Part shown: positions 1-64,000 of the stretch, piece after piece
How positions within the stretch are numbered: the stretch's first letter is position 1
Layout: each line of letters begins with the position of its first letter
From: Roseburia hominis
GTDB lineage: Bacteria > Bacillota > Clostridia > Lachnospirales > Lachnospiraceae
DNA: 64,000 nucleotides
Direction: 5' to 3'
NCBI GenBank assembly: GCA_040702975.1
Contig: CP159990.1
Location: 1,240,001 to 1,304,000 of the forward strand
The notes under the pieces: generated by a model
What the model was told of the DNA's origin: nothing
The model's input: the letters and a program-made list of their open reading frames with translations, nothing else
Database searches by the model: none
Position numbers and translations under genes: made by a program

Positions 1-1
1 T

Positions 2-253
2 TCAAGTAAGAATCTGGAGGGTGTGGACGCACTGTATTCTATCGTACAGATGCCGCCAGGAATCCCGGTAGCGACCGTTGCGATCGACGGCGGAGCCAAT
101 GCGGCAATTCTTGCGGCAAGAATTCTGGCTATCTCTGATCCCGAGCTGCTTGAAAAATTGAAAGCATATACGGTCGAGATGAAGGAGACTGTTCAGAAGA
201 AGGCAGAGAAACTCGATAAATTAGGGCACAAAGGCTATTTGGAGCAGATGTAG
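2..253 (+). CDS. purE: PurE, N5-CAIR mutase (3' part only)
   Basis: C-terminal part of the class I PurE mutase, which converts N5-carboxyaminoimidazole ribonucleotide to CAIR in de novo purine synthesis. The gene starts upstream of the window; the frame is open from base 2. The stretch [18 protein letters not shown] (residues 6-23 counted from the GTG at 23) is the conserved PurE segment that lines the active site, followed by the helical tail. It is the first visible gene of a pur operon, and purM starts 37 nt downstream behind an AGGAGG-like site. Confidence 0.9.
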
Positions 254-290
254 AGAGCTGTGATGGCTTGGCCTATAAGGAGGATATGAG

Positions 291-1316
291 ATGGATTACA
301 AGAATGCGGGTGTAGATATTGAAGCTGGTTACAGATCAGTAGAGCTGATGAAGAAGCATATTCAGCAGACCATGAGAGAAGAGGTTCTCGGAGGAATCGG
401 CGGATTTTCCGGAGCATTTTCTATGGAGAAGTTTAAAAATATGGAAAAACCGACTCTGGTTTCCGGTACGGACGGAGTAGGAACCAAACTGAAACTGGCG
501 TTTCTTCTGGATCGCCATGATACCATCGGTATCGACTGTGTCGCAATGTGTGTCAATGACATCGCATGTGCAGGCGGGGAGCCGCTGTTCTTCCTTGACT
601 ATATTGCCTGTGGAAAGAATGAGCCGGAGAAGATCGCGACCATCGTGAGCGGCGTGGCAGAAGGCTGTAAGCAGGCGGGCTGTGCATTGATCGGTGGAGA
701 GACCGCGGAGATGCCGGGGTTCTATCCGACAGACGAGTATGATTTGGCCGGATTTGCAGTAGGTATCGTAGACGAGAAAGACCTGATCACAGGAAAAGAT
801 CTGAAACCGGGCGATGTCCTTATTGGTATGGCATCTTCCGGCGTACATAGCAACGGATTCTCTCTGGTGAGAAAAGTATTTAACATGAAGCCGGAAGTGC
901 TGAATGAAGAATATGACTGTCTGGGAGCGAGACTCGGAGACGTTCTTCTGGCACCGACCAAGATTTATGTGAAAGCTCTGCGCAGCGTAAAAGAGGCCGG
1001 AGTGAAGATCAAAGCCTGCAGCCATATTACCGGCGGCGGGTTCTATGAGAATGTACCGCGTATGATGATTGAGGGAACTCATGCGGTGATTAAAAAGGAC
1101 AGTTATCCGGTACCGCCGATCTTCCGTATGCTTGCCGATGACGGCGATGTGGAGGAGAGCGTAATGTACAACACCTTTAACATGGGTATCGGTATGATCG
1201 TTGCTGTTGATGAGAAAGAGGTAGACGCTGCAATGCAGGCAATGCGTGAGGCAGGAGAAGAGCCTTATGTGGTCGGCTATGTAGAGGCAGGAGAAAAAGG
1301 AGTAACCGTATGTTAA
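291..1316 (+). CDS. purM: phosphoribosylformylglycinamidine cyclo-ligase (AIR synthetase)
   Basis: Cytosolic enzyme that closes the imidazole ring of FGAM to give AIR, using ATP. At 341 aa it has normal family length. Visible landmarks are SGTDGVGTK (58-66), VNDI (88-91) and [12 protein letters not shown] (134-145), the nucleotide and metal-binding segments of the PurM/ThiL fold. The ATG is preceded by aaggagg at about 8 nt. The stop overlaps the purN start by 7 nt, so the two are translationally coupled. Confidence 0.97.
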
Positions 1317-1936
1317 GGATTGCAGTTCTGGTATCCGGCGGAGGAACGAACCTGCAGGCGATCATCGATGCGGTGGAGAACGGCATGATTACGAATACCG
1401 AGATCGTCGGCGTGATCAGCAATAATAAAAATGCGTTTGCGCTTCAGAGGGCGGAAAATCATGGTATTTTTGCCCAGTGCATCTCGCCGAAGGATTTTGA
1501 GAGCAGAGAAGAGTTCAACCGGGTGTTCCTGGAGAAACTGAATGAATTGCATGCTGATCTGGTAGTTCTGGCAGGATTTTTGGTCGTGATTCCGGAAGCT
1601 ATGATCAGAGAGTACAGGAACCGGATCATCAATATCCACCCGTCACTCATTCCGTCTTTCTGCGGGACAGGCTATTACGGGCTTAAGGTGCATGAGGCGG
1701 CCCTTGCGCGCGGCGTGAAGGTCGTAGGAGCAACGGTGCATTTTGTAGATGAAGGGACGGATACCGGACCGATCATTTTGCAGAAAGCGGTCGAGGTGGA
1801 GGACGGCGATACGCCCGAGGTACTCCAGCGACGCGTGATGGAGCAGGCGGAATGGAAGATTCTGCCCAGAGCCATTGATCTGATCGCCAACGGAAAAGTG
1901 GAAGTTCAGGGCAAAAAAGTGAGGATCAGCAAGTAA
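1310..1936 (+). CDS. purN: phosphoribosylglycinamide formyltransferase
   Basis: Transfers a formyl group from 10-formyl-THF to GAR in purine synthesis. At 208 aa it has standard PurN length. The substrate loop GGGTNLQ is at residues 10-16, and the catalytic set expected for the family is present: Asn108 and His110 in NIHPSLIP, and Asp151 in DEGTDTGP. It overlaps purM by 7 nt. In many Clostridia purH follows purN; here a 72-nt gap leads straight to purD, so purH must lie elsewhere if present. Confidence 0.96.
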
Positions 1937-2008
1937 ATTTATCATAAAGGAAAGCGGCAAAAGGTATTTTGACGCGCATGATACATAAACGTACAGAAGG
2001 AGGTCGCT

Positions 2009-3280
2009 ATGAAGGTATTGATCGTAGGCGGTGGCGGAAGAGAGCACGCAATCGCATATTGTGTGGCAAAGAGCAGCAAGGTGGAAAAGATGTACTGTGC
2101 ACCGGGAAACGCAGGAATCGCAGAATTTGCAGAGTGCGTTCCGATTGGCGCGATGGAATTTGAAAAGCTGGTTGCTTTTGCGAAAGAAAATGAGATTGAC
2201 CTGGCAATCGTGGGAATGGACGACCCGCTGGTAGGCGGACTGGTAGATAAGTTTGAGGCGGCGGGAATCCGTGCGTTTGGACCGAGAAAGAATGCGGCGA
2301 TTCTGGAGGGAAGTAAAGCATTTTCCAAGGATCTGATGAAAAAATACGATATCCCGACTGCGGCCTATGAGAACTTTGAAAATGCCGAAGAGGCCCTTGC
2401 TTATCTGGAAACAGCAAAATTCCCGATTGTGCTTAAGGCGGACGGCCTGGCTCTGGGAAAAGGCGTGCTGATCTGCAATACTCTGGAAGAGGCAAAAGAG
2501 GGCGTGCAGACGATCATGCTTGATAAAAAATTCGGCGATTCCGGAAATACCATGGTCGTAGAAGAGTTTATGACCGGACGTGAGGTTTCCGTACTTTCAT
2601 TCGTTGATGGAAAGACGATAAAGACCATGACCAGCGCACAGGATCACAAACGTGCGAAAGATGGCGATCAGGGACTTAACACCGGCGGAATGGGAACATT
2701 TTCACCGAGCCCGTTCTATACCGACGAAGTAGATGCGTTTTGTAAGAAATATATTTACCAGAAGACCGTAGATGCGATGCGAGGAGAGGGCAGAGAGTTC
2801 AAGGGAATCATTTTCTTCGGACTGATGCTGACGCCGGACGGACCGAAGGTTCTGGAGTACAATGCCAGATTTGGCGATCCGGAAGCGCAGGTCGTTCTGC
2901 CGAGAATGAAGAATGATCTGATCGATGTGATTGAGGCATGTATCGACGGAACCCTGGATCAGGTGGACTTAGAGTTCGAGGACAATGCGGCTGTCTGCGT
3001 CGTGCTGGCGTCCGACGGATATCCGCTTTCTTATGAGAAGGGACTTCCAATCAGCGGACTTGACGAGTTCAAAAAGCATGACGGATACTATTGTTTCCAT
3101 GCCGGAACCAAATTCGACGGCGATACGATCGTGACAAATGGCGGACGTGTGCTTGGAATTACGGCAAAGGGAAGTGATCTTAAGGAGGCGCGTGCGAATG
3201 CGTACAAGGCTACCGAATGGGTAGAGTTCGCAAATAAATATATGCGTCACGATATCGGAAAGGCGATCGACGAGGCGTAG
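2009..3280 (+). CDS. purD: phosphoribosylamine-glycine ligase (GAR synthetase)
   Basis: ATP-grasp ligase that joins glycine to phosphoribosylamine, forming GAR. At 423 aa it is full length. The N-terminal KVLIVGGGGREHAI segment, the central ATP-grasp region with GGMGTFSP, and the metal-binding FGDPE motif (EYNARFGDPEAQ) are all visible. The ATG has an ideal site, agaaggaggtcgct. It is the last gene of the operon; a Rho-independent terminator follows about 40 nt after the stop. Confidence 0.97.
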   Translation: MKVLIVGGGGREHAIAYCVAKSSKVEKMYCAPGNAGIAEFAECVPIGAMEFEKLVAFAKENEIDLAIVGMDDPLVGGLVDKFEAAGIRAFGPRKNAAILEGSKAFSKDLMKKYDIPTAAYENFENAEEALAYLETAKFPIVLKADGLALGKGVLICNTLEEAKEGVQTIMLDKKFGDSGNTMVVEEFMTGREVSVLSFVDGKTIKTMTSAQDHKRAKDGDQGLNTGGMGTFSPSPFYTDEVDAFCKKYIYQKTVDAMRGEGREFKGIIFFGLMLTPDGPKVLEYNARFGDPEAQVVLPRMKNDLIDVIEACIDGTLDQVDLEFEDNAAVCVVLASDGYPLSYEKGLPISGLDEFKKHDGYYCFHAGTKFDGDTIVTNGGRVLGITAKGSDLKEARANAYKATEWVEFANKYMRHDIGKAIDEA

Positions 3281-3317
3281 GGTAGGCGACCATGGCCTAA
3301 AACAGAATAAAGTAATT

Positions 3318-3368
3318 ACCCGCAGGAATGCATGTTAGATGGGAAAATATGCATCTTGCGGGTTTTTT
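3318..3368 (+). terminator. Rho-independent terminator after the pur operon
   Basis: Stem of ACCCGCA with TGCGGGT, extended by an inner ATGCAT pair, followed by a run of six T. It ends the purE-purM-purN-purD transcript. Confidence 0.8.
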
Positions 3369-3522
3369 GTTGTGGTGAAATAAGGGGAATGGTATGATGG
3401 ACAAAAGAAATATGCTGAAAATAAAGAAAAGGCGAAAAAAGTGAGAGAGTAATAATTGGAATTTCCGGAAGGGAAATGGATTGGGATATGAAGGAAACTG
3501 TAGGAGGGAAGGAAATCTGGGA

Positions 3523-3978
3523 ATGAAGTTGAGATTGATTCGCATTTCAGAAGGAGAAGAGGAAATCGTGATCCGCTATCGGGAAATGAACAGCCATCTC
3601 CAGTCGATTGTAGCATTGGCGCGGGGAGCAGAGCCGAAAATCAGGGCCGTATGGGAAGGTCGGGAGATTTTTCTTTTGCCGGAAGAGGTGTATTATTTTG
3701 AAAATGTGGACGGCGTTACCTATGCATATCTGGTCGACAAGGTGGTGCGGGTAGGAGAAAGCCTTAGAGAAATTACTCTGACCTATGAAGACAGGGGATT
3801 TTTCCGGTGCTCAAAATCTATGGTGCTGAATATCCACAGGATCAGCTACCTGAAAAGCGAGCCGGGCAATCGAATCCGTGCGACCATGGAAAACAAAGAA
3901 CAGGTGATGATTTCAAGAAAATATGCCAAAGAGCTGAGAAAGGTTCTGAAAGGAGGAGCAGATGAGGAGGAAAGGTAG
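3523..3978 (+). CDS. LytTR-family transcriptional regulator
   Basis: DNA-binding protein of the single-domain LytTR class (151 aa from this start). Residues from about 50 to 145 form the LytTR domain: IFLLPEEVYYFENVDG, then FFRCSKSMVLNIHRI and a final VMISRKYAKELRKVL, the usual C-terminal block. No receiver domain is present. A longer TTG start at 3481 is possible, but aggagg at 3502-3507 would then lie inside the gene, so the ATG at 3523 is preferred. It overlaps a DUF3021 gene by 17 nt; such pairs usually act as one regulatory module for a nearby exporter, here the ABC system downstream. Confidence 0.85.
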   Translation: MKLRLIRISEGEEEIVIRYREMNSHLQSIVALARGAEPKIRAVWEGREIFLLPEEVYYFENVDGVTYAYLVDKVVRVGESLREITLTYEDRGFFRCSKSMVLNIHRISYLKSEPGNRIRATMENKEQVMISRKYAKELRKVLKGGADEEER

Positions 3979-4474
3979 GCCCCGAAACAGGTTCTGGAAA
4001 TATTTGTCTCTGGAGATTGCAATAGAATATAAGGCGTGTCTGTATACTTTTTGTATCCTGGTATTTTACTGCGCATATCGGCTGTTAAACGGCGTGTTCG
4101 AGGCGCAGATCCTGCACCTTTGTGAAATGTTCGTATCGGCATATGTGATAGGCTATTTTCAAGTATATGTGCTTGGAAATTTTGATGAATCGGATAAGCT
4201 GGGAGGAAAGGAGTGTGCATGTATTGCTGTCTGTACACTGCTGTATGCAGGGGTGTCCGTATTTTTCAAATGGTTTGACCGGAATTTGTATGTGACGGCA
4301 GGCTTTTGTGGATTTTTGGTCTTATGTTATTTGTGTGTGCTAGTTATTAACAGGTTGAAACGGGCTATTGATACCGAGAATTTGAACAGTATGCTTGTAA
4401 GGTTTAAGCAAGGGGAGAGGGAACGGCTGGCCGAGGAAAGGAGAGAAGATGAAGACGGAAAATACAGTGATTGA
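3962..4474 (+). CDS. DUF3021-type membrane protein
   Basis: Protein of 170 aa with about four predicted transmembrane segments (CLYTFCILVFYCAYRLL, MFVSAYVIGYFQVYVL, IAVCTLLYAGVSVFF, AGFCGFLVLCYLCVLVI) and a charged C-terminal tail. Size, topology and position directly after a LytTR gene match the DUF3021 family, thought to control its LytTR partner. The function is inferred from this pairing only. The start is embedded in the end of the LytTR gene and its end overlaps the ABC ATPase by 26 nt, so all four genes form one operon. Confidence 0.75.
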   Translation: MRRKGRPRNRFWKYLSLEIAIEYKACLYTFCILVFYCAYRLLNGVFEAQILHLCEMFVSAYVIGYFQVYVLGNFDESDKLGGKECACIAVCTLLYAGVSVFFKWFDRNLYVTAGFCGFLVLCYLCVLVINRLKRAIDTENLNSMLVRFKQGERERLAEERREDEDGKYSD

Positions 4475-5339
4475 GATTCGAAATTTGACGAAATTTTACG
4501 GGAAACACCGGGGAGTACAGAATGTTTCCATGAAGGTCGAAAAGGGAGATATCTTCGGGTTTTTGGGACCTAATGGGGCGGGTAAATCGACGACGATCAG
4601 GAGTATGCTGGGACTGCTTCGTTTTCAGAAGGGGGAGATCCGCCTGCTGGGAAAAGATGCGGTAAAAGAGAATAAGGAAATCCTGCGTGAAGTCGGATAT
4701 ATGCCCTCTGAGGCGATGTTCTACCCGAATATGAAGGTGAAGGAGGTCATTCGGTTCGCGGCTCAGGCCAGGGGACTTCACTGTGAGAAGGAGGCGGACC
4801 GGATCTGTGAAATGCTGGAAGTCGACCGGGAGAAGAAGGTGCGGGAGCTGTCGCTTGGCAACCGGAAAAAAGTGAGTATCGTGTGTGCAATGCAGCACAA
4901 ACCGAGGCTTCTTGTCTTAGATGAACCGACTTCGGGGCTTGATCCTTTGATGCAGGAAGTATTTTTTAAACTGATCCTGGAATATAACCGGCAAGGGACC
5001 ACATGCTTTCTTTCGTCGCATGTGCTTTCGGAAGTGAAACGGTATTGCCGTAATGCGGCGATCATCAGGGAAGGGGTGGTGATTCGCCAGGATACGGTGG
5101 AGAATCTGACACGGACGAATGTGCGCAAGGTGAAAGTGCGGCATGATGGAAAGGAAGAGCGGTTCGTGTATACAGGAGAGATGGGAGAACTGCTTCAGCG
5201 TCTTGGAAAAATGAATGTGGAGGACCTGTTGATAGAGGAACCTTCTTTGGACGAGGTGTTTATGCATTATTATGACTCCAAAGAGGAAGAGGGCGGTGTG
5301 ATGTCTGCGGAAAAAGGAGGAGAGCATGGTAATATTTAA
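4449..5339 (+). CDS. ABC exporter ATP-binding protein
   Basis: ATPase of an ABC-2 (CcmA/DrrA-like) exporter, 296 aa. Walker A is GPNGAGKST, the signature is the degenerate LSLGNRKK found in this subfamily, Walker B is LLVLDEPTSGLD, and a switch His lies in LSSHVLSEV. The C-terminal 70 residues are the regulatory extension usual for ABC-2 ATPases. It pairs with the permease at 5326 (14-nt overlap). The substrate cannot be read from sequence; LytTR-DUF3021-controlled exporters often handle peptides or antimicrobials. Confidence 0.93.
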   Translation: MKTENTVIEIRNLTKFYGKHRGVQNVSMKVEKGDIFGFLGPNGAGKSTTIRSMLGLLRFQKGEIRLLGKDAVKENKEILREVGYMPSEAMFYPNMKVKEVIRFAAQARGLHCEKEADRICEMLEVDREKKVRELSLGNRKKVSIVCAMQHKPRLLVLDEPTSGLDPLMQEVFFKLILEYNRQGTTCFLSSHVLSEVKRYCRNAAIIREGVVIRQDTVENLTRTNVRKVKVRHDGKEERFVYTGEMGELLQRLGKMNVEDLLIEEPSLDEVFMHYYDSKEEEGGVMSAEKGGEHGNI

Positions 5340-6114
5340 GCATGAATTAAAAATGAATTTAAAATCGCTTTTGATATGGTCGGTTTGTGTGGGATTTACC
5401 TGTTTTGGCTGTCTGATTTTGTTTGGCAGTCTGGAAGAGTCCATAGAAGAAATGGCGGGGGCCTATTCGAATATGGGAGCCCTGTCGACGGCGATCGGAT
5501 TGGATAAAATCAGTATTGCGACGATAGAAGGATTCTATGCGACGGAGATTGGGCTGATTTTTGCCATAGGAGGCGCGATGTTTGCTGCGATGACAGCGGT
5601 GGTGATGCTGGCAAAAGAGGAGGAGGGGCATACCGCGGAATTCTTGTATACGCTGCCGCTGGGAAGAGGGAGAGTGGCAGTGGAAAAGTATGCGGCAATG
5701 CTCGCGCTGGTTCTGCTTTTTAATGGGATTTGTATTTTGTGGTCGGTGGCGGGATTTGTGCTTGCAGGCGACCTGCCGCCCGGGAAGGAATTCGGACTAT
5801 ATCATGCGGCTCAGCTTCTGATGCAGCTGGAGGTGGGAAGTGTCTGTTTTTTGATTTCCGCAGTCAGCCGGAAGAAACAGGTGGGAGCGGCTCTGGGGTT
5901 TGCCGTCTTCCTGTACGTGATGGATTTGGTATGCAGGCTGATACCGGATATGGAAAATCTGAAATATGTGACACCATACTATTTTTCTAATGCGGCGGAC
6001 ATTTTTACGGAAAAGGCGGTGGACCAGGTGATGGCGGGGATTGGGGCCGTTGTCCTGGTCGTTTCGGCAGTAGCGGCGTTTGGAATATATACAAGAAGAG
6101 ATCTTATGGCTTAG
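5326..6114 (+). CDS. ABC-2 type permease
   Basis: Membrane partner of the preceding ATPase, 262 aa, with about six hydrophobic segments, for example LLIWSVCVGFTCFGCLILFG near the N-terminus and AGIGAVVLVVSAVAAFGIY near the end. The topology and the phrase TAEFLYTLPLGRGRVAVEKY between segments 2 and 3 are typical of ABC-2 permeases. The start has aaaggagg at 8 nt. It is the last gene of the LytTR/DUF3021/ABC operon; no strong terminator hairpin is visible before the next promoter. Confidence 0.88.
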   Translation: MVIFKHELKMNLKSLLIWSVCVGFTCFGCLILFGSLEESIEEMAGAYSNMGALSTAIGLDKISIATIEGFYATEIGLIFAIGGAMFAAMTAVVMLAKEEEGHTAEFLYTLPLGRGRVAVEKYAAMLALVLLFNGICILWSVAGFVLAGDLPPGKEFGLYHAAQLLMQLEVGSVCFLISAVSRKKQVGAALGFAVFLYVMDLVCRLIPDMENLKYVTPYYFSNAADIFTEKAVDQVMAGIGAVVLVVSAVAAFGIYTRRDLMA

Positions 6115-6117
6115 AAA

Positions 6118-6181
6118 ATGTCCAAATATGGGCAAGATGATTTCCGAAAATGGACAAATATATTTCCAAAAATGGAAATAT
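6118..6181 (+). promoter_or_regulatory. three operator-like dyads phased by 22 bp
   Basis: Three TCC-N6-GG(A) dyads are centred near 6126.5, 6148.5 and 6170.5, exactly 22 bp apart (two helical turns). The third is a perfect palindrome, ATATTTCC-N6-GGAAATAT. The array ends 4 bp before the -35 box of the XRE-Uma2 gene, as expected for autoregulation by its helix-turn-helix domain. The dyads are seen; the binding protein is inferred. Confidence 0.6.
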
Positions 6182-6184
6182 AGG

Positions 6185-6213
6185 TTGACAAAGTGAGACG
6201 GAAAGTATAAAAT
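6185..6213 (+). promoter_or_regulatory. sigma-A promoter of the XRE-Uma2 gene
   Basis: TTGACA (6185-6190), 17-bp spacer, TAAAAT (6208-6213), 28 bp before the ATG. It directly follows the operator array. Confidence 0.65.
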
Positions 6214-6241
6214 ATATCCATAAAAGGAAAGAAGGGAAAAT

Positions 6242-7012
6242 ATGGATATTAATGATCTTAAAAAGCTGAAACTGGAAAAAGGGATTACCAATCAGGATAT
6301 TGCAGAATTATCCGGAATTCCACTAAGCACTATAAATAAGATTTTTTCAGGTGCAACAAAGAACCCGCGTTACGCCACACTTCTGGCGATCGAGCAGGTT
6401 CTCACTATAAAAGAGAAGATTCCGTTCACTTATGATCTTATCAAGGAAGAGCCCATGCTGATAAGAGAGAGTCCGGTTCCCTATATGTATCATGCGAGGA
6501 CGTACCAGAATGAAGATATTGAGAAACTGGAGGAGGTGCGGGCGGAGCTGATCAACGGATATCTCTATATGCTGGCCGCACCAAGCAGAAGACACCAAAG
6601 GATACTGACTAAATTACTTTTTCAAATTGAAGGACATATTCAAAAAAATAATGGCAAGTGCCAGGTCTATCCCGCACCGTTTGACGTGCGGATTTTTGGA
6701 GATAACAGCACGGTCGTTCAGCCGGATCTTTCGGTGATCTGTAAGACGGAGATGCTGACCGACAAGGGGTGTACGGGCGCGCCCGACTGGTTGATCGAGA
6801 TCGCGTCGGAGAGCAATGCTTCCCACGATTATGTGACGAAGATGATGCAGTATCAGAAGGCAGGAGTGCGGGAATATTGGATCGTGGACCCTCGGGAAGA
6901 TGTGGTCTATGTATACAATTTTGAAAATCCCGCGAAGACGGGAAAATATACGTTTGACGATGAGATACCGAGCGGCGTCCTGGAAGGATTGCGGATTAAG
7001 ATAGAAGTGTAG
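6242..7012 (+). CDS. XRE helix-turn-helix fused to a Uma2-family nuclease-fold domain
   Basis: A 256-aa two-domain protein. Residues 1-60 form an XRE/Cro-type HTH (NQDIAELSGIPLSTINKIF). Residues about 85-250 match the Uma2 (DUF820) family of PD-(D/E)XK fold: acidic E102 in RAELING, QPDLSV (160-165), WLIEIASES (183-191), K200 and YWIVDP (212-217), so the putative catalytic residues are kept. Uma2 proteins are abundant but without an agreed function. The HTH fusion and the phased upstream dyads suggest a self-regulating nuclease-like protein. It has its own promoter and is followed 11 nt later by a DUF1015 gene. Confidence 0.82.
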   Translation: MDINDLKKLKLEKGITNQDIAELSGIPLSTINKIFSGATKNPRYATLLAIEQVLTIKEKIPFTYDLIKEEPMLIRESPVPYMYHARTYQNEDIEKLEEVRAELINGYLYMLAAPSRRHQRILTKLLFQIEGHIQKNNGKCQVYPAPFDVRIFGDNSTVVQPDLSVICKTEMLTDKGCTGAPDWLIEIASESNASHDYVTKMMQYQKAGVREYWIVDPREDVVYVYNFENPAKTGKYTFDDEIPSGVLEGLRIKIEV

Positions 7013-7023
7013 GAGGAAAGAAT

Positions 7024-8262
7024 ATGGCGAAGATCAGACCATTTTGTGGAGTGCGTCCGGCAGGTGAGCTCGCAGAGCAGATTGCGGCACTTCCGTATGA
7101 TGTATACAGCAGCAGTGAGGCAAGAGAAATCGTGGAAAAGAATCCCCTGTCGTTCCTGAAGATCGACAGAGCGGAGACACAGTTCCCGAAGGGAACAGAC
7201 ATGTATTCCGAGCAGGTATATGATCGTGCCAGAGATACGCTTTATGGTATGAAAGAGAGCGGGGAGTTTGTCCAAGATGAGGGACCCTGCTATTATATTT
7301 ACGCGCTGACGATGGAGGGAAGAACACAGACGGGACTAGTGTGCTGTGTGTCGATTGATGATTATTTGAACGATGTTGTGAAAAAGCATGAGAATACCCG
7401 TGAGGAGAAAGAACTTGACCGTATTCGTCACGTAGACGCGTGCGGTGCGCATACCGGACCGATCTTCCTTACCTATCGCTCTAATTCTGCGACCCGGCAA
7501 ATGATCGCGAAAGCCCTGGAAAGTCCGGCATTGTATGACTTTGTAAGTGAAGATGGAATCCGGCATCAGGTGTGGAAGGTGGAGGACTCCAGGTGGCAGG
7601 AGGAGATGACGGAGCTGTTTTGCAGCATGGATAGCCTCTATGTGGCAGACGGGCATCACCGTGCAGCATCTGCCGTTAAAGTGGGCTTAAAGAGAAGAGC
7701 GGAGAATCCGGGATATACAGGAGAAGAGGAATTCAATTATTTTCTGTCTGTTCTTTTCCCGGCAGAGGAGTTAAGGATTTTTGATTATAACCGAATTGTA
7801 CATAAAGTCGACCAGGAGCTGCTGCAAAAACTGCCGGAGATTTTGCAGGAAAAATTTCAGGTAGCATCTACAGGTGAGGAGATCGCGAGACCGCATGCAA
7901 AAGGCGAGATGGGAATGTATGTGGACGGTACCTGGTATCTGGTTACCGCAAAAGATGAGATAAGGTCTGAGGATCCGGTGGAAGGACTGGACGTATCTAT
8001 TTTACAGAATGAAGTACTCAGGCCTCTTTTCGGTATTGAGGATCTGAGGACGGACCCCAGAATGCAGTTCGTGGGTGGAATCCGGGGACTTAAGTCTCTT
8101 GAGAATGCAGTGGATCAGGACCATAGCGCCGTAGCGTTTGCGATGTATCCCACATCTATGGAGGAATTGTTAAGCGTTGCCGATTGCGGAAAACTGATGC
8201 CCCCGAAATCGACATGGTTCGAGCCAAAGCTGCGAAGCGGTCTTTTCATTCATGAATTTTAG
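7024..8262 (+). CDS. DUF1015 family protein
   Basis: Cytosolic protein of 412 aa, the usual length for DUF1015 (COG4198). Family landmarks are the N-terminal IRPFCGVRP and LPYDVYSSSEAREI, the central YVADGHHRAASA, and the C-terminal MPPKSTWFEPKLRSGLF. The biochemical function of the family is not established; in Clostridia it often lies near serine or one-carbon metabolism genes. It starts 11 nt after the XRE-Uma2 gene behind aggaggaa, so it is probably cotranscribed with it. Confidence 0.88.
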   Translation: MAKIRPFCGVRPAGELAEQIAALPYDVYSSSEAREIVEKNPLSFLKIDRAETQFPKGTDMYSEQVYDRARDTLYGMKESGEFVQDEGPCYYIYALTMEGRTQTGLVCCVSIDDYLNDVVKKHENTREEKELDRIRHVDACGAHTGPIFLTYRSNSATRQMIAKALESPALYDFVSEDGIRHQVWKVEDSRWQEEMTELFCSMDSLYVADGHHRAASAVKVGLKRRAENPGYTGEEEFNYFLSVLFPAEELRIFDYNRIVHKVDQELLQKLPEILQEKFQVASTGEEIARPHAKGEMGMYVDGTWYLVTAKDEIRSEDPVEGLDVSILQNEVLRPLFGIEDLRTDPRMQFVGGIRGLKSLENAVDQDHSAVAFAMYPTSMEELLSVADCGKLMPPKSTWFEPKLRSGLFIHEF

Positions 8263-8310
8263 AGGAATCCTAAGAACTTCTTCAGAAGTTATGAAGATTT
8301 CATGAATTTC

Positions 8311-8339
8311 TTGACAAACTGAAATTTGAATACTATTAT
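8311..8339 (+). promoter_or_regulatory. sigma-A promoter of the T-box/valS transcript
   Basis: Consensus TTGACA (8311-8316), 17-bp spacer, TATTAT (8334-8339), placing the transcript start at the 5' end of the T-box leader. Confidence 0.85.
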
Positions 8340-8344
8340 AGTCA

Positions 8345-8697
8345 GTAGTTGAGGAAAAGGCAGTGAGAAAGAGGAGTATGTATCAAGGTCCGAAGAAGAG
8401 AGAGCCGCTCAGGGGCTGAGAGGCGGCTTACGGGAAACGGGTACAGAAGGTAGCTTTTGAGCCGGGTATCTGAACAGGGCGGGTGACGAAGCGTTGCCAT
8501 AACATTAGGATACCACGGAGTGGTTTACGTTATAGAACTATAAGTGCCATGAGTTTGAAAAGGCCAGATGTTGACAGACTATAAGGCAGGCAGTGAGAGA
8601 GCAACCGTTAGGAAGGCTCTTGGATAGATCTCATGGAATAAAGGTGGTACCACGTAAATTTACGCCCTTTACGTATTGTAAGGGGCGTCTTTTTTAT
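8345..8697 (+). promoter_or_regulatory. T-box leader (tRNA-Val sensing) of valS
   Basis: A leader of about 350 nt between promoter and valS. The T-box core AAGGTGGTACCACG is at 8641-8654; its TGGT (8645-8648) can pair with an ACCA tRNA end, consistent with the A discriminator of tRNA-Val. A terminator (ACGCCCTTTAC with GTAAGGGGCGT and a T run, 8662-8696) follows and is mutually exclusive with the antiterminator. The upstream part contains paired segments consistent with stems I-III. Uncharged tRNA-Val would allow readthrough into valS. The specifier codon was not assigned. Confidence 0.9.
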
Positions 8698-8735
8698 TTC
8701 ATAGGAAAGTGTGCTGCATTTTTCATTTATATTTA
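8690..8735. repeat. partial copy of a palindromic repeat shared with 17082
   Basis: The 22 bases at 8690-8711 recur identically at 17082-17103. Both copies begin in the T run of an intrinsic terminator. The right arm is degraded here, whereas the copy at 17084-17128 is a near-perfect inverted repeat. Confidence 0.6.
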
Positions 8736-8777
8736 CGTGTCACAAATCAAAAGAGAGTATAATTTGAGGAGGAAACG

Positions 8778-11426
8778 ATGAGCAAGAATCTGGAAAAAAC
8801 GTATAATCCAAAAGAAATTGAACCGAAACTTTATGAAAGATGGTGTGAGAAGAAATATTTTCACGCAGAGGTAGACCGAGACAGGAAACCATTTACCACT
8901 GTGATGCCGCCTCCGAACATTACCGGAAAGCTGCATATGGGGCATGCGCTTGATAACACCTTGCAGGATATCCTGATCCGCTATAAGAGAATGCAGGGAT
9001 ATAATGCACTCTGGATTCCGGGAACCGACCATGCGGCGATTTCCACCGAGGTCAAGGTCACCAATCAGCTCAAGGCAGAAGGCATTGACAAAAAGGAGCT
9101 TGGACGTGAGGGATTCCTTGAGAGGACCTGGCAGTGGAAGGAAGAGTACGCAGGAACGATTGAGAAGCAGCTTGAGAAGCTGGGGGTATCCTGCGACTGG
9201 GACAGAGAACGTTTCACTATGGACGAGGGCTGCTCGAAAGCGGTGGAAGAAGTGTTTATCCGCTTATATGAAAAAGGATACATTTATAAAGGCTCCCGTA
9301 TCATCAACTGGTGTCCGGTATGTAAGACCTCCCTTTCCGATGCAGAGGTCGAGCATGAGGAGCAGGCAGGCCATTTCTGGCACATTAAGTACCCGATTAT
9401 CGGGACGGACAAGTTTCTGGAGATTGCGACCACACGTCCGGAGACGATGCTGGGAGACACGGCCATCGCTGTGCACCCGGACGATGAGCGTTATACGGAC
9501 ATCGTAGGAAAGAAGGCGCTGCTTCCTCTGGTGGGAAGAGAGATTCCGATCGTGGCAGATGCTTATGTAGATAAAGAGTTCGGAACCGGTGCAGTAAAGA
9601 TTACCCCGGCCCATGACCCGAATGACTTTGAAGTTGGAAAGCGTCACAATCTGCCGGAAATCAACATTATGAATGACGATGCTACCATCGTGGAAGGCTA
9701 TGGCAAATATTCAGGCATGGAGCGCTACGAGGCAAGAGGGGCCATCGTAGAAGACTTAAAGGAGCAGGGCTACCTGGTTCGCATTGAAGAACATAGCCAC
9801 AACGTAGGAACACATGACCGTTGCCACACCACCGTGGAACCGCTGATCAAGCAGCAGTGGTTCGTGAAGATGGACGAACTGGCAAAGCCGGCAATCGAGG
9901 CACTAAGGAAGGGCGAACTAAGATTTGTGCCGGAGCGTTTTGATAAGATATATCTGCACTGGCTGGAGAATATCCGCGACTGGTGTATTTCCCGTCAGAT
10001 CTGGTGGGGACACCGGATTCCGGCATACTACTGTGACGAGTGCGGAAAGTTTGTAGTGGCAAGAGAGATGCCGGAGGTTTGCCCGCACTGTGGCTGCAAA
10101 CATTTTACGCAGGACGAGGACACTCTGGATACCTGGTTCAGTTCCGCATTGTGGCCGTTCTCTACGCTTGGCTGGCCGGATCAGACCGAAGATCTGGATT
10201 ATTTCTATCCGACAGATGTGTTGGTGACCGGATACGATATCATTTTCTTCTGGGTAATCCGTATGGTATTTTCCGGATATGCCCACACCGGCAAATCTCC
10301 GTTCCATACCGTACTGATCCACGGACTGGTGAGAGATTCCCAGGGCCGTAAGATGAGCAAATCTCTGGGAAATGGAATCGATCCGCTGGAGATCATCGAC
10401 GAGTACGGAGCAGATGCGTTGCGTCTGACCCTGGTGACCGGTAATGCACCCGGAAATGATATGCGTTTCTACAATGAACGTGTAGAGGCAAGCCGGAATT
10501 TTGCAAACAAAGTATGGAATGCTTCCCGGTTTATCCTGATGAATATGGAGGATAAGGTAATCTCCAGACCGGACGAAAAAGATCTGGAACTGGCAGATAA
10601 GTGGATTCTCTCCAAGGTAAATACGCTTGCCAAAGACGTAACTGACAATATGGAGAAATTCGAGCTGGGAATTGCCGTACAGAAGGTGTATGATTTTATA
10701 TGGGACGAATTCTGTGACTGGTATATTGAGCTGGTAAAATACAGGATCTACCATGCAAATGACAATTATAAGAGCGCGAATGCCGCACTTTGGACGCTTA
10801 GGACAGTTCTGGGGAATGCGCTTAAGATGCTGCACCCGTTCATGCCGTTCGTGACAGAGGAAATCTACGGTGCACTGGTACCGGAGGAAGAGTCACTGAT
10901 GATGTCCGACTGGCCGCAGTATACGGAAGATTGGAACTATCCTGAGGCCGAGACGATCACGGACCATATGAAGGAAGTGATCCGTGGAGTCAGAAATGCC
11001 TGTGCTGAGATGAATGTACCGCCGAGCCGGAAGGCAAAAGTGTATGTGGTTACCGAGCGCGAGGATTTGCAGAAGGGGCTTGGTGTGCTTGCGCAGTCTG
11101 CGTGTCCGCTGATGAGCGCTTCGGAACTGGAGGTACAGGCAGATAAGAGCGGAATTGCCGGGGACGCGGTATCAATCGTAGTGCCGGACGCTTCCGTTTA
11201 CGTTCCGCTGGAGGAGCTGATCGACTTCGAGCAGGAGATTGAGCGTCTGACAAAAGAGGAAGAAAAGCTGAAAAAAGAACTTGCACGTTCCCGGGGAATG
11301 CTGAGCAACGAAAAATTCTTAAGCAAGGCGCCGCAGGCTAAGGTGGAAGAAGAAAAAGCAAAACTGGAAAAATATGAACAGATGATGGCGCAGGTGAAAG
11401 ACCGCCTTGCAAATTTGAGAAAGTAG
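8778..11426 (+). CDS. valS: valyl-tRNA synthetase
   Basis: Class I aminoacyl-tRNA synthetase charging tRNA-Val, 882 aa, full length. The HIGH-type motif is [12 protein letters not shown] near residue 50 and the KMSKS motif is [11 protein letters not shown] near residue 525. Between them lies the CP1 editing domain ([17 protein letters not shown]) that removes mischarged threonine; the C-terminal 65 residues form the coiled coil typical of ValRS ([19 protein letters not shown]). Start ATG behind gaggagga. Controlled by the T-box leader. Confidence 0.98.
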
Positions 11427-11527
11427 TTATAGTATTAGGATTACGGGAGCACGAAATGCGGAGCAATTAGATAGCATAATGCAGGGTTACAGAACGATTG
11501 AGTAGTGTGAAATACGAGCAAAATTGG

Positions 11528-11558
11528 CATGTACCGGGATATTATATCCCGGTACATG
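11528..11558. repeat. perfect inverted repeat between valS and the sulfatase gene
   Basis: A 31-nt palindrome, arms CATGTACCGGGATAT and its complement around a single central T. There is no T run on either side, so it is not a standard terminator; it could be an mRNA-stabilising hairpin or an operator. Confidence 0.55.
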
Positions 11559-11655
11559 TGAAAGTGAAAGAAATATAGCAAGATTCAGGCATAATTGAGA
11601 AGCAGATACGCAGTATAGTAAGGTGAAAAGGTTTCAGATAGTAGAGGTTGGCTTC

Positions 11656-13941
11656 ATGAAAAAAATTCCGAAAATCCATTTGAAAAAACCGGACTTTAAA
11701 GGCGGTTTTGAAAAATTAAAAAATATAAAATTTACCGATGTTAAAGCGTACTGGAAGATGCGTCATGAGAGACGTGAGAAGATCATAGAAAAGCGCAGGA
11801 ACAGTGCGTTTGCTAAAAAGATGGCGCCATATTATCAGATTATGAACAAGGTCTCTTTGCCACTTACAGCGATTTGGGCAATTCTGATCAATTATATTAT
11901 CGAGGCGTTATCCCGGCATTCGCCGGTGGCGGCGTGGCAGTATATGACGGAGAGGCCGCTGGTATTTTTCTATAATGTCTTTATGATCTTTATGACATTT
12001 TCTGTTGTATACCTGGTGCGCCGGAGGGTGTTTACCCGAATTATTATCAGTGTTGTGTGGCTGGCTCTGGGCGTATGTAATGGAGTCATGCTGCTCAAAC
12101 GTGTGACGCCGTTTAATGCGCAGGACCTTAAGACATTTAAAGAGGGCTTGTCGCTGTTTACCAACTATTTCTCCGTGACGGAGCTTGTGATGATGGGAAT
12201 CGGCGTACCGGCTGTCATCATCTGGGCGATTGCCATGTGGAGGCGCGGCGGACAGTTCCAGGGGAAGATGCACCGTCTGATCGCACTTGTAGGTGTGGCG
12301 CTTAGCTTTGGAGCCTATACGATACTGACGAACCTCGCAATAGAGAATCGTGTTGTGTCCACCTATTTTGGAAATATTGCGTTTGCCTATGAGGATTACG
12401 GGCTGCCCTATTGTTTTGCAGCCAGTCTTTTTAATACGGGAATTTCTCAGCCGAATGATTACAATGAGGCGACCATAGACAAGATCAGCAAGGACGGAGA
12501 GATCACTGAGAGCAAGGCAGATACGGACCAGATGCCGAACGTGGTATTCGTTCAGCTGGAGTCGTTTTTCGATACGACAGAGTTTGAGGCGCTAAAGACT
12601 TCCGAGGACCCGCTCCCGAATTTGAGGAAGATGTTCAAAGAATATTCTTCCGGGTACTTTAAAGTACCCTCTGTGGGCGCGGGAACGGCAAATACGGAGT
12701 TTGAGGTGCTTACGGGAATGAATCTGCGCTATTTTGGGCCGGGAGAATATCCTTATAAGACGGTTCTTAAGAACCAGACGGCAGAGAGTGCCGCGACGGC
12801 GTTTGCAGCGTTTGGTTACGGAACACATGCGCTGCACAATAATGGCGGTAATTTTTACAGCCGTGCCAAGGTATTTAACAATATTGGCTTTGACACCTTT
12901 ACCAGTAAGGAATTCATGAATATTCTGCAAACGACGGAAAATGGGTGGGCGAAAGATGACATTTTGCTGACGCATATTAACGATGCACTGGATTCTACCG
13001 AGCAGCAGGATTTCATTTTCACGATCAGTGTGCAGGGACATGGAAATTATCCGGAGACGAAGCTGATTGAGAATCCGCGGATCACGGCGACAGGGCTCAC
13101 GGACGATGCGAAAAATAATGCCTGGGAATACTATGTGAATCAGGTGTATGAGATGGACGAGTTCGCCGGCAACCTGGTGAAGCTCATGGAAGAAAGAGGA
13201 GAACCGGCGGTAGTCGTATTTTACGGCGACCATCTTCCCACGATGGGACTTGAGGCCAGAGATCTGAAGAGCCGTTATCTTTATAACACTAACTATGTGA
13301 TCTGGGATAATATAGGGCTTAAGAAACAGGACAGAAATATTCCGGCTTATCAGATCATGGCAGATGTGATGGAACGGCTGGGACTTCATTCCGGCACGGT
13401 ATTCAATTATCATCAGTCGCGGAGACAGACGAAGGATTATCTGCTGGATCTGGAATTACTACAGTATGATATCCTTTATGGAAAACAGTTTGTGTATGAT
13501 GGGGAGCCGCCGATCACGGAGGGTCACATGGAAATGGGAATCCGTGATGTGACGCTCACGGACATTCATGCGAATCTTGACGAGACTTACAGCCTGTACG
13601 GAACGAATTTTACAAAATGGAGTAAGGTTTATATAAACGGGGAGAAGCAAAAGGGCACCTTCCTTAACAATACCCGTATTGAGCTTTCGGAGAGCAAGCT
13701 GGAAGACGGCGATGTGATCACGGTAAGCCAGGTGGGATCAAGCAATACCATTTTCCGCACATCGAAAGAGTACGTGTATCTGGACGGAGAGATTCAGGAG
13801 TATACTGATGAATTAAAGGAAGCGCTGGAGAATCCCAAGACGCCTGAGGAGGAGACAGAGGGCGAAGGTGAGGACTTAGGGGAAGACAGCCAGGAGACAG
13901 AAGGAACCACGGACGGACGTGACGATACGAAAGAGCAGTAG
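11656..13941 (+). CDS. LTA synthase family membrane sulfatase
   Basis: Membrane phosphoglycerol-transferase-like protein of 761 aa. A basic N-terminus is followed by about five transmembrane helices (residues 60-240), then an extracellular sulfatase-fold domain. Active-site signatures are FVQLESFFD, the nucleophile region GAGTANTEFEVLTG, GHGNYPETK and YGDHLPTMG. After the catalytic domain comes an all-beta module (RDVTLTDIHANLDETYSLYG) and an acidic Glu-rich tail, both unlike B. subtilis LtaS. It likely makes a polyglycerolphosphate-type cell-surface polymer or a related decoration. The ATG at 11656 with tagaggt upstream is preferred to an in-frame GTG at 11623. Confidence 0.85.
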   Translation: MKKIPKIHLKKPDFKGGFEKLKNIKFTDVKAYWKMRHERREKIIEKRRNSAFAKKMAPYYQIMNKVSLPLTAIWAILINYIIEALSRHSPVAAWQYMTERPLVFFYNVFMIFMTFSVVYLVRRRVFTRIIISVVWLALGVCNGVMLLKRVTPFNAQDLKTFKEGLSLFTNYFSVTELVMMGIGVPAVIIWAIAMWRRGGQFQGKMHRLIALVGVALSFGAYTILTNLAIENRVVSTYFGNIAFAYEDYGLPYCFAASLFNTGISQPNDYNEATIDKISKDGEITESKADTDQMPNVVFVQLESFFDTTEFEALKTSEDPLPNLRKMFKEYSSGYFKVPSVGAGTANTEFEVLTGMNLRYFGPGEYPYKTVLKNQTAESAATAFAAFGYGTHALHNNGGNFYSRAKVFNNIGFDTFTSKEFMNILQTTENGWAKDDILLTHINDALDSTEQQDFIFTISVQGHGNYPETKLIENPRITATGLTDDAKNNAWEYYVNQVYEMDEFAGNLVKLMEERGEPAVVVFYGDHLPTMGLEARDLKSRYLYNTNYVIWDNIGLKKQDRNIPAYQIMADVMERLGLHSGTVFNYHQSRRQTKDYLLDLELLQYDILYGKQFVYDGEPPITEGHMEMGIRDVTLTDIHANLDETYSLYGTNFTKWSKVYINGEKQKGTFLNNTRIELSESKLEDGDVITVSQVGSSNTIFRTSKEYVYLDGEIQEYTDELKEALENPKTPEEETEGEGEDLGEDSQETEGTTDGRDDTKEQ

Positions 13942-13956
13942 AATTGAGGGAGAACA

Positions 13957-15423
13957 TTGCAGTATGAGGAAGCAGTCCGCTATATAGAGGACATACCGAA
14001 ATTTACGGAAAAGCACACATTTGAACACACAAGAGAATTTATGAGAAGGTTGGGGAATCCCTGCCGCACGAAGAAGGTCCTTCATGTGGCGGGAACCAAC
14101 GGAAAGGGAAGCGTCTGCGCATATATGCAGGCGATTCTTCTTTGTTGCTCTGCATGCCTAAGTGAACGTCCAGTGGACGTTCATCTCGGCAGCCAAGCAT
14201 ACCTAAGTGAAGGTCCGGTGGACCTTCATCTCGGCGGCCAGACAGATTCAAGTGGGGGAGTTGGTCTATTTACCTCTCCGCATTTGGTGAAGCTTAATGA
14301 GCGTATCCGAATCAACGGTACGGAGATTTCAGATGAAGATTTTTTGAAGGTATTTGAGAAAGTTCTAAGTGTAGTACATGAGATGGAAGCAGACGGAATC
14401 GCACACCCGTCCTATTTCGAGTTTCTCTATGGCATGGGAATGACCGCCTTTGAACGGGCCGGCGTGGAGTATGTGATTTTGGAGACAGGGCTTGGCGGAA
14501 GGCTTGATGCGACGAATTCCTTTGAGACACCGCTGGTTTCCGTGATCACGTCCATAGGACTTGACCACACGGCGATTCTCGGGGATACGATATCCCAGAT
14601 TGCGGCAGAAAAAGCCGGGATTATCCGGCGCGGAGTTCCAGTCATTTATGACGGAAGTGTGCCCGAAGCTGCGGCTGTCATTCGACAAACGGCGGAGAAA
14701 GTGGGCGCACCTTGTAGAGAAGTCGCAAATTGCGCGTTCAAAATTCTGGAAATTACGGAGAAAGATATTGCTTTTTCTCTGGTGAATGAGTATGATAATA
14801 ATACCGTGTGGAGGGTAAGAGGGACGGGCGTTTATCAAGCGATGAACGCCACGCTTGCCATCACGGCGATGAAAGAGATATTTGGACATGCCCGGGAAGG
14901 GGAAATTTCCGGCAGAATAGACGACGTAAGATGGAGCAAAGCACTCTCTGAGGTGACCTGGCCCGGAAGAATGGAGGAAGTGCTGCCCGGGGTGATCCTG
15001 GACGGAGCTCACAATCTTGCTGCCGTTCGCAAATTTGTAGAGAGTGTGAGAGCACAGGACGCGCTAAGCACAGCAGAAGGGCAGGAGAGGACTGGAAATG
15101 CCACGGACGCCAAAAAGAGAGTGATCTTGTTTTCCGCGGTTGCGGAGAAGGATTACCGCCACATGATAGAGGAGCTGCTTACGGGCGTGCCTGCCGATGC
15201 CTATGTGGTGACGGGAATCCAGGATAAAAGAGGAGCCGGAATCAGTGATCTGGCCGCAGTATTTGCACGGTATACCAAAAGTCCAATCTATCCGGTGGCA
15301 GATCTTTCGCAGGCGTTTGATAGAGCGATGGAAGAAAAGGGAGAGGACGGAAGACTGTATTGTCTCGGTTCTTTGTATCTGATTGGAGAGTTAAAAGCGT
15401 TAATAGGAGGCAGACATGCTTGA
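13957..15423 (+). CDS. folC: folylpolyglutamate synthase with an in-frame palindromic-repeat insertion
   Basis: Mur-ligase-family enzyme that adds glutamates to folates, 488 aa. P-loop VAGTNGKGSV (44-53), GLFTSPHLVKLNERI after the insert, LGGRLDATN and the C-terminal ligand domain with DGAHN are all present. The spacing from the P-loop to GLFTSPH is about 50 residues instead of about 16: the additional stretch (about residues 62-98) is encoded by two tandem units of the palindromic repeat (14152-14234) read in frame. The start is TTG behind gagggag. Because the rest of the protein is intact over 1.4 kb it is probably functional, with an extended surface loop between helix 1 and strand 2 of the ATPase domain. 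Confidence 0.9.
   Translation: MQYEEAVRYIEDIPKFTEKHTFEHTREFMRRLGNPCRTKKVLHVAGTNGKGSVCAYMQAILLCCSACLSERPVDVHLGSQAYLSEGPVDLHLGGQTDSSGGVGLFTSPHLVKLNERIRINGTEISDEDFLKVFEKVLSVVHEMEADGIAHPSYFEFLYGMGMTAFERAGVEYVILETGLGGRLDATNSFETPLVSVITSIGLDHTAILGDTISQIAAEKAGIIRRGVPVIYDGSVPEAAAVIRQTAEKVGAPCREVANCAFKILEITEKDIAFSLVNEYDNNTVWRVRGTGVYQAMNATLAITAMKEIFGHAREGEISGRIDDVRWSKALSEVTWPGRMEEVLPGVILDGAHNLAAVRKFVESVRAQDALSTAEGQERTGNATDAKKRVILFSAVAEKDYRHMIEELLTGVPADAYVVTGIQDKRGAGISDLAAVFARYTKSPIYPVADLSQAFDRAMEEKGEDGRLYCLGSLYLIGELKALIGGRHA
14152..14234 (+). repeat. two tandem palindromic repeat units inside folC
   Basis: Unit 1 is 14152-14189 and unit 2 is 14197-14234, 45 bp apart. Each is GCATRCCTAAGTG, then a hairpin, then CATCTCGG. 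The hairpin arms are AACGTCC/GGACGTT in unit 1 and AAGGTCC/GGACCTT in unit 2, so a base pair differs with compensation. They are translated as CLSERPVDVHLG and YLSEGPVDLHLG without a stop. Confidence 0.9.
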
Positions 15424-15550
15424 TTTTGAAGAAGAACTTAAAAAGTTCAAGCCAAGTTTGGAAGTAGAAGATATTGAGAAGGCAGTGTATGAGGAAGATC
15501 TGACCGATATGACGGATATTTTCCGCGAGATGCTGGAGAAAACGAAATAG
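15416..15550 (+). CDS. small acidic protein, 44 aa, unknown
   Basis: A short ORF beginning MLDFEEELKKFKPS and ending REMLEKTK, overlapping the end of folC by 8 nt with a good Shine-Dalgarno (taggaggcag) 5 nt before the ATG. It is strongly charged, predicted helical, without membrane or secretion signals. Coupling to folC and the strong ribosome site argue that it is expressed; no family is recognised. Confidence 0.7.
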   Translation: MLDFEEELKKFKPSLEVEDIEKAVYEEDLTDMTDIFREMLEKTK

Positions 15551-15597
15551 GGTGCGGCAGAAACAGCAGCCGTTTTAGATAGATAAGGGAGAGTTCA

Positions 15598-16992
15598 ATG
15601 GAGTATACGGAAAAACTCGCGTACCAGTCGAATTACTGGTATAATGACGGGCTGAAGAAGGCGAATATCCGGGATTTATCCGGCGCGATCGTATCCCTTC
15701 GGAAGAGCCTGCAATTTAACAGGGAGAATGTTATGGCGAGGAACCTTCTGGGACTTGTGTACTACGGACGGGGAGAAGTCGTGGAAGCGCTGGTGGAATG
15801 GATCATCAGCAAGAATTTCAAGTCCTATGAGAATATTGCCAATTACTATATCAAAAAGGTGCAGGAGACGCCGAGTGAATTAGAGACGATCAACCAGGCA
15901 ATACATAAGTATAATCAGTGTCTGGTATATTGTCGGCAGAACGGGGAGGATCTGGCGATTATCCAGCTTAAGAAGGTTATCACGGCGCACCCCGGTTTTT
16001 TGAAAGCGCATCAGCTTCTGGCGCTTTTGTATTTGCAGACGGAGCAGTACGCAAAGGCGAGACAGATCTTGAGGCGCGCCCATAAGATGGACATCACCAA
16101 TGAGATCACGCTGAACTATATGCATGAGCTTAGTAAGCTCCGAAGCCAGAAAGTGGCGAAGCTAAAGGAAGAAAAAGGGCAGCATACGGTCAGCTATACC
16201 CTGGGAAATGAGACGATTATCCAGCCGGTATCCGCAAGTCTTAAGGACAATGCGGCGATGCTGACGATCGTCAATATCGCGATCGGTATCGCGGTAGGCG
16301 CCGCCGTTGTGTGGTTTCTGATCGCACCGGCCGTGAGTCAGAAGGAGTCGCAGGTGGCGAATAAGAGCGTGATTGCTCTAAGCGAGCAGCTTGCCGCCAG
16401 GGATACGCAGATTGATGCGCTGAAAAAAGAACTGGAAGGGTACCGTTCCACGAGTGACGAGGCGGAAAGCGCGATTCAGACAGCGGGTTCCATTCAGGAG
16501 AGCTATGAAGCCCTTCTTAAGGTTTCCCAACAGTTTGACGGGGGCAACACCAGCAATGCGGACATGCTGGAGGGACTCCTTACCGTGAATCCGGAAGCGC
16601 TGGGAGAGCAGGCGAAGGCGATTTATGACGAGATAGCCGGCGAGTTGTTCCCGGTGATGTGTAAACGTCTTTACGCCCAGGCGAAGGAAAGTATGTCAGA
16701 GAATGATTATGCGGCCGCCGTGACGGCTCTTGAGAAAGTCGTGCGAATGGACGAGGGCTATGAGGAAGGAGAAGCATTGAAGCTGTTGGCTGATGCTTAC
16801 GCAGGGAAAAATGATGCGGAGAATGCCAAGGCGACGTATGAGAAGGTCGTGCAGAATTACGCCGGAACGCAGGCGGCGGCAGACGCCCAGAAAGCATTGA
16901 GCGGTGTGAACCCTGCCGGAGATCAGAAAAGTGGAGATGAGCAAGGCCAGGATAACGGCGACCGGGGAAACGATGAGGAAAACCAGGAATAG
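15598..16992 (+). CDS. TPR-repeat membrane protein
   Basis: A 464-aa protein with TPR-like helical repeats in the cytosolic N-terminal half (DLSGAIVSLRKSLQFNRENV; EQYAKARQILRRAHKMD), one transmembrane helix near residue 225-245 (IVNIAIGIAVGAAVVWFLIA), a short coiled coil (LSEQLAARDTQIDALKKELEG), and further TPRs in the outer half (YAAAVTALEKVVRMDEGYEE). The last 35 residues are acidic and Gln/Asn/Gly-rich. Probably a scaffold at the cell envelope; no enzyme domain is visible. Start ATG after ataagggagagttca. A terminator follows at 17057. Confidence 0.78.
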   Translation: MEYTEKLAYQSNYWYNDGLKKANIRDLSGAIVSLRKSLQFNRENVMARNLLGLVYYGRGEVVEALVEWIISKNFKSYENIANYYIKKVQETPSELETINQAIHKYNQCLVYCRQNGEDLAIIQLKKVITAHPGFLKAHQLLALLYLQTEQYAKARQILRRAHKMDITNEITLNYMHELSKLRSQKVAKLKEEKGQHTVSYTLGNETIIQPVSASLKDNAAMLTIVNIAIGIAVGAAVVWFLIAPAVSQKESQVANKSVIALSEQLAARDTQIDALKKELEGYRSTSDEAESAIQTAGSIQESYEALLKVSQQFDGGNTSNADMLEGLLTVNPEALGEQAKAIYDEIAGELFPVMCKRLYAQAKESMSENDYAAAVTALEKVVRMDEGYEEGEALKLLADAYAGKNDAENAKATYEKVVQNYAGTQAAADAQKALSGVNPAGDQKSGDEQGQDNGDRGNDEENQE

Positions 16993-17056
16993 GCGGCTGT
17001 AAAAGGGCTTCCGGGAATACAAGAATATGAAAAAGGTGAATCATGATACGAATGAG

Positions 17057-17088
17057 AAGGATATGCAGAATATGCATGTCCTTTTTTA
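17057..17088 (+). terminator. Rho-independent terminator after the TPR gene
   Basis: AAGGATATGCA pairs with TGCATGTCCTT, followed by six T. A 22-nt repeat shared with 8690 starts within the T run. Confidence 0.75.
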
Positions 17089-17220
17089 TTTCATAGGAAA
17101 GTGCTTAGCATTTTCCTATAAAATAAAACGCACTTCGTGCGACAATGTACAGCTGCGGGAAGGAAATTGCTGCTACGCAGCCCGCTCGCGCACGAAGAAT
17201 GTGCGTGCGCACATTCTATT
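17084..17220. repeat. composite palindromic element upstream of spoIIA
   Basis: The first part, 17084-17128, is an inverted repeat with about 20-bp arms (TTTTATTTCATAGGAAAGTGC versus its complement, two mismatches). The second part, about 17120-17220, has imperfect arms AAAATA...CGCACTTCGTGCG and CGCACGAAGAATGTGCG...TATTTT, and includes a perfect palindrome AGAATGTGCG-TG-CGCACATTCT. No plausible coding frame. It looks like a small non-autonomous element or relic. Confidence 0.6.
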
Positions 17221-17230
17221 TTGTTGCCAA

Positions 17231-17313
17231 GCATACCTGAGTGAACGTCCGGTGGACCTTCATCTCGGTTGCCAAGCATACCTAAGTGAAGGTCCGGTGG
17301 ACCTTCATCTCGG
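17231..17313 (+). repeat. two tandem palindromic repeat units upstream of spoIIAA
   Basis: Units 17231-17268 and 17276-17313, again 45 bp apart. Unit 2 matches the folC unit 2 over all 38 nt. Unit 1 has a mixed hairpin (AACGTCC with GGACCTT), suggesting partial conversion between subtypes. They end 40 nt before the spoIIAA start. Confidence 0.9.
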
Positions 17314-17353
17314 TATTCAAAAAATATATACCCAGAATAAGGAGGAGTTACAG

Positions 17354-17662
17354 ATGGATTATCAGGTGGAGGAGAATTGTTTGACCATATTTCTCCCAAA
17401 AGAGGTGGATCATCACAACGCGGAGGACATACGCAGGGAGGCAGATAAAGTGATTGAGCAGAAGCACATCAAGCATGTAATCTTCGATTTTCATAGTACG
17501 GATTTTATGGACAGTTCAGGAATCGGGGTGATTATGGGAAGGTACAGGCAGATTTATCTGCTGGGCGGCGATGTGTGGGCGGTCCACGCCAGCGAGCGAA
17601 TGAAAAGAATCCTGAATATGTCAGGGGTAACCAAAATCATGCAGGTATATGAGGAGGAGTAA
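17354..17662 (+). CDS. spoIIAA: anti-sigma F factor antagonist SpoIIAA
   Basis: STAS-domain protein of 102 aa that, when dephosphorylated, binds SpoIIAB and frees sigma-F in the forespore. The phosphoserine motif FMDSSGIGVIMGRY is intact. The ATG at 17354 follows aggaggagtt; an upstream extension of the frame runs only through palindromic repeats and is rejected. First gene of the classic spoIIAA-spoIIAB-sigF operon. Confidence 0.93.
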   Translation: MDYQVEENCLTIFLPKEVDHHNAEDIRREADKVIEQKHIKHVIFDFHSTDFMDSSGIGVIMGRYRQIYLLGGDVWAVHASERMKRILNMSGVTKIMQVYEEE

Positions 17663-17666
17663 AACG

Positions 17667-18095
17667 ATGGAACACGCAAACGAAATGGAACTGATTTTTG
17701 ACAGTAATTCCGAAAATGAAAGTTTTGCCAGAGTGACGGTGGCGGCGTTCATGACGCAGCTCAACCCGCTTCTGGAAGAGGTTTCTGATGTGAAGACCGC
17801 CGTGTCGGAGGCGGTGACGAATGCGATTATCCACGGCTATGACGGGAAGGAAGGGAAAATCCGTATCCGGTGCCGTATGGAGAAAAGTGTGCTGTACATA
17901 GAGGTGGAGGATCAGGGCAAAGGCATTGAAGATGTGGCGAGGGCGATGGAGCCGCTTTATACCACAAGGCCGGAGCTGGACCGGTCCGGAATGGGATTTG
18001 CCTTCATGGAAGCCTTTATGGACGAGGTAGCGGTAGAATCTGCACCTGGGGAAGGAACCTGCGTGAAGATGAAGAAAAACATTGGAGAAAGGTAG
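17667..18095 (+). CDS. spoIIAB: anti-sigma F factor SpoIIAB
   Basis: GHKL-fold serine kinase and anti-sigma factor, 142 aa. N-box AVSEAVTNAIIHGYDG, G1-box DQGKGI, and G2-like SGMGFAFMEAFMD are present. It phosphorylates SpoIIAA and holds sigma-F inactive. The ATG at 17667 is 4 nt after the spoIIAA stop with gaggaggag in front; an earlier in-frame start would overlap spoIIAA and lack a site. Confidence 0.94.
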   Translation: MEHANEMELIFDSNSENESFARVTVAAFMTQLNPLLEEVSDVKTAVSEAVTNAIIHGYDGKEGKIRIRCRMEKSVLYIEVEDQGKGIEDVARAMEPLYTTRPELDRSGMGFAFMEAFMDEVAVESAPGEGTCVKMKKNIGER

Positions 18096-18099
18096 GAAT

Positions 18100-18828
18100 A
18101 TGGACCATACAATCGCTTTAATCAGGAAATCTCACCAGGGGGACGAAGAAGCGAGGGCACAATTAGTAGAGGAGAACACCGGACTCATCTGGTGTATTGT
18201 AAAACGATTTTATGGAAGAGGAACGGAAGCAGAGGATTTATTTCAGATCGGCAGCATTGGCCTTCTGAAGGCAATCGATAAATTTGACCTTTCCTATGAT
18301 GTTAAATTTTCTACCTATGCGGTTCCGATGATATCCGGGGAAATCAAGCGGTTTCTGCGCGACGACGGAATGATCAAAGTCAGTCGTTCGCTCAAAGAAT
18401 TGTCCTATAAGGCCTATCTGGCAAGGGAATCCCTGCAGGAAAAGCTGGGGCGCGAGCCTGATGTGGAGGAATTGGCGGAGCATTTGGGCGTGGAAAAGGA
18501 GGAGCTTGCCATGGCGTTGGACGCAAGCGGCGAGGTGGAATCCCTGCATAAGCCGGTGTACCAAAAAGATGGCAATACGATTCCGCTTATGGAAAAACTG
18601 GCGGAGGAAGATAAACGGGAGGAGGAAGTGCTGAATCACTTGTTTTTGACGCAGCTTCTGGGAGAGCTGGAAAAAGAGGAGCGACAGCTTCTCTACCTGC
18701 GGTATTTCGCCAATAAGACGCAGACCGAGATTGGGAAGGAAATGGGACTTTCGCAGGTACAGGTGTCGCGCATGGAAAAAAGAATACTGAAATCATTGCG
18801 GGAAAAGGCAGATATAGGGTATAAATGA
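18100..18828 (+). CDS. sigF: RNA polymerase sigma-F factor
   Basis: Forespore-specific sigma-70 family factor, 242 aa. Region 2 (GTEAEDLFQIGSIGLLKAID; KFSTYAVPMISGEIKRFLRDD) and region 4 (TQTEIGKEMGLSQVQVSRMEKRIL) are clear. The ATG at 18100 follows aaggtagga, 4 nt after the spoIIAB stop. Last gene of the spoIIA operon; its targets would include the spoIIIG-type and forespore genes, possibly the spoVA promoter at 23256. Confidence 0.95.
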   Translation: MDHTIALIRKSHQGDEEARAQLVEENTGLIWCIVKRFYGRGTEAEDLFQIGSIGLLKAIDKFDLSYDVKFSTYAVPMISGEIKRFLRDDGMIKVSRSLKELSYKAYLARESLQEKLGREPDVEELAEHLGVEKEELAMALDASGEVESLHKPVYQKDGNTIPLMEKLAEEDKREEEVLNHLFLTQLLGELEKEERQLLYLRYFANKTQTEIGKEMGLSQVQVSRMEKRILKSLREKADIGYK

Positions 18829-18861
18829 AAAAGTTTTTCACTCTGGAAGATTTATCCATAA

Positions 18862-18890
18862 TTGACACCGGCTTTGGCTGGTGTTATACT
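18862..18890 (+). promoter_or_regulatory. sigma-A promoter of the apbE operon
   Basis: TTGACA (18862-18867), 17-bp spacer, TATACT (18885-18890). A dyad GTTAG-N6-CTAAC at 18898-18913, at the expected transcription start, could be an operator; it recalls DtxR/IdeR-type metal-regulator sites but the link is inference. Confidence 0.75.
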
Positions 18891-18939
18891 GTTTTATGTT
18901 AGCTCAAACTAACTAAATATAAATTATTGGAGTCAGAAT

Positions 18940-20040
18940 ATGCATAGAAGTAGATTGTGGATCGTCGGTTTCGTACTGGTATTTTTGCTTAGCGGTTGTA
19001 AAACGAATGGCGCGGCTGAAAGCCCAAATAGCGATAGGTCCCAGAAGGAAGAGAACACGGGAAATCATGTATCCGAAGAGGACAGTGCTAAGGAGAAGGC
19101 GGAGCGAGAAATATTTGCGATGGACACCTATATGACGGTGACCGCTTTCGGGACAGATGCGCAGGCGGCAGTCGATGCGGCGGCAGCGGAGATCGAGCGG
19201 CTGGATTTGCTTTTATCCACCGGAAACGGAGAGAGCGAGGTAGCTACACTGAACCAGACAGGTGCCGGGACGCTGACAAAAGATACGGCGGTTCTGATGG
19301 AGCGGTCGATGGAGCTTTATGACGCTACGGGAGGTATGTTTGACATTGCCGTCTACCCGGTCATGGAAGAGTGGGGATTTACAACGGAAGAATACCGGGT
19401 CCCTGAAGCAGAGGAACTGGAAAACTTACTTCCGCTCATCGATGCCTCAAAGATTCAATATGATGAAGAAAAGGCCAGGGTCACGTTTATGCAACCGGGC
19501 ATGAAGATCGATTTCGGCGGAATCGCTAAGGGCTATACCTCCGGAAGGGTGGCGGATATCCTGCGTGAGTATGGAATTCAAAGCGCAATGATCAATCTGG
19601 GAGGAAATGTGCAGGTGATGGGCACAAAAACAGATGGAAGTAAATGGAGGATTGCGATTCAAAGCCCGGACAACGAAGAGGAATATATCGGAGTGCTTGA
19701 AGGGGCAGATCTGGCGGTAATCACCTCAGGCGGCTACGAACGATATTTTGAGCAGGACGGAAAAACCTATCATCACATCATTGATCCAAGGACCGGGTAT
19801 CCGGCGGAAAATGGTCTGAAATCGGTGACCATCGTAAGTCCGGACGGTACTTTGGCGGACGGACTATCGACCTCGCTTTTTATCATGGGACCGGAAAAAG
19901 CGGTAGCGTTTTGGCGGAAACATGCGGAAGAATTTGATGCGGTTCTGGTAGATGATGAAGGCCACATCTCCGTAACCGAAGGGATTGCGGATAGCTTTAC
20001 ATCAGATTTTGAGGTTCAGGTGATACGAAAGGAAGGCTAG
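18940..20040 (+). CDS. apbE: FAD:protein FMN transferase lipoprotein
   Basis: Extracytoplasmic flavin transferase that attaches FMN to threonine in SGAT-type motifs of FMN-binding domains, 366 aa. N-terminal lipobox LLSGC; family motifs FGGIAKGYTSG, MINLGGN, and HHIIDPRTGYP with the metal-binding DGLSTSLFIMG. The following genes encode its likely substrates, two small FMN-binding proteins, making this an extracytoplasmic electron-transfer operon. Own promoter with a candidate operator. Confidence 0.94.
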   Translation: MHRSRLWIVGFVLVFLLSGCKTNGAAESPNSDRSQKEENTGNHVSEEDSAKEKAEREIFAMDTYMTVTAFGTDAQAAVDAAAAEIERLDLLLSTGNGESEVATLNQTGAGTLTKDTAVLMERSMELYDATGGMFDIAVYPVMEEWGFTTEEYRVPEAEELENLLPLIDASKIQYDEEKARVTFMQPGMKIDFGGIAKGYTSGRVADILREYGIQSAMINLGGNVQVMGTKTDGSKWRIAIQSPDNEEEYIGVLEGADLAVITSGGYERYFEQDGKTYHHIIDPRTGYPAENGLKSVTIVSPDGTLADGLSTSLFIMGPEKAVAFWRKHAEEFDAVLVDDEGHISVTEGIADSFTSDFEVQVIRKEG

Positions 20041-20043
20041 TGT

Positions 20044-20490
20044 ATGGAGTTTCTGAGAAAAATATCTGCCTTTGCCCCGACGCTTGCGGCCGTTCTGGTA
20101 ACGGCGTGTATCGGAGCAAGTCTTTCGGGATATGAAACGCCGGTCTATTAGGTGCAGGCTTCGGAACCGGAGAGGGAGGAGCGAATAGAAGAACAAAACA
20201 CAGAGCCGGAGGGCAGTTTTGATTTGGAAAACGGCATTTATAAAGGAACAGGAAATGGATTTGCCGGGAAAATCACAGTGGCGGTTGAAATCAAGGATAA
20301 AAAGATTGTATCGATCGAAGTGTTGTCTGTGGAAGGCGATGATGCAGCATTTTTTAATCGTGCGAAGAGCGTGATCGATAAGATGATCGCCGCGCAGAGC
20401 CTGGAGGTAGACGTGGTCTCCGGCGCGACTTATAGTTCTACAGCAATCATCGCGGCGTGTCAGGAAGCCCTGAAAAGTGCAGAGAAATAA
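20044..20490 (+). pseudogene. FMN-binding domain protein interrupted by an amber codon
   Basis: One frame runs from ATG 20044 (membrane/signal segment ISAFAPTLAAVLVTACIGASL) to 20490 but contains TAG at 20149-20151, after residue 35. Beyond it the FMN-binding domain is intact (VDVVSGATYSSTAII, the flavinylation motif). A GTG directly after the TAG lacks a ribosome site. The original product would be a 148-aa membrane-anchored flavoprotein. The simplest reading is a recent nonsense mutation or a sequencing error; TAG is an ordinary stop for many genes here, so stop suppression is unlikely. Confidence 0.75.
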
Positions 20491-20508
20491 AGGGGGCAAT
20501 AGATAAAA

Positions 20509-20952
20509 ATGAAAGAATTTTGGGTCAGGCTGATCAGTGTAGCAGCGATTGTGATTGCCCTGCTGGGATATAATAGTGTTCTGGAACTTAGGGCGAAGGA
20601 GGACGAAATCGCAAGGCTTGACGCCCGTCTTAAGACAGCGGAGCTTACTGGAAATCTGGCAAAGGAAGGGGAAGGAGAGGTTTCCTATCGCGACGGAACT
20701 TTTACCGGAGAGGCCCAGGGATTTGGAGGGCCGATCTCGGTCGAGGTACGCATCGAGAGTGGAAGGATCGAGGAGATACAGGTCGTATCCGCCAAGCAGG
20801 AAGACGGGGCTTATCTGGCAACAGCAAAAGATGTGATTCCTGTCATATTGGAAAAGCAATCGGCCGAGGTGGACGCCATAAGCGGAGCGACATTTAGTTC
20901 GACCGGAATCCGTGATGCCGTTGCAGAGGCGCTGGGAACGGCGATTCAGTAG
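20509..20952 (+). CDS. FMN-binding domain membrane protein
   Basis: A 147-aa protein with an N-terminal membrane anchor (LISVAAIVIALLGYNSVLEL), a short coiled linker and a C-terminal FMN_bind domain. The motif DAISGATFSSTGIRDAV carries the threonine to which ApbE would attach FMN. Paralogue of the interrupted gene directly upstream. It probably carries electrons outside the membrane between the Fe-S membrane protein and an acceptor. Start ATG behind aaagggggc. Confidence 0.9.
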   Translation: MKEFWVRLISVAAIVIALLGYNSVLELRAKEDEIARLDARLKTAELTGNLAKEGEGEVSYRDGTFTGEAQGFGGPISVEVRIESGRIEEIQVVSAKQEDGAYLATAKDVIPVILEKQSAEVDAISGATFSSTGIRDAVAEALGTAIQ

Positions 20953-20964
20953 GTGGAGGGCAAA

Positions 20965-21380
20965 ATGAACATCAGAAATCTGACACGAAAAGAAAAAAAG
21001 AGTCTACATACTTGGGTCCGGAGGGTGGTACAGCTTTTGTTTTTTACATTTCTGCCATCAGTGTATACGGCGGCATTTTCCGGGGTAAAACAGATTTTTA
21101 CCCAGATAGGGGCAGGACAAAAAAACGGGCTTACGGCATTTACTATAGTTTTGATTGTCATATGTATTTATACGATGATATTTGGCAGATTTTTCTGCGG
21201 ATTTGCCTGCGCATTCGGAAGCCTGGGAGACTGGGCAAATACCGCGTTTACGACGTTGTGTAAGAAATGTGGGAAAAAGCCACCCAGGATCAGAAAAAAA
21301 ATCCAGGAAAAGCTGTTGTATTTGAAATATGGGATTTTAACAATCATCGTATTGCTCTGTTTTGCCGGGGTTTATTCCCG
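20965..21380 (+). pseudogene. truncated NapH/YccM-type 4Fe-4S membrane protein
   Basis: The N-terminal about 139 residues of a quinol-side Fe-S membrane protein: transmembrane segments VVQLLFFTFLPSVYTAAF and FTIVLIVICIYTMIF, the conserved FGRFFCGFACAFGSLGDW motif, a cytosolic CKKCGKKPP and a third segment. The expected remaining helices and the two CxxCxxCxxxC clusters are missing: near 21380 the sequence switches to an unrelated surface protein in another frame. The frame continues to 21516 with non-family sequence. The start ATG 20965 has ggaggg in front. Confidence 0.75.
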
Positions 21381-23000
21381 GACAAAGATGCATTTACCTC
21401 TGCAACAAAAAATAAAACAAGAACCGGAACACTTGCGGGCGGTTCTTATCATACAAAGAGCGATGGAACCGAGGTCACCGGCATTACCTTCCCGGTCAAA
21501 GTGGGAGAAGGCGTAGACTTGTCGGCGTATAAAGAGGTCAAGGACTCTGACAGTGTGGATATTACGGTAACGAACCGCGGACAGACAAGCACGACCACTT
21601 ATGTGGGAAAAGATGCATTGTTTGAAAACGAGAGCTATGCGTACTATGTTCTTGACGAGGTACCGGCATATTATAAAGAGGTGACGGCAAATGGCGGAAG
21701 CCTTTCCTTTGGACCTGTCGTTGGAGAAAAGAAGCAGGTATCTGCATCGGCGGAACTGGAGACACAGTCCAGTTATGGTGATTATCAGCTGGGGTTGGAC
21801 GGAATTTCATGTAGTACAGAGAAGGTATATGGCGTAATCATCAGTACAAAGGAAGGAAACGATTATGGTCTTCGCCATCTGGAGAATATCTGGAGAGGTA
21901 CAGAACTGGCATGGTGTACCGGATTTACAGACAAGGTGCATAATTGCCCGGTGTCCTCTGCACACTATGAAAAGATGATGGGACAGACTATTAATAAGAT
22001 TACTTATTACACAGCCGATGGCATTTATGAAATTCCGGTGAATCTGTATGTTCCGAAGAAGTTTAATTATGCGCTGGAAGTGACGGATGCGCCGGTTACT
22101 GCCGGTTCTACAACGGTAGAGGTAAGTGGTCTTCCAAAAGACTATCAGGCAAAATACGAGGTAGAAGGCCTGGAGACGTCTGTGAAAGACGGCGTGCTTT
22201 CTTATGAAAATGCAAAAATGGGGAAATATACTTTGACTATAAAAGATGAATCCGGTATTTATGCACCGATCAGTACAACATTTGAATTGTTTACAGAAGC
22301 TATGCCGGCAAAATACAATATGGACGATAAGAACCCGGCCCTGGTCATAAATGATGGAGCAAGTGCAGAGGAATTTGCAGATTTCCTCAGCAAGATTGAG
22401 GTGGTCTCAGTAAACGGTCAGAGTTATTCGGCGTCCGGTAAACGTGCGACGGTACTCATTGATGAGGACGGCACATTGAAGACAGATGCAGAGCCTTTCA
22501 AGGAAGACGGCACTTATACGATCTGTGTCTCCGCAACCGGTTATAAAGATCTGGAATTTGTATATAGTAAGAGTGAGGTGGATACGACAGCTCTGGAGCA
22601 GGCGATTAAGAAGGCCGGCGAACTGAAAGAGACGGAGTTTACAAAAGAAACCTGGAAGGCTTTGGAGGGTGCACTTGAAAATGCAAATGTCGTTCTGGAG
22701 GAAGCAAAATCTCAGGAGGCAGTTGATGCGGCTACAGAGGAACTTCTGGCAGCAATTAAAGAACTTAAAAAAGCGGAACAGACGAATGCGGGAAATATAG
22801 GAAACAACGGTAATGCAGAGACTAACAACAATACCGGAAACAGTAGTAATCCTGCCGACAAGAAGCCGTCGGCAAATGCACAGAATTCCAAAAATCCACA
22901 GACCGGCGACCCGGCGAATCTGTTAGGTCTTATGGCAATGGCTCTGGCCTCAGCAGGTGTAGGCAGTTTTGCCTTTAAGAAAAAAAGAGAAAACAAGTAA
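21381..23000 (+). pseudogene. 3' part of a cell-wall-anchored Tp47-like surface protein
   Basis: From about 21387 the frame ending at 23000 reads as a secreted protein without its N-terminus: DAFTSATKNKTRTGTLAGG, then LRHLENIWRGTELAWCTGF, a pattern I associate with proteins annotated as penicillin-binding Tp47-domain proteins (tentative). A helical FIVAR-like repeat follows (LEQAIKKAGELKETEFTKETW), then an Asn/Gly-rich wall-spanning linker and a sortase signal NPQTGD with hydrophobic tail and KKKRENK. The 5' end is fused to the truncated Fe-S gene, so start and signal peptide are lost. Confidence 0.7.
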
Positions 23001-23053
23001 AATCTGACTAAATATAATGATTTTCGCTGACTGGGAGTTGATTTGATACAGAA

Positions 23054-23095
23054 GGCCGCAGATGTACATAAAATGTGTATGTCTGCGGTCTTTTT
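23054..23095 (+). terminator. Rho-independent terminator after the surface-protein gene
   Basis: GGCCGCAGA-TGT-ACAT pairs with ATGTGTATGTCTGCGGTC around a short AAA loop, followed by five T. Confidence 0.8.
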
Positions 23096-23106
23096 GCGGT
23101 TGCTGG

Positions 23107-23233
23107 GCATATCTGAAATGAGATTCAGTGGACTGTGTTTTGGTTGCTTGGCATACCTGAAATAGGTCCGGTGGTTTTTTGTTTCGGCTGCGGGGCATAC
23201 CTGAAATAAGATTCATCAGACCTACATCTTGGC
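23107..23233 (+). repeat. three degenerate palindromic repeat units
   Basis: Units start at GCATATC (23107), GCATACC (23151) and GCATACC (23195), period 44 bp, each ending in TTGG or TCGG. The hairpins are eroded (for example GGTCCGGTGG-like core in the middle unit). The first begins about 12 nt after the terminator T run. The remaining sequence to 23250 shows no gene. Confidence 0.7.
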
Positions 23234-23255
23234 TATAGTTTATCTTGACTATTGC

Positions 23256-23285
23256 GCATATTTTTTTAGAAACGCAGCCATACTA
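23256..23285 (+). promoter_or_regulatory. sigma-G/sigma-F-type promoter of the spoVA operon
   Basis: GCATA (23256-23260), 18-bp spacer, CATACTA (23279-23285), an exact fit to the forespore sigma-G consensus as known from B. subtilis. It lies 125 bp before the first ORF of the spoVA operon, known to be sigma-G dependent. Confidence 0.75.
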
Positions 23286-23410
23286 CTAATGCAACGTTTT
23301 AGATTTTACGGAGCGTTATTACCAGTGCAGTATGCTCATTCATTTTCATACCATGCATGGCATGAAATGCAGACGGCACACTGCACATTCAGAAAGGAAG
23401 GTGCTACGGC

Positions 23411-23590
23411 ATGAATAAAGCAAAAAGACGGATACGTGCCTGTCTGATCACGGCCATACTTGCAGCCGTATTTATCGGAATCGTGTATTATTATTATCAT
23501 GTAAAAGATACAGGAAGTATGACAGAAGGAACCCTGGTCGCATTGGGCCATGGCATGTGGGAAAGGCTGATGGGCTATGTCGGCCGGTAA
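23411..23590 (+). CDS. small single-pass membrane protein leading the spoVA operon
   Basis: A 59-aa ORF with basic N-terminus (MNKAKRRIRA), one transmembrane helix (LITAILAAVFIGIVYYYY) and a short outer domain ending WERLMGYVGR. The Shine-Dalgarno is aaggaag. Its end overlaps the spoVAA start by 14 nt, so it is translationally coupled. No family recognised; position behind the forespore promoter suggests a role in or near dipicolinate transport. Confidence 0.7.
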   Translation: MNKAKRRIRACLITAILAAVFIGIVYYYYHVKDTGSMTEGTLVALGHGMWERLMGYVGR

Positions 23591-24242
23591 TGAGATTCTG
23601 TACGTAAAAGGGGAGAAAAATACGGAGGTGCAGAAAACTGATGTCACTCTGGGCGATATCCTGTCCATGGAGTGCAGCAATCAGAATATCCTGAACAAAG
23701 TGAAGTCCCTGCGCATTTTAAAAATACAGGAAAACGGGCAGCACCGGTTCGTCATATCTGTCCTGAAAATCATCGAATGTATCCATAAAGAATATCCTCA
23801 GCTTGATATTCAAAATGAAGGAGAGTCCGATCTGATCGTCACATATGAGAAGCGGCAAAAACCAAACATGGTTCTGCACTGGGCGAAAGTAGCGCTCATT
23901 TTGCTGATTACCTTCTTTGGCGCGGCATTTTCCATCATGACGTTCAATAATGATGTGTCGGTCACGAAGATGTTCGGGCAGATTTATGAGCTGGTTATGG
24001 GAAACAAGTCAGATGGATTTACCATTTTGGAGCTTACCTATTCGATTGGACTTGTCATCGGGATCCTGACCTTCTTCAATCACTTTGGACGGAAGCGGTT
24101 CTCCGTAGATCCGACTCCGATGGAGGTGGAAATGCGGCTTTATGAAAATGATATTCAAACGACACTGATAGAGAGCTATTCCAGAAAGGAGCAGGAGATC
24201 GATGTGGGTCAGACAAATAGTTCTGGGAATTCTGGGACTTAG
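23577..24242 (+). CDS. spoVAA: stage V sporulation protein AA
   Basis: A 221-aa protein with a soluble N-terminal domain (ILYVKGEKNTEVQKTDVTLGDI) and two C-terminal transmembrane helices (WAKVALILLITFFGAAFSIM; LELTYSIGLVIGILTFF). This is the SpoVAA layout; the protein belongs to the SpoVA complex that moves Ca-dipicolinate into the spore and out on germination. It overlaps spoVAB by 41 nt. Confidence 0.9.
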   Translation: MSAGNEILYVKGEKNTEVQKTDVTLGDILSMECSNQNILNKVKSLRILKIQENGQHRFVISVLKIIECIHKEYPQLDIQNEGESDLIVTYEKRQKPNMVLHWAKVALILLITFFGAAFSIMTFNNDVSVTKMFGQIYELVMGNKSDGFTILELTYSIGLVIGILTFFNHFGRKRFSVDPTPMEVEMRLYENDIQTTLIESYSRKEQEIDVGQTNSSGNSGT

Positions 24243-24618
24243 CTTCGGCGCAGGGGTGGCAGCGGGACTGTTTTCCTTCCTGATCGGCCTGGGCGTGGTA
24301 TCGGATTTTGCCGACCGAACGCATACGGGGGAGCACATTCTGCTTTATGAGGACAGCATTGCGCTGGGAGGAATTCTGGGAAATCTGTTCTGGGTCTACC
24401 GGGTGCATATTCCGGGAGCAGGTTGGTGTCTTCCGGTGTTTGGAATCTTTGCGGGAATCTTTGTGGGCTGCTGGTCCATGGCACTGGCAGATGTTTTAAA
24501 TGTATTTCCGATTTTTATCAGGCGGACAAAGTTCCTGAAAGGCATTCCGTATCTGATATTGGGAATGGCGCTGGGAAAAGGGTTTGGGTCCATTTTGTAC
24601 TTTTACCACAGATGGTAA
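24202..24618 (+). CDS. spoVAB: stage V sporulation protein AB
   Basis: A 138-aa membrane protein with four hydrophobic segments (IVLGILGLSFGAGVAAGLFSF; LPVFGIFAGIFVGCWSMALA and two more), the size and topology of SpoVAB. The start lies well inside spoVAA (41-nt overlap) behind aaaggagcaggag, as in other spoVA operons. Confidence 0.9.
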   Translation: MWVRQIVLGILGLSFGAGVAAGLFSFLIGLGVVSDFADRTHTGEHILLYEDSIALGGILGNLFWVYRVHIPGAGWCLPVFGIFAGIFVGCWSMALADVLNVFPIFIRRTKFLKGIPYLILGMALGKGFGSILYFYHRW

Positions 24619-24688
24619 AGACGTGACAGGAATTTAGCAAGAACAAATACCCTTGTGGTGTAAAAAACAGATAAGGCGGGACAAAAAT

Positions 24689-25198
24689 ATGGCGAAGACA
24701 AATATTTCGCCGGGCGCGGAAAAGGAAACGTCCGGGGAGAAGAAACAGAGACAGCAGCAGGCGTATGAGGCCTATGTAAAAGAAAAAACACCGGTCCGCA
24801 AATTGGGGCCGGATATGATCAAAGCATTTATCACAGGCGGAATCATCTGTACAATCGGGCAGGGCATTCTGAATTATTGTGATAAATTAGGGCTTGATAA
24901 GGATACCAGCGGTGGCTGGTGCTCGATGATCCTGGTTCTTTTGAGCGTTTTGCTGACAGGAATCGGTATTTACCCAAAGATTGCCGACTGGGGCGGGGCC
25001 GGAGCGCTGGTGCCGATCACGGGATTTGCCAATTCGGTGGCGGCTCCGGCTATAGAGTATAAAAAAGAAGGACATGTATTTGGAATCGGGTGCAAAATAT
25101 TTACCATAGCGGGGCCGGTCATTTTGTATGGAATTTTTACAAGCTGGCTTTTGGGACTGGTCTATTGGATCGGAAAGAGCATAGGAATCATTCCATAG
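24689..25198 (+). CDS. spoVAC: stage V sporulation protein AC
   Basis: A 169-aa membrane protein of the SpoVAC/AE family, described in B. subtilis as a mechanosensitive channel for dipicolinate. Charged N-terminus, then helices from about residue 50 (IKAFITGGIICTIGQGILNY; MILVLLSVLLTGIGIYPKI) and the conserved GGAGALVPITGFANSVAAPAIE. The ATG at 24689 with aaggcggg is preferred to the upstream start at 24653, which would add 12 non-family residues. Confidence 0.93.
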   Translation: MAKTNISPGAEKETSGEKKQRQQQAYEAYVKEKTPVRKLGPDMIKAFITGGIICTIGQGILNYCDKLGLDKDTSGGWCSMILVLLSVLLTGIGIYPKIADWGGAGALVPITGFANSVAAPAIEYKKEGHVFGIGCKIFTIAGPVILYGIFTSWLLGLVYWIGKSIGIIP

Positions 25199-25229
25199 CA
25201 TAATAGAGCACCTGTGCAGGAGGAAAAAA

Positions 25230-25439
25230 ATGAGTATAGATCATGAAAAAGAGGCAAAAGACGTACCTATTGGATTTGGACTTGGCCTGGCGATGAATGA
25301 GTCGGCGATGAAGCATTATGGCGAGATGACGGAAGAAGAGCGAAGCGGGTGGCTTACAAAGGCCGGGCAGGTCGACTCCAAGGAAGAAATGCAGCGCCTG
25401 GTAGAGCAGCTCGGACAGGCATTTCGGGAGGAGGATTAG
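25230..25439 (+). CDS. small protein between spoVAC and spoVAD, unknown
   Basis: A 69-aa soluble ORF (MSIDHEKEAKDVPIGFGLGL... ending LGQAFREED) with ideal aggagg 7 nt before the ATG. It lies 31 nt after spoVAC and 23 nt before spoVAD, so it belongs to the operon. The helical, charged sequence has a MTEEER segment common in small regulatory proteins; no family is certain. Confidence 0.75.
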   Translation: MSIDHEKEAKDVPIGFGLGLAMNESAMKHYGEMTEEERSGWLTKAGQVDSKEEMQRLVEQLGQAFREED

Positions 25440-25462
25440 CAAATGAAACCGGAGGTGGCAGT

Positions 25463-26476
25463 ATGAATCTGACAAAAGGAACACAAAGTATTTCGTTTGG
25501 GGAGTGCCCGTATCTTATGAGCAGCGGCTCGGTGGTGGGAAAAAAAGAGAGCGAGGGACCACTGGGAAATAAATTCGATATCGCGTCGGACGACGATCTG
25601 TTCGGAGAAGATACCTGGGAGGCGGCAGAGGGTACGATGCAGAAGCTGGCCTGCATGCTGGCTCTCAAGAAAGCCGGAGAACACGCGGAAAATGTAAGGT
25701 ATCTGTTCGGCGGAGACCTGCTTCGCCAGGGAATCGCGACTTCCATGGGTGTGGAAGAACTGCAGATCCCGATGTTCGGTCTGTTCGGAGCCTGTTCTAC
25801 CTCAGGCGAGGCGCTTGCATTAGCGGCGATGACGGTGGCGGCAGGCTATGGGGACCGGATACTGGCGGTCACTTCCAGCCATTTTGCAAGTGCCGAAAAA
25901 GAATTCCGTTTTCCGCTGGGATACGCCAATCAAAGACCCGCGTCTTCGAGCTGGACGGTGACGGGAAGCGGTGCATTTCTGGTGGGAAATCAGAAAAGTG
26001 CCGTCCGCATCAGTGGGGTGACGATCGGGAAAATCGTAGACTATGGGCTTAAGGACTCGCAGAATATGGGGGCGTGCATGGCGCCGGCGGCGTGCGACAC
26101 GATTCTTCAGAATCTGGAAGATTTCGGGCGGAAGGAAAGCGATTATGACCGGATCATCACGGGAGATCTGGGGTATGTGGGGCAGTCGATCCTATTCGAC
26201 CTCGTGCGGAAGAGAGGGAAGGATATCAAAGAAAATCATATGGACTGCGGTATGATGATCTTCGACCAGAAAACGCAGAACACGAATGCCGGGGGAAGCG
26301 GCTGTGGGTGCGCGGCGTCCACCCTGTCGGCACATATTCTGCCAAAACTGATTTCCGGCGAGTGGAAACGGATCCTGTTCGTGCCCACCGGAGCTTTGAT
26401 GTCGACCGTGAGTTACAACGAAGGCGAAAGCGTCCCCGGCATCGCGCATGCCATTGTACTGGAGCATTGTAATTGA
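25463..26476 (+). CDS. spoVAD: stage V sporulation protein AD
   Basis: Thiolase-fold protein (337 aa) that binds dipicolinate as part of the SpoVA complex on the inner spore membrane. Family segments GTQSISFGECPYLMSSGSVVG, FGLFGACSTSGEALALAAM (with the thiolase-type Cys) and GSGCGCAAS are present. ATG 25463 has ggaggtgg in front; an upstream extension of the frame to 25349 only shadows the preceding small gene. A 7-codon ORF (25443) overlaps its ribosome site. Confidence 0.95.
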   Translation: MNLTKGTQSISFGECPYLMSSGSVVGKKESEGPLGNKFDIASDDDLFGEDTWEAAEGTMQKLACMLALKKAGEHAENVRYLFGGDLLRQGIATSMGVEELQIPMFGLFGACSTSGEALALAAMTVAAGYGDRILAVTSSHFASAEKEFRFPLGYANQRPASSSWTVTGSGAFLVGNQKSAVRISGVTIGKIVDYGLKDSQNMGACMAPAACDTILQNLEDFGRKESDYDRIITGDLGYVGQSILFDLVRKRGKDIKENHMDCGMMIFDQKTQNTNAGGSGCGCAASTLSAHILPKLISGEWKRILFVPTGALMSTVSYNEGESVPGIAHAIVLEHCN

Positions 26477-26512
26477 TAAGAGCAGGGCACGGATAAAAAG
26501 ACAGAGGTGCAA

Positions 26513-26596
26513 ATGACCAGTTGTAAGTCAAATAGCCATGCAGACATGGCTGCTTGGCCCACTGCTCACGGAAATAAAGGGGAACATCTTAAATGA
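26513..26596 (+). CDS. candidate 27-aa peptide between spoVAD and spoVAE
   Basis: ATG 26513 follows gagaggtgc-like Shine-Dalgarno sequence (gaggtg, 5 nt) and opens a 27-codon frame starting MTSCKSNSHADMA and ending HGNKGEHLK. The frame spans a perfect 7-bp hairpin (AGCCATG/CATGGCT, 26541-26558). It fills an otherwise empty 144-nt gap inside the spoVA operon. The frame, start site and stop are seen; whether it is translated is inference. Confidence 0.45.
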   Translation: MTSCKSNSHADMAAWPTAHGNKGEHLK

Positions 26597-26620
26597 CAGA
26601 TAGATGCGAGGAGGAGAAAG

Positions 26621-26977
26621 ATGGATTATATCAATGCATTTTGGGTAGGAGGACTTGTGTGCGCGTTAGTGCAGATTCTTCTGGATCGGACAAAAATGAT
26701 GCCGGGAAGGGTGATGGTGCTGCTGGTAGTGACCGGGTGTGTGCTGGGGTTTGTCAATATTTTCAAACCTATCCAGGAATTTGCCGGGGCCGGAATCAGT
26801 GTACCGCTTCTGGGATTCGGCAATACCCTTTGGAAAGGAGTCAAGGAAGCGGTAGATAAAGAAGGGTTCCTCGGAATCTTTATGGGCGGTTTTAAGGCAA
26901 GTGCGGTGGGAATCAGCGCGGCCCTGATATTCGGATATCTCGCTTCGCTGGTGTTCGAGCCGAAGATGAAGAAATAA
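26621..26977 (+). CDS. spoVAE: stage V sporulation protein AE
   Basis: A 118-aa membrane protein of the SpoVAE (SpoVAEb) type with four hydrophobic segments (FWVGGLVCALVQILL; VMVLLVVTGCVLGFVNIF), the PLLGFGNTLWKGVKEAV loop, and ISAALIFGYLASLVF at the end. It completes the SpoVA channel with SpoVAC and SpoVAD. Start ATG behind gcgaggaggagaa. Last gene of the operon seen here. Confidence 0.92.
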   Translation: MDYINAFWVGGLVCALVQILLDRTKMMPGRVMVLLVVTGCVLGFVNIFKPIQEFAGAGISVPLLGFGNTLWKGVKEAVDKEGFLGIFMGGFKASAVGISAALIFGYLASLVFEPKMKK

Positions 26978-26984
26978 AAAATCA

Positions 26985-27013
26985 TTGTGCAAACAGATGA
27001 GGAATGCTATAAT
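26985..27013 (+). promoter_or_regulatory. sigma-A promoter of the riboswitch/NUDIX unit
   Basis: TTGTGC (26985-26990), 17-bp spacer, TATAAT (27008-27013), a few bases before the first conserved riboswitch segment. Confidence 0.65.
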
Positions 27014-27018
27014 ATGAG

Positions 27019-27122
27019 CACTTGGCTAGGTGTTTCCGAGCCTGGTGATCAGGGAACAGTAAAGCATGAATGGCAAGAAAGACAATGCTATCAGAGGGAA
27101 CGGAAGGAATCCCCGGGTAGCG
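27019..27122 (+). ncRNA. ykkC subtype-2-like riboswitch (probable nucleoside-diphosphate class)
   Basis: The leader of the NUDIX gene carries the ykkC-family conserved blocks: GGCTAGGTGTTTCCGAGCC, CTGGTGATCAGGGAAC, and GGGAACGGAAGGAATC followed by CCCGGGTAG. These differ from the guanidine-I consensus in the way described for the subtype-2 variants. Subtype 2c, sensing ADP/CDP-type ligands, is known from upstream of NUDIX hydrolase genes, matching this context. The class is recognised from memory of the consensus; no covariance model was run. The ribosome site of the NUDIX gene lies about 25 nt downstream. Confidence 0.65.
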
Positions 27123-27151
27123 CCTGTATTTTTCATGAAGAGGAAAGCACA

Positions 27152-27691
27152 ATGATTTTGACAACATTATGTTATATTGAAAATGAAGATTCCTACCTGA
27201 TGCTCCATAGAGTCAAAAAGGAAAAAGATGTCAATAAGGACAAATGGATTGGGATAGGAGGAAAGTTCGAGCCGGACGAAAGCCCGGAGGAATGTCTTCT
27301 TCGCGAGGCGGCAGAAGAGACGGGGCTTCGTCTTACCTCCTTTCAGATGCGTGGTGTTCTGACCTTTTCCTGCTGCCCGGCGGCGCATGAGAAGAAGGAA
27401 GAAGCGTGGGATCTGGAGTATATTTTCCTGTACACTGCAGACGGTTATGAGGGCGAGATCAGGGAATGTTCGGAAGGTACGCTGGAATGGGTGAAAAAAT
27501 CAGAGATTGAATCTCTCAATATCTGGGAAGGCGACAAGATCTTTTTCCGGCTGATTCGGGAGAATGCGCCGTTCTTCTCCCTGAAACTGAGTTATGAGGG
27601 GGACGAGCTCATCTACGCGGCGCTGGACGGCAGACAGATCGTGCCGGCAGAGCAGCCGGGCACATCTGAGTTGCCAGGCATACTTAAGTGA
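27152..27691 (+). CDS. NUDIX hydrolase (MutT-like)
   Basis: A 179-aa nucleotide pyrophosphohydrolase with a complete Nudix box G-x5-E-x7-REUxEExGU (GKFEPDESPEECLLREAAEETGL). Likely substrate is an oxidised or excess (d)NTP, as for the 8-oxo-dGTP diphosphatase relatives. The ATG at 27152 follows agaggaaa; the frame upstream to 26987 is riboswitch RNA. The last nine residues and the stop codon are supplied by a palindromic repeat that entered the 3' end of the gene. Confidence 0.85.
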   Translation: MILTTLCYIENEDSYLMLHRVKKEKDVNKDKWIGIGGKFEPDESPEECLLREAAEETGLRLTSFQMRGVLTFSCCPAAHEKKEEAWDLEYIFLYTADGYEGEIRECSEGTLEWVKKSEIESLNIWEGDKIFFRLIRENAPFFSLKLSYEGDELIYAALDGRQIVPAEQPGTSELPGILK

Positions 27692-27810
27692 AGGTCTGGC
27701 GGAGCTTTATCTCGATTGCCAAGCATACCTGAGTTCTGGTAGACCTTTATCCCGGTAAATGTCCGATGGAGGTTCATATGAGCAGTCGGGCACACTTGAA
27801 ATAAGGTCGG
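27678..27810 (+). repeat. palindromic repeat cluster, partly degenerate
   Basis: Units begin at 27678 (GCATACTTAAGTGAAGG) and 27723 (GCATACCTGAG), 45 bp apart, with remnants up to about 27810 (GTCCGATGGAGGTTCAT). The first unit overlaps the end of the NUDIX gene. Confidence 0.75.
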
Positions 27811-27855
27811 TAACACATATCGCAATGAGAGAATACATATGAGGAGAAGAAATTT

Positions 27856-29496
27856 ATGGAATATTTGAATATTATAATTCCTTTTGTAGGCGGTCTGGGA
27901 ATGTTTATTTATGGAATGCAGATCATGGCACAGGGGCTGGAGCATGCCGCCGGCAATAAGATGAAAACGCTGCTTGAGGCGCTGACAAAGAATAAATTTC
28001 TGGGCGTGCTTCTGGGAGCATTTATCACCGCGGTGATCCAAAGCTCATCGGCGACGACCGTCATGGTGGTCGGATTCGTAAATGCAGGCATCATGAATCT
28101 GCAGCAGGCGATGGGCGTGATCATGGGCGCTAACGTGGGTACGACTATCACCGGCTGGCTGGTCTCCAGTGTGGAATGGGCCAAATTTTTAAGCCCGGCG
28201 ACCCTTGCGCCGATTGCGATCATGCTCGGTGTGATCATCATGCTGACCGGTAAACGACGTTCAACAAAGGACATTTCCAGTATTATCGTGGGATTCGGTC
28301 TTTTGTTCGTCGGAATCACGACCATGTCTTCTGCGGTGGCGCCGCTTAAGGACTCTGAAGCATTTTGCAGTATTTTTGTGAAACTGGGACATAATCCGAT
28401 TCTGGGGATTCTTGCCGGAGCGGTGGTCACGGCGATCATTCAGAGTTCTTCCGCGTCGGTCGGAATCCTGCAGAGTCTTGCCGCTGCGGGACTGGTGCCT
28501 TTTGGGGCGGCGATTTATATCATCATGGGCCAGAATATCGGAACCTGTGTGACGGCCATTCTCTCCAGTATGGGTGCAAAGAAGAATGCAAAGACGGCGG
28601 CACTTATGCATCTTCTCTTTAATATTATCGGAACGGTGATCTTTAGTGTGATTGCCATTGCGTACCTTACCGTGTCGGATCCGGCATGGGAACATGCAAG
28701 CATCAATCAGACACAGATCAGTATGGTGCATACGGTATTCAACATCGTTACGACGCTGCTTCTTTTCCCGGCGTCCGGACTTATTATCAAGCTGGCCAAG
28801 ATTATTGGACGGGTAGAAGACGAGACACAGGACGAGGGAGCGATCCTTCTCGACGAACGTATGCTGGAGACGCCGGGTATCGCCCTGCAGTCCCTGATTT
28901 CCGAGATTGTGCGTATGGGCCATATCGTGGCAAGATCTTTGGATACAGCGCAGAGAGTGCTGTTCTCACAAAAAGAAGAAGAGATACAGGCTTTGAAGGA
29001 AGACGAAGAGAAGGTGGACCGCTTAAGTGCAGGTATCACCGAATATGCGATCAAGCTTTCCGCCTTGCAGATCAGTCAGCGTGAGCATGAGTCCGTTTCA
29101 AGAATGCTTCAGGTGGTTTCCGATATGGAACGTATCAGTGATTACTGCGAAAATATTTCCGAATTTGCAGAAAGCATGATCGACCGGAAAATCGTATTTT
29201 CCGAAATTGGCGAGGAGCATTTAAGACATATGATGGAAGTGTGCAGCGGCAGCTATCTGTATGCACTGGAAGCATTTGAATCCAACGATCATGAAAGTGC
29301 ACTTAAGACCGTGGAAAAAGAAACAGAGGCTGACGGACTGGAGATTTCCCTCCGTTCACAGCACATTGCGCGCCTTACCAATAATCAGTGCAATACGGAA
29401 GCCGGAATCGTGTTCCTGGATACACTTGTATACATGGAACGTATTTCCGACCATGCGAGAAATATTGCGGAGGAAGTATTGGAGCAGGGAAGATAA
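27856..29496 (+). CDS. Na/Pi cotransporter family protein with PhoU-like domain
   Basis: A 546-aa type II Na+/phosphate cotransporter. The membrane half (1-310) holds the duplicated repeats with FITAVIQSSSATTVMVVG and VTAIIQSSSASVGIL, diagnostic of the NptA/YjbB family. Residues 340-546 form a PhoU-like helical domain. It imports or exports phosphate with Na+ in the cytoplasmic membrane and would complement the Pst system at 43-47 kb. Start ATG after gaggagaagaaatt. Confidence 0.92.
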   Translation: MEYLNIIIPFVGGLGMFIYGMQIMAQGLEHAAGNKMKTLLEALTKNKFLGVLLGAFITAVIQSSSATTVMVVGFVNAGIMNLQQAMGVIMGANVGTTITGWLVSSVEWAKFLSPATLAPIAIMLGVIIMLTGKRRSTKDISSIIVGFGLLFVGITTMSSAVAPLKDSEAFCSIFVKLGHNPILGILAGAVVTAIIQSSSASVGILQSLAAAGLVPFGAAIYIIMGQNIGTCVTAILSSMGAKKNAKTAALMHLLFNIIGTVIFSVIAIAYLTVSDPAWEHASINQTQISMVHTVFNIVTTLLLFPASGLIIKLAKIIGRVEDETQDEGAILLDERMLETPGIALQSLISEIVRMGHIVARSLDTAQRVLFSQKEEEIQALKEDEEKVDRLSAGITEYAIKLSALQISQREHESVSRMLQVVSDMERISDYCENISEFAESMIDRKIVFSEIGEEHLRHMMEVCSGSYLYALEAFESNDHESALKTVEKETEADGLEISLRSQHIARLTNNQCNTEAGIVFLDTLVYMERISDHARNIAEEVLEQGR

Positions 29497-29527
29497 GAGG
29501 ACTTGGCGTTAAAAAATCAGGAATAGG

Positions 29528-29569
29528 AGAACTGGATATCCGCTTATAGGGGGGAGGTCCGGTTCTTTT
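29528..29569 (+). terminator. Rho-independent terminator after the Na/Pi cotransporter
   Basis: AGAACTGGA pairs with TCCGGTTCT (one G-U), followed by TTTT. A separate palindrome TATGGAA-AA-TTCCATA follows just downstream. Confidence 0.6.
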
Positions 29570-29608
29570 AAATTTATGGAAAATTCCATAGACTTTACAC
29601 AGTTTAAG

Positions 29609-29637
29609 TTTACAAAATAGAACGACTATAATATAAT
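29609..29637 (+). promoter_or_regulatory. sigma-A promoter of the cytidylate-kinase-like gene
   Basis: TTTACA (29609-29614), 17-bp spacer, TATAAT (29632-29637), about 50 bp before the ATG. Confidence 0.7.
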
Positions 29638-29685
29638 AAATGTAAATATTTTCAGAATTTTTAACATGACAGGAGGCGGTCTATT

Positions 29686-30300
29686 ATGAAGAAACATACG
29701 ATTATCACAATCGGCAGACAGTTTGGGAGTGGCGGGCATGAAGTGGGGAAGCGCCTGTCAGACAGACTGGATATTCCACTTTACGACCGCAACCTGATTC
29801 AGATGGCGGCGAAAGAGCTGAAAGTAGAGACAGCAGAAGCTGAGAAAATGGACGAGTCCCTTCTGGGCCACCTGTTATCAGGGATGAAGGGGGCCGGCGA
29901 CTATGTCAATTACGTAAGCGCCATGAAAGAAGAACCCCTAAGTGACCGCATGTTTCAGGTACAGTCCGAACTGATTCGGGGACTCGCACGCCGGGGTCCC
30001 TGTATCATCATAGGAAGATGCGCAGACTACATACTACAGGAATTCCCCTGCATCAACGCTTTCATTTACGCAGAAATCCGGGACAGAATCGAAAGAATCC
30101 AGAAAATCTACAACCTGAACGAAGAACAGGCGTGGGAAAAAATTAAAAATGTAGACAAAGAAAGAAAATACTACTACGAAGCCCACACCGGCAGCACCTG
30201 GGGCAGCATCGAGTCCCACCAAATGCTGTTCAACGTAAGCCTGTTACCAATGGAAGACGCCGTAGACGTACTAACCGCCATGTACCGTGCAAGGCGGTAA
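29686..30300 (+). CDS. cytidylate kinase-like family protein
   Basis: A 204-aa P-loop protein of the cytidylate-kinase-like family common in Clostridia. N-terminal IITIGRQFGSGGHEVGKRL replaces the classic CMK P-loop; DIPLYDRNLI and IIIGRCADYIL follow. Substrate not established. Start behind aggaggcgg. The second half has markedly more C and less G on the coding strand than the first half, a shift that continues into the hairpin element at 30371. Confidence 0.85.
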   Translation: MKKHTIITIGRQFGSGGHEVGKRLSDRLDIPLYDRNLIQMAAKELKVETAEAEKMDESLLGHLLSGMKGAGDYVNYVSAMKEEPLSDRMFQVQSELIRGLARRGPCIIIGRCADYILQEFPCINAFIYAEIRDRIERIQKIYNLNEEQAWEKIKNVDKERKYYYEAHTGSTWGSIESHQMLFNVSLLPMEDAVDVLTAMYRARR

Positions 30301-30370
30301 AATATTTAGATGCTTTTGTGAAGACCGTTCCCCACACAACCCCAAAAAATGGCTCTCCAGGAAGAGCCAG

Positions 30371-30519
30371 CCCCGCGCGCTACACTAGTTATGCAGGACC
30401 GTAAAAAACGCCGGCACTAGATGGCAGCAGCCGCTTTTGCGGCGCCCTGGCATCGTACGTACCGCTGCGTTTTTTTCCGAGCGAGAGCGTGTCCTGCATA
30501 ACTAGTGTAGCGCGCGGGG
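30371..30519. repeat. 149-bp element with 29-bp perfect terminal inverted repeats
   Basis: The arms at 30371-30399 and 30491-30519 are exact complements (CCCCGCGCGCTAC... through GCAGGAC). Inside, AAAAAACGC pairs with GCGTTTTTT, then ATGGCAG with CTGGCAT-like arms and GCCGC-TTTT-GCGGC at the tip, so the element can fold as one nested rod. No ORF. It fills the 335-nt gap between the kinase-like and ABC genes, together with a small hairpin at 30350-30370 that would terminate only on the minus strand. No target duplication is evident. Confidence 0.85.
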
Positions 30520-30537
30520 GCGTCCCTTCCGCCAAAA

Positions 30538-30564
30538 TCTTAAAGAATTCTTAAACAATCTTAA
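30538..30564 (+). promoter_or_regulatory. three TCTTAA direct repeats upstream of the ABC module
   Basis: TCTTAA occurs at 30538, 30549 and 30559, about one helical turn apart, 30 bp before a -10-like TACAAT. The phasing is like that of OmpR/PhoB-family response-regulator sites. The regulator is not identified. Confidence 0.45.
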
Positions 30565-30635
30565 TCCTTTACCAACATTTTCCCGCCTCTAATATGATAC
30601 AATAATACCAAAGTGCGAATGAGAGGAGGTCCTCA

Positions 30636-31355
30636 ATGGAAAATGTAATTGAAGTACGTAATTTATATAAATTCTACCGCGTAGGCGACAGCATCGTCCG
30701 GGCCCTTAACGGAGTCAGCTTTGATATCCACCAGGGCGAATTCTGTGCCATTGTCGGCACATCCGGTTCCGGCAAGTCCACACTTCTGAATATGCTTGCC
30801 GGCCTGGAGAAACCCACAAAAGGTGAGATCCTCATTGGAGGAGAGCACATAGAAAACAAAAAAGAAGATGAATTGGTAAAGTTTCGCCGTGAGAACGTCG
30901 GGTTTATTTTCCAGTCCTTTCATTTGATCAGTACGCTGAATGCCTTGGAGAATGTGGCGCTTCCGCTGAGCTTCCGGGGAGAAAAGAAGGCGGTACGGCT
31001 GAAAAAAGCGGAGAAGATGCTGGATCTGGTGAATCTGAAAAAGCATAAGAAGCATCTTCCAAATCAGATGTCCGGCGGACAGCAGCAGAGAGTCGGGGTG
31101 GCAAGGGCGCTGGTAGTGGAGCCAAAAATCATTTTTGCGGACGAACCGACCGGGAATCTGGATTCCCACACCTCGGAGGAAGTAATGCATCTGATGCAGG
31201 ATGTGGTAAGAAAGCAGAAAAAAACACTGGTAATGGTTACCCATGATAATCATCTGGCCACGTACGCGGACCGGGTGTTCCATATAATAGACGGAGAAAT
31301 TGTGCGGATTGAGGAGAATCCGGGAAAGGAAGTAGGAGAACATGAGGAGGATTAA
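30636..31355 (+). CDS. MacB/LolD-type ABC ATPase
   Basis: A 239-aa ABC ATPase. Walker A GTSGSGKST, signature MSGGQQQR, Walker B IIFADEPTGNLD and a switch His in VMVTHDNH. It belongs to the group that drives mechanotransmission or lipoprotein/peptide export rather than classical transport. Start ATG after gagaggaggtcctca. It overlaps the next gene by 14 nt and forms a three-gene module with a secreted protein and an FtsX-like permease. Confidence 0.92.
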   Translation: MENVIEVRNLYKFYRVGDSIVRALNGVSFDIHQGEFCAIVGTSGSGKSTLLNMLAGLEKPTKGEILIGGEHIENKKEDELVKFRRENVGFIFQSFHLISTLNALENVALPLSFRGEKKAVRLKKAEKMLDLVNLKKHKKHLPNQMSGGQQQRVGVARALVVEPKIIFADEPTGNLDSHTSEEVMHLMQDVVRKQKKTLVMVTHDNHLATYADRVFHIIDGEIVRIEENPGKEVGEHEED

Positions 31356-32952
31356 ACAATTTGGAGCGATGATGGTATGTCTGGCGATGGTGCTGACATG
31401 CGTTCCGGCGTTACCGACAAATGCGGAGGGGGAGAATGCTCCAAAGGTGGTGGAAGCAGACCCTTCCCAGTCTGAAGGAGAACAGAAAACAGTGCGAATG
31501 AGCGTGCAGGCGGCGACAAAGGATATAATCAGCTATAAACATTCCGAGTCGAAAAGCATCAAATTGATCGTAAAGAATACGGGTGAGGCAGAGCTGAAAA
31601 ATATCAAAGTTGCGCCACCTGTCAGCGAAGATATTGATGTGTGGCCATTTGAGATTGCGAATAAGGATTATACATACACCATTGAAAAACTTGCCAAAGG
31701 GGAAGAAAAAACCATTGAATTTGCACTCACCGCAAGAGAAAATGTTTGCAGCAAATACTATAAGCTGGTTTTTACGTGCAGTGCGGAGACGGAAGAAAAC
31801 GATGGCATGAAACTGACTGGTGACTATGGTATTTACGTAAAAACGGTGGCAAAGCCTAAAGATAGTGGCAAAAATGAACAGAATACACCGAACCAGAATA
31901 ATAATCAGGACTCTCAGAATAACAATCAAAATACTGACGGGCAAGATCAGATCGGGGCAGATTCACTGGGAGGCGTAGATGCCGGCGGCGTGATGAATGC
32001 AGATCCTGTTTCAACTGGAGGTGGAGATAGCTCTACCGCTGTTCCGAGAGTGATCGTGACCGGATTCTCCACAGAACCGGGGGAAGTAAAGGCAGGAACG
32101 AATTTCAAACTGATTATTCACCTGAAGAATACATCAAAGAAAACAACAGTTTCCAATATGCTTTTTGATTTAAGTTCACCGACTGAGGGAACCGATGAGA
32201 CGGCTTCTCCGGCATTCCTTCCGTCGTCCGGTTCCAGTTCCATTTACCTGGAGAAGATCAAGGCGGGCGGCACACAGGATATTTCCATCGAACTGAATGC
32301 CAAGGCAGATTTGGCGCAGAAGCCATATAGTGTAGACCTTTCTATGAAATACGAAGACGGCCAGGGCGGGCAATTCGAGAGCACTTCTGCGGTTTCGATA
32401 CCTGTAAAACAGGAAGTAAGATATGAGTTCAGCGAGTTTGAGATCAGTCCGCAGTCCATTTCTGTGGGTGAAGAGGCAAATATTATGTGCCAGCTCTACA
32501 ATCTGGGACGTGTAAAGCTGTACAATGTGAAAGCTAAATTTGAGGGACAAGGAATTAAAGCTGAAGAGGTGTTTCTCGGCAATATCGAATCCGGAGCAAC
32601 GGCCAGTATCGACGGTATGCTGCTCGGCGAGGAAGAATCCGGTGGAATGGTGCCGATGAAGATGACGCTTAGCTATGAGGACGAATCCGGAAATGTGACG
32701 ACCTCCGAGGAAGAATTCCAGTTAGAAGTGATGGCGGCGACGGAGGATATGCCGATGGAGGCTATACCGATGGAGGAGGAAGCACCGGGGCTTCCCATTA
32801 TCCCGATCGTGGCAGCAGTGCTGATCATCGCGGCGGTCGTGGCAGGTATTATCATTTATAACAAGAAGAAAAAACGCAGATTGATGGAAGAGGAGGAAGG
32901 ATTAGTCGATGAATTTGACAGACTTACTGAGGATGAGCCTCGGGAACCTTAG
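31342..32952 (+). CDS. secreted, membrane-anchored protein with CARDB/NEW3-like beta domains
   Basis: A 536-aa protein with signal peptide (FGAMMVCLAMVLTCVPALPTNA), two extracellular regions of immunoglobulin-like fold (SIKLIVKNTGEAELKNIKV; TNFKLIIHLKNTSKKTTVSN; EANIMCQLYNLGRVKLYNVKA) separated by an Asn/Gln-rich linker, and a C-terminal transmembrane helix (PIVAAVLIIAAVVAGIIIYN) with a basic/acidic tail. Such COG1361-like proteins sit between MacB-type ATPase and permease genes in Firmicutes and probably act as the outer adaptor. Overlaps both neighbours (14 and 44 nt). Confidence 0.8.
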   Translation: MRRIKQFGAMMVCLAMVLTCVPALPTNAEGENAPKVVEADPSQSEGEQKTVRMSVQAATKDIISYKHSESKSIKLIVKNTGEAELKNIKVAPPVSEDIDVWPFEIANKDYTYTIEKLAKGEEKTIEFALTARENVCSKYYKLVFTCSAETEENDGMKLTGDYGIYVKTVAKPKDSGKNEQNTPNQNNNQDSQNNNQNTDGQDQIGADSLGGVDAGGVMNADPVSTGGGDSSTAVPRVIVTGFSTEPGEVKAGTNFKLIIHLKNTSKKTTVSNMLFDLSSPTEGTDETASPAFLPSSGSSSIYLEKIKAGGTQDISIELNAKADLAQKPYSVDLSMKYEDGQGGQFESTSAVSIPVKQEVRYEFSEFEISPQSISVGEEANIMCQLYNLGRVKLYNVKAKFEGQGIKAEEVFLGNIESGATASIDGMLLGEEESGGMVPMKMTLSYEDESGNVTTSEEEFQLEVMAATEDMPMEAIPMEEEAPGLPIIPIVAAVLIIAAVVAGIIIYNKKKKRRLMEEEEGLVDEFDRLTEDEPREP

Positions 32953-34306
32953 GAGACGAAAACTAAGAACGTTTCTGACGGTGCTTGGCGTTATCATCGG
33001 TACGGCGTCAATCGTCGTTATGATCTCTCTGGGACTGGGTATGCAGGAATCCATGTATGCAGATCTGGAGCAGTCCGGCGGCCTTACCATGCTTACGGTC
33101 ACAGGACAGATGGCGGGAGGTGGAGGATATTATTACTCAGATGATGAGGAACAGTCCACCAAATATATTACAGATGACTCGATCAAAGAGTTTGCGGCCG
33201 TTGACCATGTTACCTTAAGTGCTCCCGTCTATCAGATGAGCGCCTACCTCCTGAAAGGGAAATATTTCTGCTATTTAGATTTGGTAGGGACTACCAGAGA
33301 GGCAATGGAAGCCCAGAAGATTACCCTAAAGGAAGGCGGAAAGTTTCCTGAGGAGAACACAAATCAGCTGGAGCTGGTATACGGAAACGGAATTATCACG
33401 CAATTCTATGAGGAAAAGACCGGAAAAGGCTACTGGGATAGTGGTGAATTGCCGGATATTGATCTGGAAAATGATTCCATGTTTCTGGTGCTTGATACGG
33501 AATCCTACGATAATGTCCGTTACAATAATGGAATGGGCGATTCCGGTGATGGCAGCGGCGGTGCAAAACGGATTGCCAAGAAGCGGGTTGTTAAGGCCAG
33601 TGGTGTGGTAGAAGGGGATATGAATTCTTACAATCCGTGGTTCTACAGCGGTTATTGTGATATCAACGTGTTGAAAACTATATTGAAAAAAGAATTTACC
33701 GGAAGAGTTATGCCCGGACAGCCGTCTACCAAAACCGGAAAACCCTTTAATTTCTTTGCATATTCTTCGGCAAAGGTCAAAGTAGACGATTTGGACCATG
33801 TGGAAGAAGTGTCCGAACAGATCCGCTCTATGGGATATAACGTGGAGAGTAATGTGGAATACATGGAAGCCATGCAGAAACAGTTTGCCATGGTGCAGGC
33901 AGTTCTCGGCGGCATCGGTGCAGTGTCCCTGTTCGTTGCGGCAATCGGAATCGCCAATACGATGATGATGTCCATTTATGAACGTACAAAAGAAATCGGC
34001 GTATTTAAAGTATTAGGCTGCAGTTTGAAGAATATCAAGCAGCTGTTCCTATTGGAGGCTGGTTTTATCGGTTTCATGGGAGGCGTGATTGGTAACGTGC
34101 TGAGCTATGGGATCTCGACAGTGATCAATATTGTTGCGGGAAATGCCGGAGAGTCCATGGGGCTTAGCCAGGGAATCTCGTATATTCCGCTCTGGCTGGT
34201 GGCGGTTTCCATGGGATTTGCCGTGCTGGTCGGAATGGTGGCAGGATATTTCCCGGCGGTACGGGCGATGAAGCTGAGTGCGCTGGAAGCGATCAGGAAT
34301 TCGTAG
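32909..34306 (+). CDS. FtsX/MacB-like permease
   Basis: A 465-aa MacB-type permease: one N-terminal helix (LGVIIGTASIVVMISLGLG), a large extracytoplasmic domain (residues about 45-320, with a Gly/Tyr/acidic insertion GGGYYYSDDEEQS), and three C-terminal helices with FtsX signatures (IGIANTMMMSIYERTKEIGVFKVLGCS; PAVRAMKLSALEAIR). Partner of the two preceding genes. The start is inside the end of the secreted-protein gene (44-nt overlap). Confidence 0.92.
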   Translation: MNLTDLLRMSLGNLRRRKLRTFLTVLGVIIGTASIVVMISLGLGMQESMYADLEQSGGLTMLTVTGQMAGGGGYYYSDDEEQSTKYITDDSIKEFAAVDHVTLSAPVYQMSAYLLKGKYFCYLDLVGTTREAMEAQKITLKEGGKFPEENTNQLELVYGNGIITQFYEEKTGKGYWDSGELPDIDLENDSMFLVLDTESYDNVRYNNGMGDSGDGSGGAKRIAKKRVVKASGVVEGDMNSYNPWFYSGYCDINVLKTILKKEFTGRVMPGQPSTKTGKPFNFFAYSSAKVKVDDLDHVEEVSEQIRSMGYNVESNVEYMEAMQKQFAMVQAVLGGIGAVSLFVAAIGIANTMMMSIYERTKEIGVFKVLGCSLKNIKQLFLLEAGFIGFMGGVIGNVLSYGISTVINIVAGNAGESMGLSQGISYIPLWLVAVSMGFAVLVGMVAGYFPAVRAMKLSALEAIRNS

Positions 34307-34406
34307 AATGCAGTTCATATATAACTATATTCATAAGAATAGGTTGGTGGACAACTGGTGAAAACTATAGAATAACTATAGTCGATTTATAAAGTGAAAT
34401 AATAAC

Positions 34407-34443
34407 AAAAAATCTCAGCGGTTGCTCGTCTGAGATTTTTTGT
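34407..34443 (+). terminator. terminator after the MacB module, usable on both strands
   Basis: AAAAAATCTCAG pairs with CTGAGATTTTTT around an 11-nt loop. It ends the + strand ABC operon and can also end the minus-strand gene at 34499. Confidence 0.85.
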
Positions 34444-34498
34444 TGTCATGATTGAATCGATTTTAAAATGATTTTTATAAAACTTTATCGCATCTTTT

Positions 34499-34762
34499 CT
34501 ACTCTTCGATCACCTGAATCTCCAGATAATCAAACTCGATGGAATCCACAAAATTGTCCTGGTAGAACCGCGCCTTGGAATGCCGTTTGAACTCATGAAT
34601 CGTATTTTCTAACCAAATCGGTTTACTTAAATCAAACTGATAACATACCTCGTCAAGAGCGTGGAAAATCTTGTGAGTACGCGTATCATCACTGTCATCA
34701 CAAATGGTAGTATCCCGAAGCATGCGATTGTCCTTAAATTCTTTTGCCCACAGTCGAAACAT
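34499..34762 (-). CDS. hypothetical protein, 87 aa
   Basis: The only clearly supported minus-strand gene in the first 55 kb. The start at 34762 (MFRLWAKEFKDNRML) has AAGGAG 9 nt upstream; a longer reading from 34786 would place that site inside the gene. Soluble, charged, ending DSIEFDYLEIQVIEE. I recall similar small proteins in Lachnospiraceae without a known function, but cannot assign a family. Confidence 0.65.
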   Translation of the reverse strand: MFRLWAKEFKDNRMLRDTTICDDSDDTRTHKIFHALDEVCYQFDLSKPIWLENTIHEFKRHSKARFYQDNFVDSIEFDYLEIQVIEE

Positions 34763-35017
34763 GAAAATAATCTCCTTGTATTTCAAATTCGTAAATCAAG
34801 TATAACATTCGATAAATGAGATGTAAATATGCAAAAAATGTAGTAAGATTTTAATGAAAGGTTTCCATGAAGAATGGTACTTAGATTATGCAAGGGGACT
34901 TGCAGATACGTAAGACTTCAATAAATAATTCCCATGAAGGATTTAGGAAAGATGCATATTTGCTGGAAAAATTTCAGAATATGATGAATAGAAATAGAAT
35001 AATAGAAAAATAAGGAA

Positions 35018-35884
35018 ATGCGGGACATGTTACAAGAAGAAATAAGTAGGATAATACAATTGAATCGAAGGAAGATAGTGCTTTTGGGAGCCATTTTGGT
35101 TCTTACAGTATTTGCCGGGCTTTTAGTGTACAAACGAATGGAAAAAAACGGGACAAAAGCCAGCTTTTTTGCTATGCTCCTTGGTGAGGAACAGGAACAG
35201 GAGCGCAAGGCGGATCAGGAAGTGTCCGGGAAAAAGAGAAGGGGCAGTGCAGGTGGGGAGGAAAGGAAGGCGGACACGGAAAGTACAGAAGAAATGGCTC
35301 TGACTGAAGAACAGAAAAAGGAAATTGAAGCGGTGGAGGCCTCTATTGTTCCCGGGCAGTACCCAATCATGGGGGCAAGCAGTATTACCAGGCAGCAGAT
35401 GGTCGATTATTTTAAAGAAAGTGGCGAAGCTTATCCGGCAGAGATTCTAGGCCAGGGCGGCGCTGCGGACATAGAAACATTTTGTCAGATTTATTATGAG
35501 GAAGCGGTAAAGGAAGGCGTTCGGCCTGAGGTTGCGTTTGCACAGACGATGAAAGAAACCGGCTGGCTGCAATATGGAGGAGATGCAAAAATTGAGCAGT
35601 ATAATTTTGCCGGGCTTGGCACCACCGGAGGCGGCGTGCCGGGAAACAGTTATCCGGATGTGCGAACCGGAGTCCGCGCGCAGATCCAGCATCTCAAGGC
35701 GTATGCCACAGATACGGCGCTGGAAGGAGAATGCGTGGACGATCGTTACCAGTATGTGGCGAAGGGCAGCGCCCCTTATGTAGAATGGCTCGGACAGAAA
35801 GAAAATCCGAAAGGGTGCGGCTGGGCGACAGGGGAGAATTATGGATATGATATCGTGGAGATGATACGGGATATGCGGAGGTGA
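35018..35884 (+). CDS. membrane-anchored glucosaminidase-domain peptidoglycan hydrolase
   Basis: A 288-aa protein with an N-terminal transmembrane anchor (IVLLGAILVLTVFAGLLVY), a charged Glu/Lys-rich linker (residues 55-110) and a C-terminal endo-beta-N-acetylglucosaminidase domain. The catalytic Glu lies in FAQTMKETGWLQYGG, followed by YNFAGLGTTGGG and FPDV-like SYPDVRTGVRAQIQHLKAY. It cleaves the glycan strand outside the membrane. An ATG at 35027 is an equally possible start. Confidence 0.88.
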   Translation: MRDMLQEEISRIIQLNRRKIVLLGAILVLTVFAGLLVYKRMEKNGTKASFFAMLLGEEQEQERKADQEVSGKKRRGSAGGEERKADTESTEEMALTEEQKKEIEAVEASIVPGQYPIMGASSITRQQMVDYFKESGEAYPAEILGQGGAADIETFCQIYYEEAVKEGVRPEVAFAQTMKETGWLQYGGDAKIEQYNFAGLGTTGGGVPGNSYPDVRTGVRAQIQHLKAYATDTALEGECVDDRYQYVAKGSAPYVEWLGQKENPKGCGWATGENYGYDIVEMIRDMRR

Positions 35885-35994
35885 GCTTTGGCGCAGGATT
35901 TTCTTGAAAATGGTTAAATTAGCTTTAAAATAACAAAATTATATAGTAACATCATAATATCAAGGTACCCTATGTAAAATGGAAGGAGTGTTTT

Positions 35995-36402
35995 ATGCGT
36001 GAGGATAATATTGCGATGCTGCAGGAAACCTTGCAGATTATGAGGAAAGGCAGTTATAGCGTGAACGGAAAAACGGTAAAGCTTAAGTTGTCGGAAAAAG
36101 AAATGGAGGCGGTACACGTATTGCTTCCTGAGATTATCCGCGATGAGAACGGCAAATTGCTCGAGGATACGGTGGTTGTTGCCGCGCTTACCTGTGCAGC
36201 GCCTATGGTGCGCCGTGGGAAAGAAGGACTCAGTGAGTCGGAATATCAGAAGCTGGTCTATACCAGAATCATGGGTATGCATGAGAAAGGCTTATTCCGT
36301 AGAATTGATTTTGCTGTGCTGGACAGAACAAAGGAACAGTATAACTTCAAGGAGTTTTACCGGAATTTTTCCTTTGACAACTTTTTCGGAGAGGAGAATT
36401 AG
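35995..36402 (+). pseudogene. collapsed TIGR02452 / PARG-like protein, catalytic centre missing
   Basis: A 135-aa frame whose two ends resemble the TIGR02452 family (microbial poly(ADP-ribose) glycohydrolase-like): N-terminal ETLQIMRKGSYSVNGKTV, then DENGKLLEDTVVVAALTCAAPMVRRG and the C-terminal FRRIDFAVLDRTKEQYNFKEF. The central macrodomain segment with the GGG-loop and the later GAWGCG stretch are absent, so two internal in-frame deletions are implied. Start ATG behind ggaaggag. It might be an expressed remnant; the family match is from memory. Confidence 0.55.
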
Positions 36403-36516
36403 AGGAAGACGTGTCGCCGGGATTAAAACTGTATACTGCGATAGTCTTTGCGCTATTCGTCAGTGTGCGCTGAAAAATCTCAAAGGATAGACTGTATAGT
36501 TTATGAGGTGATTATT

Positions 36517-36936
36517 ATGATAACGATTGATAATTTTGATTTACCTGATTTTGAATTATATGATATTAATTTAGTCCAAAAAGAAGTTGATGGCGGAACA
36601 ATTTCTATTGAACAAATTGATACTATTAGTGATTTCCCAGATGCTAAATCTATCGTTATTTCTGGTCTAAAGCAAGATACGTTTGATTATTTTGTAAAAA
36701 CTTATGGTAAGCAATTTCAAGCAATAACATTTTGGGAGAATAAATCGGTTTCAGATTTGTCAGCTTTATCGGAGCTATATGAAATTGAGTACATTAGTTA
36801 TTTCTACAATCAAAAAGCAAGTGAACTATGGAATATGAGCAATAATAAGAGGCTTGTTGGATTAAGTCTTACTGATTTCAGGAAGATTCATTCATTGGTG
36901 GGCATTGAAAAAGCTCGTAATCTTACAAATATTTAA
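36517..36936 (+). CDS. hypothetical protein, leucine-rich, AT-rich
   Basis: A 139-aa soluble protein (start MITIDNFDLPDFELYD) with weak leucine-rich character (SDLSALSELYEIEYISYF; NNKRLVGLSLTDFRKIHSL), ending abruptly at RNLTNI as if truncated. Codon use is AT-rich, unlike the neighbouring core genes, marking the start of an acquired region. Start ATG behind gaggtg. Could be an immunity-type protein; nothing confirms it. Confidence 0.5.
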   Translation: MITIDNFDLPDFELYDINLVQKEVDGGTISIEQIDTISDFPDAKSIVISGLKQDTFDYFVKTYGKQFQAITFWENKSVSDLSALSELYEIEYISYFYNQKASELWNMSNNKRLVGLSLTDFRKIHSLVGIEKARNLTNI

Positions 36937-37129
36937 ATGAATTTGATAGTTCATTAAGGAAATGTAGGGAGATAACTTCCGGCTTAATAGAATGATAATT
37001 TGCGAATCATCGTGAAAAATGGCATCAAATTAGAAAATGAAGTAAAAAATGAAGTTGGGTTAAGTGAGTGCGGGATTATTCAGCGATACTGGATTACACT
37101 GCAACTTAAATTTTTAAGAGGTGAACCGA

Positions 37130-37336
37130 ATGACAAAGGTGGAATTTGTAAGAATTAAGTCAGAATTGTGTGGATATGGTTTGGGTAAAGGAACAAAGTA
37201 TTCTTTTGTTGATGCTGAGGAAATCATAAAAGAACGTATTGAAAATGGTTGGTCTTTTGAAGGCTATATTCCAATTGAAACAAGAGGTACCGGCGATATT
37301 GAAACAATGTCGCTCATATTTCAGATGGAAGAATAA
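37130..37336 (+). CDS. DUF4177-like small protein
   Basis: A 68-aa protein (MTKVEFVRIKSELCGYG...) with the compact pattern of DUF4177 proteins: an N-terminal strand, a central helix after a conserved ENGWSFEGYIP, and a final strand with MSLIFQM. Start ATG 37130 behind aagaggtg. Function unknown. It lies in the AT-rich acquired region. Confidence 0.6.
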   Translation: MTKVEFVRIKSELCGYGLGKGTKYSFVDAEEIIKERIENGWSFEGYIPIETRGTGDIETMSLIFQMEE

Positions 37337-37410
37337 TCGATAATTCTCATTTCCTAAGAATTGAAATAAAAAGGAAATGTGAATCGGTCTTTGCGGAGGT
37401 GTTCGTTAAA

Positions 37411-37650
37411 ATGACAGTTAAAAAAGCACGAAAATTAAGGGATATGCTTTTAATTGTTGGAGCTATTATGATGTTGCTGGCGTATTTTTATGAACCTATG
37501 TTTATAGTGGGGGTTATTGTGGCATTTTCCTGCCTTATTCCACATTTTGTTTTTAACAAATGCCCTCATTGTGGAAGACAATTAGGCCGAAACGAGGGGG
37601 AGTTTTGCCAGTATTGCGGAGAACGTATCGAGGAGATGAACTCATTTTGA
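37411..37650 (+). CDS. small membrane protein with zinc-ribbon tail
   Basis: A 79-aa protein with two transmembrane segments (MLLIVGAIMMLLAYFY; IVGVIVAFSCLIPHFVF) and a C-terminal zinc ribbon CPHCGRQLGRN...CQYCGE. Such zinc-ribbon membrane proteins are widespread in Firmicutes with unknown roles. ATG 37411 behind ggaggt at 10 nt. Confidence 0.65.
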   Translation: MTVKKARKLRDMLLIVGAIMMLLAYFYEPMFIVGVIVAFSCLIPHFVFNKCPHCGRQLGRNEGEFCQYCGERIEEMNSF

Positions 37651-37653
37651 TTT

Positions 37654-37839
37654 GTGTATACCTTTCCAAATGATAGAAGCCATTGCTATGTGGGGAAATT
37701 GTTACAAGAAATTGAGAACCTGACCAAAGATGAGAAAGTACATGATATTTTTATATCGGCAAACCATACCGGATTATATGAAAAGTATGGATGTGAATTT
37801 TATCAGATGATGAACGATATACACGGCGGGCCTTCATGA
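37654..37839 (+). pseudogene. C-terminal fragment of a GNAT acetyltransferase
   Basis: The frame encodes DEKVHDIFISANHTGLYEKYGCEFYQMM, the last strand-helix part of GNAT N-acetyltransferases (acetyl-CoA-proximal Tyr and NHTGLYEKYGCEF). The N-terminal 80-90 residues with the CoA-binding loop are missing and there is no good start, so this is a remnant. Confidence 0.6.
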
Positions 37840-37847
37840 GTTTATAG

Positions 37848-37946
37848 GAAACAAATAAATTAAAACAATTTGTAGTTGCAGTGCAGGTAGCGTTGGATAA
37901 GGCGCAACTTCTATTTGATAGTTTAATGCAGAAATATTTTGGCTGA
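37848..37946 (+). pseudogene. 3' tail of a type I restriction specificity gene (hsdS)
   Basis: A 32-codon open frame ending at TGA 37944 reads ...VALDKAQLLFDSLMQKYFG, the very typical C-terminus of HsdS subunits. It is preceded by an in-frame TAG and has no start. Together with the recombinase remnant directly after it, it looks like the 3' end of a former invertible type I restriction-modification locus. Confidence 0.65.
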
Positions 37947-37960
37947 AAGGAGGAAAACGA

Positions 37961-38243
37961 TGAATAAAAACCAAAACTGGAAGATGGAATTGGAGCGCCG
38001 TATACTCGGCTGAAAATCAGTGGTGTTGAAATCCGTATGCGTGAATTAGGACGGAAACTTAACTTAAGCAGAATTCACCCGTATAAATTCAGAAGAACAA
38101 TGGCAACCAGAGCTATTGATAAAGGAATGCCTATAGAACAGGTGCAGAAAATTCTTGGGCATTCACAGATTGATACGACAATGCAGTACGCTATTGTAAA
38201 TCAAACAAATGTCAAAACTTCTCATCAGAAGTATATTGTTTGA
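37961..38243 (+). pseudogene. broken tyrosine recombinase (integrase), C-terminal part
   Basis: ATG 37961 follows a strong gaaaggagg but its frame stops after 17 codons. From about 37997 another frame encodes the catalytic C-terminus: LKISGVEIRMRELGRKL, RIHPYKFRRTMATRAIDKG (HxxR), VQKILGHSQIDTTMQYA (LGH and nucleophile Tyr). The N-terminal and central parts are missing, so it is deleted and frameshifted. Such recombinases shuffle hsdS target-recognition domains, fitting the HsdS tail immediately upstream. Confidence 0.7.
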
Positions 38244-38275
38244 TTCAGTTTTTGGAATTTAATGGAGGGTATGGC

Positions 38276-38788
38276 ATGGGATTTTTTTCGATTGATGCGA
38301 CAGATTTTGAATGGATTGACGGAAGCAAAGATGATCCGGAGGATTTATGCTTGCACGGTCATGCGATTGCTTATATTGGAACGCACAAACTTGAATATGA
38401 TGCAACAATCAGCGCAACAGCGCTATATTTGCTTAAGACATTGACAGAAGATCATATCATTGATACCGATAATCAAATGTTGCCTTGCTGTGGATTTAGT
38501 ATATATCCTTATCCTGATGATTCGTTAGATAATGTTATAATTTGCGGATGTCCGAATGGAATTGACTGGACAGTACTGCATGATGGGAACACTATCATAT
38601 TGGAATTAGATGATGGCACAAGAGAGCGCATTTCACTTGATGATTACAAGAATGAGGTTTTCCGGTTTGCAGATAAAATTGAGATGTTTTACAAGTCATG
38701 CACTCCTAAAAAACTGCCTGAAGATAAGCTTGATCGCGATGGTTATATTGCTTTTTGGAAGGAATGGCATAGAAGAAGAAACGCGTAA
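38276..38788 (+). CDS. hypothetical protein, 170 aa
   Basis: A soluble acidic protein (start MGFFSIDATDFEWIDG) with a predicted alpha/beta layout, GHAIAYIGTHKLEYDATIS, a CGFSIYPYPDD segment and the C-terminal YIAFWKEWHRRRN. ATG 38276 follows ggagggt. No family recognised. Its position among island remnants and its size would suit an orphan immunity protein, but that is speculation. Confidence 0.55.
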   Translation: MGFFSIDATDFEWIDGSKDDPEDLCLHGHAIAYIGTHKLEYDATISATALYLLKTLTEDHIIDTDNQMLPCCGFSIYPYPDDSLDNVIICGCPNGIDWTVLHDGNTIILELDDGTRERISLDDYKNEVFRFADKIEMFYKSCTPKKLPEDKLDRDGYIAFWKEWHRRRNA

Positions 38789-38813
38789 AGGACGGGATTT
38801 TATGAGGTGTTCA

Positions 38814-39374
38814 ATGGATAAGAAACTATCAGAAATGAGTTTAAAAGAGTTATGGCAACTGTTTCCTATCTTTTTGACAGAATACCAGCCTTGCTGGAAA
38901 GAATGGTATTCAGAGGAAGAAATATTTTTGAAAAAGGTAATACCGCAAGGTGCAAGAATAAGTCATATAGGGAGTACAGCAATTGGTTCTATTTGGGCAA
39001 AACCGATTATTGATATTCTTGTGGAAGTACCAAAGGAATCCAAGTTATCGAATTATAAGGATTTGATTGTAAATAGTGGCTATATTTGTATGGCCCAAAA
39101 TACAAAAGGTGTTTCTTTCAACAAGGGTTATACAGAAAATGGATTTGCTGAGAGGGTATTTCATTTGCATTTAAAATACACCGGAGATAACAATGAATTG
39201 TATTTTAGAGATTATCTTATTGAACATCCCGATGTTGCAAGTGAATACGAGAAAATGAAATTGAAATTATGGAAAAAATATGAGCATAACAGAGATGGAT
39301 ATACAAATGCTAAAACTGAATTCATTCAAAAGTACACAGAAAAGGCGAGGGCTTTGTATGGGAATAGGTATTAG
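38814..39374 (+). CDS. GrpB-family protein (UPF0157)
   Basis: A 186-aa protein of the GrpB family, which has the nucleotidyltransferase fold. Diagnostic sequence: ISHIGSTAIGSIWAKPIIDILVEV (helix-GS motif plus paired acidic D), FHLHLKYTGD and LYFRDYLIEHPDVASEYEKMK. Activity is not established for the family. ATG 38814 behind gaggtg is preferred; the frame extends upstream only as a shadow of the preceding gene. Confidence 0.85.
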   Translation: MDKKLSEMSLKELWQLFPIFLTEYQPCWKEWYSEEEIFLKKVIPQGARISHIGSTAIGSIWAKPIIDILVEVPKESKLSNYKDLIVNSGYICMAQNTKGVSFNKGYTENGFAERVFHLHLKYTGDNNELYFRDYLIEHPDVASEYEKMKLKLWKKYEHNRDGYTNAKTEFIQKYTEKARALYGNRY

Positions 39375-39459
39375 AAGGGCTCATGCTATCACAAAAGTTT
39401 GGGTTTTGTATGAAAGGTGATAATCAATGAACAATAAAGATAAGAAGGAGAAAAAAGGC

Positions 39460-39975
39460 ATGAAAAAATTATTGGTAGTCGTAGATATGCAGAACGATTT
39501 CGTAGACGGCAGTCTGGGCACAAAGGAAGCACAGGAAATTGTGGCGAATGTAGTAGATAAGATCAAGGACGCCCGGGAAGAGGAGACGGACATTATATTT
39601 ACCCGGGATACACATCAGGAGAATTATCTGAGCACGCAGGAAGGCAGAAAACTGCCCGTGGTACATTGTGTGGAGGGCACGCACGGTTGGGAGATCATCG
39701 GCGTGCTGAAACCTTATGTAACAAAGGTGCTGGACAAACCTACCTTTGGCAGCACGGTCCTTGCGCATTTTGCTTCTCGCAGGGAATATACGGATATCGA
39801 GCTTGTGGGTCTGTGCACGGATATCTGCGTGGTGTCCAATGCACTGCTTTTAAAAGCGGCACTTCCGGAGGCAAACATCAGTGTAGATGCTTCCTGCTGC
39901 GCCGGGGTAACGCCGGAAAGTCATGAGGCAGCGCTTACGACCATGCAGATGTGCCAGATTGATATTGTGCGTTAG
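39460..39975 (+). CDS. isochorismatase-fold cysteine hydrolase (nicotinamidase-like)
   Basis: A 171-aa cytosolic amidohydrolase. The catalytic triad is visible: Asp in VVDMQNDFVDGSLG, Lys in DKPTFGS, and Cys in LCTDICVVSNALLLKA. The FTRDTHQENYLSTQEGRKLPVVHC segment carries the metal-binding Asp/His of nicotinamidases, so nicotinamide deamidation for NAD salvage is plausible. ATG 39460 has aagaaggag in front. Base composition returns to that of the core genome here. Confidence 0.85.
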   Translation: MKKLLVVVDMQNDFVDGSLGTKEAQEIVANVVDKIKDAREEETDIIFTRDTHQENYLSTQEGRKLPVVHCVEGTHGWEIIGVLKPYVTKVLDKPTFGSTVLAHFASRREYTDIELVGLCTDICVVSNALLLKAALPEANISVDASCCAGVTPESHEAALTTMQMCQIDIVR

Positions 39976-40108
39976 AGGAAGCAGTTTTGCTTTTATTAAT
40001 GAAAATCAGAGGTGCAGTATGGCGAGACAGGTAACGAATATAGAAGTTCTGATAATATAAATGTATAATCTAAGAAATGTTTTATGTAAGTTTAAGGAGG
40101 AAAACATC

Positions 40109-40516
40109 ATGAAATTAATATACCCTGCGGTTTTTTATCCGTTTTCTGATGGCAGTGGAGGGTATGTGGTTGAATTCCCGGATTTGCCCGGCTGTGTTAC
40201 GGAAGGAAAAAACTTAGAAGAGGCATTTGAAATGGCAACGGATGCGGCAAGCGGTTGGGTACTTGATGAATTGGAAGAGGGGAATCTGGCCCCCGTACCG
40301 TCAAAGTATGAAAATGTAGTTCCCAGAGAACACGGACAGGTTAATATGGTGTTGTTGGATATGGAGGCTTACGCGGAGAAGTATGGAGAAAAAGCGGTGA
40401 GAAAAAATGTAACTATTCCAGCGTGGCTCAATACATTCGCGGAAAAACAGAAAATTAATTTTTCACAAGTGTTGCAGGAGGCATTGTTATCTTTGGCAGC
40501 AAAAAATAGACAATAA
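40109..40516 (+). CDS. HicB-like antitoxin-fold protein without HicA
   Basis: A 135-aa HicB-type protein: N-terminal RNase-H-like fold YPAVFYPFSDGSGGYVVEFPDLPGCVTEGKNLEEA, and a C-terminal ribbon-helix-helix-like region VTIPAWLNTFAEKQKINFSQVLQEAL. The HicA toxin expected next to it is absent on both sides, so it is an orphan. ATG 40109 behind aaggagg. Confidence 0.82.
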   Translation: MKLIYPAVFYPFSDGSGGYVVEFPDLPGCVTEGKNLEEAFEMATDAASGWVLDELEEGNLAPVPSKYENVVPREHGQVNMVLLDMEAYAEKYGEKAVRKNVTIPAWLNTFAEKQKINFSQVLQEALLSLAAKNRQ

Positions 40517-40520
40517 GGAG

Positions 40521-40550
40521 AAAGGTATTCTTTAGGATACCTTTTCTTAT
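40521..40550 (+). terminator. terminator after the HicB-like gene
   Basis: AAAGGTATTC pairs with GGATACCTTTT, followed by TTTTCTTATT. A palindromic repeat unit starts 6 nt later. Confidence 0.7.
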
Positions 40551-40556
40551 TGTCAG

Positions 40557-40594
40557 GCATACCTAAGTGAACGTCCAGTGGACGTTCATCCCGG
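40557..40594 (+). repeat. single palindromic repeat unit
   Basis: GCATACCTAAGTG, hairpin AACGTCC-AGT-GGACGTT, CATCCCGG. It is nearly identical to folC unit 1, directly after a terminator. Confidence 0.88.
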
Positions 40595-40731
40595 TGATAT
40601 TTGTGCGTATCTGCCACTCGAGCAAAATTGCATATGAATATTAAAATACTATAAAGAACCCTCGCGCTTTATAGCTTTTTCTCTCGTTCAATGTTATACT
40701 AAATGCAGAATAAAGAAAAGGAGAGAAACAC

Positions 40732-41418
40732 ATGCAGTCAGCAATGAAGTATTATGACGATGTAGATAGTTGGAAGACCGTCATGTTCCTTTATAATTCA
40801 GCGCTGAAAGAGATAGGAACCAAACTGGAGATTCTGAACGATGAATTCCAGCATGTACACAGTTATAATCCGATAGAACATATAAAAACCCGGGTAAAAA
40901 GCCCGGAAAGCATCGTTAAAAAATTAAAACGGCAGGGCAGGGAAAGTACCATAGAGAACATGGTACGCTATGTCAACGACATAGCCGGAGTCAGACTAAT
41001 CTGCTCCTTCACCTCCGATATCTACCGCCTCGCCGAGATGATAGGAAACCAAAGCGACCTGAAGGTTCTGGCCATTAAAGACTATATCAAGAACCCAAAA
41101 GAAAGTGGATATAAAAGCTATCATATGTTGGTTTCCGTCCCCATTTTTCTGACAGACAGCGTAGTTGACACCAAGGTAGAGATTCAGATCCGTACCATCG
41201 CAATGGATTTCTGGGCCAGCCTGGAACACAAGATCTATTACAAATTCGAAGGCCCGGCTCCGGACTATATCAGCAAAGAACTCCGCGAATGCGCCGAGAT
41301 GGTATCCGCCCTGGACGAGAAAATGCTATCCCTCAACGAGGCAATCCTGGCCTGTCTCAAGCAGCCAGTAGAAGCACAGCCCCTGTCTGTACCCGATCCT
41401 ATGTTGAAAGAACAGTAA
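40732..41418 (+). CDS. small alarmone (p)ppGpp synthetase
   Basis: A 228-aa single-domain GTP pyrophosphokinase (RelQ/YjbM class), without hydrolase or regulatory domains. Synthetase motifs: RVKSPESIVKKLKRQG, DIAGVRLICSF, the G-loop YKSYHMLVSVP and EIQIRTIAMDFWASLEHKI. Makes (p)ppGpp from ATP and GDP/GTP under stress. Start ATG behind aaggagaga; a TATACT -10 element lies about 35 bp upstream. A terminator follows. Confidence 0.93.
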   Translation: MQSAMKYYDDVDSWKTVMFLYNSALKEIGTKLEILNDEFQHVHSYNPIEHIKTRVKSPESIVKKLKRQGRESTIENMVRYVNDIAGVRLICSFTSDIYRLAEMIGNQSDLKVLAIKDYIKNPKESGYKSYHMLVSVPIFLTDSVVDTKVEIQIRTIAMDFWASLEHKIYYKFEGPAPDYISKELRECAEMVSALDEKMLSLNEAILACLKQPVEAQPLSVPDPMLKEQ

Positions 41419-41430
41419 TACCGAATTTGG

Positions 41431-41455
41431 AAAAAGCACCGAAGGGTGCTTTTTC
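41431..41455 (+). terminator. terminator after the alarmone synthetase gene
   Basis: AAAAAGCACC-gaa-GGGTGCTTTTTC hairpin with T run. Confidence 0.85.
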
Positions 41456-41554
41456 TATATTGTAAAGCATATAAAACATTTTTTGTGATATTTTCAAGCC
41501 CAGATGCGTTCATATATTGAAAGGCCTTTTACCAAACAGAATAGGAGGGATATT

Positions 41555-42031
41555 GTGGAGGACAGAGAATATGGGCGGATCGTCTGTCAATATCTGGATA
41601 TCGTTTACAGAACAGCACTAAACTGCTGCAAAAATCCATATGATGCCGAGGACGTAGTCCAGAACACATTCTTAAAACTGCTGAACAGCAATGTCGCATT
41701 TACAGACGATGTCCATATTCGGAAATGGCTGATCCGCGTAGCGGTAAACGAAGCCAATTCAATGTGGCGGTCATTCTGGAAAAAACGAGTATCTTCTCTG
41801 GAAGAACTGTCAAAAGAGCCGGAATTTGAAATCCCCGAGAACAGCGAACTGTACTACGCTGTACAGAAACTGCCGCCCCGCTATAAGGAAGTGGTACATC
41901 TGTACTATTATGAAGAATACAGCGTAAAAGAAATCGCAGAAATCCTCCACATATCGGAAACCACTATTCAGACCCGTCTGATGCGGGCACGTAAAAAATT
42001 AAAACAACAACTCAAGGAGGCGTGGCTATGA
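41555..42031 (+). CDS. ECF-type RNA polymerase sigma factor
   Basis: A 158-aa sigma-70 family ECF factor. Region 2: YRTALNCCKNPYDAEDVVQNTFLKLL and HIRKWLIRVAVNEANSMWRS. Region 4: LPPRYKEVVHLYYYEEYSVKEIAEILHISETTIQTRLMRARKKLK. The GTG at 41555 lies 5 nt after aggaggg and is favoured over an ATG at 41504 that has no site. It overlaps the next gene by 4 nt (ATGA), which encodes its likely anti-sigma factor. Confidence 0.9.
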   Translation: MEDREYGRIVCQYLDIVYRTALNCCKNPYDAEDVVQNTFLKLLNSNVAFTDDVHIRKWLIRVAVNEANSMWRSFWKKRVSSLEELSKEPEFEIPENSELYYAVQKLPPRYKEVVHLYYYEEYSVKEIAEILHISETTIQTRLMRARKKLKQQLKEAWL

Positions 42032-42597
42032 AAAACGAAATAGAAAATAAAGAATATTATCAGCGAACCTTTAACGAAATACATGCTTCTGAGGAACTGT
42101 TGGGAAAGGTGAAAACTATGAAAAAAGAAGAAATCAAGAAAAAAGTCATCAAAATGCGTTATGCCGTCGCCGCAGCGGCAGCAGTCCTTTTGCTTTCCAG
42201 CAACCTGGTCGCATACGCCGCCACAGGGAGCACCTGGATCCATGCTTTGATCACAATTAACGGCGAACAAAAAAACGTAGACCTTGAAGAGAAAACCGAT
42301 GAAGATGGAAACAAGTATTTTGAAGGAAAAATCGAGGACGAAGATGCAAGCGCAGTAGTACGATACGACGGCGAAGAAGCAGACATACCCGAAAATATGC
42401 AGTTCGACTCTCCAGAAGTTATAGAAAAAGATGGAAAAGTATATTTCGTAGTAAATACAGACATTTCTATCGACATCACCGAAGACATCAAAGACCAAAA
42501 ATGCGAAGGCACTTTTGAGCAGGAGGGAAAGACTTACAAATACGAAATAACAGGCACGGTAGAATCCCACTCCGTCAATATCTCCGAAGCCGAATAG
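42028..42597 (+). CDS. probable membrane anti-sigma factor
   Basis: A 189-aa single-pass protein: cytosolic N-terminal 45 residues (EYYQRTFNEIHASEELLGKVKTM, the DUF4179-like opening), one transmembrane helix (AVAAAAAVLLLSSNLVAYAA), and an acidic extracellular domain of about 120 residues. ATGA overlap with the sigma gene and ideal aaggagg support coupled expression of a sigma/anti-sigma pair. The target genes and the signal are unknown. Confidence 0.8.
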   Translation: MKNEIENKEYYQRTFNEIHASEELLGKVKTMKKEEIKKKVIKMRYAVAAAAAVLLLSSNLVAYAATGSTWIHALITINGEQKNVDLEEKTDEDGNKYFEGKIEDEDASAVVRYDGEEADIPENMQFDSPEVIEKDGKVYFVVNTDISIDITEDIKDQKCEGTFEQEGKTYKYEITGTVESHSVNISEAE

Positions 42598-42770
42598 CCC
42601 TAAATTGCAACAAAACAATGCTTACAGCAAAGAACAAACTCAGGCAGAAAATTCAAAAAACGATAAATCTCTACAGTTTCAATCACATGCCGGTCAAGGC
42701 TGAAAAGAAACTTTACAAAAAAGTAAATCCTTACAATTTCATTAGGATTCTCTTCCGACTTGAAGCGCCA

Positions 42771-42949
42771 GCAAGGGAGCGCGGGGAAGGAATTACGCAG
42801 GTTAAGCGGCGAGACCGGAGAATCCATGCCGTAGATGTTAGTGCCCGGGGCAGGAGGTCCAATGACCGACTACCCCGGACACTTACATATACGTGCATTA
42901 GTCGCAGGTCTCAAAGCGTCGGAGTAATTCCTTCCCCGCGCTCCCTTGC
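42771..42949. repeat. 179-bp element with 26-bp perfect terminal inverted repeats
   Basis: The arms at 42771-42796 and 42924-42949 are exact complements (GCAAGGGAGCGCGGGG... through GAATTAC). Inner stems include GAGACC/GGTCTC, GTTAGTG/CACTTAC and CCGGGG/CCCCGG, so a long rod-like structure forms. A frame crosses it (42618-43019) but has no family likeness. It resembles the 149-bp element at 30371 in plan and shares the string GCGCGGGG, but not in overall sequence. It fills most of a 590-nt gap before pstS. Confidence 0.85.
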
Positions 42950-42981
42950 GTCCCCTCAAGCCAAAATCCCCCTCGTCACAT

Positions 42982-42998
42982 TTTACAAACACTTAACA
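42982..42998 (+). promoter_or_regulatory. PhoP-box-like direct repeats upstream of pstS
   Basis: TTTACA (42982-42987), 5-bp spacer, TTAACA (42993-42998), the 11-bp-period pattern of PhoP boxes; a further TTAACA lies at 43016-43021. The response regulator at 47349 is the probable binder. Nothing else recognisable lies between here and pstS. Confidence 0.6.
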
Positions 42999-43187
42999 TC
43001 CCCCCTCTTTCAGATTTAACACCGTCCTTGTAATCTATCTCTTGTACCAAGCAAATAAAAAATCTTCGGCTTATTAAAAAATCTTTTCTCGTAATCAGCC
43101 CTACATATCAAACCAACGGCCAGATTACCAGCTTAGCAGAAAACCAAACCATAAACCGAAGAAAAGCAAAGGGAGGAAATAACTAAC

Positions 43188-44114
43188 ATGAAATTAAAAA
43201 CCGTAAAAAAAGCATTCGCACTTACCCTTGCCGCCGTTATGGCAGCAACTCTGTTAACAGCCTGCGGAGGTGGTGAAGACACGTCTGGTGATGACAGCGC
43301 AAATAAAGATTCTGGCGCCACGACCGAATTCGACGCTTCAAACGACATCACCGTAGTATCCCGTGAGGACGGCTCCGGCACCAGAGGCGCTTTCATTGAA
43401 TTGTTCGGAATCGAAGAAAAAGATGAAAGTGGTGAGAAGGTTGACAGAACAACGGTCGATGCCAACATCACCAACAGCACGGAGGTCATGATGTCCAGTG
43501 TGGCCGGTAACGAATACGCCATTGGCTATGCTTCCTTAGGTTCTCTCTCCGACACGGTAAAAGCGGTGAAGATCGACGGAGCCGAGCCGACGGAAGATAA
43601 TATCAAATCCGGAACCTACAAGGTATTCCGTCCGTTTAACATTGCGACTAAAGGCGATCCCTCCGATATCACTCAGGATTTCATCAATTTCATCTTAAGC
43701 GAAGAAGGCCAGAAGGTGGTATCTGATAACGGCTATATTGCACTTGATGGGGCTAAAGCATTTGAGTCAAACGGCGCGACAGGCAAAGTGGTAGTGGCAG
43801 GTTCTTCCTCAGTCACTCCGGTCATGGAAAAACTCAAAGAGGCATATGAGGCAGTCAACAAAGATGCTGAAATTGAGATTAATACGAGCGACTCTACTAC
43901 GGGAATGACGTCCACTATGACAGGCATCTGCGACATCGGAATGGCGTCGCGTGAACTCAAAGAAGAGGAAGCAAAAGAACTTACTGCGACCGTGATTGCG
44001 AACGATGGAATTGCAGTGATCGTAAATAAGAGCAATCCGGTGGAAGATCTGACCAGTGAGCAGGTAAAGGCAATCTTTGTAGGAGAGAGCACCGCCTGGG
44101 AAGAACTCCAGTAA
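43188..44114 (+). CDS. pstS: phosphate-binding lipoprotein PstS, domain order permuted
   Basis: A 308-aa lipoprotein (lipobox LLTAC) that captures phosphate outside the membrane for the Pst transporter. Both PstS halves are present, but in swapped order relative to E. coli or B. subtilis PstS: the segment with VVSREDGSGTRGAF and FRPFNIATKG comes first, and the usual N-terminal segment VVVAGSSSVTPVMEKL...GMASRELKEEE...IANDGIAVIVNKSNPV comes last. This is a circular permutation. The phosphate-binding SGTRG and SSSVTP motifs are both kept. Start ATG behind gggagg. First gene of pstSCAB-phoU-phoPR. Confidence 0.92.
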   Translation: MKLKTVKKAFALTLAAVMAATLLTACGGGEDTSGDDSANKDSGATTEFDASNDITVVSREDGSGTRGAFIELFGIEEKDESGEKVDRTTVDANITNSTEVMMSSVAGNEYAIGYASLGSLSDTVKAVKIDGAEPTEDNIKSGTYKVFRPFNIATKGDPSDITQDFINFILSEEGQKVVSDNGYIALDGAKAFESNGATGKVVVAGSSSVTPVMEKLKEAYEAVNKDAEIEINTSDSTTGMTSTMTGICDIGMASRELKEEEAKELTATVIANDGIAVIVNKSNPVEDLTSEQVKAIFVGESTAWEELQ

Positions 44115-44144
44115 TAGGCAACTTAAAAATTGAGGTATTTCATT

Positions 44145-45032
44145 ATGAAAGCATGGAGTGAAAAAATCATGCGGGGCGTATTTTTTATTGCTGCCTGTAC
44201 ATCGGTACTGGCGGTTGCGCTCATTTGCATTTTCTTATTTGCGAACGGGATTCCGGCCATGAAGGAAATTGGATTTTTGAATTTTCTGAGAGGGACCACA
44301 TGGCGCCCGGGAAATGATATTTACGGTATATTTCCCATGATTCTGGGCAGCATTTATGTGACAGCCGGAGCCGTATTAATCGGAGTTCCGATCGCAATTC
44401 TGACCGCTGTTTTTATGGCAAAATACTGTCCAAAACGGATCTACCCGGTTCTCAAAGCGGCAACAGAATTACTGGCAGGTATCCCTTCTGTAATCTACGG
44501 CTTTTTCGGCTTGGTTGTCATGGTCCCGGCAATACGGAGTATCGGGGTGGCTTTAAGAAGAGCGGGGATTTTGGAAAAAGCAGGGGACGGGAACAGCATT
44601 TTGACGGCGTCTCTTCTGCTGGCAATGATGATTCTTCCTACCATTATCGGGGTGACAGAGTCTGCTATCCGCGCCGTACCGTCCCACTATTATGAAGGGG
44701 CCCTGGCCCTCGGCGCGACGCATGAGCAGAGCATTTTTAAAGTAGTGCTCCCGGCTGCCCGGTCAGGGCTTGTGGCAGGGACCGTACTTGGAATCGGCCG
44801 TGCCATAGGGGAGACCATGGCGGTAATCATGATCGCGGGAAATCAGCCGCGAATGCCGGAGAGCATTTTTGGAGGAATACGCACCATGACGGCCAACATC
44901 GTAATTGAGATGGGCTATGCGACGGGACTTCACAGGGAGGCGCTGATCGCGACGGCAGTGGTCCTGTTCGTGTTCATTCTGCTGATCAATTTTTGCGTAG
45001 CGATGCTGAACAGGAGGTCTGAGCATGAGTAA
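44145..45032 (+). CDS. pstC: phosphate ABC transporter permease PstC
   Basis: A 295-aa inner-membrane permease with about six helices. The ABC-permease EAA-loop appears as YEGALALGATHEQSIFKVVLPAARSGL, and ELLAGIPSVIYGFFGL is the PstC/PstA signature. ATG 44145 behind tgaggt is preferred to the TTG at 44130. It overlaps pstA by 8 nt. Confidence 0.95.
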   Translation: MKAWSEKIMRGVFFIAACTSVLAVALICIFLFANGIPAMKEIGFLNFLRGTTWRPGNDIYGIFPMILGSIYVTAGAVLIGVPIAILTAVFMAKYCPKRIYPVLKAATELLAGIPSVIYGFFGLVVMVPAIRSIGVALRRAGILEKAGDGNSILTASLLLAMMILPTIIGVTESAIRAVPSHYYEGALALGATHEQSIFKVVLPAARSGLVAGTVLGIGRAIGETMAVIMIAGNQPRMPESIFGGIRTMTANIVIEMGYATGLHREALIATAVVLFVFILLINFCVAMLNRRSEHE

Positions 45033-45897
45033 AAAAATGAAACAGAGGCTGATTTCATACCGTAACGCGCCGTTATCCGCTTTGCTGGCATTTCTTGTGC
45101 TTCTTGCGGCGGCGCTTACCTTTACCGTATTACTTTTTCTGATCGGTTATATCCTGATTAAAGGGGTGCCGCACATTACGGCAGATTTGTTTTCACCCAC
45201 CTATACTTCGGAAAATGTGTCGCTGGTTCCGGCGCTTATCAATACCGTAATCATGACACTGATGGCGCTGGCGATCGCAGTTCCTTTGGGAATCTTTTCC
45301 GCAGTTTTCCTTGTGGAGTACGCGAAGAAAGGAAACAGGTTCGTGGGAATTATTCGGCTTACGACAGAGACCCTGCAGGGAATTCCTTCAATCGTATACG
45401 GACTTTTCGGACTGTTGTTCTTCGTTACTACCTTAAAATGGGGCATGTCCCTGCTTGCGGGAGCATTTACCCTGTCGATCATGATTCTTCCGCTGATCAT
45501 GCGGACGACGGAGGAAGCCCTGAAATCGGTGCCGGATACCTACCGGGAAGGGAGCTTTGGCCTGGGTGCCGGGAAGCTTCGGACAATCTTCCGTATCGTT
45601 CTTCCAGCAGCGGTCCCGGGAATACTGGCGGGCGTGATTCTTGCGGTCGGGCGTGTGGTTGGTGAGACGGCGGCGCTGATGTACACCTCGGGAACGGTTG
45701 CGAAGGTGCCGGACAATCTGATGGGGGCGGGCAGAACGCTGGCGTTACATATGTATACTCTTGCAACTGAAGGCCTGCACACGGATAAGGCCTATGCGAC
45801 TGCGGTGATTCTTCTGGTTCTGGTGATCGGGATTAACCTGCTGTCGACCCTGGTGGCGAAAAAGATTACGAAAGGAAATGGAAATGGCGAAAATTAG
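45025..45897 (+). CDS. pstA: phosphate ABC transporter permease PstA
   Basis: A 290-aa permease, partner of Pst[20 protein letters not shown] and [27 protein letters not shown] mark the PstA family. Start within the end of pstC behind caggaggt; its 3' end overlaps the pstB start. Confidence 0.95.
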
Positions 45898-46633
45898 TGT
45901 AAAGAACCTGGATTTATTTTATGGAGATTTCAAGGCGCTTAAGAAAGTGGATCTGGATATTGAGGCCAATAAGATCACCGCATTTATCGGGCCCAGCGGC
46001 TGCGGAAAGTCCACGCTTTTAAAATCCCTGAATCGTATGAATGACCTGGTGGAGGGGTGCCGGATCGAAGGAGATATCCTTCTGGACGGCGAAGATATTT
46101 ACGGAAATATGGACGTGAATCATCTGCGGAAACGGGTGGGAATGGTATTTCAAAAACCGAATCCATTTCCTATGAGCATATATGACAATATTGCCTATGG
46201 CCCGAGGACGCACGGAATCCGGTCCAAGGCAAAGTTAGATGATATCGTGGAGAAATCCCTGCGCGATGCGGCAATCTGGGAGGAGACCAAGGACAGACTG
46301 AAAAAAAGCGCCCTCGGCATGTCCGGCGGGCAGCAGCAGAGATTATGTATTGCCCGTGCGCTGGCGGTGCAGCCGGAAGTGCTCCTGATGGACGAACCGA
46401 CCTCCGCGCTGGACCCGATCTCTACGTCGAAGATAGAAGACCTTGCGATGGAGCTGAAAAAAGAATATACTATTGTCATGGTAACGCATAATATGCAGCA
46501 GGCCGTGCGGGTATCTGACAATACGGCGTTTTTCCTTCTGGGTGAGGTCATTGAGTACAATGATACGGAGAAATTATTCTCCATTCCGTCCGATAAGCGG
46601 ACAGAGGATTATATTACAGGGAGGTTTGGATAG
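45884..46633 (+). CDS. pstB: phosphate ABC transporter ATPase PstB
   Basis: A 249-aa ATPase of the Pst system. Walker [10 protein letters not shown], signature MSGGQQQR, Walker [13 protein letters not shown], and the family-specific [14 protein letters not shown]. Of two nearby ATGs, 45884 has better spacing from aaagga than 45878. It overlaps pstA by 14 nt. Confidence 0.96.
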
Positions 46634-46634
46634 A

Positions 46635-47291
46635 ATGCGGAACCGATTTGACAGACAGCTTATAGAACTGAATCAACTGCTCATTCATATGGGTGAACTT
46701 TGCGAGACGGCTATCGAGGAAGTGGCGGCAGCTCTGGAGGAAAGGGATGTGCAGCGGGCACGCTCCGTGATCAGGGCAGATGAAGAGATTGATCACATGG
46801 AGAAGGATATTGAATCGCTTTGTCTGAAGCTCCTTTTGCAGCAGCAGCCGGTGGCAAAGGATCTGCGGCAAATCTCGGCCGCGCTTAAGATGATCACTGA
46901 TATGGAACGGATTGGGGATCAGACGGCAGACATTGCAGATATTGTGACGGCGGACACGATTCCGGAGGGGCAGAGTCTTACGGATATAGGCCGTATGGCT
47001 GAAGCGGCAGCGAGAATGGTGAGGGACAGTGTTTCCGCGTATGTGCAGAAGGATCTGGAACTGGCGAGAAGGGTCATGGAAGCCGATGATGAGGTGGATG
47101 CGCAGTTTGATATAGTAAAGTGTGAGCTGGTGACACAGATTTCCCAGAGTCAGGGGAATGGCGGAGATGAGATGATGGACCTTTTGATGATCGCAAAATA
47201 CCTGGAAAGGATTGGAGACCACGCGACCAATATCGCGGAGTGGGTGGAATTTTCCATCACGGGGACTCATGCGGGTGAGGTCCATGCCTAA
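46635..47291 (+). CDS. phoU: phosphate signalling protein PhoU
   Basis: A 218-aa helical protein with two PhoU repeats (ALKMITDMERIGDQTADIADI; LLMIAKYLERIGDHATNIAEW), each with the metal-binding E/D-x3-D pattern. It links the Pst transporter to the PhoR kinase. ATG 46635 follows gggagg and comes 1 nt after the pstB stop; the longer frame from 46542 is a shadow of pstB. Confidence 0.95.
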   Translation: MRNRFDRQLIELNQLLIHMGELCETAIEEVAAALEERDVQRARSVIRADEEIDHMEKDIESLCLKLLLQQQPVAKDLRQISAALKMITDMERIGDQTADIADIVTADTIPEGQSLTDIGRMAEAAARMVRDSVSAYVQKDLELARRVMEADDEVDAQFDIVKCELVTQISQSQGNGGDEMMDLLMIAKYLERIGDHATNIAEWVEFSITGTHAGEVHA

Positions 47292-47348
47292 AATCAGGCA
47301 TTATCATAGCGTCTGGGAATATTTATGCCGTTATAAAAGCGGAGGAAA

Positions 47349-48035
47349 ATGGAGAACGATATGATTTATTGTGTGGAAGATGACGGAAATATCCGGGAAT
47401 TGGTTGTCTATACTCTGGAGACCACGGGGTACCACGCCCGCGGCTTCGGGGAAGGGGCAGCATTATTTGAAGCTCTGGCAGAGGAAGTGCCGGAGCTTGT
47501 TCTGCTTGATATCATGCTGCCGGGAATGGACGGCATGGAGATCTTAAAGAAAATGAAGGAGTCGGCGCGGACGCGCCATATTCCGGTGATCATGCTGACA
47601 GCAAAGGGGACGGAATATGATAAGGTCATGGGGCTTGACGCAGGGGCAGACGACTATGTGACGAAGCCCTTTGGCATGATGGAACTGATATCCCGTGTCC
47701 GTGCGGTGCTGCGAAGAAGTACGAAGGATTCCGGGGACGATATTTACCGCTTTGGAGAGCTTCTGATGGACGTGAAAAAGCATATAGTGACTGTAGAAGG
47801 GAGTGAGATTTCCCTGACGCTCAAGGAATTTGAATTGCTCAGACACCTGATGGAGAACCGAGGAATCGTGCTGACCCGTGACCGCCTTCTGGAAGAGATC
47901 TGGGGGTATGATTTTGACGGGGAGACCCGGACGGTAGATGTCCATGTGCGGACGCTCAGACAGAAACTGGGAAGTGCGGGAGAGCGGATCGAGACGGTGC
48001 GCGGGGTCGGGTACCGGATAGGAGATAAGGAATGA
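47349..48035 (+). CDS. phoP: PhoB/PhoP-type response regulator
   Basis: A 228-aa OmpR-family regulator. Receiver: acidic pair VEDDGN, phospho-acceptor Asp in LLDIMLPGMDG, Thr in MLTAKG and Lys in VTKPFG. C-terminal winged helix: LTLKEFELLRHLMENRGIVLTRDRLLEEIWGY. Operon position after phoU makes it the phosphate regulator; it probably binds the boxes before pstS. Start behind gcggagg. Confidence 0.92.
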   Translation: MENDMIYCVEDDGNIRELVVYTLETTGYHARGFGEGAALFEALAEEVPELVLLDIMLPGMDGMEILKKMKESARTRHIPVIMLTAKGTEYDKVMGLDAGADDYVTKPFGMMELISRVRAVLRRSTKDSGDDIYRFGELLMDVKKHIVTVEGSEISLTLKEFELLRHLMENRGIVLTRDRLLEEIWGYDFDGETRTVDVHVRTLRQKLGSAGERIETVRGVGYRIGDKE

Positions 48036-49345
48036 GGAAGAGGATTCAAAAAAATCTGCTGATGATCGTATCACTGGCACTGCTATTATCCTATCTTATC
48101 ATGACGGTATTTATTTACCGGCAGACGCTTCTGATCATGCGGGAAGAACTGGAGCAGGAGGCCGGTTATATTCAGGCGGCAGTTATGATTTCCGGGGAAG
48201 AGTATCTGCGGGAAATGGACGATGTCCAGAAGGATACCAGGATCACACAGATAGGTTCTGATGGGCGGGTTTTATATGATTCTGTGCAGGATGATGCCAC
48301 GCTGGAAAATCACAGCTCCCGGAATGAAGTGCAGGAGGCGTTTAAAAACGGAACCGGGCAGGATATCCGTATGTCGGATACGGTGGGACGGGAGATGTTC
48401 TATTATGCCGTGCTTCTTCCGGACGGTACGGTGCTCAGAGTGTCCAAGGGAATGAGCACGGTCTGGCATACAGCTTTTCGGATTCTGCCGTTTATGGCGG
48501 GAACAGGGGTATTCCTTGCCGTGATTTCATGGATTCTGGCACGTTTGCAGGTGTCACGCCTGATTCGCCCAATCAATGCACTGGATCTGGAACATCCGCT
48601 GCAAACGGAGGTCTATGAGGAGCTTTCCCCCCTTTTGGAGCGGATTGACCGCCAGAATAAGGAAAAAGAGAAGATAGAGCAGATGCGGAGGGAATTTTCA
48701 GCGAACGTTTCTCATGAATTAAAGACGCCGCTCACCTCCATATCCGGGTATGCGGAGATTATGATGAACGGTCTGGTCAAAAAGGAAGACGTCCCGCAGT
48801 TCTCTGCAAGAATCTATCATGAGGCCAGCCGTATGATCGCTTTGGTGGGCGACATTATCAAGCTGTCCCGTCTTGATGAAGGAAGCATCGAGCTGGAGAA
48901 GGAGGAGGTAGATCTCTATCAGCTCACGCGGGAAATCGTGAGCCGGCTGGCTCTGGAGGCGGGCAAGCGCGGCGTGCGTATGGAAGTCGTAGGGGAGCCT
49001 GTCGTGATCCGGGGAATCCGCCAGATTCTGGACGAGATGATTTACAATTTATGTGAGAATGCAGTGAAATACAATGTGGAAAACGGAACAGTGAGCATCT
49101 GGGTCGGGAAAACGCTTTCGGGCAGCAAGGTGATCGTAAAGGATACCGGAATCGGAATTCCAAAGGAGCATATAGAGCGGATCTTCGAGAGGTTCTACCG
49201 GGTGGATAAGAGTCATTCCAGGGAAAGCGGGGGGACCGGCCTTGGGCTTTCTATTGTAAAACACGGGGCAATTCTTCATGGAGCCAGGATTGAGGTAGAA
49301 AGCGACAGCGGAAAAGGGACGAAAATGGAGTTGATTTTCCCTTAA
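48032..49345 (+). CDS. phoR: PhoR-type sensor histidine kinase
   Basis: A 437-aa membrane kinase: transmembrane helix 1 (LMIVSLALLLSYLIMTVFIY), an extracytoplasmic domain of about 110 residues, helix 2 (ILPFMAGTGVFLAVISWILA), then HisKA with FSANVSHELKTPLTSISGY and HATPase with YNLCENAVKYN, VKDTGIGIP and GTGLGLSIVKHGA. ATGA overlap with the regulator gene. End of the pst-pho cluster. Confidence 0.92.
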   Translation: MRKRIQKNLLMIVSLALLLSYLIMTVFIYRQTLLIMREELEQEAGYIQAAVMISGEEYLREMDDVQKDTRITQIGSDGRVLYDSVQDDATLENHSSRNEVQEAFKNGTGQDIRMSDTVGREMFYYAVLLPDGTVLRVSKGMSTVWHTAFRILPFMAGTGVFLAVISWILARLQVSRLIRPINALDLEHPLQTEVYEELSPLLERIDRQNKEKEKIEQMRREFSANVSHELKTPLTSISGYAEIMMNGLVKKEDVPQFSARIYHEASRMIALVGDIIKLSRLDEGSIELEKEEVDLYQLTREIVSRLALEAGKRGVRMEVVGEPVVIRGIRQILDEMIYNLCENAVKYNVENGTVSIWVGKTLSGSKVIVKDTGIGIPKEHIERIFERFYRVDKSHSRESGGTGLGLSIVKHGAILHGARIEVESDSGKGTKMELIFP

Positions 49346-49406
49346 GATGTGTTAAAAAAATGACGAAAATGCCTGAAAATAAAGGATAAAAGCGCAAATG
49401 ATTGGT

Positions 49407-49435
49407 TTGACTTTTCCATTGGTTTTGTCTATAAT
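49407..49435 (+). promoter_or_regulatory. sigma-A promoter of grdX-tetR
   Basis: TTGACT (49407-49412), 17-bp spacer, TATAAT (49430-49435), 30 bp before the grdX start. Confidence 0.75.
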
Positions 49436-49464
49436 GAATAGGGAAAGGAAGAAGGGATTTGCGT

Positions 49465-49854
49465 ATGTGGGATATTGAGAAGGCAATTTTGATTACGAAT
49501 AATGATCGTGTGTATGAGAAGTATAAAGAGATATTGACTGTAGTGTTGGTGGATTCTTATGAAGAGGTTTTGATAAAGGCCCGGGATATGGTGTATGACA
49601 GACATATTCTGCTTACGCATCCGCAGGCGTCCAGCTTGAAGCCGAATCAGACACCTTATCGTTCGGTCGTTGTTTATCCGAAAGGAGAGGAGGATAATAC
49701 CAATGATATCCTCCTGATCGAGAAATGTCTGGAGACTTATTATCAGTGGCAGGAGATAGCTCCCACGCCTCGCAGATATGAGGACAGAGTTGCTTATGAT
49801 TTTAAGACCATTGATTTATCTGTTATCGACAATATCATTCCCAGAATTTCTTAA
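49465..49854 (+). CDS. grdX: GrdX family protein
   Basis: A 129-aa soluble protein of the GrdX family, found almost only beside glycine, sarcosine or betaine reductase genes; role unknown. Typical segments are AILITNNDRVYEKYK, ARDMVYDRHILLTHPQASSLKPNQTPYRSVV. ATG 49465 has gaaggg at 8 nt; a TTG two codons earlier is less likely. It precedes the TetR regulator and the grdE/grdB-like genes, supporting the assignment. Confidence 0.82.
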   Translation: MWDIEKAILITNNDRVYEKYKEILTVVLVDSYEEVLIKARDMVYDRHILLTHPQASSLKPNQTPYRSVVVYPKGEEDNTNDILLIEKCLETYYQWQEIAPTPRRYEDRVAYDFKTIDLSVIDNIIPRIS

Positions 49855-49880
49855 AATCAATGACAAGGATGTGGAGGGAT

Positions 49881-50579
49881 ATGACCGAAGAGTCCACAAA
49901 GGCCTATATTAAAGGGCTGTCCAGGCGCGACTATATCCAGAAGGTCCATGATCTGATCAAGGAGGAAGGACTGGAAGCGATTTCGATTCGCCGGATAGCC
50001 AAAGAACTCGGCTGCTCGTCTGCCAGCTTATACCGGCATTTTGAGAGTCTCTCGGAACTGCTTTATTATGCAGAGCTGAGAACGCTTACGGATTACATTG
50101 TAAGGCTGAATGAGGCAGAGAAGAAGTGGGAGAACATATGGGATCTTTACGTTGGAGTATGGGACTGCTACAGCAGGGAGGCATTTGCACACCCGGAGGC
50201 GTATAATCTGTTGTTTTTTGAGTATACGAACGAGAAGCTGAAGAATTCTATTAAGGAATACTATGAGATGTTTCCGGAGGATATTAAGGAGACGAATCAG
50301 ATTTTTTTTGAAATGCTCAAATGCGCCGATTTCATGGGAAGAGATTATCAGATGTGCCTGAGGTGTGTTCAGGCAAAGGTGCTCAAAAGTGAGGACGCCA
50401 CCCGGCTGAACCGGCTGGCCTGTCTTTTGTTCAAGGGCTATTTTAAGGGAGTTCTTGATGACGGGATCAGACCGGAAGAGATTGACGAACGTGTAAAACT
50501 GTTTGTTGAGGATCTGGAGTTGGTAGTACGCGCACTGGCGATTGATTTGCAGGGTTATGAAGGATACCACAGAGTGTAG
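49881..50579 (+). CDS. TetR-family transcriptional regulator
   Basis: A 232-aa regulator. The N-terminal HTH is GLEAISIRRIAKELGCSSASLYRHFESLSELLYYA; the remaining 150 residues form an all-helical ligand-binding domain. ATG 49881 has ggaggg very close; an ATG at 49860 is the alternative. It lies between grdX and grdE; palindromes in the grdE promoter (50761-50880) are its likely operators. Terminated at 50606. Confidence 0.88.
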   Translation: MTEESTKAYIKGLSRRDYIQKVHDLIKEEGLEAISIRRIAKELGCSSASLYRHFESLSELLYYAELRTLTDYIVRLNEAEKKWENIWDLYVGVWDCYSREAFAHPEAYNLLFFEYTNEKLKNSIKEYYEMFPEDIKETNQIFFEMLKCADFMGRDYQMCLRCVQAKVLKSEDATRLNRLACLLFKGYFKGVLDDGIRPEEIDERVKLFVEDLELVVRALAIDLQGYEGYHRV

Positions 50580-50605
50580 AGGCGATTGTGGTGTCAGATG
50601 TCAGG

Positions 50606-50632
50606 AAAAAAGAGGCTTTGGGCCTCTTTTTT
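50606..50632 (+). terminator. terminator after tetR
   Basis: AAAAAAGAGGC-tttgg-GCCTCTTTTTTC. A palindromic repeat unit starts 13 nt later. Confidence 0.88.
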
Positions 50633-50645
50633 CTTGTGCTGCCAG

Positions 50646-50679
50646 GCATACCAGAGTAAAGGTCCGGTGGACCTACAGG
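50646..50679 (+). repeat. single degenerate palindromic repeat unit
   Basis: GCATACCAGAGTAAAGG-TCCGGTGGACCT, with the 3' part lost. Again it sits directly behind a terminator. Confidence 0.75.
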
Positions 50680-50760
50680 AGTTGCATCTTGCACAATTTT
50701 ACTATATAAACTGATAATACATTACCAAGACAAAGTGAAAAAGCGCTATAGAAAATTTCT

Positions 50761-50880
50761 ATATTGCGACAATATTTATAAAAAACCTTGCATGTTATCG
50801 CGATTAGTTGTATAATGTGAAATATAGAAACGGGATACGGCCTAGCCGATATTTTTTTTGGTGGCTTGTTATCGCGATTA
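50761..50880 (+). promoter_or_regulatory. grdEB promoter with palindromic operators
   Basis: Promoter TTGCAT (50788-50793), 17-bp spacer, TATAAT (50811-50816). The 13-bp string GTTATCGCGATTA, with a palindromic TATCGCGATTA core, fills the spacer (50794-50806) and recurs at 50868-50880. A separate perfect dyad ATATTG-CGA-CAATAT lies at 50761-50775. A bound regulator would block the polymerase; the TetR protein encoded upstream is the obvious candidate (inference). Confidence 0.75.
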
Positions 50881-50909
50881 CAAAAATTTTATAAAAGGAG
50901 GGAACTTGT

Positions 50910-52199
50910 ATGAAATTGGAACTCGGTAAAATTGAGATCAAAGATATCCAATTTGCAGACAGAACTTACATTGAGGATCATGTGCTTTATGTAAACAAAG
51001 AAGAAGTAGAAGCCATGGTACTGGAAGATGATAAGCTGCTTGAATGTCATCTGGATATTGCAAGACCGGGCGAGAAAACAAGAATCACACCGGTCAAGGA
51101 TGTTATTGAGCCGCGTGTAAAGGTTAGCGGAGGCGGGGAGATCTTCCCGGGAATTTTAGGAAAGGTAACACCTCCGGTCGGCGAGGGAAGAACCCACGCA
51201 CTGGACGGCTGCTGTGTAGTGACCGTTGGACGGATCGTTGGATTCCAGGAAGGTGTTATCGATATGAGCGGTGTGGCAGCAGATTACTGCCCGTTCTCAA
51301 AGACCGTGAATCTGTGTGTTGTCATTGAGCCACAGGAGGGTCTTGAGACACACGTATATGAGAAAGCAGGACGTATGGCCGGCCTTAAAGTAGCTGCATA
51401 TCTTGGGGAGGCAGGAAAGAATGTAGAGCCTGATGTGCTTGAGACCTATGAGACCAAACCGATTTTCGAGCAGGCAGCCGAGTATCCGGACCTTCCGAAG
51501 GTTGGATATGTACATATGCTGCAGTCTCAGGGACTTCTGCATGACACCTATTATTATGGAGTAGATGCAAAGCAGTTTGTACCGACCCTCATGTACCCGA
51601 CAGAGATCATGGACGGCGCGATCGTTTCCGGTAACTGTGTGGCTCCGTGTGATAAGGTTACGACCTATCATCATCTGCACAATCCGGTTATTGATGAGTG
51701 CTACAAGCGTCACGGAAAAGAGATCAACTTCATGGGCGTGATCCTGACAAATGAGAATGTATTCCTTGCTGATAAGGAACGTCATTCCGACATGGTAGCA
51801 AAGCTGGCTGAGTGGATGGGACTTGACGGTGTTCTGATCACAGAAGAAGGATACGGCAACCCGGATACAGACCTTATGATGAATTGCCGCAAGGTAGAGA
51901 GAAAGGGAACCAAGGTGGTTCTGATCACAGATGAGTTCCCGGGCAAAGACGGTAAATCTCAGTCATTAGCAGATACCTGTGACGAGGCAACTGCACTTGC
52001 ATCCTGTGGACAGGGCAATATGACCCTTCAGTTCCCAGCTATGGACAAAGTCATCGGTATGCAGGATTACATTGAAAGCCAGATCGGCGGCTGGGCTGGC
52101 TGTATCAATGAGGACGGCTCATTCGAGGCCGAAATTCAGATCATTATCGCATCTACGATAGCGAACGGCTTTAACAAGCTGGCTGCTAGAGGATACTAG
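50910..52199 (+). CDS. grdE: glycine/sarcosine/betaine reductase component B, alpha/beta proprotein
   Basis: A 429-aa proprotein of the GrdE/GrdG/GrdI family, substrate-specific component B of the Stickland-type reductases that reduce glycine, sarcosine or betaine to acetyl phosphate. The self-cleavage site is GNCVAPCDK with Asn242-Cys243; Cys243 becomes the carbonyl-bearing N-terminus that forms a Schiff base with the substrate amine. Start ATG behind aaaaggaggg. Which amine is used cannot be fixed; the CVAPCDKVTTYHHL sequence and the neighbouring SNF transporter are compatible with glycine, sarcosine or betaine. grdA, grdC and grdD are not in the window. Confidence 0.88.
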   Translation: MKLELGKIEIKDIQFADRTYIEDHVLYVNKEEVEAMVLEDDKLLECHLDIARPGEKTRITPVKDVIEPRVKVSGGGEIFPGILGKVTPPVGEGRTHALDGCCVVTVGRIVGFQEGVIDMSGVAADYCPFSKTVNLCVVIEPQEGLETHVYEKAGRMAGLKVAAYLGEAGKNVEPDVLETYETKPIFEQAAEYPDLPKVGYVHMLQSQGLLHDTYYYGVDAKQFVPTLMYPTEIMDGAIVSGNCVAPCDKVTTYHHLHNPVIDECYKRHGKEINFMGVILTNENVFLADKERHSDMVAKLAEWMGLDGVLITEEGYGNPDTDLMMNCRKVERKGTKVVLITDEFPGKDGKSQSLADTCDEATALASCGQGNMTLQFPAMDKVIGMQDYIESQIGGWAGCINEDGSFEAEIQIIIASTIANGFNKLAARGY

Positions 52200-52219
52200 G
52201 AAAGGGGGATTAGAAAGTT

Positions 52220-53536
52220 ATGGCAAAATATAAAATCGTTCATTACCTCAACCAGTTCTTCGGCGGAATCGGTGGAGAGGATAAAGCAGATTTTGAACCG
52301 GAAGTTCGCGAAGAAATCATCGGACCGGGAGCTGCAATGGCTTCAGCTTTAGGGGAAGATTATGAGATCGTTGCTACAGTGATCTGTGGTGACAACTATT
52401 TCGGTGAGAACCTGGACAAAGCAACGGATACCATTGTTGAGATGGTTAAGAAATATGAGCCGGACGTATTCGTGGCCGGACCGGCGTTCAATGCAGGACG
52501 TTACGGTGTTGCCTGTGGTACGATCTGTAAAGCAGTAGAAGAGAGAATGGGAATTCCGGTACTTACCGGTATGTATATCGAGAACCCGGGCGCTGATATG
52601 TTCAAGAAGGACATCATCACGGTTTCCACTGGAAACTCCGCTGCGACCCTTCGGAAATCGATGCCGAAGATTGTGAATCTGATTAAGAAGATGGCGACAG
52701 GCGAGGAAATCTTAGGACCTTCTATTGAAGGATACTTAGAGAGAGGCATCCGTGTAAATTATTTCGCGGAAGAAAGAGGCGCAACCCGTGGTATGGATAT
52801 GTTGATCAAGAAGATGGCAGGGGAACCATTTGAGACCGACCTTCCGATGCCGAAGTTTGACCGTGTACCGCCTGCTGAGCCGATCAAAGACATCAAAACA
52901 GCGAAACTGGCAATTGTGACTTCCGGTGGTATCGTTCCGCAGGGGAATCCGGATCACATCGAGTCCTCCAATGCGACCAAGTTTGGCTTCTATTCCATCG
53001 AAGGTATGGACAGAATGTCGGCAGATGATTTCATGACTGTTCATGGTGGATATGACAGACAGTTCGTACTGAAAGATCCGAACCTGGTAGTACCGCTTGA
53101 CGTTCTTCGCAAGCTGGAAAAATCGGGCGAGTTCGGCGAACTTTTGAATTACTTTGCAGCTACGACAGGAACCGGAACAGCGACAGGATCTGCTGCCAAA
53201 TTCGGCGATGAGATCGGTAAGAAATTTATCGAGGAAGGCGTAGATGGCGTTCTCCTCGTCAGCACATGAGGTACCTGTACACGTTGCGGTGCAACGATGG
53301 TAAAAGGTATTGAAAAATACGGTATCCCGGTAGTACATCTTGCTACGGTAGTGCCGATTTCCAGGACGATCGGTGCGAACAGGATTATTCCGGCGGTTGG
53401 TATTCCTTATCCGCTGGGCGACCCGACTCAGAATGCAGAGGATTCTTATAAGATTCGTGAGAAACTGGTCAGAAGAGCACTTAAGGTACTTCAGACTCCG
53501 GTTTCAGAACAGACTGTATTTGAGAAAGATTTCTAA
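52220..53536 (+). CDS. grdB: selenoprotein component B gamma subunit (GrdB/F/H), UGA decoded as Sec
   Basis: One 438-aa protein read through TGA at 53267-53269 (residue 350). Conventional ORF calling splits it into 349 aa plus 88 aa. The UGA lies in the family motif U-x2-C-x2-C (VST-U-GTCTRCG), and both halves match: N-terminal KIVHYLNQFFGGIGGE, C-terminal IPVVHLATVVPISRTIGANRIIP. With it the length fits the family (about 436 aa). A SECIS-like hairpin follows the UGA. The Sec accepts the substrate from the Schiff base and passes it to selenoprotein A. Start ATG behind aaaggggg, 20 nt after grdE. Confidence 0.93.
53270..53310 (+). ncRNA. bacterial SECIS element in grdB
   Basis: CGTTGC (53282-53287) pairs exactly with GCAACG (53291-53296) around a GGT loop, starting 13 nt after the UGA. 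The apical GU at 19-21 nt is the spacing recognised by SelB in bacteria. Confidence 0.75.
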
Positions 53537-53610
53537 GAATTTACAAGGTATGTCACGACGAGGGAAATGCTTGAGAGGCGTTTGCTTAAGTAAAATTGAT
53601 ACATTTAACA

Positions 53611-53653
53611 GCACATCTAAGCGCGGTTTCGGCAAGACCGCACTTGGATGTGC
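53611..53653 (+). promoter_or_regulatory. stem-loop in the grdB-SNF intergenic region
   Basis: GCACATC-AAG-GCGGT pairs with ACCGC-CTT-GATGTGC. There is no T run, so it is probably an RNA-stability hairpin rather than a full terminator. Further on, TTGATAA-CTTT-TTATCAA (53783-53800) is a perfect inverted repeat overlapping a weak promoter-like TTGATA/TGTAAA. The 356-nt gap holds no gene. Confidence 0.5.
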
Positions 53654-53892
53654 GTAAGAGAAGTTGAAAACTGTTCATGACCGCGGAAGTTGCATTGGGA
53701 GTGCAGTGCGGCAAAAGAACAGAATTCATTAATTATTAAAGGACAGGAATAAGATTTTGTCAATGGAAAATTGCAATAAAAATTGATAACTTTTTATCAA
53801 ATCTTGTAAAATTCTGTGTAATCAGACAATAGATTTATTCTCTGACCGGGAAATGAGAGAGAAGGATTCCCTCTTAGGAAGGAGAGTGTTTT

Positions 53893-55257
53893 ATGAGTAG
53901 TAATAACGGACAGGCTCAATTTAAGTCACGTTTTGGTTATATCATGGTTGCGGCAGGTGCCGCGATCGGATTAGGAAACATCTGGAAATTTCCCTACCTT
54001 GCATATAGAGGCGGCGGTGGTATTTTCCTCGTTACGTATATCATTATTATTGCATTGATGGCGCATCCGATGGTTGAGATGGAGACTGCAATCGGTCGTC
54101 ACGGCAAATCCGATACGGTAAGCGTATTTGAGAAAATCAACAAAAAATGGGGCTTCGTAGGCTGGATCGCAAATATCTGTACACTGGGAATTAATATGTT
54201 CTATGTAGTTGTCGGCGGCTGGGTAATGAAGTACGCGGTGCAGTTCATCATAAGTGGTGATTTTGGCGAAGATACCAATGCATTCTTTAACGGATTTATC
54301 AGCAAACCGGTAGAACCATTGATCTGGGCATTCATTGTATTGTTCATCACTTCGTTCCTGCTGCTTTTCGGTATCACCGAGATTGTAGAGCGTGTGACCA
54401 AAGTCATCATGCCTGCATTATTTGTAATCCTGATCTTCTGTGCGATTTACGCGTGTGCGACCCTTCCGGGTGCGGTAGAAGGTCTGAAATATTATCTGGT
54501 TCCGGATTTTAGTCATTTCAGTTTCAAGGTGTTCGCTGATGCGGCAACGCAGGTACTGTTCTCTGTTGGTATCGGCTGGGGAATCTTTACCACATTGGGC
54601 GCCAGCCTTCCGGATGCGAATAATTTAAAGAGCGATGCGCTTATGGTAAGTATCATGGATACTCTGGCAGCTCTTCTTGCTGGTTTTGTAGTAATTCCTA
54701 CCGCTTTTGGTGCAGGTATGGAAGTATCCAAAGGACCGGCCCTGCTGTTTGACGTTATGGCAGAAATTTACGGAAGCCTTCCGGGCGGAAGACTCATTGG
54801 TTCCGTATTCTTCGTCGGCGTTATGTTTGCAGTATTTTCTTCCCTGTTCACATTCTTTGAGATTTCAATGAAGACATTCGAGATCAAATTGAATATGGGA
54901 CGTAAAAAAGGTGTTATTGCTGTTTCCATCATCATTTTAATAGGAAATATTCTGGTATCTCTTGGATTTGGACCGCTTTCAGGTTTCAAGATTCCGTGGC
55001 CGAGCTTTACCGGAATGGAAATGTATGGCTTGTATGACTGGCTCGATTGCTTTACCGGCTATCTGCTGCTTCCTCTTGGCTGTCTGCTCACCTGTATCTT
55101 TGTGTCAAAGATCTGGGGCTGGGACGGTTACGAGAAAGAATTATTCCAGAATGGCCGCGACGGCAAGCTCCGCACTTTTGATAAAGTGCTGGTCGTAGCT
55201 GTCATTCCGGTCTTCATGGTAATCGTTCTTTTGAACGTATTTGGTTTCCTTGGATAA
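53893..55257 (+). CDS. Na+-dependent neurotransmitter/amino-acid (SNF/NSS) transporter
   Basis: A 454-aa LeuT-fold symporter of the bacterial NSS family with about 11 helices. N-terminal FGYIMVAAGAAIGLGNIWKFPYLAYRGGGG is the classic signature with the unwound helix 1 that binds Na+ and substrate. Position after grdE/grdB suggests import of the reductase substrate, an amino acid or N-methylated glycine. Start behind aaggagagtg. Confidence 0.92.
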   Translation: MSSNNGQAQFKSRFGYIMVAAGAAIGLGNIWKFPYLAYRGGGGIFLVTYIIIIALMAHPMVEMETAIGRHGKSDTVSVFEKINKKWGFVGWIANICTLGINMFYVVVGGWVMKYAVQFIISGDFGEDTNAFFNGFISKPVEPLIWAFIVLFITSFLLLFGITEIVERVTKVIMPALFVILIFCAIYACATLPGAVEGLKYYLVPDFSHFSFKVFADAATQVLFSVGIGWGIFTTLGASLPDANNLKSDALMVSIMDTLAALLAGFVVIPTAFGAGMEVSKGPALLFDVMAEIYGSLPGGRLIGSVFFVGVMFAVFSSLFTFFEISMKTFEIKLNMGRKKGVIAVSIIILIGNILVSLGFGPLSGFKIPWPSFTGMEMYGLYDWLDCFTGYLLLPLGCLLTCIFVSKIWGWDGYEKELFQNGRDGKLRTFDKVLVVAVIPVFMVIVLLNVFGFLG

Positions 55258-55329
55258 GAAACGAAAAATCTGTGGAACATCGTATGTTTTTGTGACATTC
55301 ACTATTTAATTACATAACCCTCTACATCC

Positions 55330-55374
55330 GAGAAGGAGACTCTGCTTATCTGGCGAGCCTCCTTCTCATTTTAC
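55330..55374. terminator. bidirectional terminator between SNF and araC genes
   Basis: GAGAAGGAG pairs with CTCCTTCTC around a 20-nt loop with TTTT on the + side. It separates convergent genes. Confidence 0.75.
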
Positions 55375-56250
55375 TCAACTCTTCTTCGTATCTGTGATTG
55401 GCAGATACTGGTTCTGGGCTCTCCACTGCCTGGGCGAGAGATTGTAAATATTCTTAAACGCCCGGGAAAAGTGAAGCGGGTTGGAGTATCCCACGGCATT
55501 CCCGATGTCTCCTATGGTAAGCTGTGTCAGCTTGAGCAGCTCCGCCGCCTTGACCATGCGGTAATCCATCAGAAATTCCTGGGGAGATTTGCCGATGGTA
55601 TCCCGGAAAATCTTACCGAAGTAGCTCCGGTTCAGTCCGCAGACTGCAGCGATGTCCTCCACACTGATCTCATTTTGAAAATTTTCTTCAATGAAAGTCA
55701 GCGCTTCCTTGACGTAGAAATCCCGCAGATGGCCGCCCTGTTTCAGGCGGATAGACGCAGAGGAGCGGGACAGGTAGTCCAGGAACAGATAGAGATGTCC
55801 GATCAGGTGAATTGGGGACTCCTCCGAGTTCCGGACAATGTACAGCATCTCATTCATCATATTCAATCGAAGCTCCTTGGAGTGGGCGTGGTAGATCGGG
55901 TTATCCTTCGAAATGCCGCTTAGTTCAATCATTTCTTTTACGCGCAGACCATCGAACTCCAGCCAGGTATACTCCCAGGGGAGCTGCTTGTCCGCGACAT
56001 AGGTGGAAATCTGGCCGGGGAACAGCATGAATCCCTGACCGCTTTTGACCTGGTAGGTCTTCGTCTCTCCCTTGGAATCGTCAGCCATTAATGAACCGGT
56101 ACCGGAAATCACATAATGAAACAGGTAATGGTTTCTGGCGGCCGGGCCATAGAGGTGGGAAGGCTCGCATTGCTGCCAGCCGAATTGGTAAAGTCCTAAA
56201 TCCACGAAATTCTCATTAGGAAAAACGGAAAACAGAAGATTATCACTCAT
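55375..56250 (-). CDS. AraC-family regulator of the alpha-galactoside operon
   Basis: A 291-aa regulator: N-terminal cupin sugar-sensing domain (HYVISGTGSLMADD; GQGFMLFPGQISTYVAD) and C-terminal double HTH (VEDIAAVCGLNRSYFGKIFRDTIGKSP; IGDIGNAVGYSNPLHFSRAFKN). Transcribed divergently from the msm-type operon, with aaggagg before its ATG. Likely activates the operon on binding an alpha-galactoside such as melibiose or raffinose. Confidence 0.9.
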   Translation of the reverse strand: MSDNLLFSVFPNENFVDLGLYQFGWQQCEPSHLYGPAARNHYLFHYVISGTGSLMADDSKGETKTYQVKSGQGFMLFPGQISTYVADKQLPWEYTWLEFDGLRVKEMIELSGISKDNPIYHAHSKELRLNMMNEMLYIVRNSEESPIHLIGHLYLFLDYLSRSSASIRLKQGGHLRDFYVKEALTFIEENFQNEISVEDIAAVCGLNRSYFGKIFRDTIGKSPQEFLMDYRMVKAAELLKLTQLTIGDIGNAVGYSNPLHFSRAFKNIYNLSPRQWRAQNQYLPITDTKKS

Positions 56251-56323
56251 TTCTCATACCTCCTTACCTTATAGTTCCAGAGAAAGAATACTGTCTGGAT
56301 ATTTTATTGGTGATATTATATAC

Positions 56324-56424
56324 CAAAATGCTAGATGACTTCAAGTTATATAACAAAAAATAGCATTTTGATATAAAAACAAAAAAATGCTGCTATTTTA
56401 AGACGCATAGAGGCATGTTATAAT
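56324..56424 (+). promoter_or_regulatory. operator/promoter region of the alpha-galactoside operon
   Basis: CAAAATGCTA (56324-56333) and its exact complement TAGCATTTTG (56361-56370) form a spaced dyad; a third AAAATGC-TG-CTATTTT follows (56384-56399). The -10 TATAAT is at 56419-56424 with only a weak TTTTAA at -35, as expected for activator-dependent transcription. The third site abuts the -35. Confidence 0.65.
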
Positions 56425-56480
56425 CTTTTCAGCGAAGGAAACCTGGTGTTCTAATTTATCGGAAAGGAGCAAATTGAGAG

Positions 56481-57758
56481 ATGCAAAGGAAAGGTAAAAT
56501 TGGAATCAGCGTGCTGCTTATCGCAGCAATGCTGACAGCGATGACACTGACAGCCTGCGGCAGCAAGGATGACAGTGGCAAGACAGTCATTGAACTGGTT
56601 CAGTACAAACCGGAGGCGGTCGATGCCTTCGAGGCGATTGAAGAAAAGTTCAATGCGACACATGACGATATCCAGCTTAAGATCGAATCCCCGAATGATG
56701 CGATGACGATCTTAAAGACCCGGTTTATCCGCGAGGACGCGCCGGACATTATCGGAATCGGTGGAGATGTAAACTTCTCCTCTTTCATTGATTCAGATAT
56801 GCTGATGGATATCTCAGATTTTGAAGGACTTGCTGATATCAAACAGTCTTATAAGGATATCGACAAAGCCCTTGAATATGTTCCGGAGGAAGGTGTATAC
56901 GCAGTACCGTATGTGGCAAATGCCGCAGGTATCCTGTACAACCGGGAGATGTTCAAAGAACACGGATGGGAGATCCCGGAGACCTGGGACGAGTTCATTT
57001 CCCTGTGTGACGAGATTCAGGCAGAAGGCATTATGCCTCTGTATTTTGGATTTAAAGATGTATGGACGACCCTGGCGCCGTGGAATGCGATGGCAGTAGG
57101 TATCGCAGATGCAGATGTATGCCGCCAGGTAAACAAAGGCGAGACCACTTTCACGGAAGAATACCGCGAGGTGGCCCAGAAGATGCTTGAGCTTCTGCCT
57201 TATGGCCCGGACGATCCGTTTGCTTACGATTACAACGGTGCATGTACCGCATTTGCAAATGGAGAATCCGCAATGTACACCATCGGTAGCTATGCAGTAC
57301 CGCAGATCATGTCCGTAAACCCGGATATGGATATTGATTCCTTCGTGTTCCCTGTAAATGACAAAGAAGAGGATAACATCCTGAACTCAGGTATTGACCT
57401 TCAGTTTTGCGTTATGAATGACTGCGAAAACAAAGAGGCAGCGTACGAAGTATTAAGTTTCCTATTGAAGGACGAGAGTATTCAGGAATATCTGGACAAT
57501 CAGAATGCTGTACCGTGTAAGGAAGGCGATTTCCAATTACCGTCCATGCTTGACGGTATGAAGAAGTATATCGATGAGGACAGGATGGCAGATTATCAGG
57601 ATCACTACTATCCGGCAGAGATGTCAGTTGACGCGCAGATTCAGACCTTCCTTATGAAGAAGGACGTAGACGCGTTCCTGACTAAGTTCGATAAGGACTG
57701 GATCCGTTATAACCGTGACATCATCCGTAAAGTAGAAGATTATGAGGCCGAACATTAG
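56481..57758 (+). CDS. sugar-binding lipoprotein of a CUT1 ABC transporter
   Basis: A 425-aa extracellular solute-binding protein family 1. Signal and lipobox (LLIAAMLTAMTLTACGSK), hinge segments such as YAVPYVANAAGILYNREMFKEHGWEIPETWDEF, and the GESAMYTIGSYAVPQI segment are typical of oligosaccharide-binding proteins (MsmE/RafE). Together with the GH36 enzyme, raffinose-type alpha-galactosides are the likely ligands. The start ATG follows ggaaaggagcaaattgaga. Confidence 0.9.
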   Translation: MQRKGKIGISVLLIAAMLTAMTLTACGSKDDSGKTVIELVQYKPEAVDAFEAIEEKFNATHDDIQLKIESPNDAMTILKTRFIREDAPDIIGIGGDVNFSSFIDSDMLMDISDFEGLADIKQSYKDIDKALEYVPEEGVYAVPYVANAAGILYNREMFKEHGWEIPETWDEFISLCDEIQAEGIMPLYFGFKDVWTTLAPWNAMAVGIADADVCRQVNKGETTFTEEYREVAQKMLELLPYGPDDPFAYDYNGACTAFANGESAMYTIGSYAVPQIMSVNPDMDIDSFVFPVNDKEEDNILNSGIDLQFCVMNDCENKEAAYEVLSFLLKDESIQEYLDNQNAVPCKEGDFQLPSMLDGMKKYIDEDRMADYQDHYYPAEMSVDAQIQTFLMKKDVDAFLTKFDKDWIRYNRDIIRKVEDYEAEH

Positions 57759-57776
57759 AGAAAGGGGATTTAAGAC

Positions 57777-58655
57777 ATGGATAAAGCAGGAATGACTGGT
57801 AGAAAGAAAACATTTCTATTAATAACAATCCCGATCATGATACTGTTCTTCTGTTTTAATACCCTGCCGCTGATTCAGGGTGTGATCTACAGTTTCACGA
57901 ACTTCAAGGGATACGGGAGTTACGACTGGGTCGGACTTCGGAACTATATTGACCTGTTCCAGGACGGCCGTGTAGGAGGCTCATATCTGTTCACATTTAA
58001 ACTGGCTGTATGTGCGACCATCGTTGTAAACGTGATCAGCCTTCTTCTGGCACTGGGACTTAACAGCAAGATTAAATTCAAAAGTGCGCTGCGTGGAGCA
58101 TACTTTATCCCGAATATTCTGGGCGCATTGGTTGTAGGTTACATTTTCAACTACTTCTTTACTTACATTCTTCCGGTTTGGGGACAGATGATTGGAAGCA
58201 AGACTCTTGGTTCCAGTATGCTGTCCAATGAGAAGCTGGCCTGGATTGCAGTAGTTATTGTCTGTGCATGGCAGTCCATTGCTATGAACACGATCATTTA
58301 CATCTCCGGCCTTCAGACCGTTCCGGAGGACGTATACGAGGCAGGCTCCATCGACGGAGCTACCGGTTGGAAGCAGTTCAGACACTTAACCTTCCCGCTG
58401 ATCTTCTCATTCTTTACCATCAACATGGTGCTTTGTATCAAGAACTTCCTGATGGTATTCGATCAGATCATGGCTTTGACAAAAGGCGGTCCGGCTCAGT
58501 CGACCGAGTCTATCTCATACCTGATCTATCAGAATGGTATGGGCGGCGGCCAGTTCGGTTTCCAGAGTGCCAACGCAGTCGTATTCTTCGTGGTGATCGT
58601 AGTGATCTCCGGACTGCAGCTTGGAGCATCAAGTAAGAAGGAGGAACAGTTATAA
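57777..58655 (+). CDS. CUT1 sugar permease, MalF/MsmF type
   Basis: A 292-aa permease with six helices; EAA-loop YEAGSIDGATGWKQFRHLTFPLI near residue 190. N-terminal TFLLITIPIMILFFCFNTLPLIQG is typical of MsmF. Start behind aaaggggat, 18 nt after the binding-protein gene. The stop overlaps the next start by 1 nt. Confidence 0.93.
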   Translation: MDKAGMTGRKKTFLLITIPIMILFFCFNTLPLIQGVIYSFTNFKGYGSYDWVGLRNYIDLFQDGRVGGSYLFTFKLAVCATIVVNVISLLLALGLNSKIKFKSALRGAYFIPNILGALVVGYIFNYFFTYILPVWGQMIGSKTLGSSMLSNEKLAWIAVVIVCAWQSIAMNTIIYISGLQTVPEDVYEAGSIDGATGWKQFRHLTFPLIFSFFTINMVLCIKNFLMVFDQIMALTKGGPAQSTESISYLIYQNGMGGGQFGFQSANAVVFFVVIVVISGLQLGASSKKEEQL

Positions 58656-59497
58656 TGAAAACGAAAGTAAAAGAAAGAGTCAATTGGCCAATTACGATCC
58701 TGCTCATTGTGGGACTTATAACTGTAGCATTCCCTCTGTATATGACGATCGTAATCGCATTTAAGCAGCCCAGCGAAATGACCAACAGCATCGCAGGTAT
58801 CCTGTCTCTTCCGAAGAGCTGGAGTATTGCAAACTTCGCTGAGGCGATGAGAGTTACCGATTTCTGGCGTTCACTTGGAAACAGCTTTATCATTACGATT
58901 CTTACCGTCGTGGTTTCCATCGTGATTCACTCTCTGGCCGGTTATGCGATTGGCCGTAATAAAGCGAAGAGCAAATTCTACAGCTTTGTGTATCTGTACA
59001 TTGTAAGTGGTATGTTCGTACCATTCGCGATTCTGATGATGCCTCTGGTAAAACAGACTGCGATGATCGGACTTGCTAACTGGGTTGGTGTAATCGTACT
59101 TTACGTTGTATTCTATATGCCGATGAACGTACTTCTTTACTCAGGCTATCTGGTAAATATTCCGATGGCTCTTGAGGAGGCGGCTTATGTAGACGGCGCT
59201 ACGACCTGGCAGACATACTGGAAGATCATCTTCCCGATCATGAAGCCGATGCACGCTACCGTGGCAGTTCTTACCGCACTGGGAACCTGGAACGACGTTA
59301 TGACACCGCTTGTTATTATGTCCGGTTCCGGAATGACCACCCTGCCGCTGGCACAGATGACATTCCAGACACAGTTCGGAACGAACTACAACCTGGCATT
59401 CGCTTCTTACCTTCTGGCACTTTTGCCGATCCTGATCTTCTATCTGGTTTGTCAGAAGCAGATCCTGAACGGCGTTGTAAATGGTGCTGTAAAATAG
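58655..59497 (+). CDS. CUT1 sugar permease, MalG/MsmG type
   Basis: A 280-aa permease, partner of the preceding one. EAA-loop LEEAAYVDGATTWQTYWKIIFPIMKP and C-terminal FYLVCQKQILNGVVNGAVK are the usual MsmG signatures. No ATPase gene is in the operon; in Firmicutes a shared MsmK-type ATPase encoded elsewhere serves several CUT1 systems. Confidence 0.93.
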   Translation: MKTKVKERVNWPITILLIVGLITVAFPLYMTIVIAFKQPSEMTNSIAGILSLPKSWSIANFAEAMRVTDFWRSLGNSFIITILTVVVSIVIHSLAGYAIGRNKAKSKFYSFVYLYIVSGMFVPFAILMMPLVKQTAMIGLANWVGVIVLYVVFYMPMNVLLYSGYLVNIPMALEEAAYVDGATTWQTYWKIIFPIMKPMHATVAVLTALGTWNDVMTPLVIMSGSGMTTLPLAQMTFQTQFGTNYNLAFASYLLALLPILIFYLVCQKQILNGVVNGAVK

Positions 59498-59529
59498 GAG
59501 CAACCGACCTTTCATCGATACGATACACA

Positions 59530-59556
59530 GCCGTCCGGCAGGATTTGCCGGGCGGC
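59530..59556 (+). promoter_or_regulatory. intergenic hairpin between permease and alpha-galactosidase genes
   Basis: GCCGTCCGGCA pairs with TGCCGGGCGGC. No T run, so it is likely a processing or stability hairpin that lets transporter and enzyme levels differ. Confidence 0.6.
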
Positions 59557-59600
59557 CACTTTAGAATAGGAGTTTAATACAGAGCTAAAGGAGAGACGAC

Positions 59601-61790
59601 ATGAGTATTATTTTTGATAACGAGAAGAGAACCTTTACTTTGCATACGAAAGATACGACGTATCAGATGCAGGTAGATGCGTATGGTTTTTTACTGCATC
59701 TCTATTATGGAAACCGCGCACAGGGCTGTATGGATTATCTCCTCACCTACCATGACAGGGGATTTTCCGGGAATCCCTATGATGTGGGAAGGGACAGGAC
59801 CTATTCAATGGACGCGCTGCCGCAGGAATTCCCCTGCTACGGCAACGGGGATTACAGAAGCAGCGCTCTGGTGGTACAGAATGAAAATGGAACATATAGC
59901 TGCGACTTAAGATATAAGACTTATGAGATAAAAAATGGGAAATATTCTCTTCCGGGGCTTCCGGCGGTGTATGCCTCTGAGGAGGAGGCGCAGACTTTGG
60001 AGGTCGTTCTGGAGGATCCGGCGATCGGCATGGAGGCGGTGCTGTATTATGGAGTGCTGGAACAGGAGAATATCATTACCAGAAGTGTGAAACTGGTAAA
60101 TACAGGAAGCCAGAAAGTGTATCTGGAAAAGGTGCAGTCGGCGTGCCTGGATTTTCTGAGCGGCAAATTTGATGTGATCAATTTCTACGGCCGCCATGCG
60201 ATGGAGCGTAATTTTCAGAGAACACCGGTGTCGCACAGCAATATGGTGATCGGAAGCCGCCGCGGTACGTCCAGTCACCAGTACAGCCCTGTCCTGATTC
60301 TTGCGGAGCACCGGGCGACGGAAAAACAGGGGAGCTGCTACGCAATGAATTTTGTATACAGCGGCGGTTTTAAAGGCGAGGTGGAGATGGACCAGTTCCA
60401 TCAGACCAGGGCGATGATTGGAATTCAGGACGAGACGTTTTGCTACCCGCTGGAGCCACAGGAGGTCTTCTACGCACCGGAGGCGATCCTGACCTACACC
60501 AACCGGGGGCTGAATCATTTGTCACAAAATATGCACACCTGTATCCGGAAACATATCTGCCGGGGCAGATACCGTGATGAAGTGCGCCCGGTCCTGGTAA
60601 ATAGCTGGGAAGCGTCGTATTTCCAGTTTGACGGGGAGTCCTTGTGCCGTCTTGCCGCACATGCGTCCGAAGTGGGAATCGAGATGCTGGTCATGGACGA
60701 CGGCTGGTTCGGAAGGCGTGATGACGACAACAGTGGTCTTGGCGACTGGTATGTGAATGAAAAGAAGCTGGGCATGAGTCTTTCGGAGCTGAGTCGGCGT
60801 ATTCATTCCCTGGGGCTGGGGTTCGGTATCTGGGTGGAGCCGGAGATGGTAAATGAGGACAGTGACCTTTACCGGGAGCACCCGGACTGGGCGTTCACCA
60901 TACCGGGAAGAAAGCCTGTGCGGGCCCGCAATCAGTTGGTACTGGATTTTTCACGTAAGGAGGTCGTGGATCACATCTACGATCAGATCTGTAAGGTGCT
61001 CGATCAGGGCGAGATCGAGTATTTGAAATGGGATATGAACCGGAGCATTTCCGATGTCTATTCCGCAGTGACCAGGGACCAGGGCAAGGTTCTGTATGAC
61101 TATGTGCTGGGACTTTATGATTTCCTGGAGCGGCTGCATAACCAGTACCCGGATATGCTGATCGAGGGCTGCAGCGGAGGCGGCGGAAGATTTGACGCAG
61201 GTATGATGTATTATACGCCGCAGATCTGGTGCAGCGATAATACGGACGCCATCGACCGGGTGCGGATTCAGTACGGCTCTTCCTTCGGTTTTCCGATCGC
61301 GGCGGTGGGATCTCACGTATCGGCCGTACCGAATCATCAGACCGGAAGGACGACGCCGATCGGAACCAGAGGAATCGTTGCCATGGCAGGAACTTTTGGC
61401 TATGAGCTGGATCTTGGAAAGCTGACGTTTGAGGAGAAGGAAGAGATCCGCCGTCAGGTGCAGGCTTATCACCGGTTCGCACCGCTCATCATGAACGGCG
61501 ACTATTACCGGCTTACCAATCCCTTCGAGGAGGAAGTGGGCGCGTGGGCCTTCGTCTCCAAAGCGAAGGACCAGGTGCTGTTAAATGTAGTCATGCTGGA
61601 GGTTCATGGAAATATGACCACCAACTATGTCAGACTTCAGGGGCTTGAGCCGGAGACGATGTATCGGGAAGAGGGAAGCGGGAAGGTGTATAGCGGAGCG
61701 GCGCTAATGGAAGTGGGTCTTCCGATCCTGATGGAATTCGGCGAGTATCAGTCGCGGCAGCTTTATTTCCAAGAGCAGCGAGCCGAGTAG
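59601..61790 (+). CDS. alpha-galactosidase, GH36
   Basis: A 729-aa cytosolic glycoside hydrolase of family GH36 (group I, AgaA/RafA-like), normal length. It removes terminal alpha-1,6-galactose from melibiose, raffinose or stachyose. The N-terminal beta-supersandwich precedes the TIM barrel, with VMDDGWFGRRDDDN, the nucleophile Asp478 in YLKWDMNR, and acid/base Asp546 in WCSDNTDA; GCSGGGGRFD is the substrate loop. No signal peptide, fitting import by the preceding ABC system. Start behind aaaggagag. Confidence 0.95.
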   Translation: MSIIFDNEKRTFTLHTKDTTYQMQVDAYGFLLHLYYGNRAQGCMDYLLTYHDRGFSGNPYDVGRDRTYSMDALPQEFPCYGNGDYRSSALVVQNENGTYSCDLRYKTYEIKNGKYSLPGLPAVYASEEEAQTLEVVLEDPAIGMEAVLYYGVLEQENIITRSVKLVNTGSQKVYLEKVQSACLDFLSGKFDVINFYGRHAMERNFQRTPVSHSNMVIGSRRGTSSHQYSPVLILAEHRATEKQGSCYAMNFVYSGGFKGEVEMDQFHQTRAMIGIQDETFCYPLEPQEVFYAPEAILTYTNRGLNHLSQNMHTCIRKHICRGRYRDEVRPVLVNSWEASYFQFDGESLCRLAAHASEVGIEMLVMDDGWFGRRDDDNSGLGDWYVNEKKLGMSLSELSRRIHSLGLGFGIWVEPEMVNEDSDLYREHPDWAFTIPGRKPVRARNQLVLDFSRKEVVDHIYDQICKVLDQGEIEYLKWDMNRSISDVYSAVTRDQGKVLYDYVLGLYDFLERLHNQYPDMLIEGCSGGGGRFDAGMMYYTPQIWCSDNTDAIDRVRIQYGSSFGFPIAAVGSHVSAVPNHQTGRTTPIGTRGIVAMAGTFGYELDLGKLTFEEKEEIRRQVQAYHRFAPLIMNGDYYRLTNPFEEEVGAWAFVSKAKDQVLLNVVMLEVHGNMTTNYVRLQGLEPETMYREEGSGKVYSGAALMEVGLPILMEFGEYQSRQLYFQEQRAE

Positions 61791-61894
61791 CTATGCCTGC
61801 GTGGATATTTGACTTTGCAAGAGCCAAATAGCAGACGGAATTCGGCAGTCAGGCATATTTAAAAGACGGAATTGGGTAATCAGAAGTTTTATGG

Positions 61895-61946
61895 ACCGGC
61901 AACGGGCATTTGCAGGAGTAAATGTTCGCTGCCGGTTGTTTTTTTA
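61895..61946 (+). terminator. Rho-independent terminator after the alpha-galactoside operon
   Basis: ACCGGCA pairs with TGCCGGT, extended by GCATTT/AAATGT pairing, then a run of T (61938-61945). Confidence 0.75.
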
Positions 61947-61984
61947 TTGACATTTTTGTGGTAAACTTTCGTTGAGGTGAGAAA

Positions 61985-62659
61985 ATGCAATACAGAATTT
62001 TGATCGTAGATGACGACAGAGAGCTTCTGAAAATGTTGAAGAGTTTTTTTGAAATCCGGAAGTATGCTGTCATGACAGCCGAAGATGGAATGAGCGCATT
62101 AAAGATGGCGGAAACTGCCCCGGACCTGATCCTGTTAGATGTGAATATGCCGCGGATCGACGGGCTGGAGGTTTGTAGGCGAATACGGGACAAGGTGTCC
62201 TGCCCGATCCTGTTTTTGACGGCCAGGGTGGAGGAGCAGGACAGGGTAAACGGCCTGATGTCCGGCGGCGATGATTATATCTTAAAACCATTTAGCTTAA
62301 AAGAGCTGGAGGCAAGGATCATGGCGCACCTAAAGCGGGAGGAGCGCCGCAGGATAAAATCCGAATATCGTTTTCAGGGGGAGCTTCTGATCGATTATGC
62401 TGCGAAGACCGTGCAGATCGGCGAGGATTATCTGGAACTTACGAAGCTGGAGTATGGAATCATTGAATTTTTATCCATGAATCCCGGACTTGTTTTCGAT
62501 AAGGAGAGAATCTATGAAAAGGTCTGCGGCTATGATGCGGAGGGCGACAGCCGGGTTATCACCGAATTGGTGCGCAGGATACGAAAGAAAATGAGTGTGC
62601 ATACGGAAAAGGAATATATAGAAACGGTATGGGGGTTGGGGTATAAATGGACAAGATAA
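61985..62659 (+). CDS. OmpR-family response regulator
   Basis: A 224-aa regulator: receiver with IVDDDREL, phospho-acceptor Asp in LILLDVNMPRIDG, FLTARVEEQD and LKPFSLKEL; winged helix LELTKLEYGIIEFLSMNPGLVFDKERIYEKVCG. Overlaps its kinase gene by 13 nt. The adjacent truncated permease gene at the window edge suggests control of an ABC transporter. Start ATG behind tgaggtga. Confidence 0.92.
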   Translation: MQYRILIVDDDRELLKMLKSFFEIRKYAVMTAEDGMSALKMAETAPDLILLDVNMPRIDGLEVCRRIRDKVSCPILFLTARVEEQDRVNGLMSGGDDYILKPFSLKELEARIMAHLKREERRRIKSEYRFQGELLIDYAAKTVQIGEDYLELTKLEYGIIEFLSMNPGLVFDKERIYEKVCGYDAEGDSRVITELVRRIRKKMSVHTEKEYIETVWGLGYKWTR

Positions 62660-63846
62660 GAAATCTTTCGGTCAGGAAAACGATTCTTCTGTATCTGGCA
62701 GTGGGTCTGGTGTGCGGATTTGTGTGCTCGGCTATCGTGGAGGAAGCAGCGTCCCGAGTGCAGGAACATGTCTGGTGGAAGTATGTGGACGAGGAGGAGT
62801 ATTTTAAGGCGATAAGCGGAGAGTTTGATGAGGAGCTTAAGACGCCTTATTATAAAGCGGAGATTCCAAGGCCTTTCGCCTCAGATATGAGTAAAAGGGA
62901 TCATCAGATTTCTGAAACCTGTGATTTTTTGCAGACGTATTCCGTGTTGATTTTGTCGATCAGTGCTTCCTGCGTGGCAGTCTTTCTTTTTTATCAGCAC
63001 AAGCTGAGGCAGCCTCTCGAGGAACTTAACAGGGCGTCTAAGCGAATTGCCGAAAATGACCTGGATTTCCATGTCACCTATGAAAACCAGGACGAGATGG
63101 GGCGTCTGTGCCGGGAATTTGAGCGCATGCGCGGGCAGCTTGCCAAAAATCAGCAGGAATTGTGGCGGATCATAGAGGAGGAGCGGGAACTCAGGGCGGC
63201 CATCGCACATGATATACGTTCGCCGCTTTCTGTCCTGAAAGGGTATCAGGAGATGCTCACCAACTACCTGCCGGACGGGAGCATTGACATGGAAAAGGCG
63301 GTGGAAATGTTATCAGAGAGCAGGAAACAGATCGAGCGTATGGACAGTTTTGTGGAGACGATGCGGAAAATGAACAGTCTGAAGCAGAGGACGCTTCTTA
63401 CGGGGCCGATCACGGCAGAGCAGATGAAACAGGATATTCAGGCAGAGCTTGTGATATTGAAGGCAGAGGCGGAAAGGGAAGTGTTCCTGGCGGTGCAGGG
63501 GGATCAGGAACTGTTCTGGGGAGATAAAGAAGTGATTCTGGAAGTGGCGGAGAATCTGTTATCCAATGCTTTGCGCTATGCAAAAGAGAGGATAGAGGTG
63601 CAGGTCGACGTCGCCTTTGGGGAACTCAAAATACGTGTGGTCGATGACGGCAGTGGATTTATGGAATCATCGGAGATGGTCACGAAGGCGTTTCATCAGC
63701 AGAACGCCAGGGACAGCCTGAAGCATGCAGGAATGGGAATGTACATCAGCAGGCTGTACTGCGAAAAGCATGGGGGAAAGCTGCTGATAGAAAATCAGGA
63801 GAGGGGCGGCGCTGCGGTGACCGCGGTATTTCGTCGGATTGTGTAA
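62647..63846 (+). CDS. sensor histidine kinase
   Basis: A 399-aa membrane kinase with two transmembrane helices (TILLYLAVGLVCGFVCSAIV; YSVLILSISASCVAVFLFY), a HAMP-like segment, then HisKA IAHDIRSPLSVLKGYQEML and HATPase NLLSNALRYA, VVDDGSGF and HAGMGMYISRLYCEKHGG. Extracytoplasmic loop about 75 residues. Its 3' end forms part of a terminator. Signal unknown. Confidence 0.92.
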   Translation: MDKIRNLSVRKTILLYLAVGLVCGFVCSAIVEEAASRVQEHVWWKYVDEEEYFKAISGEFDEELKTPYYKAEIPRPFASDMSKRDHQISETCDFLQTYSVLILSISASCVAVFLFYQHKLRQPLEELNRASKRIAENDLDFHVTYENQDEMGRLCREFERMRGQLAKNQQELWRIIEEERELRAAIAHDIRSPLSVLKGYQEMLTNYLPDGSIDMEKAVEMLSESRKQIERMDSFVETMRKMNSLKQRTLLTGPITAEQMKQDIQAELVILKAEAEREVFLAVQGDQELFWGDKEVILEVAENLLSNALRYAKERIEVQVDVAFGELKIRVVDDGSGFMESSEMVTKAFHQQNARDSLKHAGMGMYISRLYCEKHGGKLLIENQERGGAAVTAVFRRIV

Positions 63847-63866
63847 GCAATCCGACATTTTTATTT
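63833..63866 (+). terminator. terminator overlapping the histidine kinase 3' end
   Basis: GTCGGATTG pairs with CAATCCGAC, followed by ATTTTTATTTT. The left arm lies within the last codons of the kinase gene. Confidence 0.8.
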
Positions 63867-63877
63867 TGATTGATTTT

Positions 63878-63906
63878 TTGTTGTTATTTCGATTTTACAC
63901 TATAAT
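63878..63906 (+). promoter_or_regulatory. promoter of the gene at the window end
   Basis: TTGTTG (63878-63883), 17-bp spacer, TATAAT (63901-63906). Confidence 0.55.
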
Positions 63907-63931
63907 TATCAAAAGCAAAGGAGTGAAATTT

Positions 63932-64000
63932 ATGAAAGCGATCGCAAGACGAGAGATCAAAAACTACCTGAAGAGACCGCTGTTCTGGCTGGGCGTAGTA
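63932..64000 (+). CDS. 5' end of a probable ABC-2 permease (cut by window end)
   Basis: Only 23 codons visible: MKAIARREIKNYLKRP followed by the start of a hydrophobic segment. Basic juxtamembrane start followed by FWLGVV is typical of ABC-2 permease proteins. Ribosome site aaaggagtg at 7 nt. Following a two-component system, it is probably the transporter gene that system controls. Confidence 0.6.
   Translation, partial: MKAIARREIKNYLKRPLFWLGVV

Follow-up and report, generated by a model that had tools for sequence, protein, structure and literature searches.

A dispersed 45-nt hairpin repeat carried in frame by folC and other genes of Roseburia hominis

In a 64,000-nt stretch of Roseburia hominis DNA (the window), the gene folC carries in frame two copies of a short hairpin repeat that is dispersed through the genome. 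Judging from comparison with relatives, the repeat has been gained at unrelated sites, mostly as whole 45-nt units where the spacing can be judged. We read it as a non-autonomous mobile element that would depend on a machine acting in trans, would use stem-loops as its targets and would be tolerated in frame by proteins, a reading to which we give a probability of about 0.7. The expansion is recent enough for empty sites to be present in genus mates, and target and polarity can therefore be read directly.

The repeat unit and its copies

In the 45-nt unit, a 5′ flank of 12 nt is followed by an imperfect hairpin of 33 nt in which two mismatches are conserved (consensus TTGCCAAGCATACCTAAGTGAACGTCCGGTGGACGTTCATCTCGG); the unit begins with TTGCC and ends with CTCGG, and CGTC is present only inside the stem. 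The first-pass annotation had given a unit length of 38 nt, which has to be corrected: the units measure 45 nt and stand head to tail. Stem positions are paired in 95.9% of cells over 82 distinct units, both sides have changed in six pairs, and the covariation score was reached by none of 500 shuffles; the stem is maintained via compensatory change. When examined as a rho-independent terminator, the unit has no T-run after the stem and ends in ATCTCGG. Rfam scans of the whole window and, at E up to 1, of 14000-17700 returned no family for the repeat. The motif matches the window four times and 100 shuffles not once. Downstream of folC, the window contains the following features.

17196-17217, plus strand: terminator-like stem-loop ahead of the second pair (terminator-like scan)
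17224-17268, plus strand: first unit of the intergenic pair (covariance model, CM, R1, 71.6 bits)
17269-17313, plus strand: second unit of the intergenic pair (CM R1, 76.3 bits)
23100-23232, plus strand: diverged three-unit array with a period of about 44 nt, behind a terminator-like stem judged by eye (TRF; weak CM matches, E 0.004-0.51)
27671-27755, plus strand: two diverged units (CM R1, 41.4 and 35.9 bits)
40550-40594, plus strand: single unit behind a terminator-like stem judged by eye (CM R1, 67.5 bits)
50639-50679, plus strand: diverged unit behind a terminator-like stem judged by eye (CM R1, 27 bits)

The pair at 17224-17313, already recognised at first pass as near-identical and outside genes, precedes a gene that presumably encodes a STAS-like protein (named from its sequence).

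In the single-contig genome of 4,257,935 bp, the motif core at up to three mismatches gives 88 matches and its reversed control none. A longer degenerate motif gives 129 matches, and scans of 60 other relatives and of 396 other family genomes (overlapping sets) found none. The covariance model finds at least 159 matches at E up to 0.1, with the best 150 of 1,998 candidates scored. At least 150 units, listed from the 159 matches, form 119 arrays; among the matches listed, 93 arrays are single, 22 double, 3 triple and 1 quadruple, all arrays are direct rather than inverted, and 28 of the 31 adjacent pairs have a spacing of 45. Targets, polarity and peptides were analysed on a set of 80 arrays (up to five mismatches, from 58 genome stretches and the window), with 64 outside ORFs of 100 aa or more and 16 inside such ORFs, some of which are probably spurious.

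A looser motif, comprising the flank and the hairpin apex, occurs in 8 of 61 relatives, and a slightly stricter version of it in 9 of 160 family genomes, both counts including the own genome; outside the latter, several of the matches are apparently fortuitous. The better cousins consist of a flank and a hairpin ending in T's and are terminator-like, and by eye L155, L157, L158 and L162 themselves lie behind a terminator-like stem, while L160 does not. The covariance model gives weak matches (E up to 1) in all seven of seven genus mates, the best, at 9.5e-8, in G005. The attribution of the element to Lachnospiraceae at first pass thus holds for the looser cousins and fails for the strict motif, which is present in no other scanned genome. 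At the settings used, the repeat had no match in phage or plasmid collections or in viral contigs, and no earlier description of it was found in the literature searched, which covered subscription journals sparsely and included the accessible part of PMC12306157.

Insertions in folC and other genes

The folC locus has the following features.

13957-15423, plus strand: folC, TTG start as listed; ORF of 488 aa, interrupted in frame (NCBIfam folC, 313 bits; PDB FPGS matches)
14112-14133, plus strand: stem-loop that is the insertion target in folC (terminator-like scan; also in genus mates without the insert)
14134-14144, plus strand: T-rich tail between the target stem-loop and the first unit (sequence, relatives' DNA, terminator-like scan)
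14145-14189, plus strand: unit 1, 45 nt (CM R1, 68.3 bits)
14190-14234, plus strand: unit 2, 45 nt (CM R1, 71.7 bits)
14235-14252, plus strand: probable degenerate 5′ flank of a third unit (10/18 identical; net +102 nt)

The palindromic pair reported inside folC is real, and the frame of 488 codons is open with both 45-nt units inside it. The spacing between the NGKGS and SPH motifs is 53 residues versus 19 in relatives, a net gain of 34 residues (102 nt), in agreement with the enlarged P-loop-SPH spacing and the roughly 34 added residues of the first-pass annotation. The 102 nt correspond to two units plus about 18 nt, 10 of them identical to the 5′ flank of the unit, minus about 6 nt, and a piece of a third unit probably follows unit 2. 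Alignment of FolC across relatives, a check proposed with that annotation, found the insert absent from all 21 readable stretches (17 of the first 20, plus L118, L119, L104 and L105), a set in which L099 and L114 are one organism and from which the unmatched L106, whose FolC has 426 residues like L103-L105, is excluded. In five genus mates (L113-L117), the folC DNA is near-identical up to the insertion point and then continues without insert. Both the stem-loop and its T-rich tail occur in insert-free genus mates, and are therefore older than the insert.

In an AlphaFold2 model of FolC (mean pLDDT 80.8), residues 69-98 fall below 50. This stretch of very low confidence, in which the insert falls, sits between a helix (50-68) and a strand (101-105), where the insert had been placed at first pass. 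From its intact frame, FolC with the insert is likely still working. The genome also has a second FolC-like gene without insert (G000:C1:1604917-1605690, L140), 33% identical over the matched part.

Eight genes with an in-gene unit were compared with orthologues, namely folC, prdA, yfhO, DUF4869, mtaA, hemZ, sfsA-mutY and 5-FTHF cyclo-ligase. A gain of 30 residues is seen in yfhO against both bridging relatives (L188 and L202; L194 and L195 unbridged), in mtaA at three of three loci from two genomes, in sfsA-mutY in three of four comparisons (30, 30, 30 and 22; L190 unbridged) and in hemZ against L207, one of four (17, 34 and 39 against L192, L197 and L208). DUF4869 gains 31 residues against one relative, and prdA, in a variable linker, 12 to 24 across six loci. 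The insert in 5-FTHF cyclo-ligase is antisense, adds 23 residues against three relatives and is probably one unit plus a piece of a second. Gains that are not multiples of 15 are thus those of folC, 5-FTHF cyclo-ligase, DUF4869 and prdA, some of hemZ and one of sfsA-mutY. For the in-gene copy at 3021244 homology stops at the insert, which leaves it without orthologue support, and the copy in a histidine kinase (3408721) gave no orthologue match.

All sense inserts lie in a single open sense frame encoding the peptide CQAYLSERPVDVHLG and its variants, and this peptide recurs in unrelated genes. Since the dispersed unit lies in frame in seven further orthologue-compared genes besides folC, the earlier suggestion of a protein-invading element like the Rickettsia palindromic elements (RPEs) is supported. 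In-gene inserts would survive since the unit length of 45 is divisible by three and a stop-free sense frame exists; each unit would lengthen the protein by about 15 residues at a site that tolerates it. The further suggestion of selection for a stop-free frame finds no support: 90 of 97 other copies are open versus a neutral mean of 85.4 (sd 3.1), a count reached by 9.6% of neutral simulations.

By eye, hemZ of G003 (L192) has at the same place another member of the looser family (TTGCCAAGCAAACG, hairpin and T's), behind the same stem and T-run as the own hemZ insert; the shared site may be a hot spot, or the insertion may be old and have diverged, and the flank variant fits both. An empty site is also seen within the genome, in another dispersed repeat of which the copy at 17080-17222 is empty and the relative in L052 holds one 45-nt unit. 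This other repeat is about 140 nt long, contains a GGAAAGTG..CATTTTCC stem, AAATAAAACGCACTT and GGAAATTGCTGCTA, and has two copies in the stretches examined. The SfsA and MutY parts form one ORF in several genus mates (L063, L187, L198, L205 and L206 compared), and in the own genome the repeat occupies the linker; a fusion made by the repeat was rejected, as genus mates have single ORFs with both parts.

Target preference and replication-strand polarity

Both the folC pair and the intergenic pair lie directly 3′ of a same-strand terminator-like stem-loop (14112-14133 and 17196-17217), and the scanned stretch has seven terminator-like sites versus 2.8 in shuffles. Across the 80 arrays, a T-run of at least 4 falls in the last 12 nt in 62.5% versus 5.7% of 1,600 random positions, drawn from the same stretches rather than from matched intergenic positions, and a stem plus T-run lies upstream in 57.5% versus 5.5%. 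When the 12 arrays with a unit-like upstream neighbour are set aside, the values are 64.7% and 57.4% (n=68). A T-run lies within 3 nt of the unit in 65%, versus 8.1% at random positions. Furthermore, the ten nucleotides preceding each of ten in-gene sites together contain 48 T's, compared with 23.7 (sd 4.8) at positions of the same genes, the sites in sfsA-mutY and at 3021244 (two of the ten) not being T-rich. No T-run of at least 4 in the last 12 nt is found in 30 of the 80 arrays, and none of at least 3 within 16 nt in 19; the preference for a stem-loop with T-run is a majority trend, not a property of every array. Where an insert lies within a gene, the spot is in most cases terminator-like or rich in T's; this suggests that a protein is invaded because a target structure happens to be present in its gene.

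The GC skew of the genome stretches examined switches sign in the interval 347-383 kb and again in the interval 2,500-2,734 kb. With these points taken as origin and terminus, and ORFs of at least 100 aa standing in for genes, 71 of the 80 arrays have leading-strand polarity (that is, the lagging-strand template) versus 288 of 399 ORFs (p 6e-4). Every one of the 43 intergenic arrays whose upstream ORF is on the same strand has this polarity, as do 14 of 21 whose upstream ORF is on the opposite strand. Among the matches listed, 106 of 119 arrays have it, or 104 to 107 with shifted boundaries.

We infer that the repeat would enter while the lagging-strand template is single-stranded and the stem-loop can fold, through a mobilising machine acting in trans. 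Each new unit would itself be a stem-loop and thus a target for the next, which would give rise to the head-to-tail arrays.

Candidate machinery and known elements

Group IIC introns reportedly insert directly behind rho-independent terminators and into the lagging-strand template (PMC8919778, accessible part), and recognise a DNA stem-loop (PMC10190682, accessible part). The repeat shares with them its placement after terminator-like stem-loops, for the majority of arrays, and its lagging-strand-template polarity; it differs in having no ribozyme domains D1-D6, maturase or coding capacity, and in its length of 45 nt. One group II intron was found in the genome among the best 150 of 318 candidates scored (L233, about 1510-3372; G000:C1, about 1086.5-1088.4 kb); it is apparently intact and, by eye, sits behind a terminator-like stem and ATTTTTAG. 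It matches Rfam D1-D4-3, which we take to be class C, D1-D4-1 and D5. Its 439-aa maturase contains no domains other than RT and maturase; it scores 881 bits against PDB chain 7uim_D, across 427 residues, and 366 bits against the GsI-IIC RT. The 7uim entry is presumably the group IIC structure of PMC10190682. The intron is probably group IIC, a class assignment held at that strength because it draws on these assumed identities of 7uim and D1-D4-3.

The ribonucleoprotein of a group IIC intron is the best candidate for the machine, at about one chance in three, since it shares the target choice and is present in the genome; its action in trans is a step that we infer. Its main rival is a putative single-strand transposase. 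On a more specific and doubtful view, the repeat may be a SINE-like hairpin RNA that uses the reverse transcriptase and target recognition of the resident group IIC intron, so that a 45-nt RNA would insert at the replication fork, behind stem-loops in the DNA, and, spanning 15 codons, could be read through by proteins. A likeness between the starts of unit and intron (TTGC) is too short to use. Because the repeat and group IIC introns choose targets alike, the question of what mobilises the repeat becomes testable.

The repeat could instead be a REP-like or IS200/IS605-like element that was moved on the lagging-strand template by a Y1 (HUH) transposase now lost or unrecognised, which we consider unlikely while giving it some weight. 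IS200/IS605 elements have hairpin ends and insert through single strands into the lagging template (PMC6006769, accessible part), features matched by the polarity of the repeat and by its hairpin with conserved mismatches, and the genome contains one Y1 gene of IS200/IS605 type, degenerate with two TGA (L067, G000:C1:3717846-3718213), without a flank or apex match beside it and, by eye, adjoining an apparent TnpB gene. However, no Y1 transposase was found associated with the repeat: none of the 22 Y1 rows, found in six of 10 genomes searched, has its flank and hairpin beside it (the flanks of some loci being cut by contig ends), with single stray matches near Y1 in L212, L225 and L227 only. 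Furthermore, G005, a 100% complete genome in a single contig, contains looser cousins yet no Y1 match, and the repeat has neither a GTAG nor a CGTC end tag and forms direct, not inverted, arrays.

Spread of a transcript-end or terminator module by recombination and slippage alone, without dedicated machinery, would agree with units that come after terminators, with cousins that are themselves terminator-like, with tandem arrays, which slippage could yield, and with gains that are not whole units. We judge it improbable, as gains are at unrelated sites, within genes and within another repeat family, and polarity tracks replication in 14 of the 21 arrays with an opposite-strand upstream ORF. FolC loops differ in length, which would suit an ordinary lineage-specific loop with chance similarity, or else an assembly artefact might be supposed. 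The absence of the motif from 100 shuffles, the presence of at least 150 copies in one contig and the recurrence of the same peptide in unrelated genes refute chance or artefact for the folC insert, and we give this reading next to no credence.

The mobile-element reading places the repeat beside several known families. Palindromic inserts that keep the reading frame have been described chiefly in Rickettsia, Wolbachia and certain REP-rich genomes (PMC3733652 and PMC3767692, accessible parts). RPEs are palindromic repeats that unrelated proteins carry in frame at exposed positions (PMC3767692; PMC3733652), measure 100-150 bp and lie at the same sites in orthologues, as far as the accessible part of PMC3767692 goes. 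The repeat likewise lies in frame in unrelated ORFs, with frames kept, in eight genes; unlike RPEs, its unit is 45 nt, tandem, mostly missing in relatives and placed behind stem-loops. REPs are short, high-copy and mostly 3′ of genes, with in-gene copies in several species, and for CGTC repeats, RPE-4 and RPE-6 among them, no transposase was found, according to the accessible part of PMC3733652. A short palindrome with at least 150 units and with 64 of 80 arrays outside ORFs of at least 100 aa resembles them, but membership among REP/RAYT elements (GTAG/CGTC) was rejected, given the missing end tag and the lack of a repeat-flanked Y1 among the 22 rows; the direct arrays are a further difference. 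By these tests, the repeat enters proteins like an RPE and chooses its sites like a group IIC intron, and belongs to neither. The kind of element is already known, from in-gene REPs of several species and the RPEs of Rickettsia (PMC3733652 and PMC3767692, accessible parts); within the reach of the literature searches, what is new is the repeat family, its host group, and a target and polarity that can be read.

Elsewhere in the window, an Rfam SECIS_4 match at 53270-53307 (62.9 bits) points to a possible selenoprotein gene. A T-box leader at 8354-8672 lies ahead of a long ORF (8778-11426) that, from its sequence, we take to encode valyl-tRNA synthetase.
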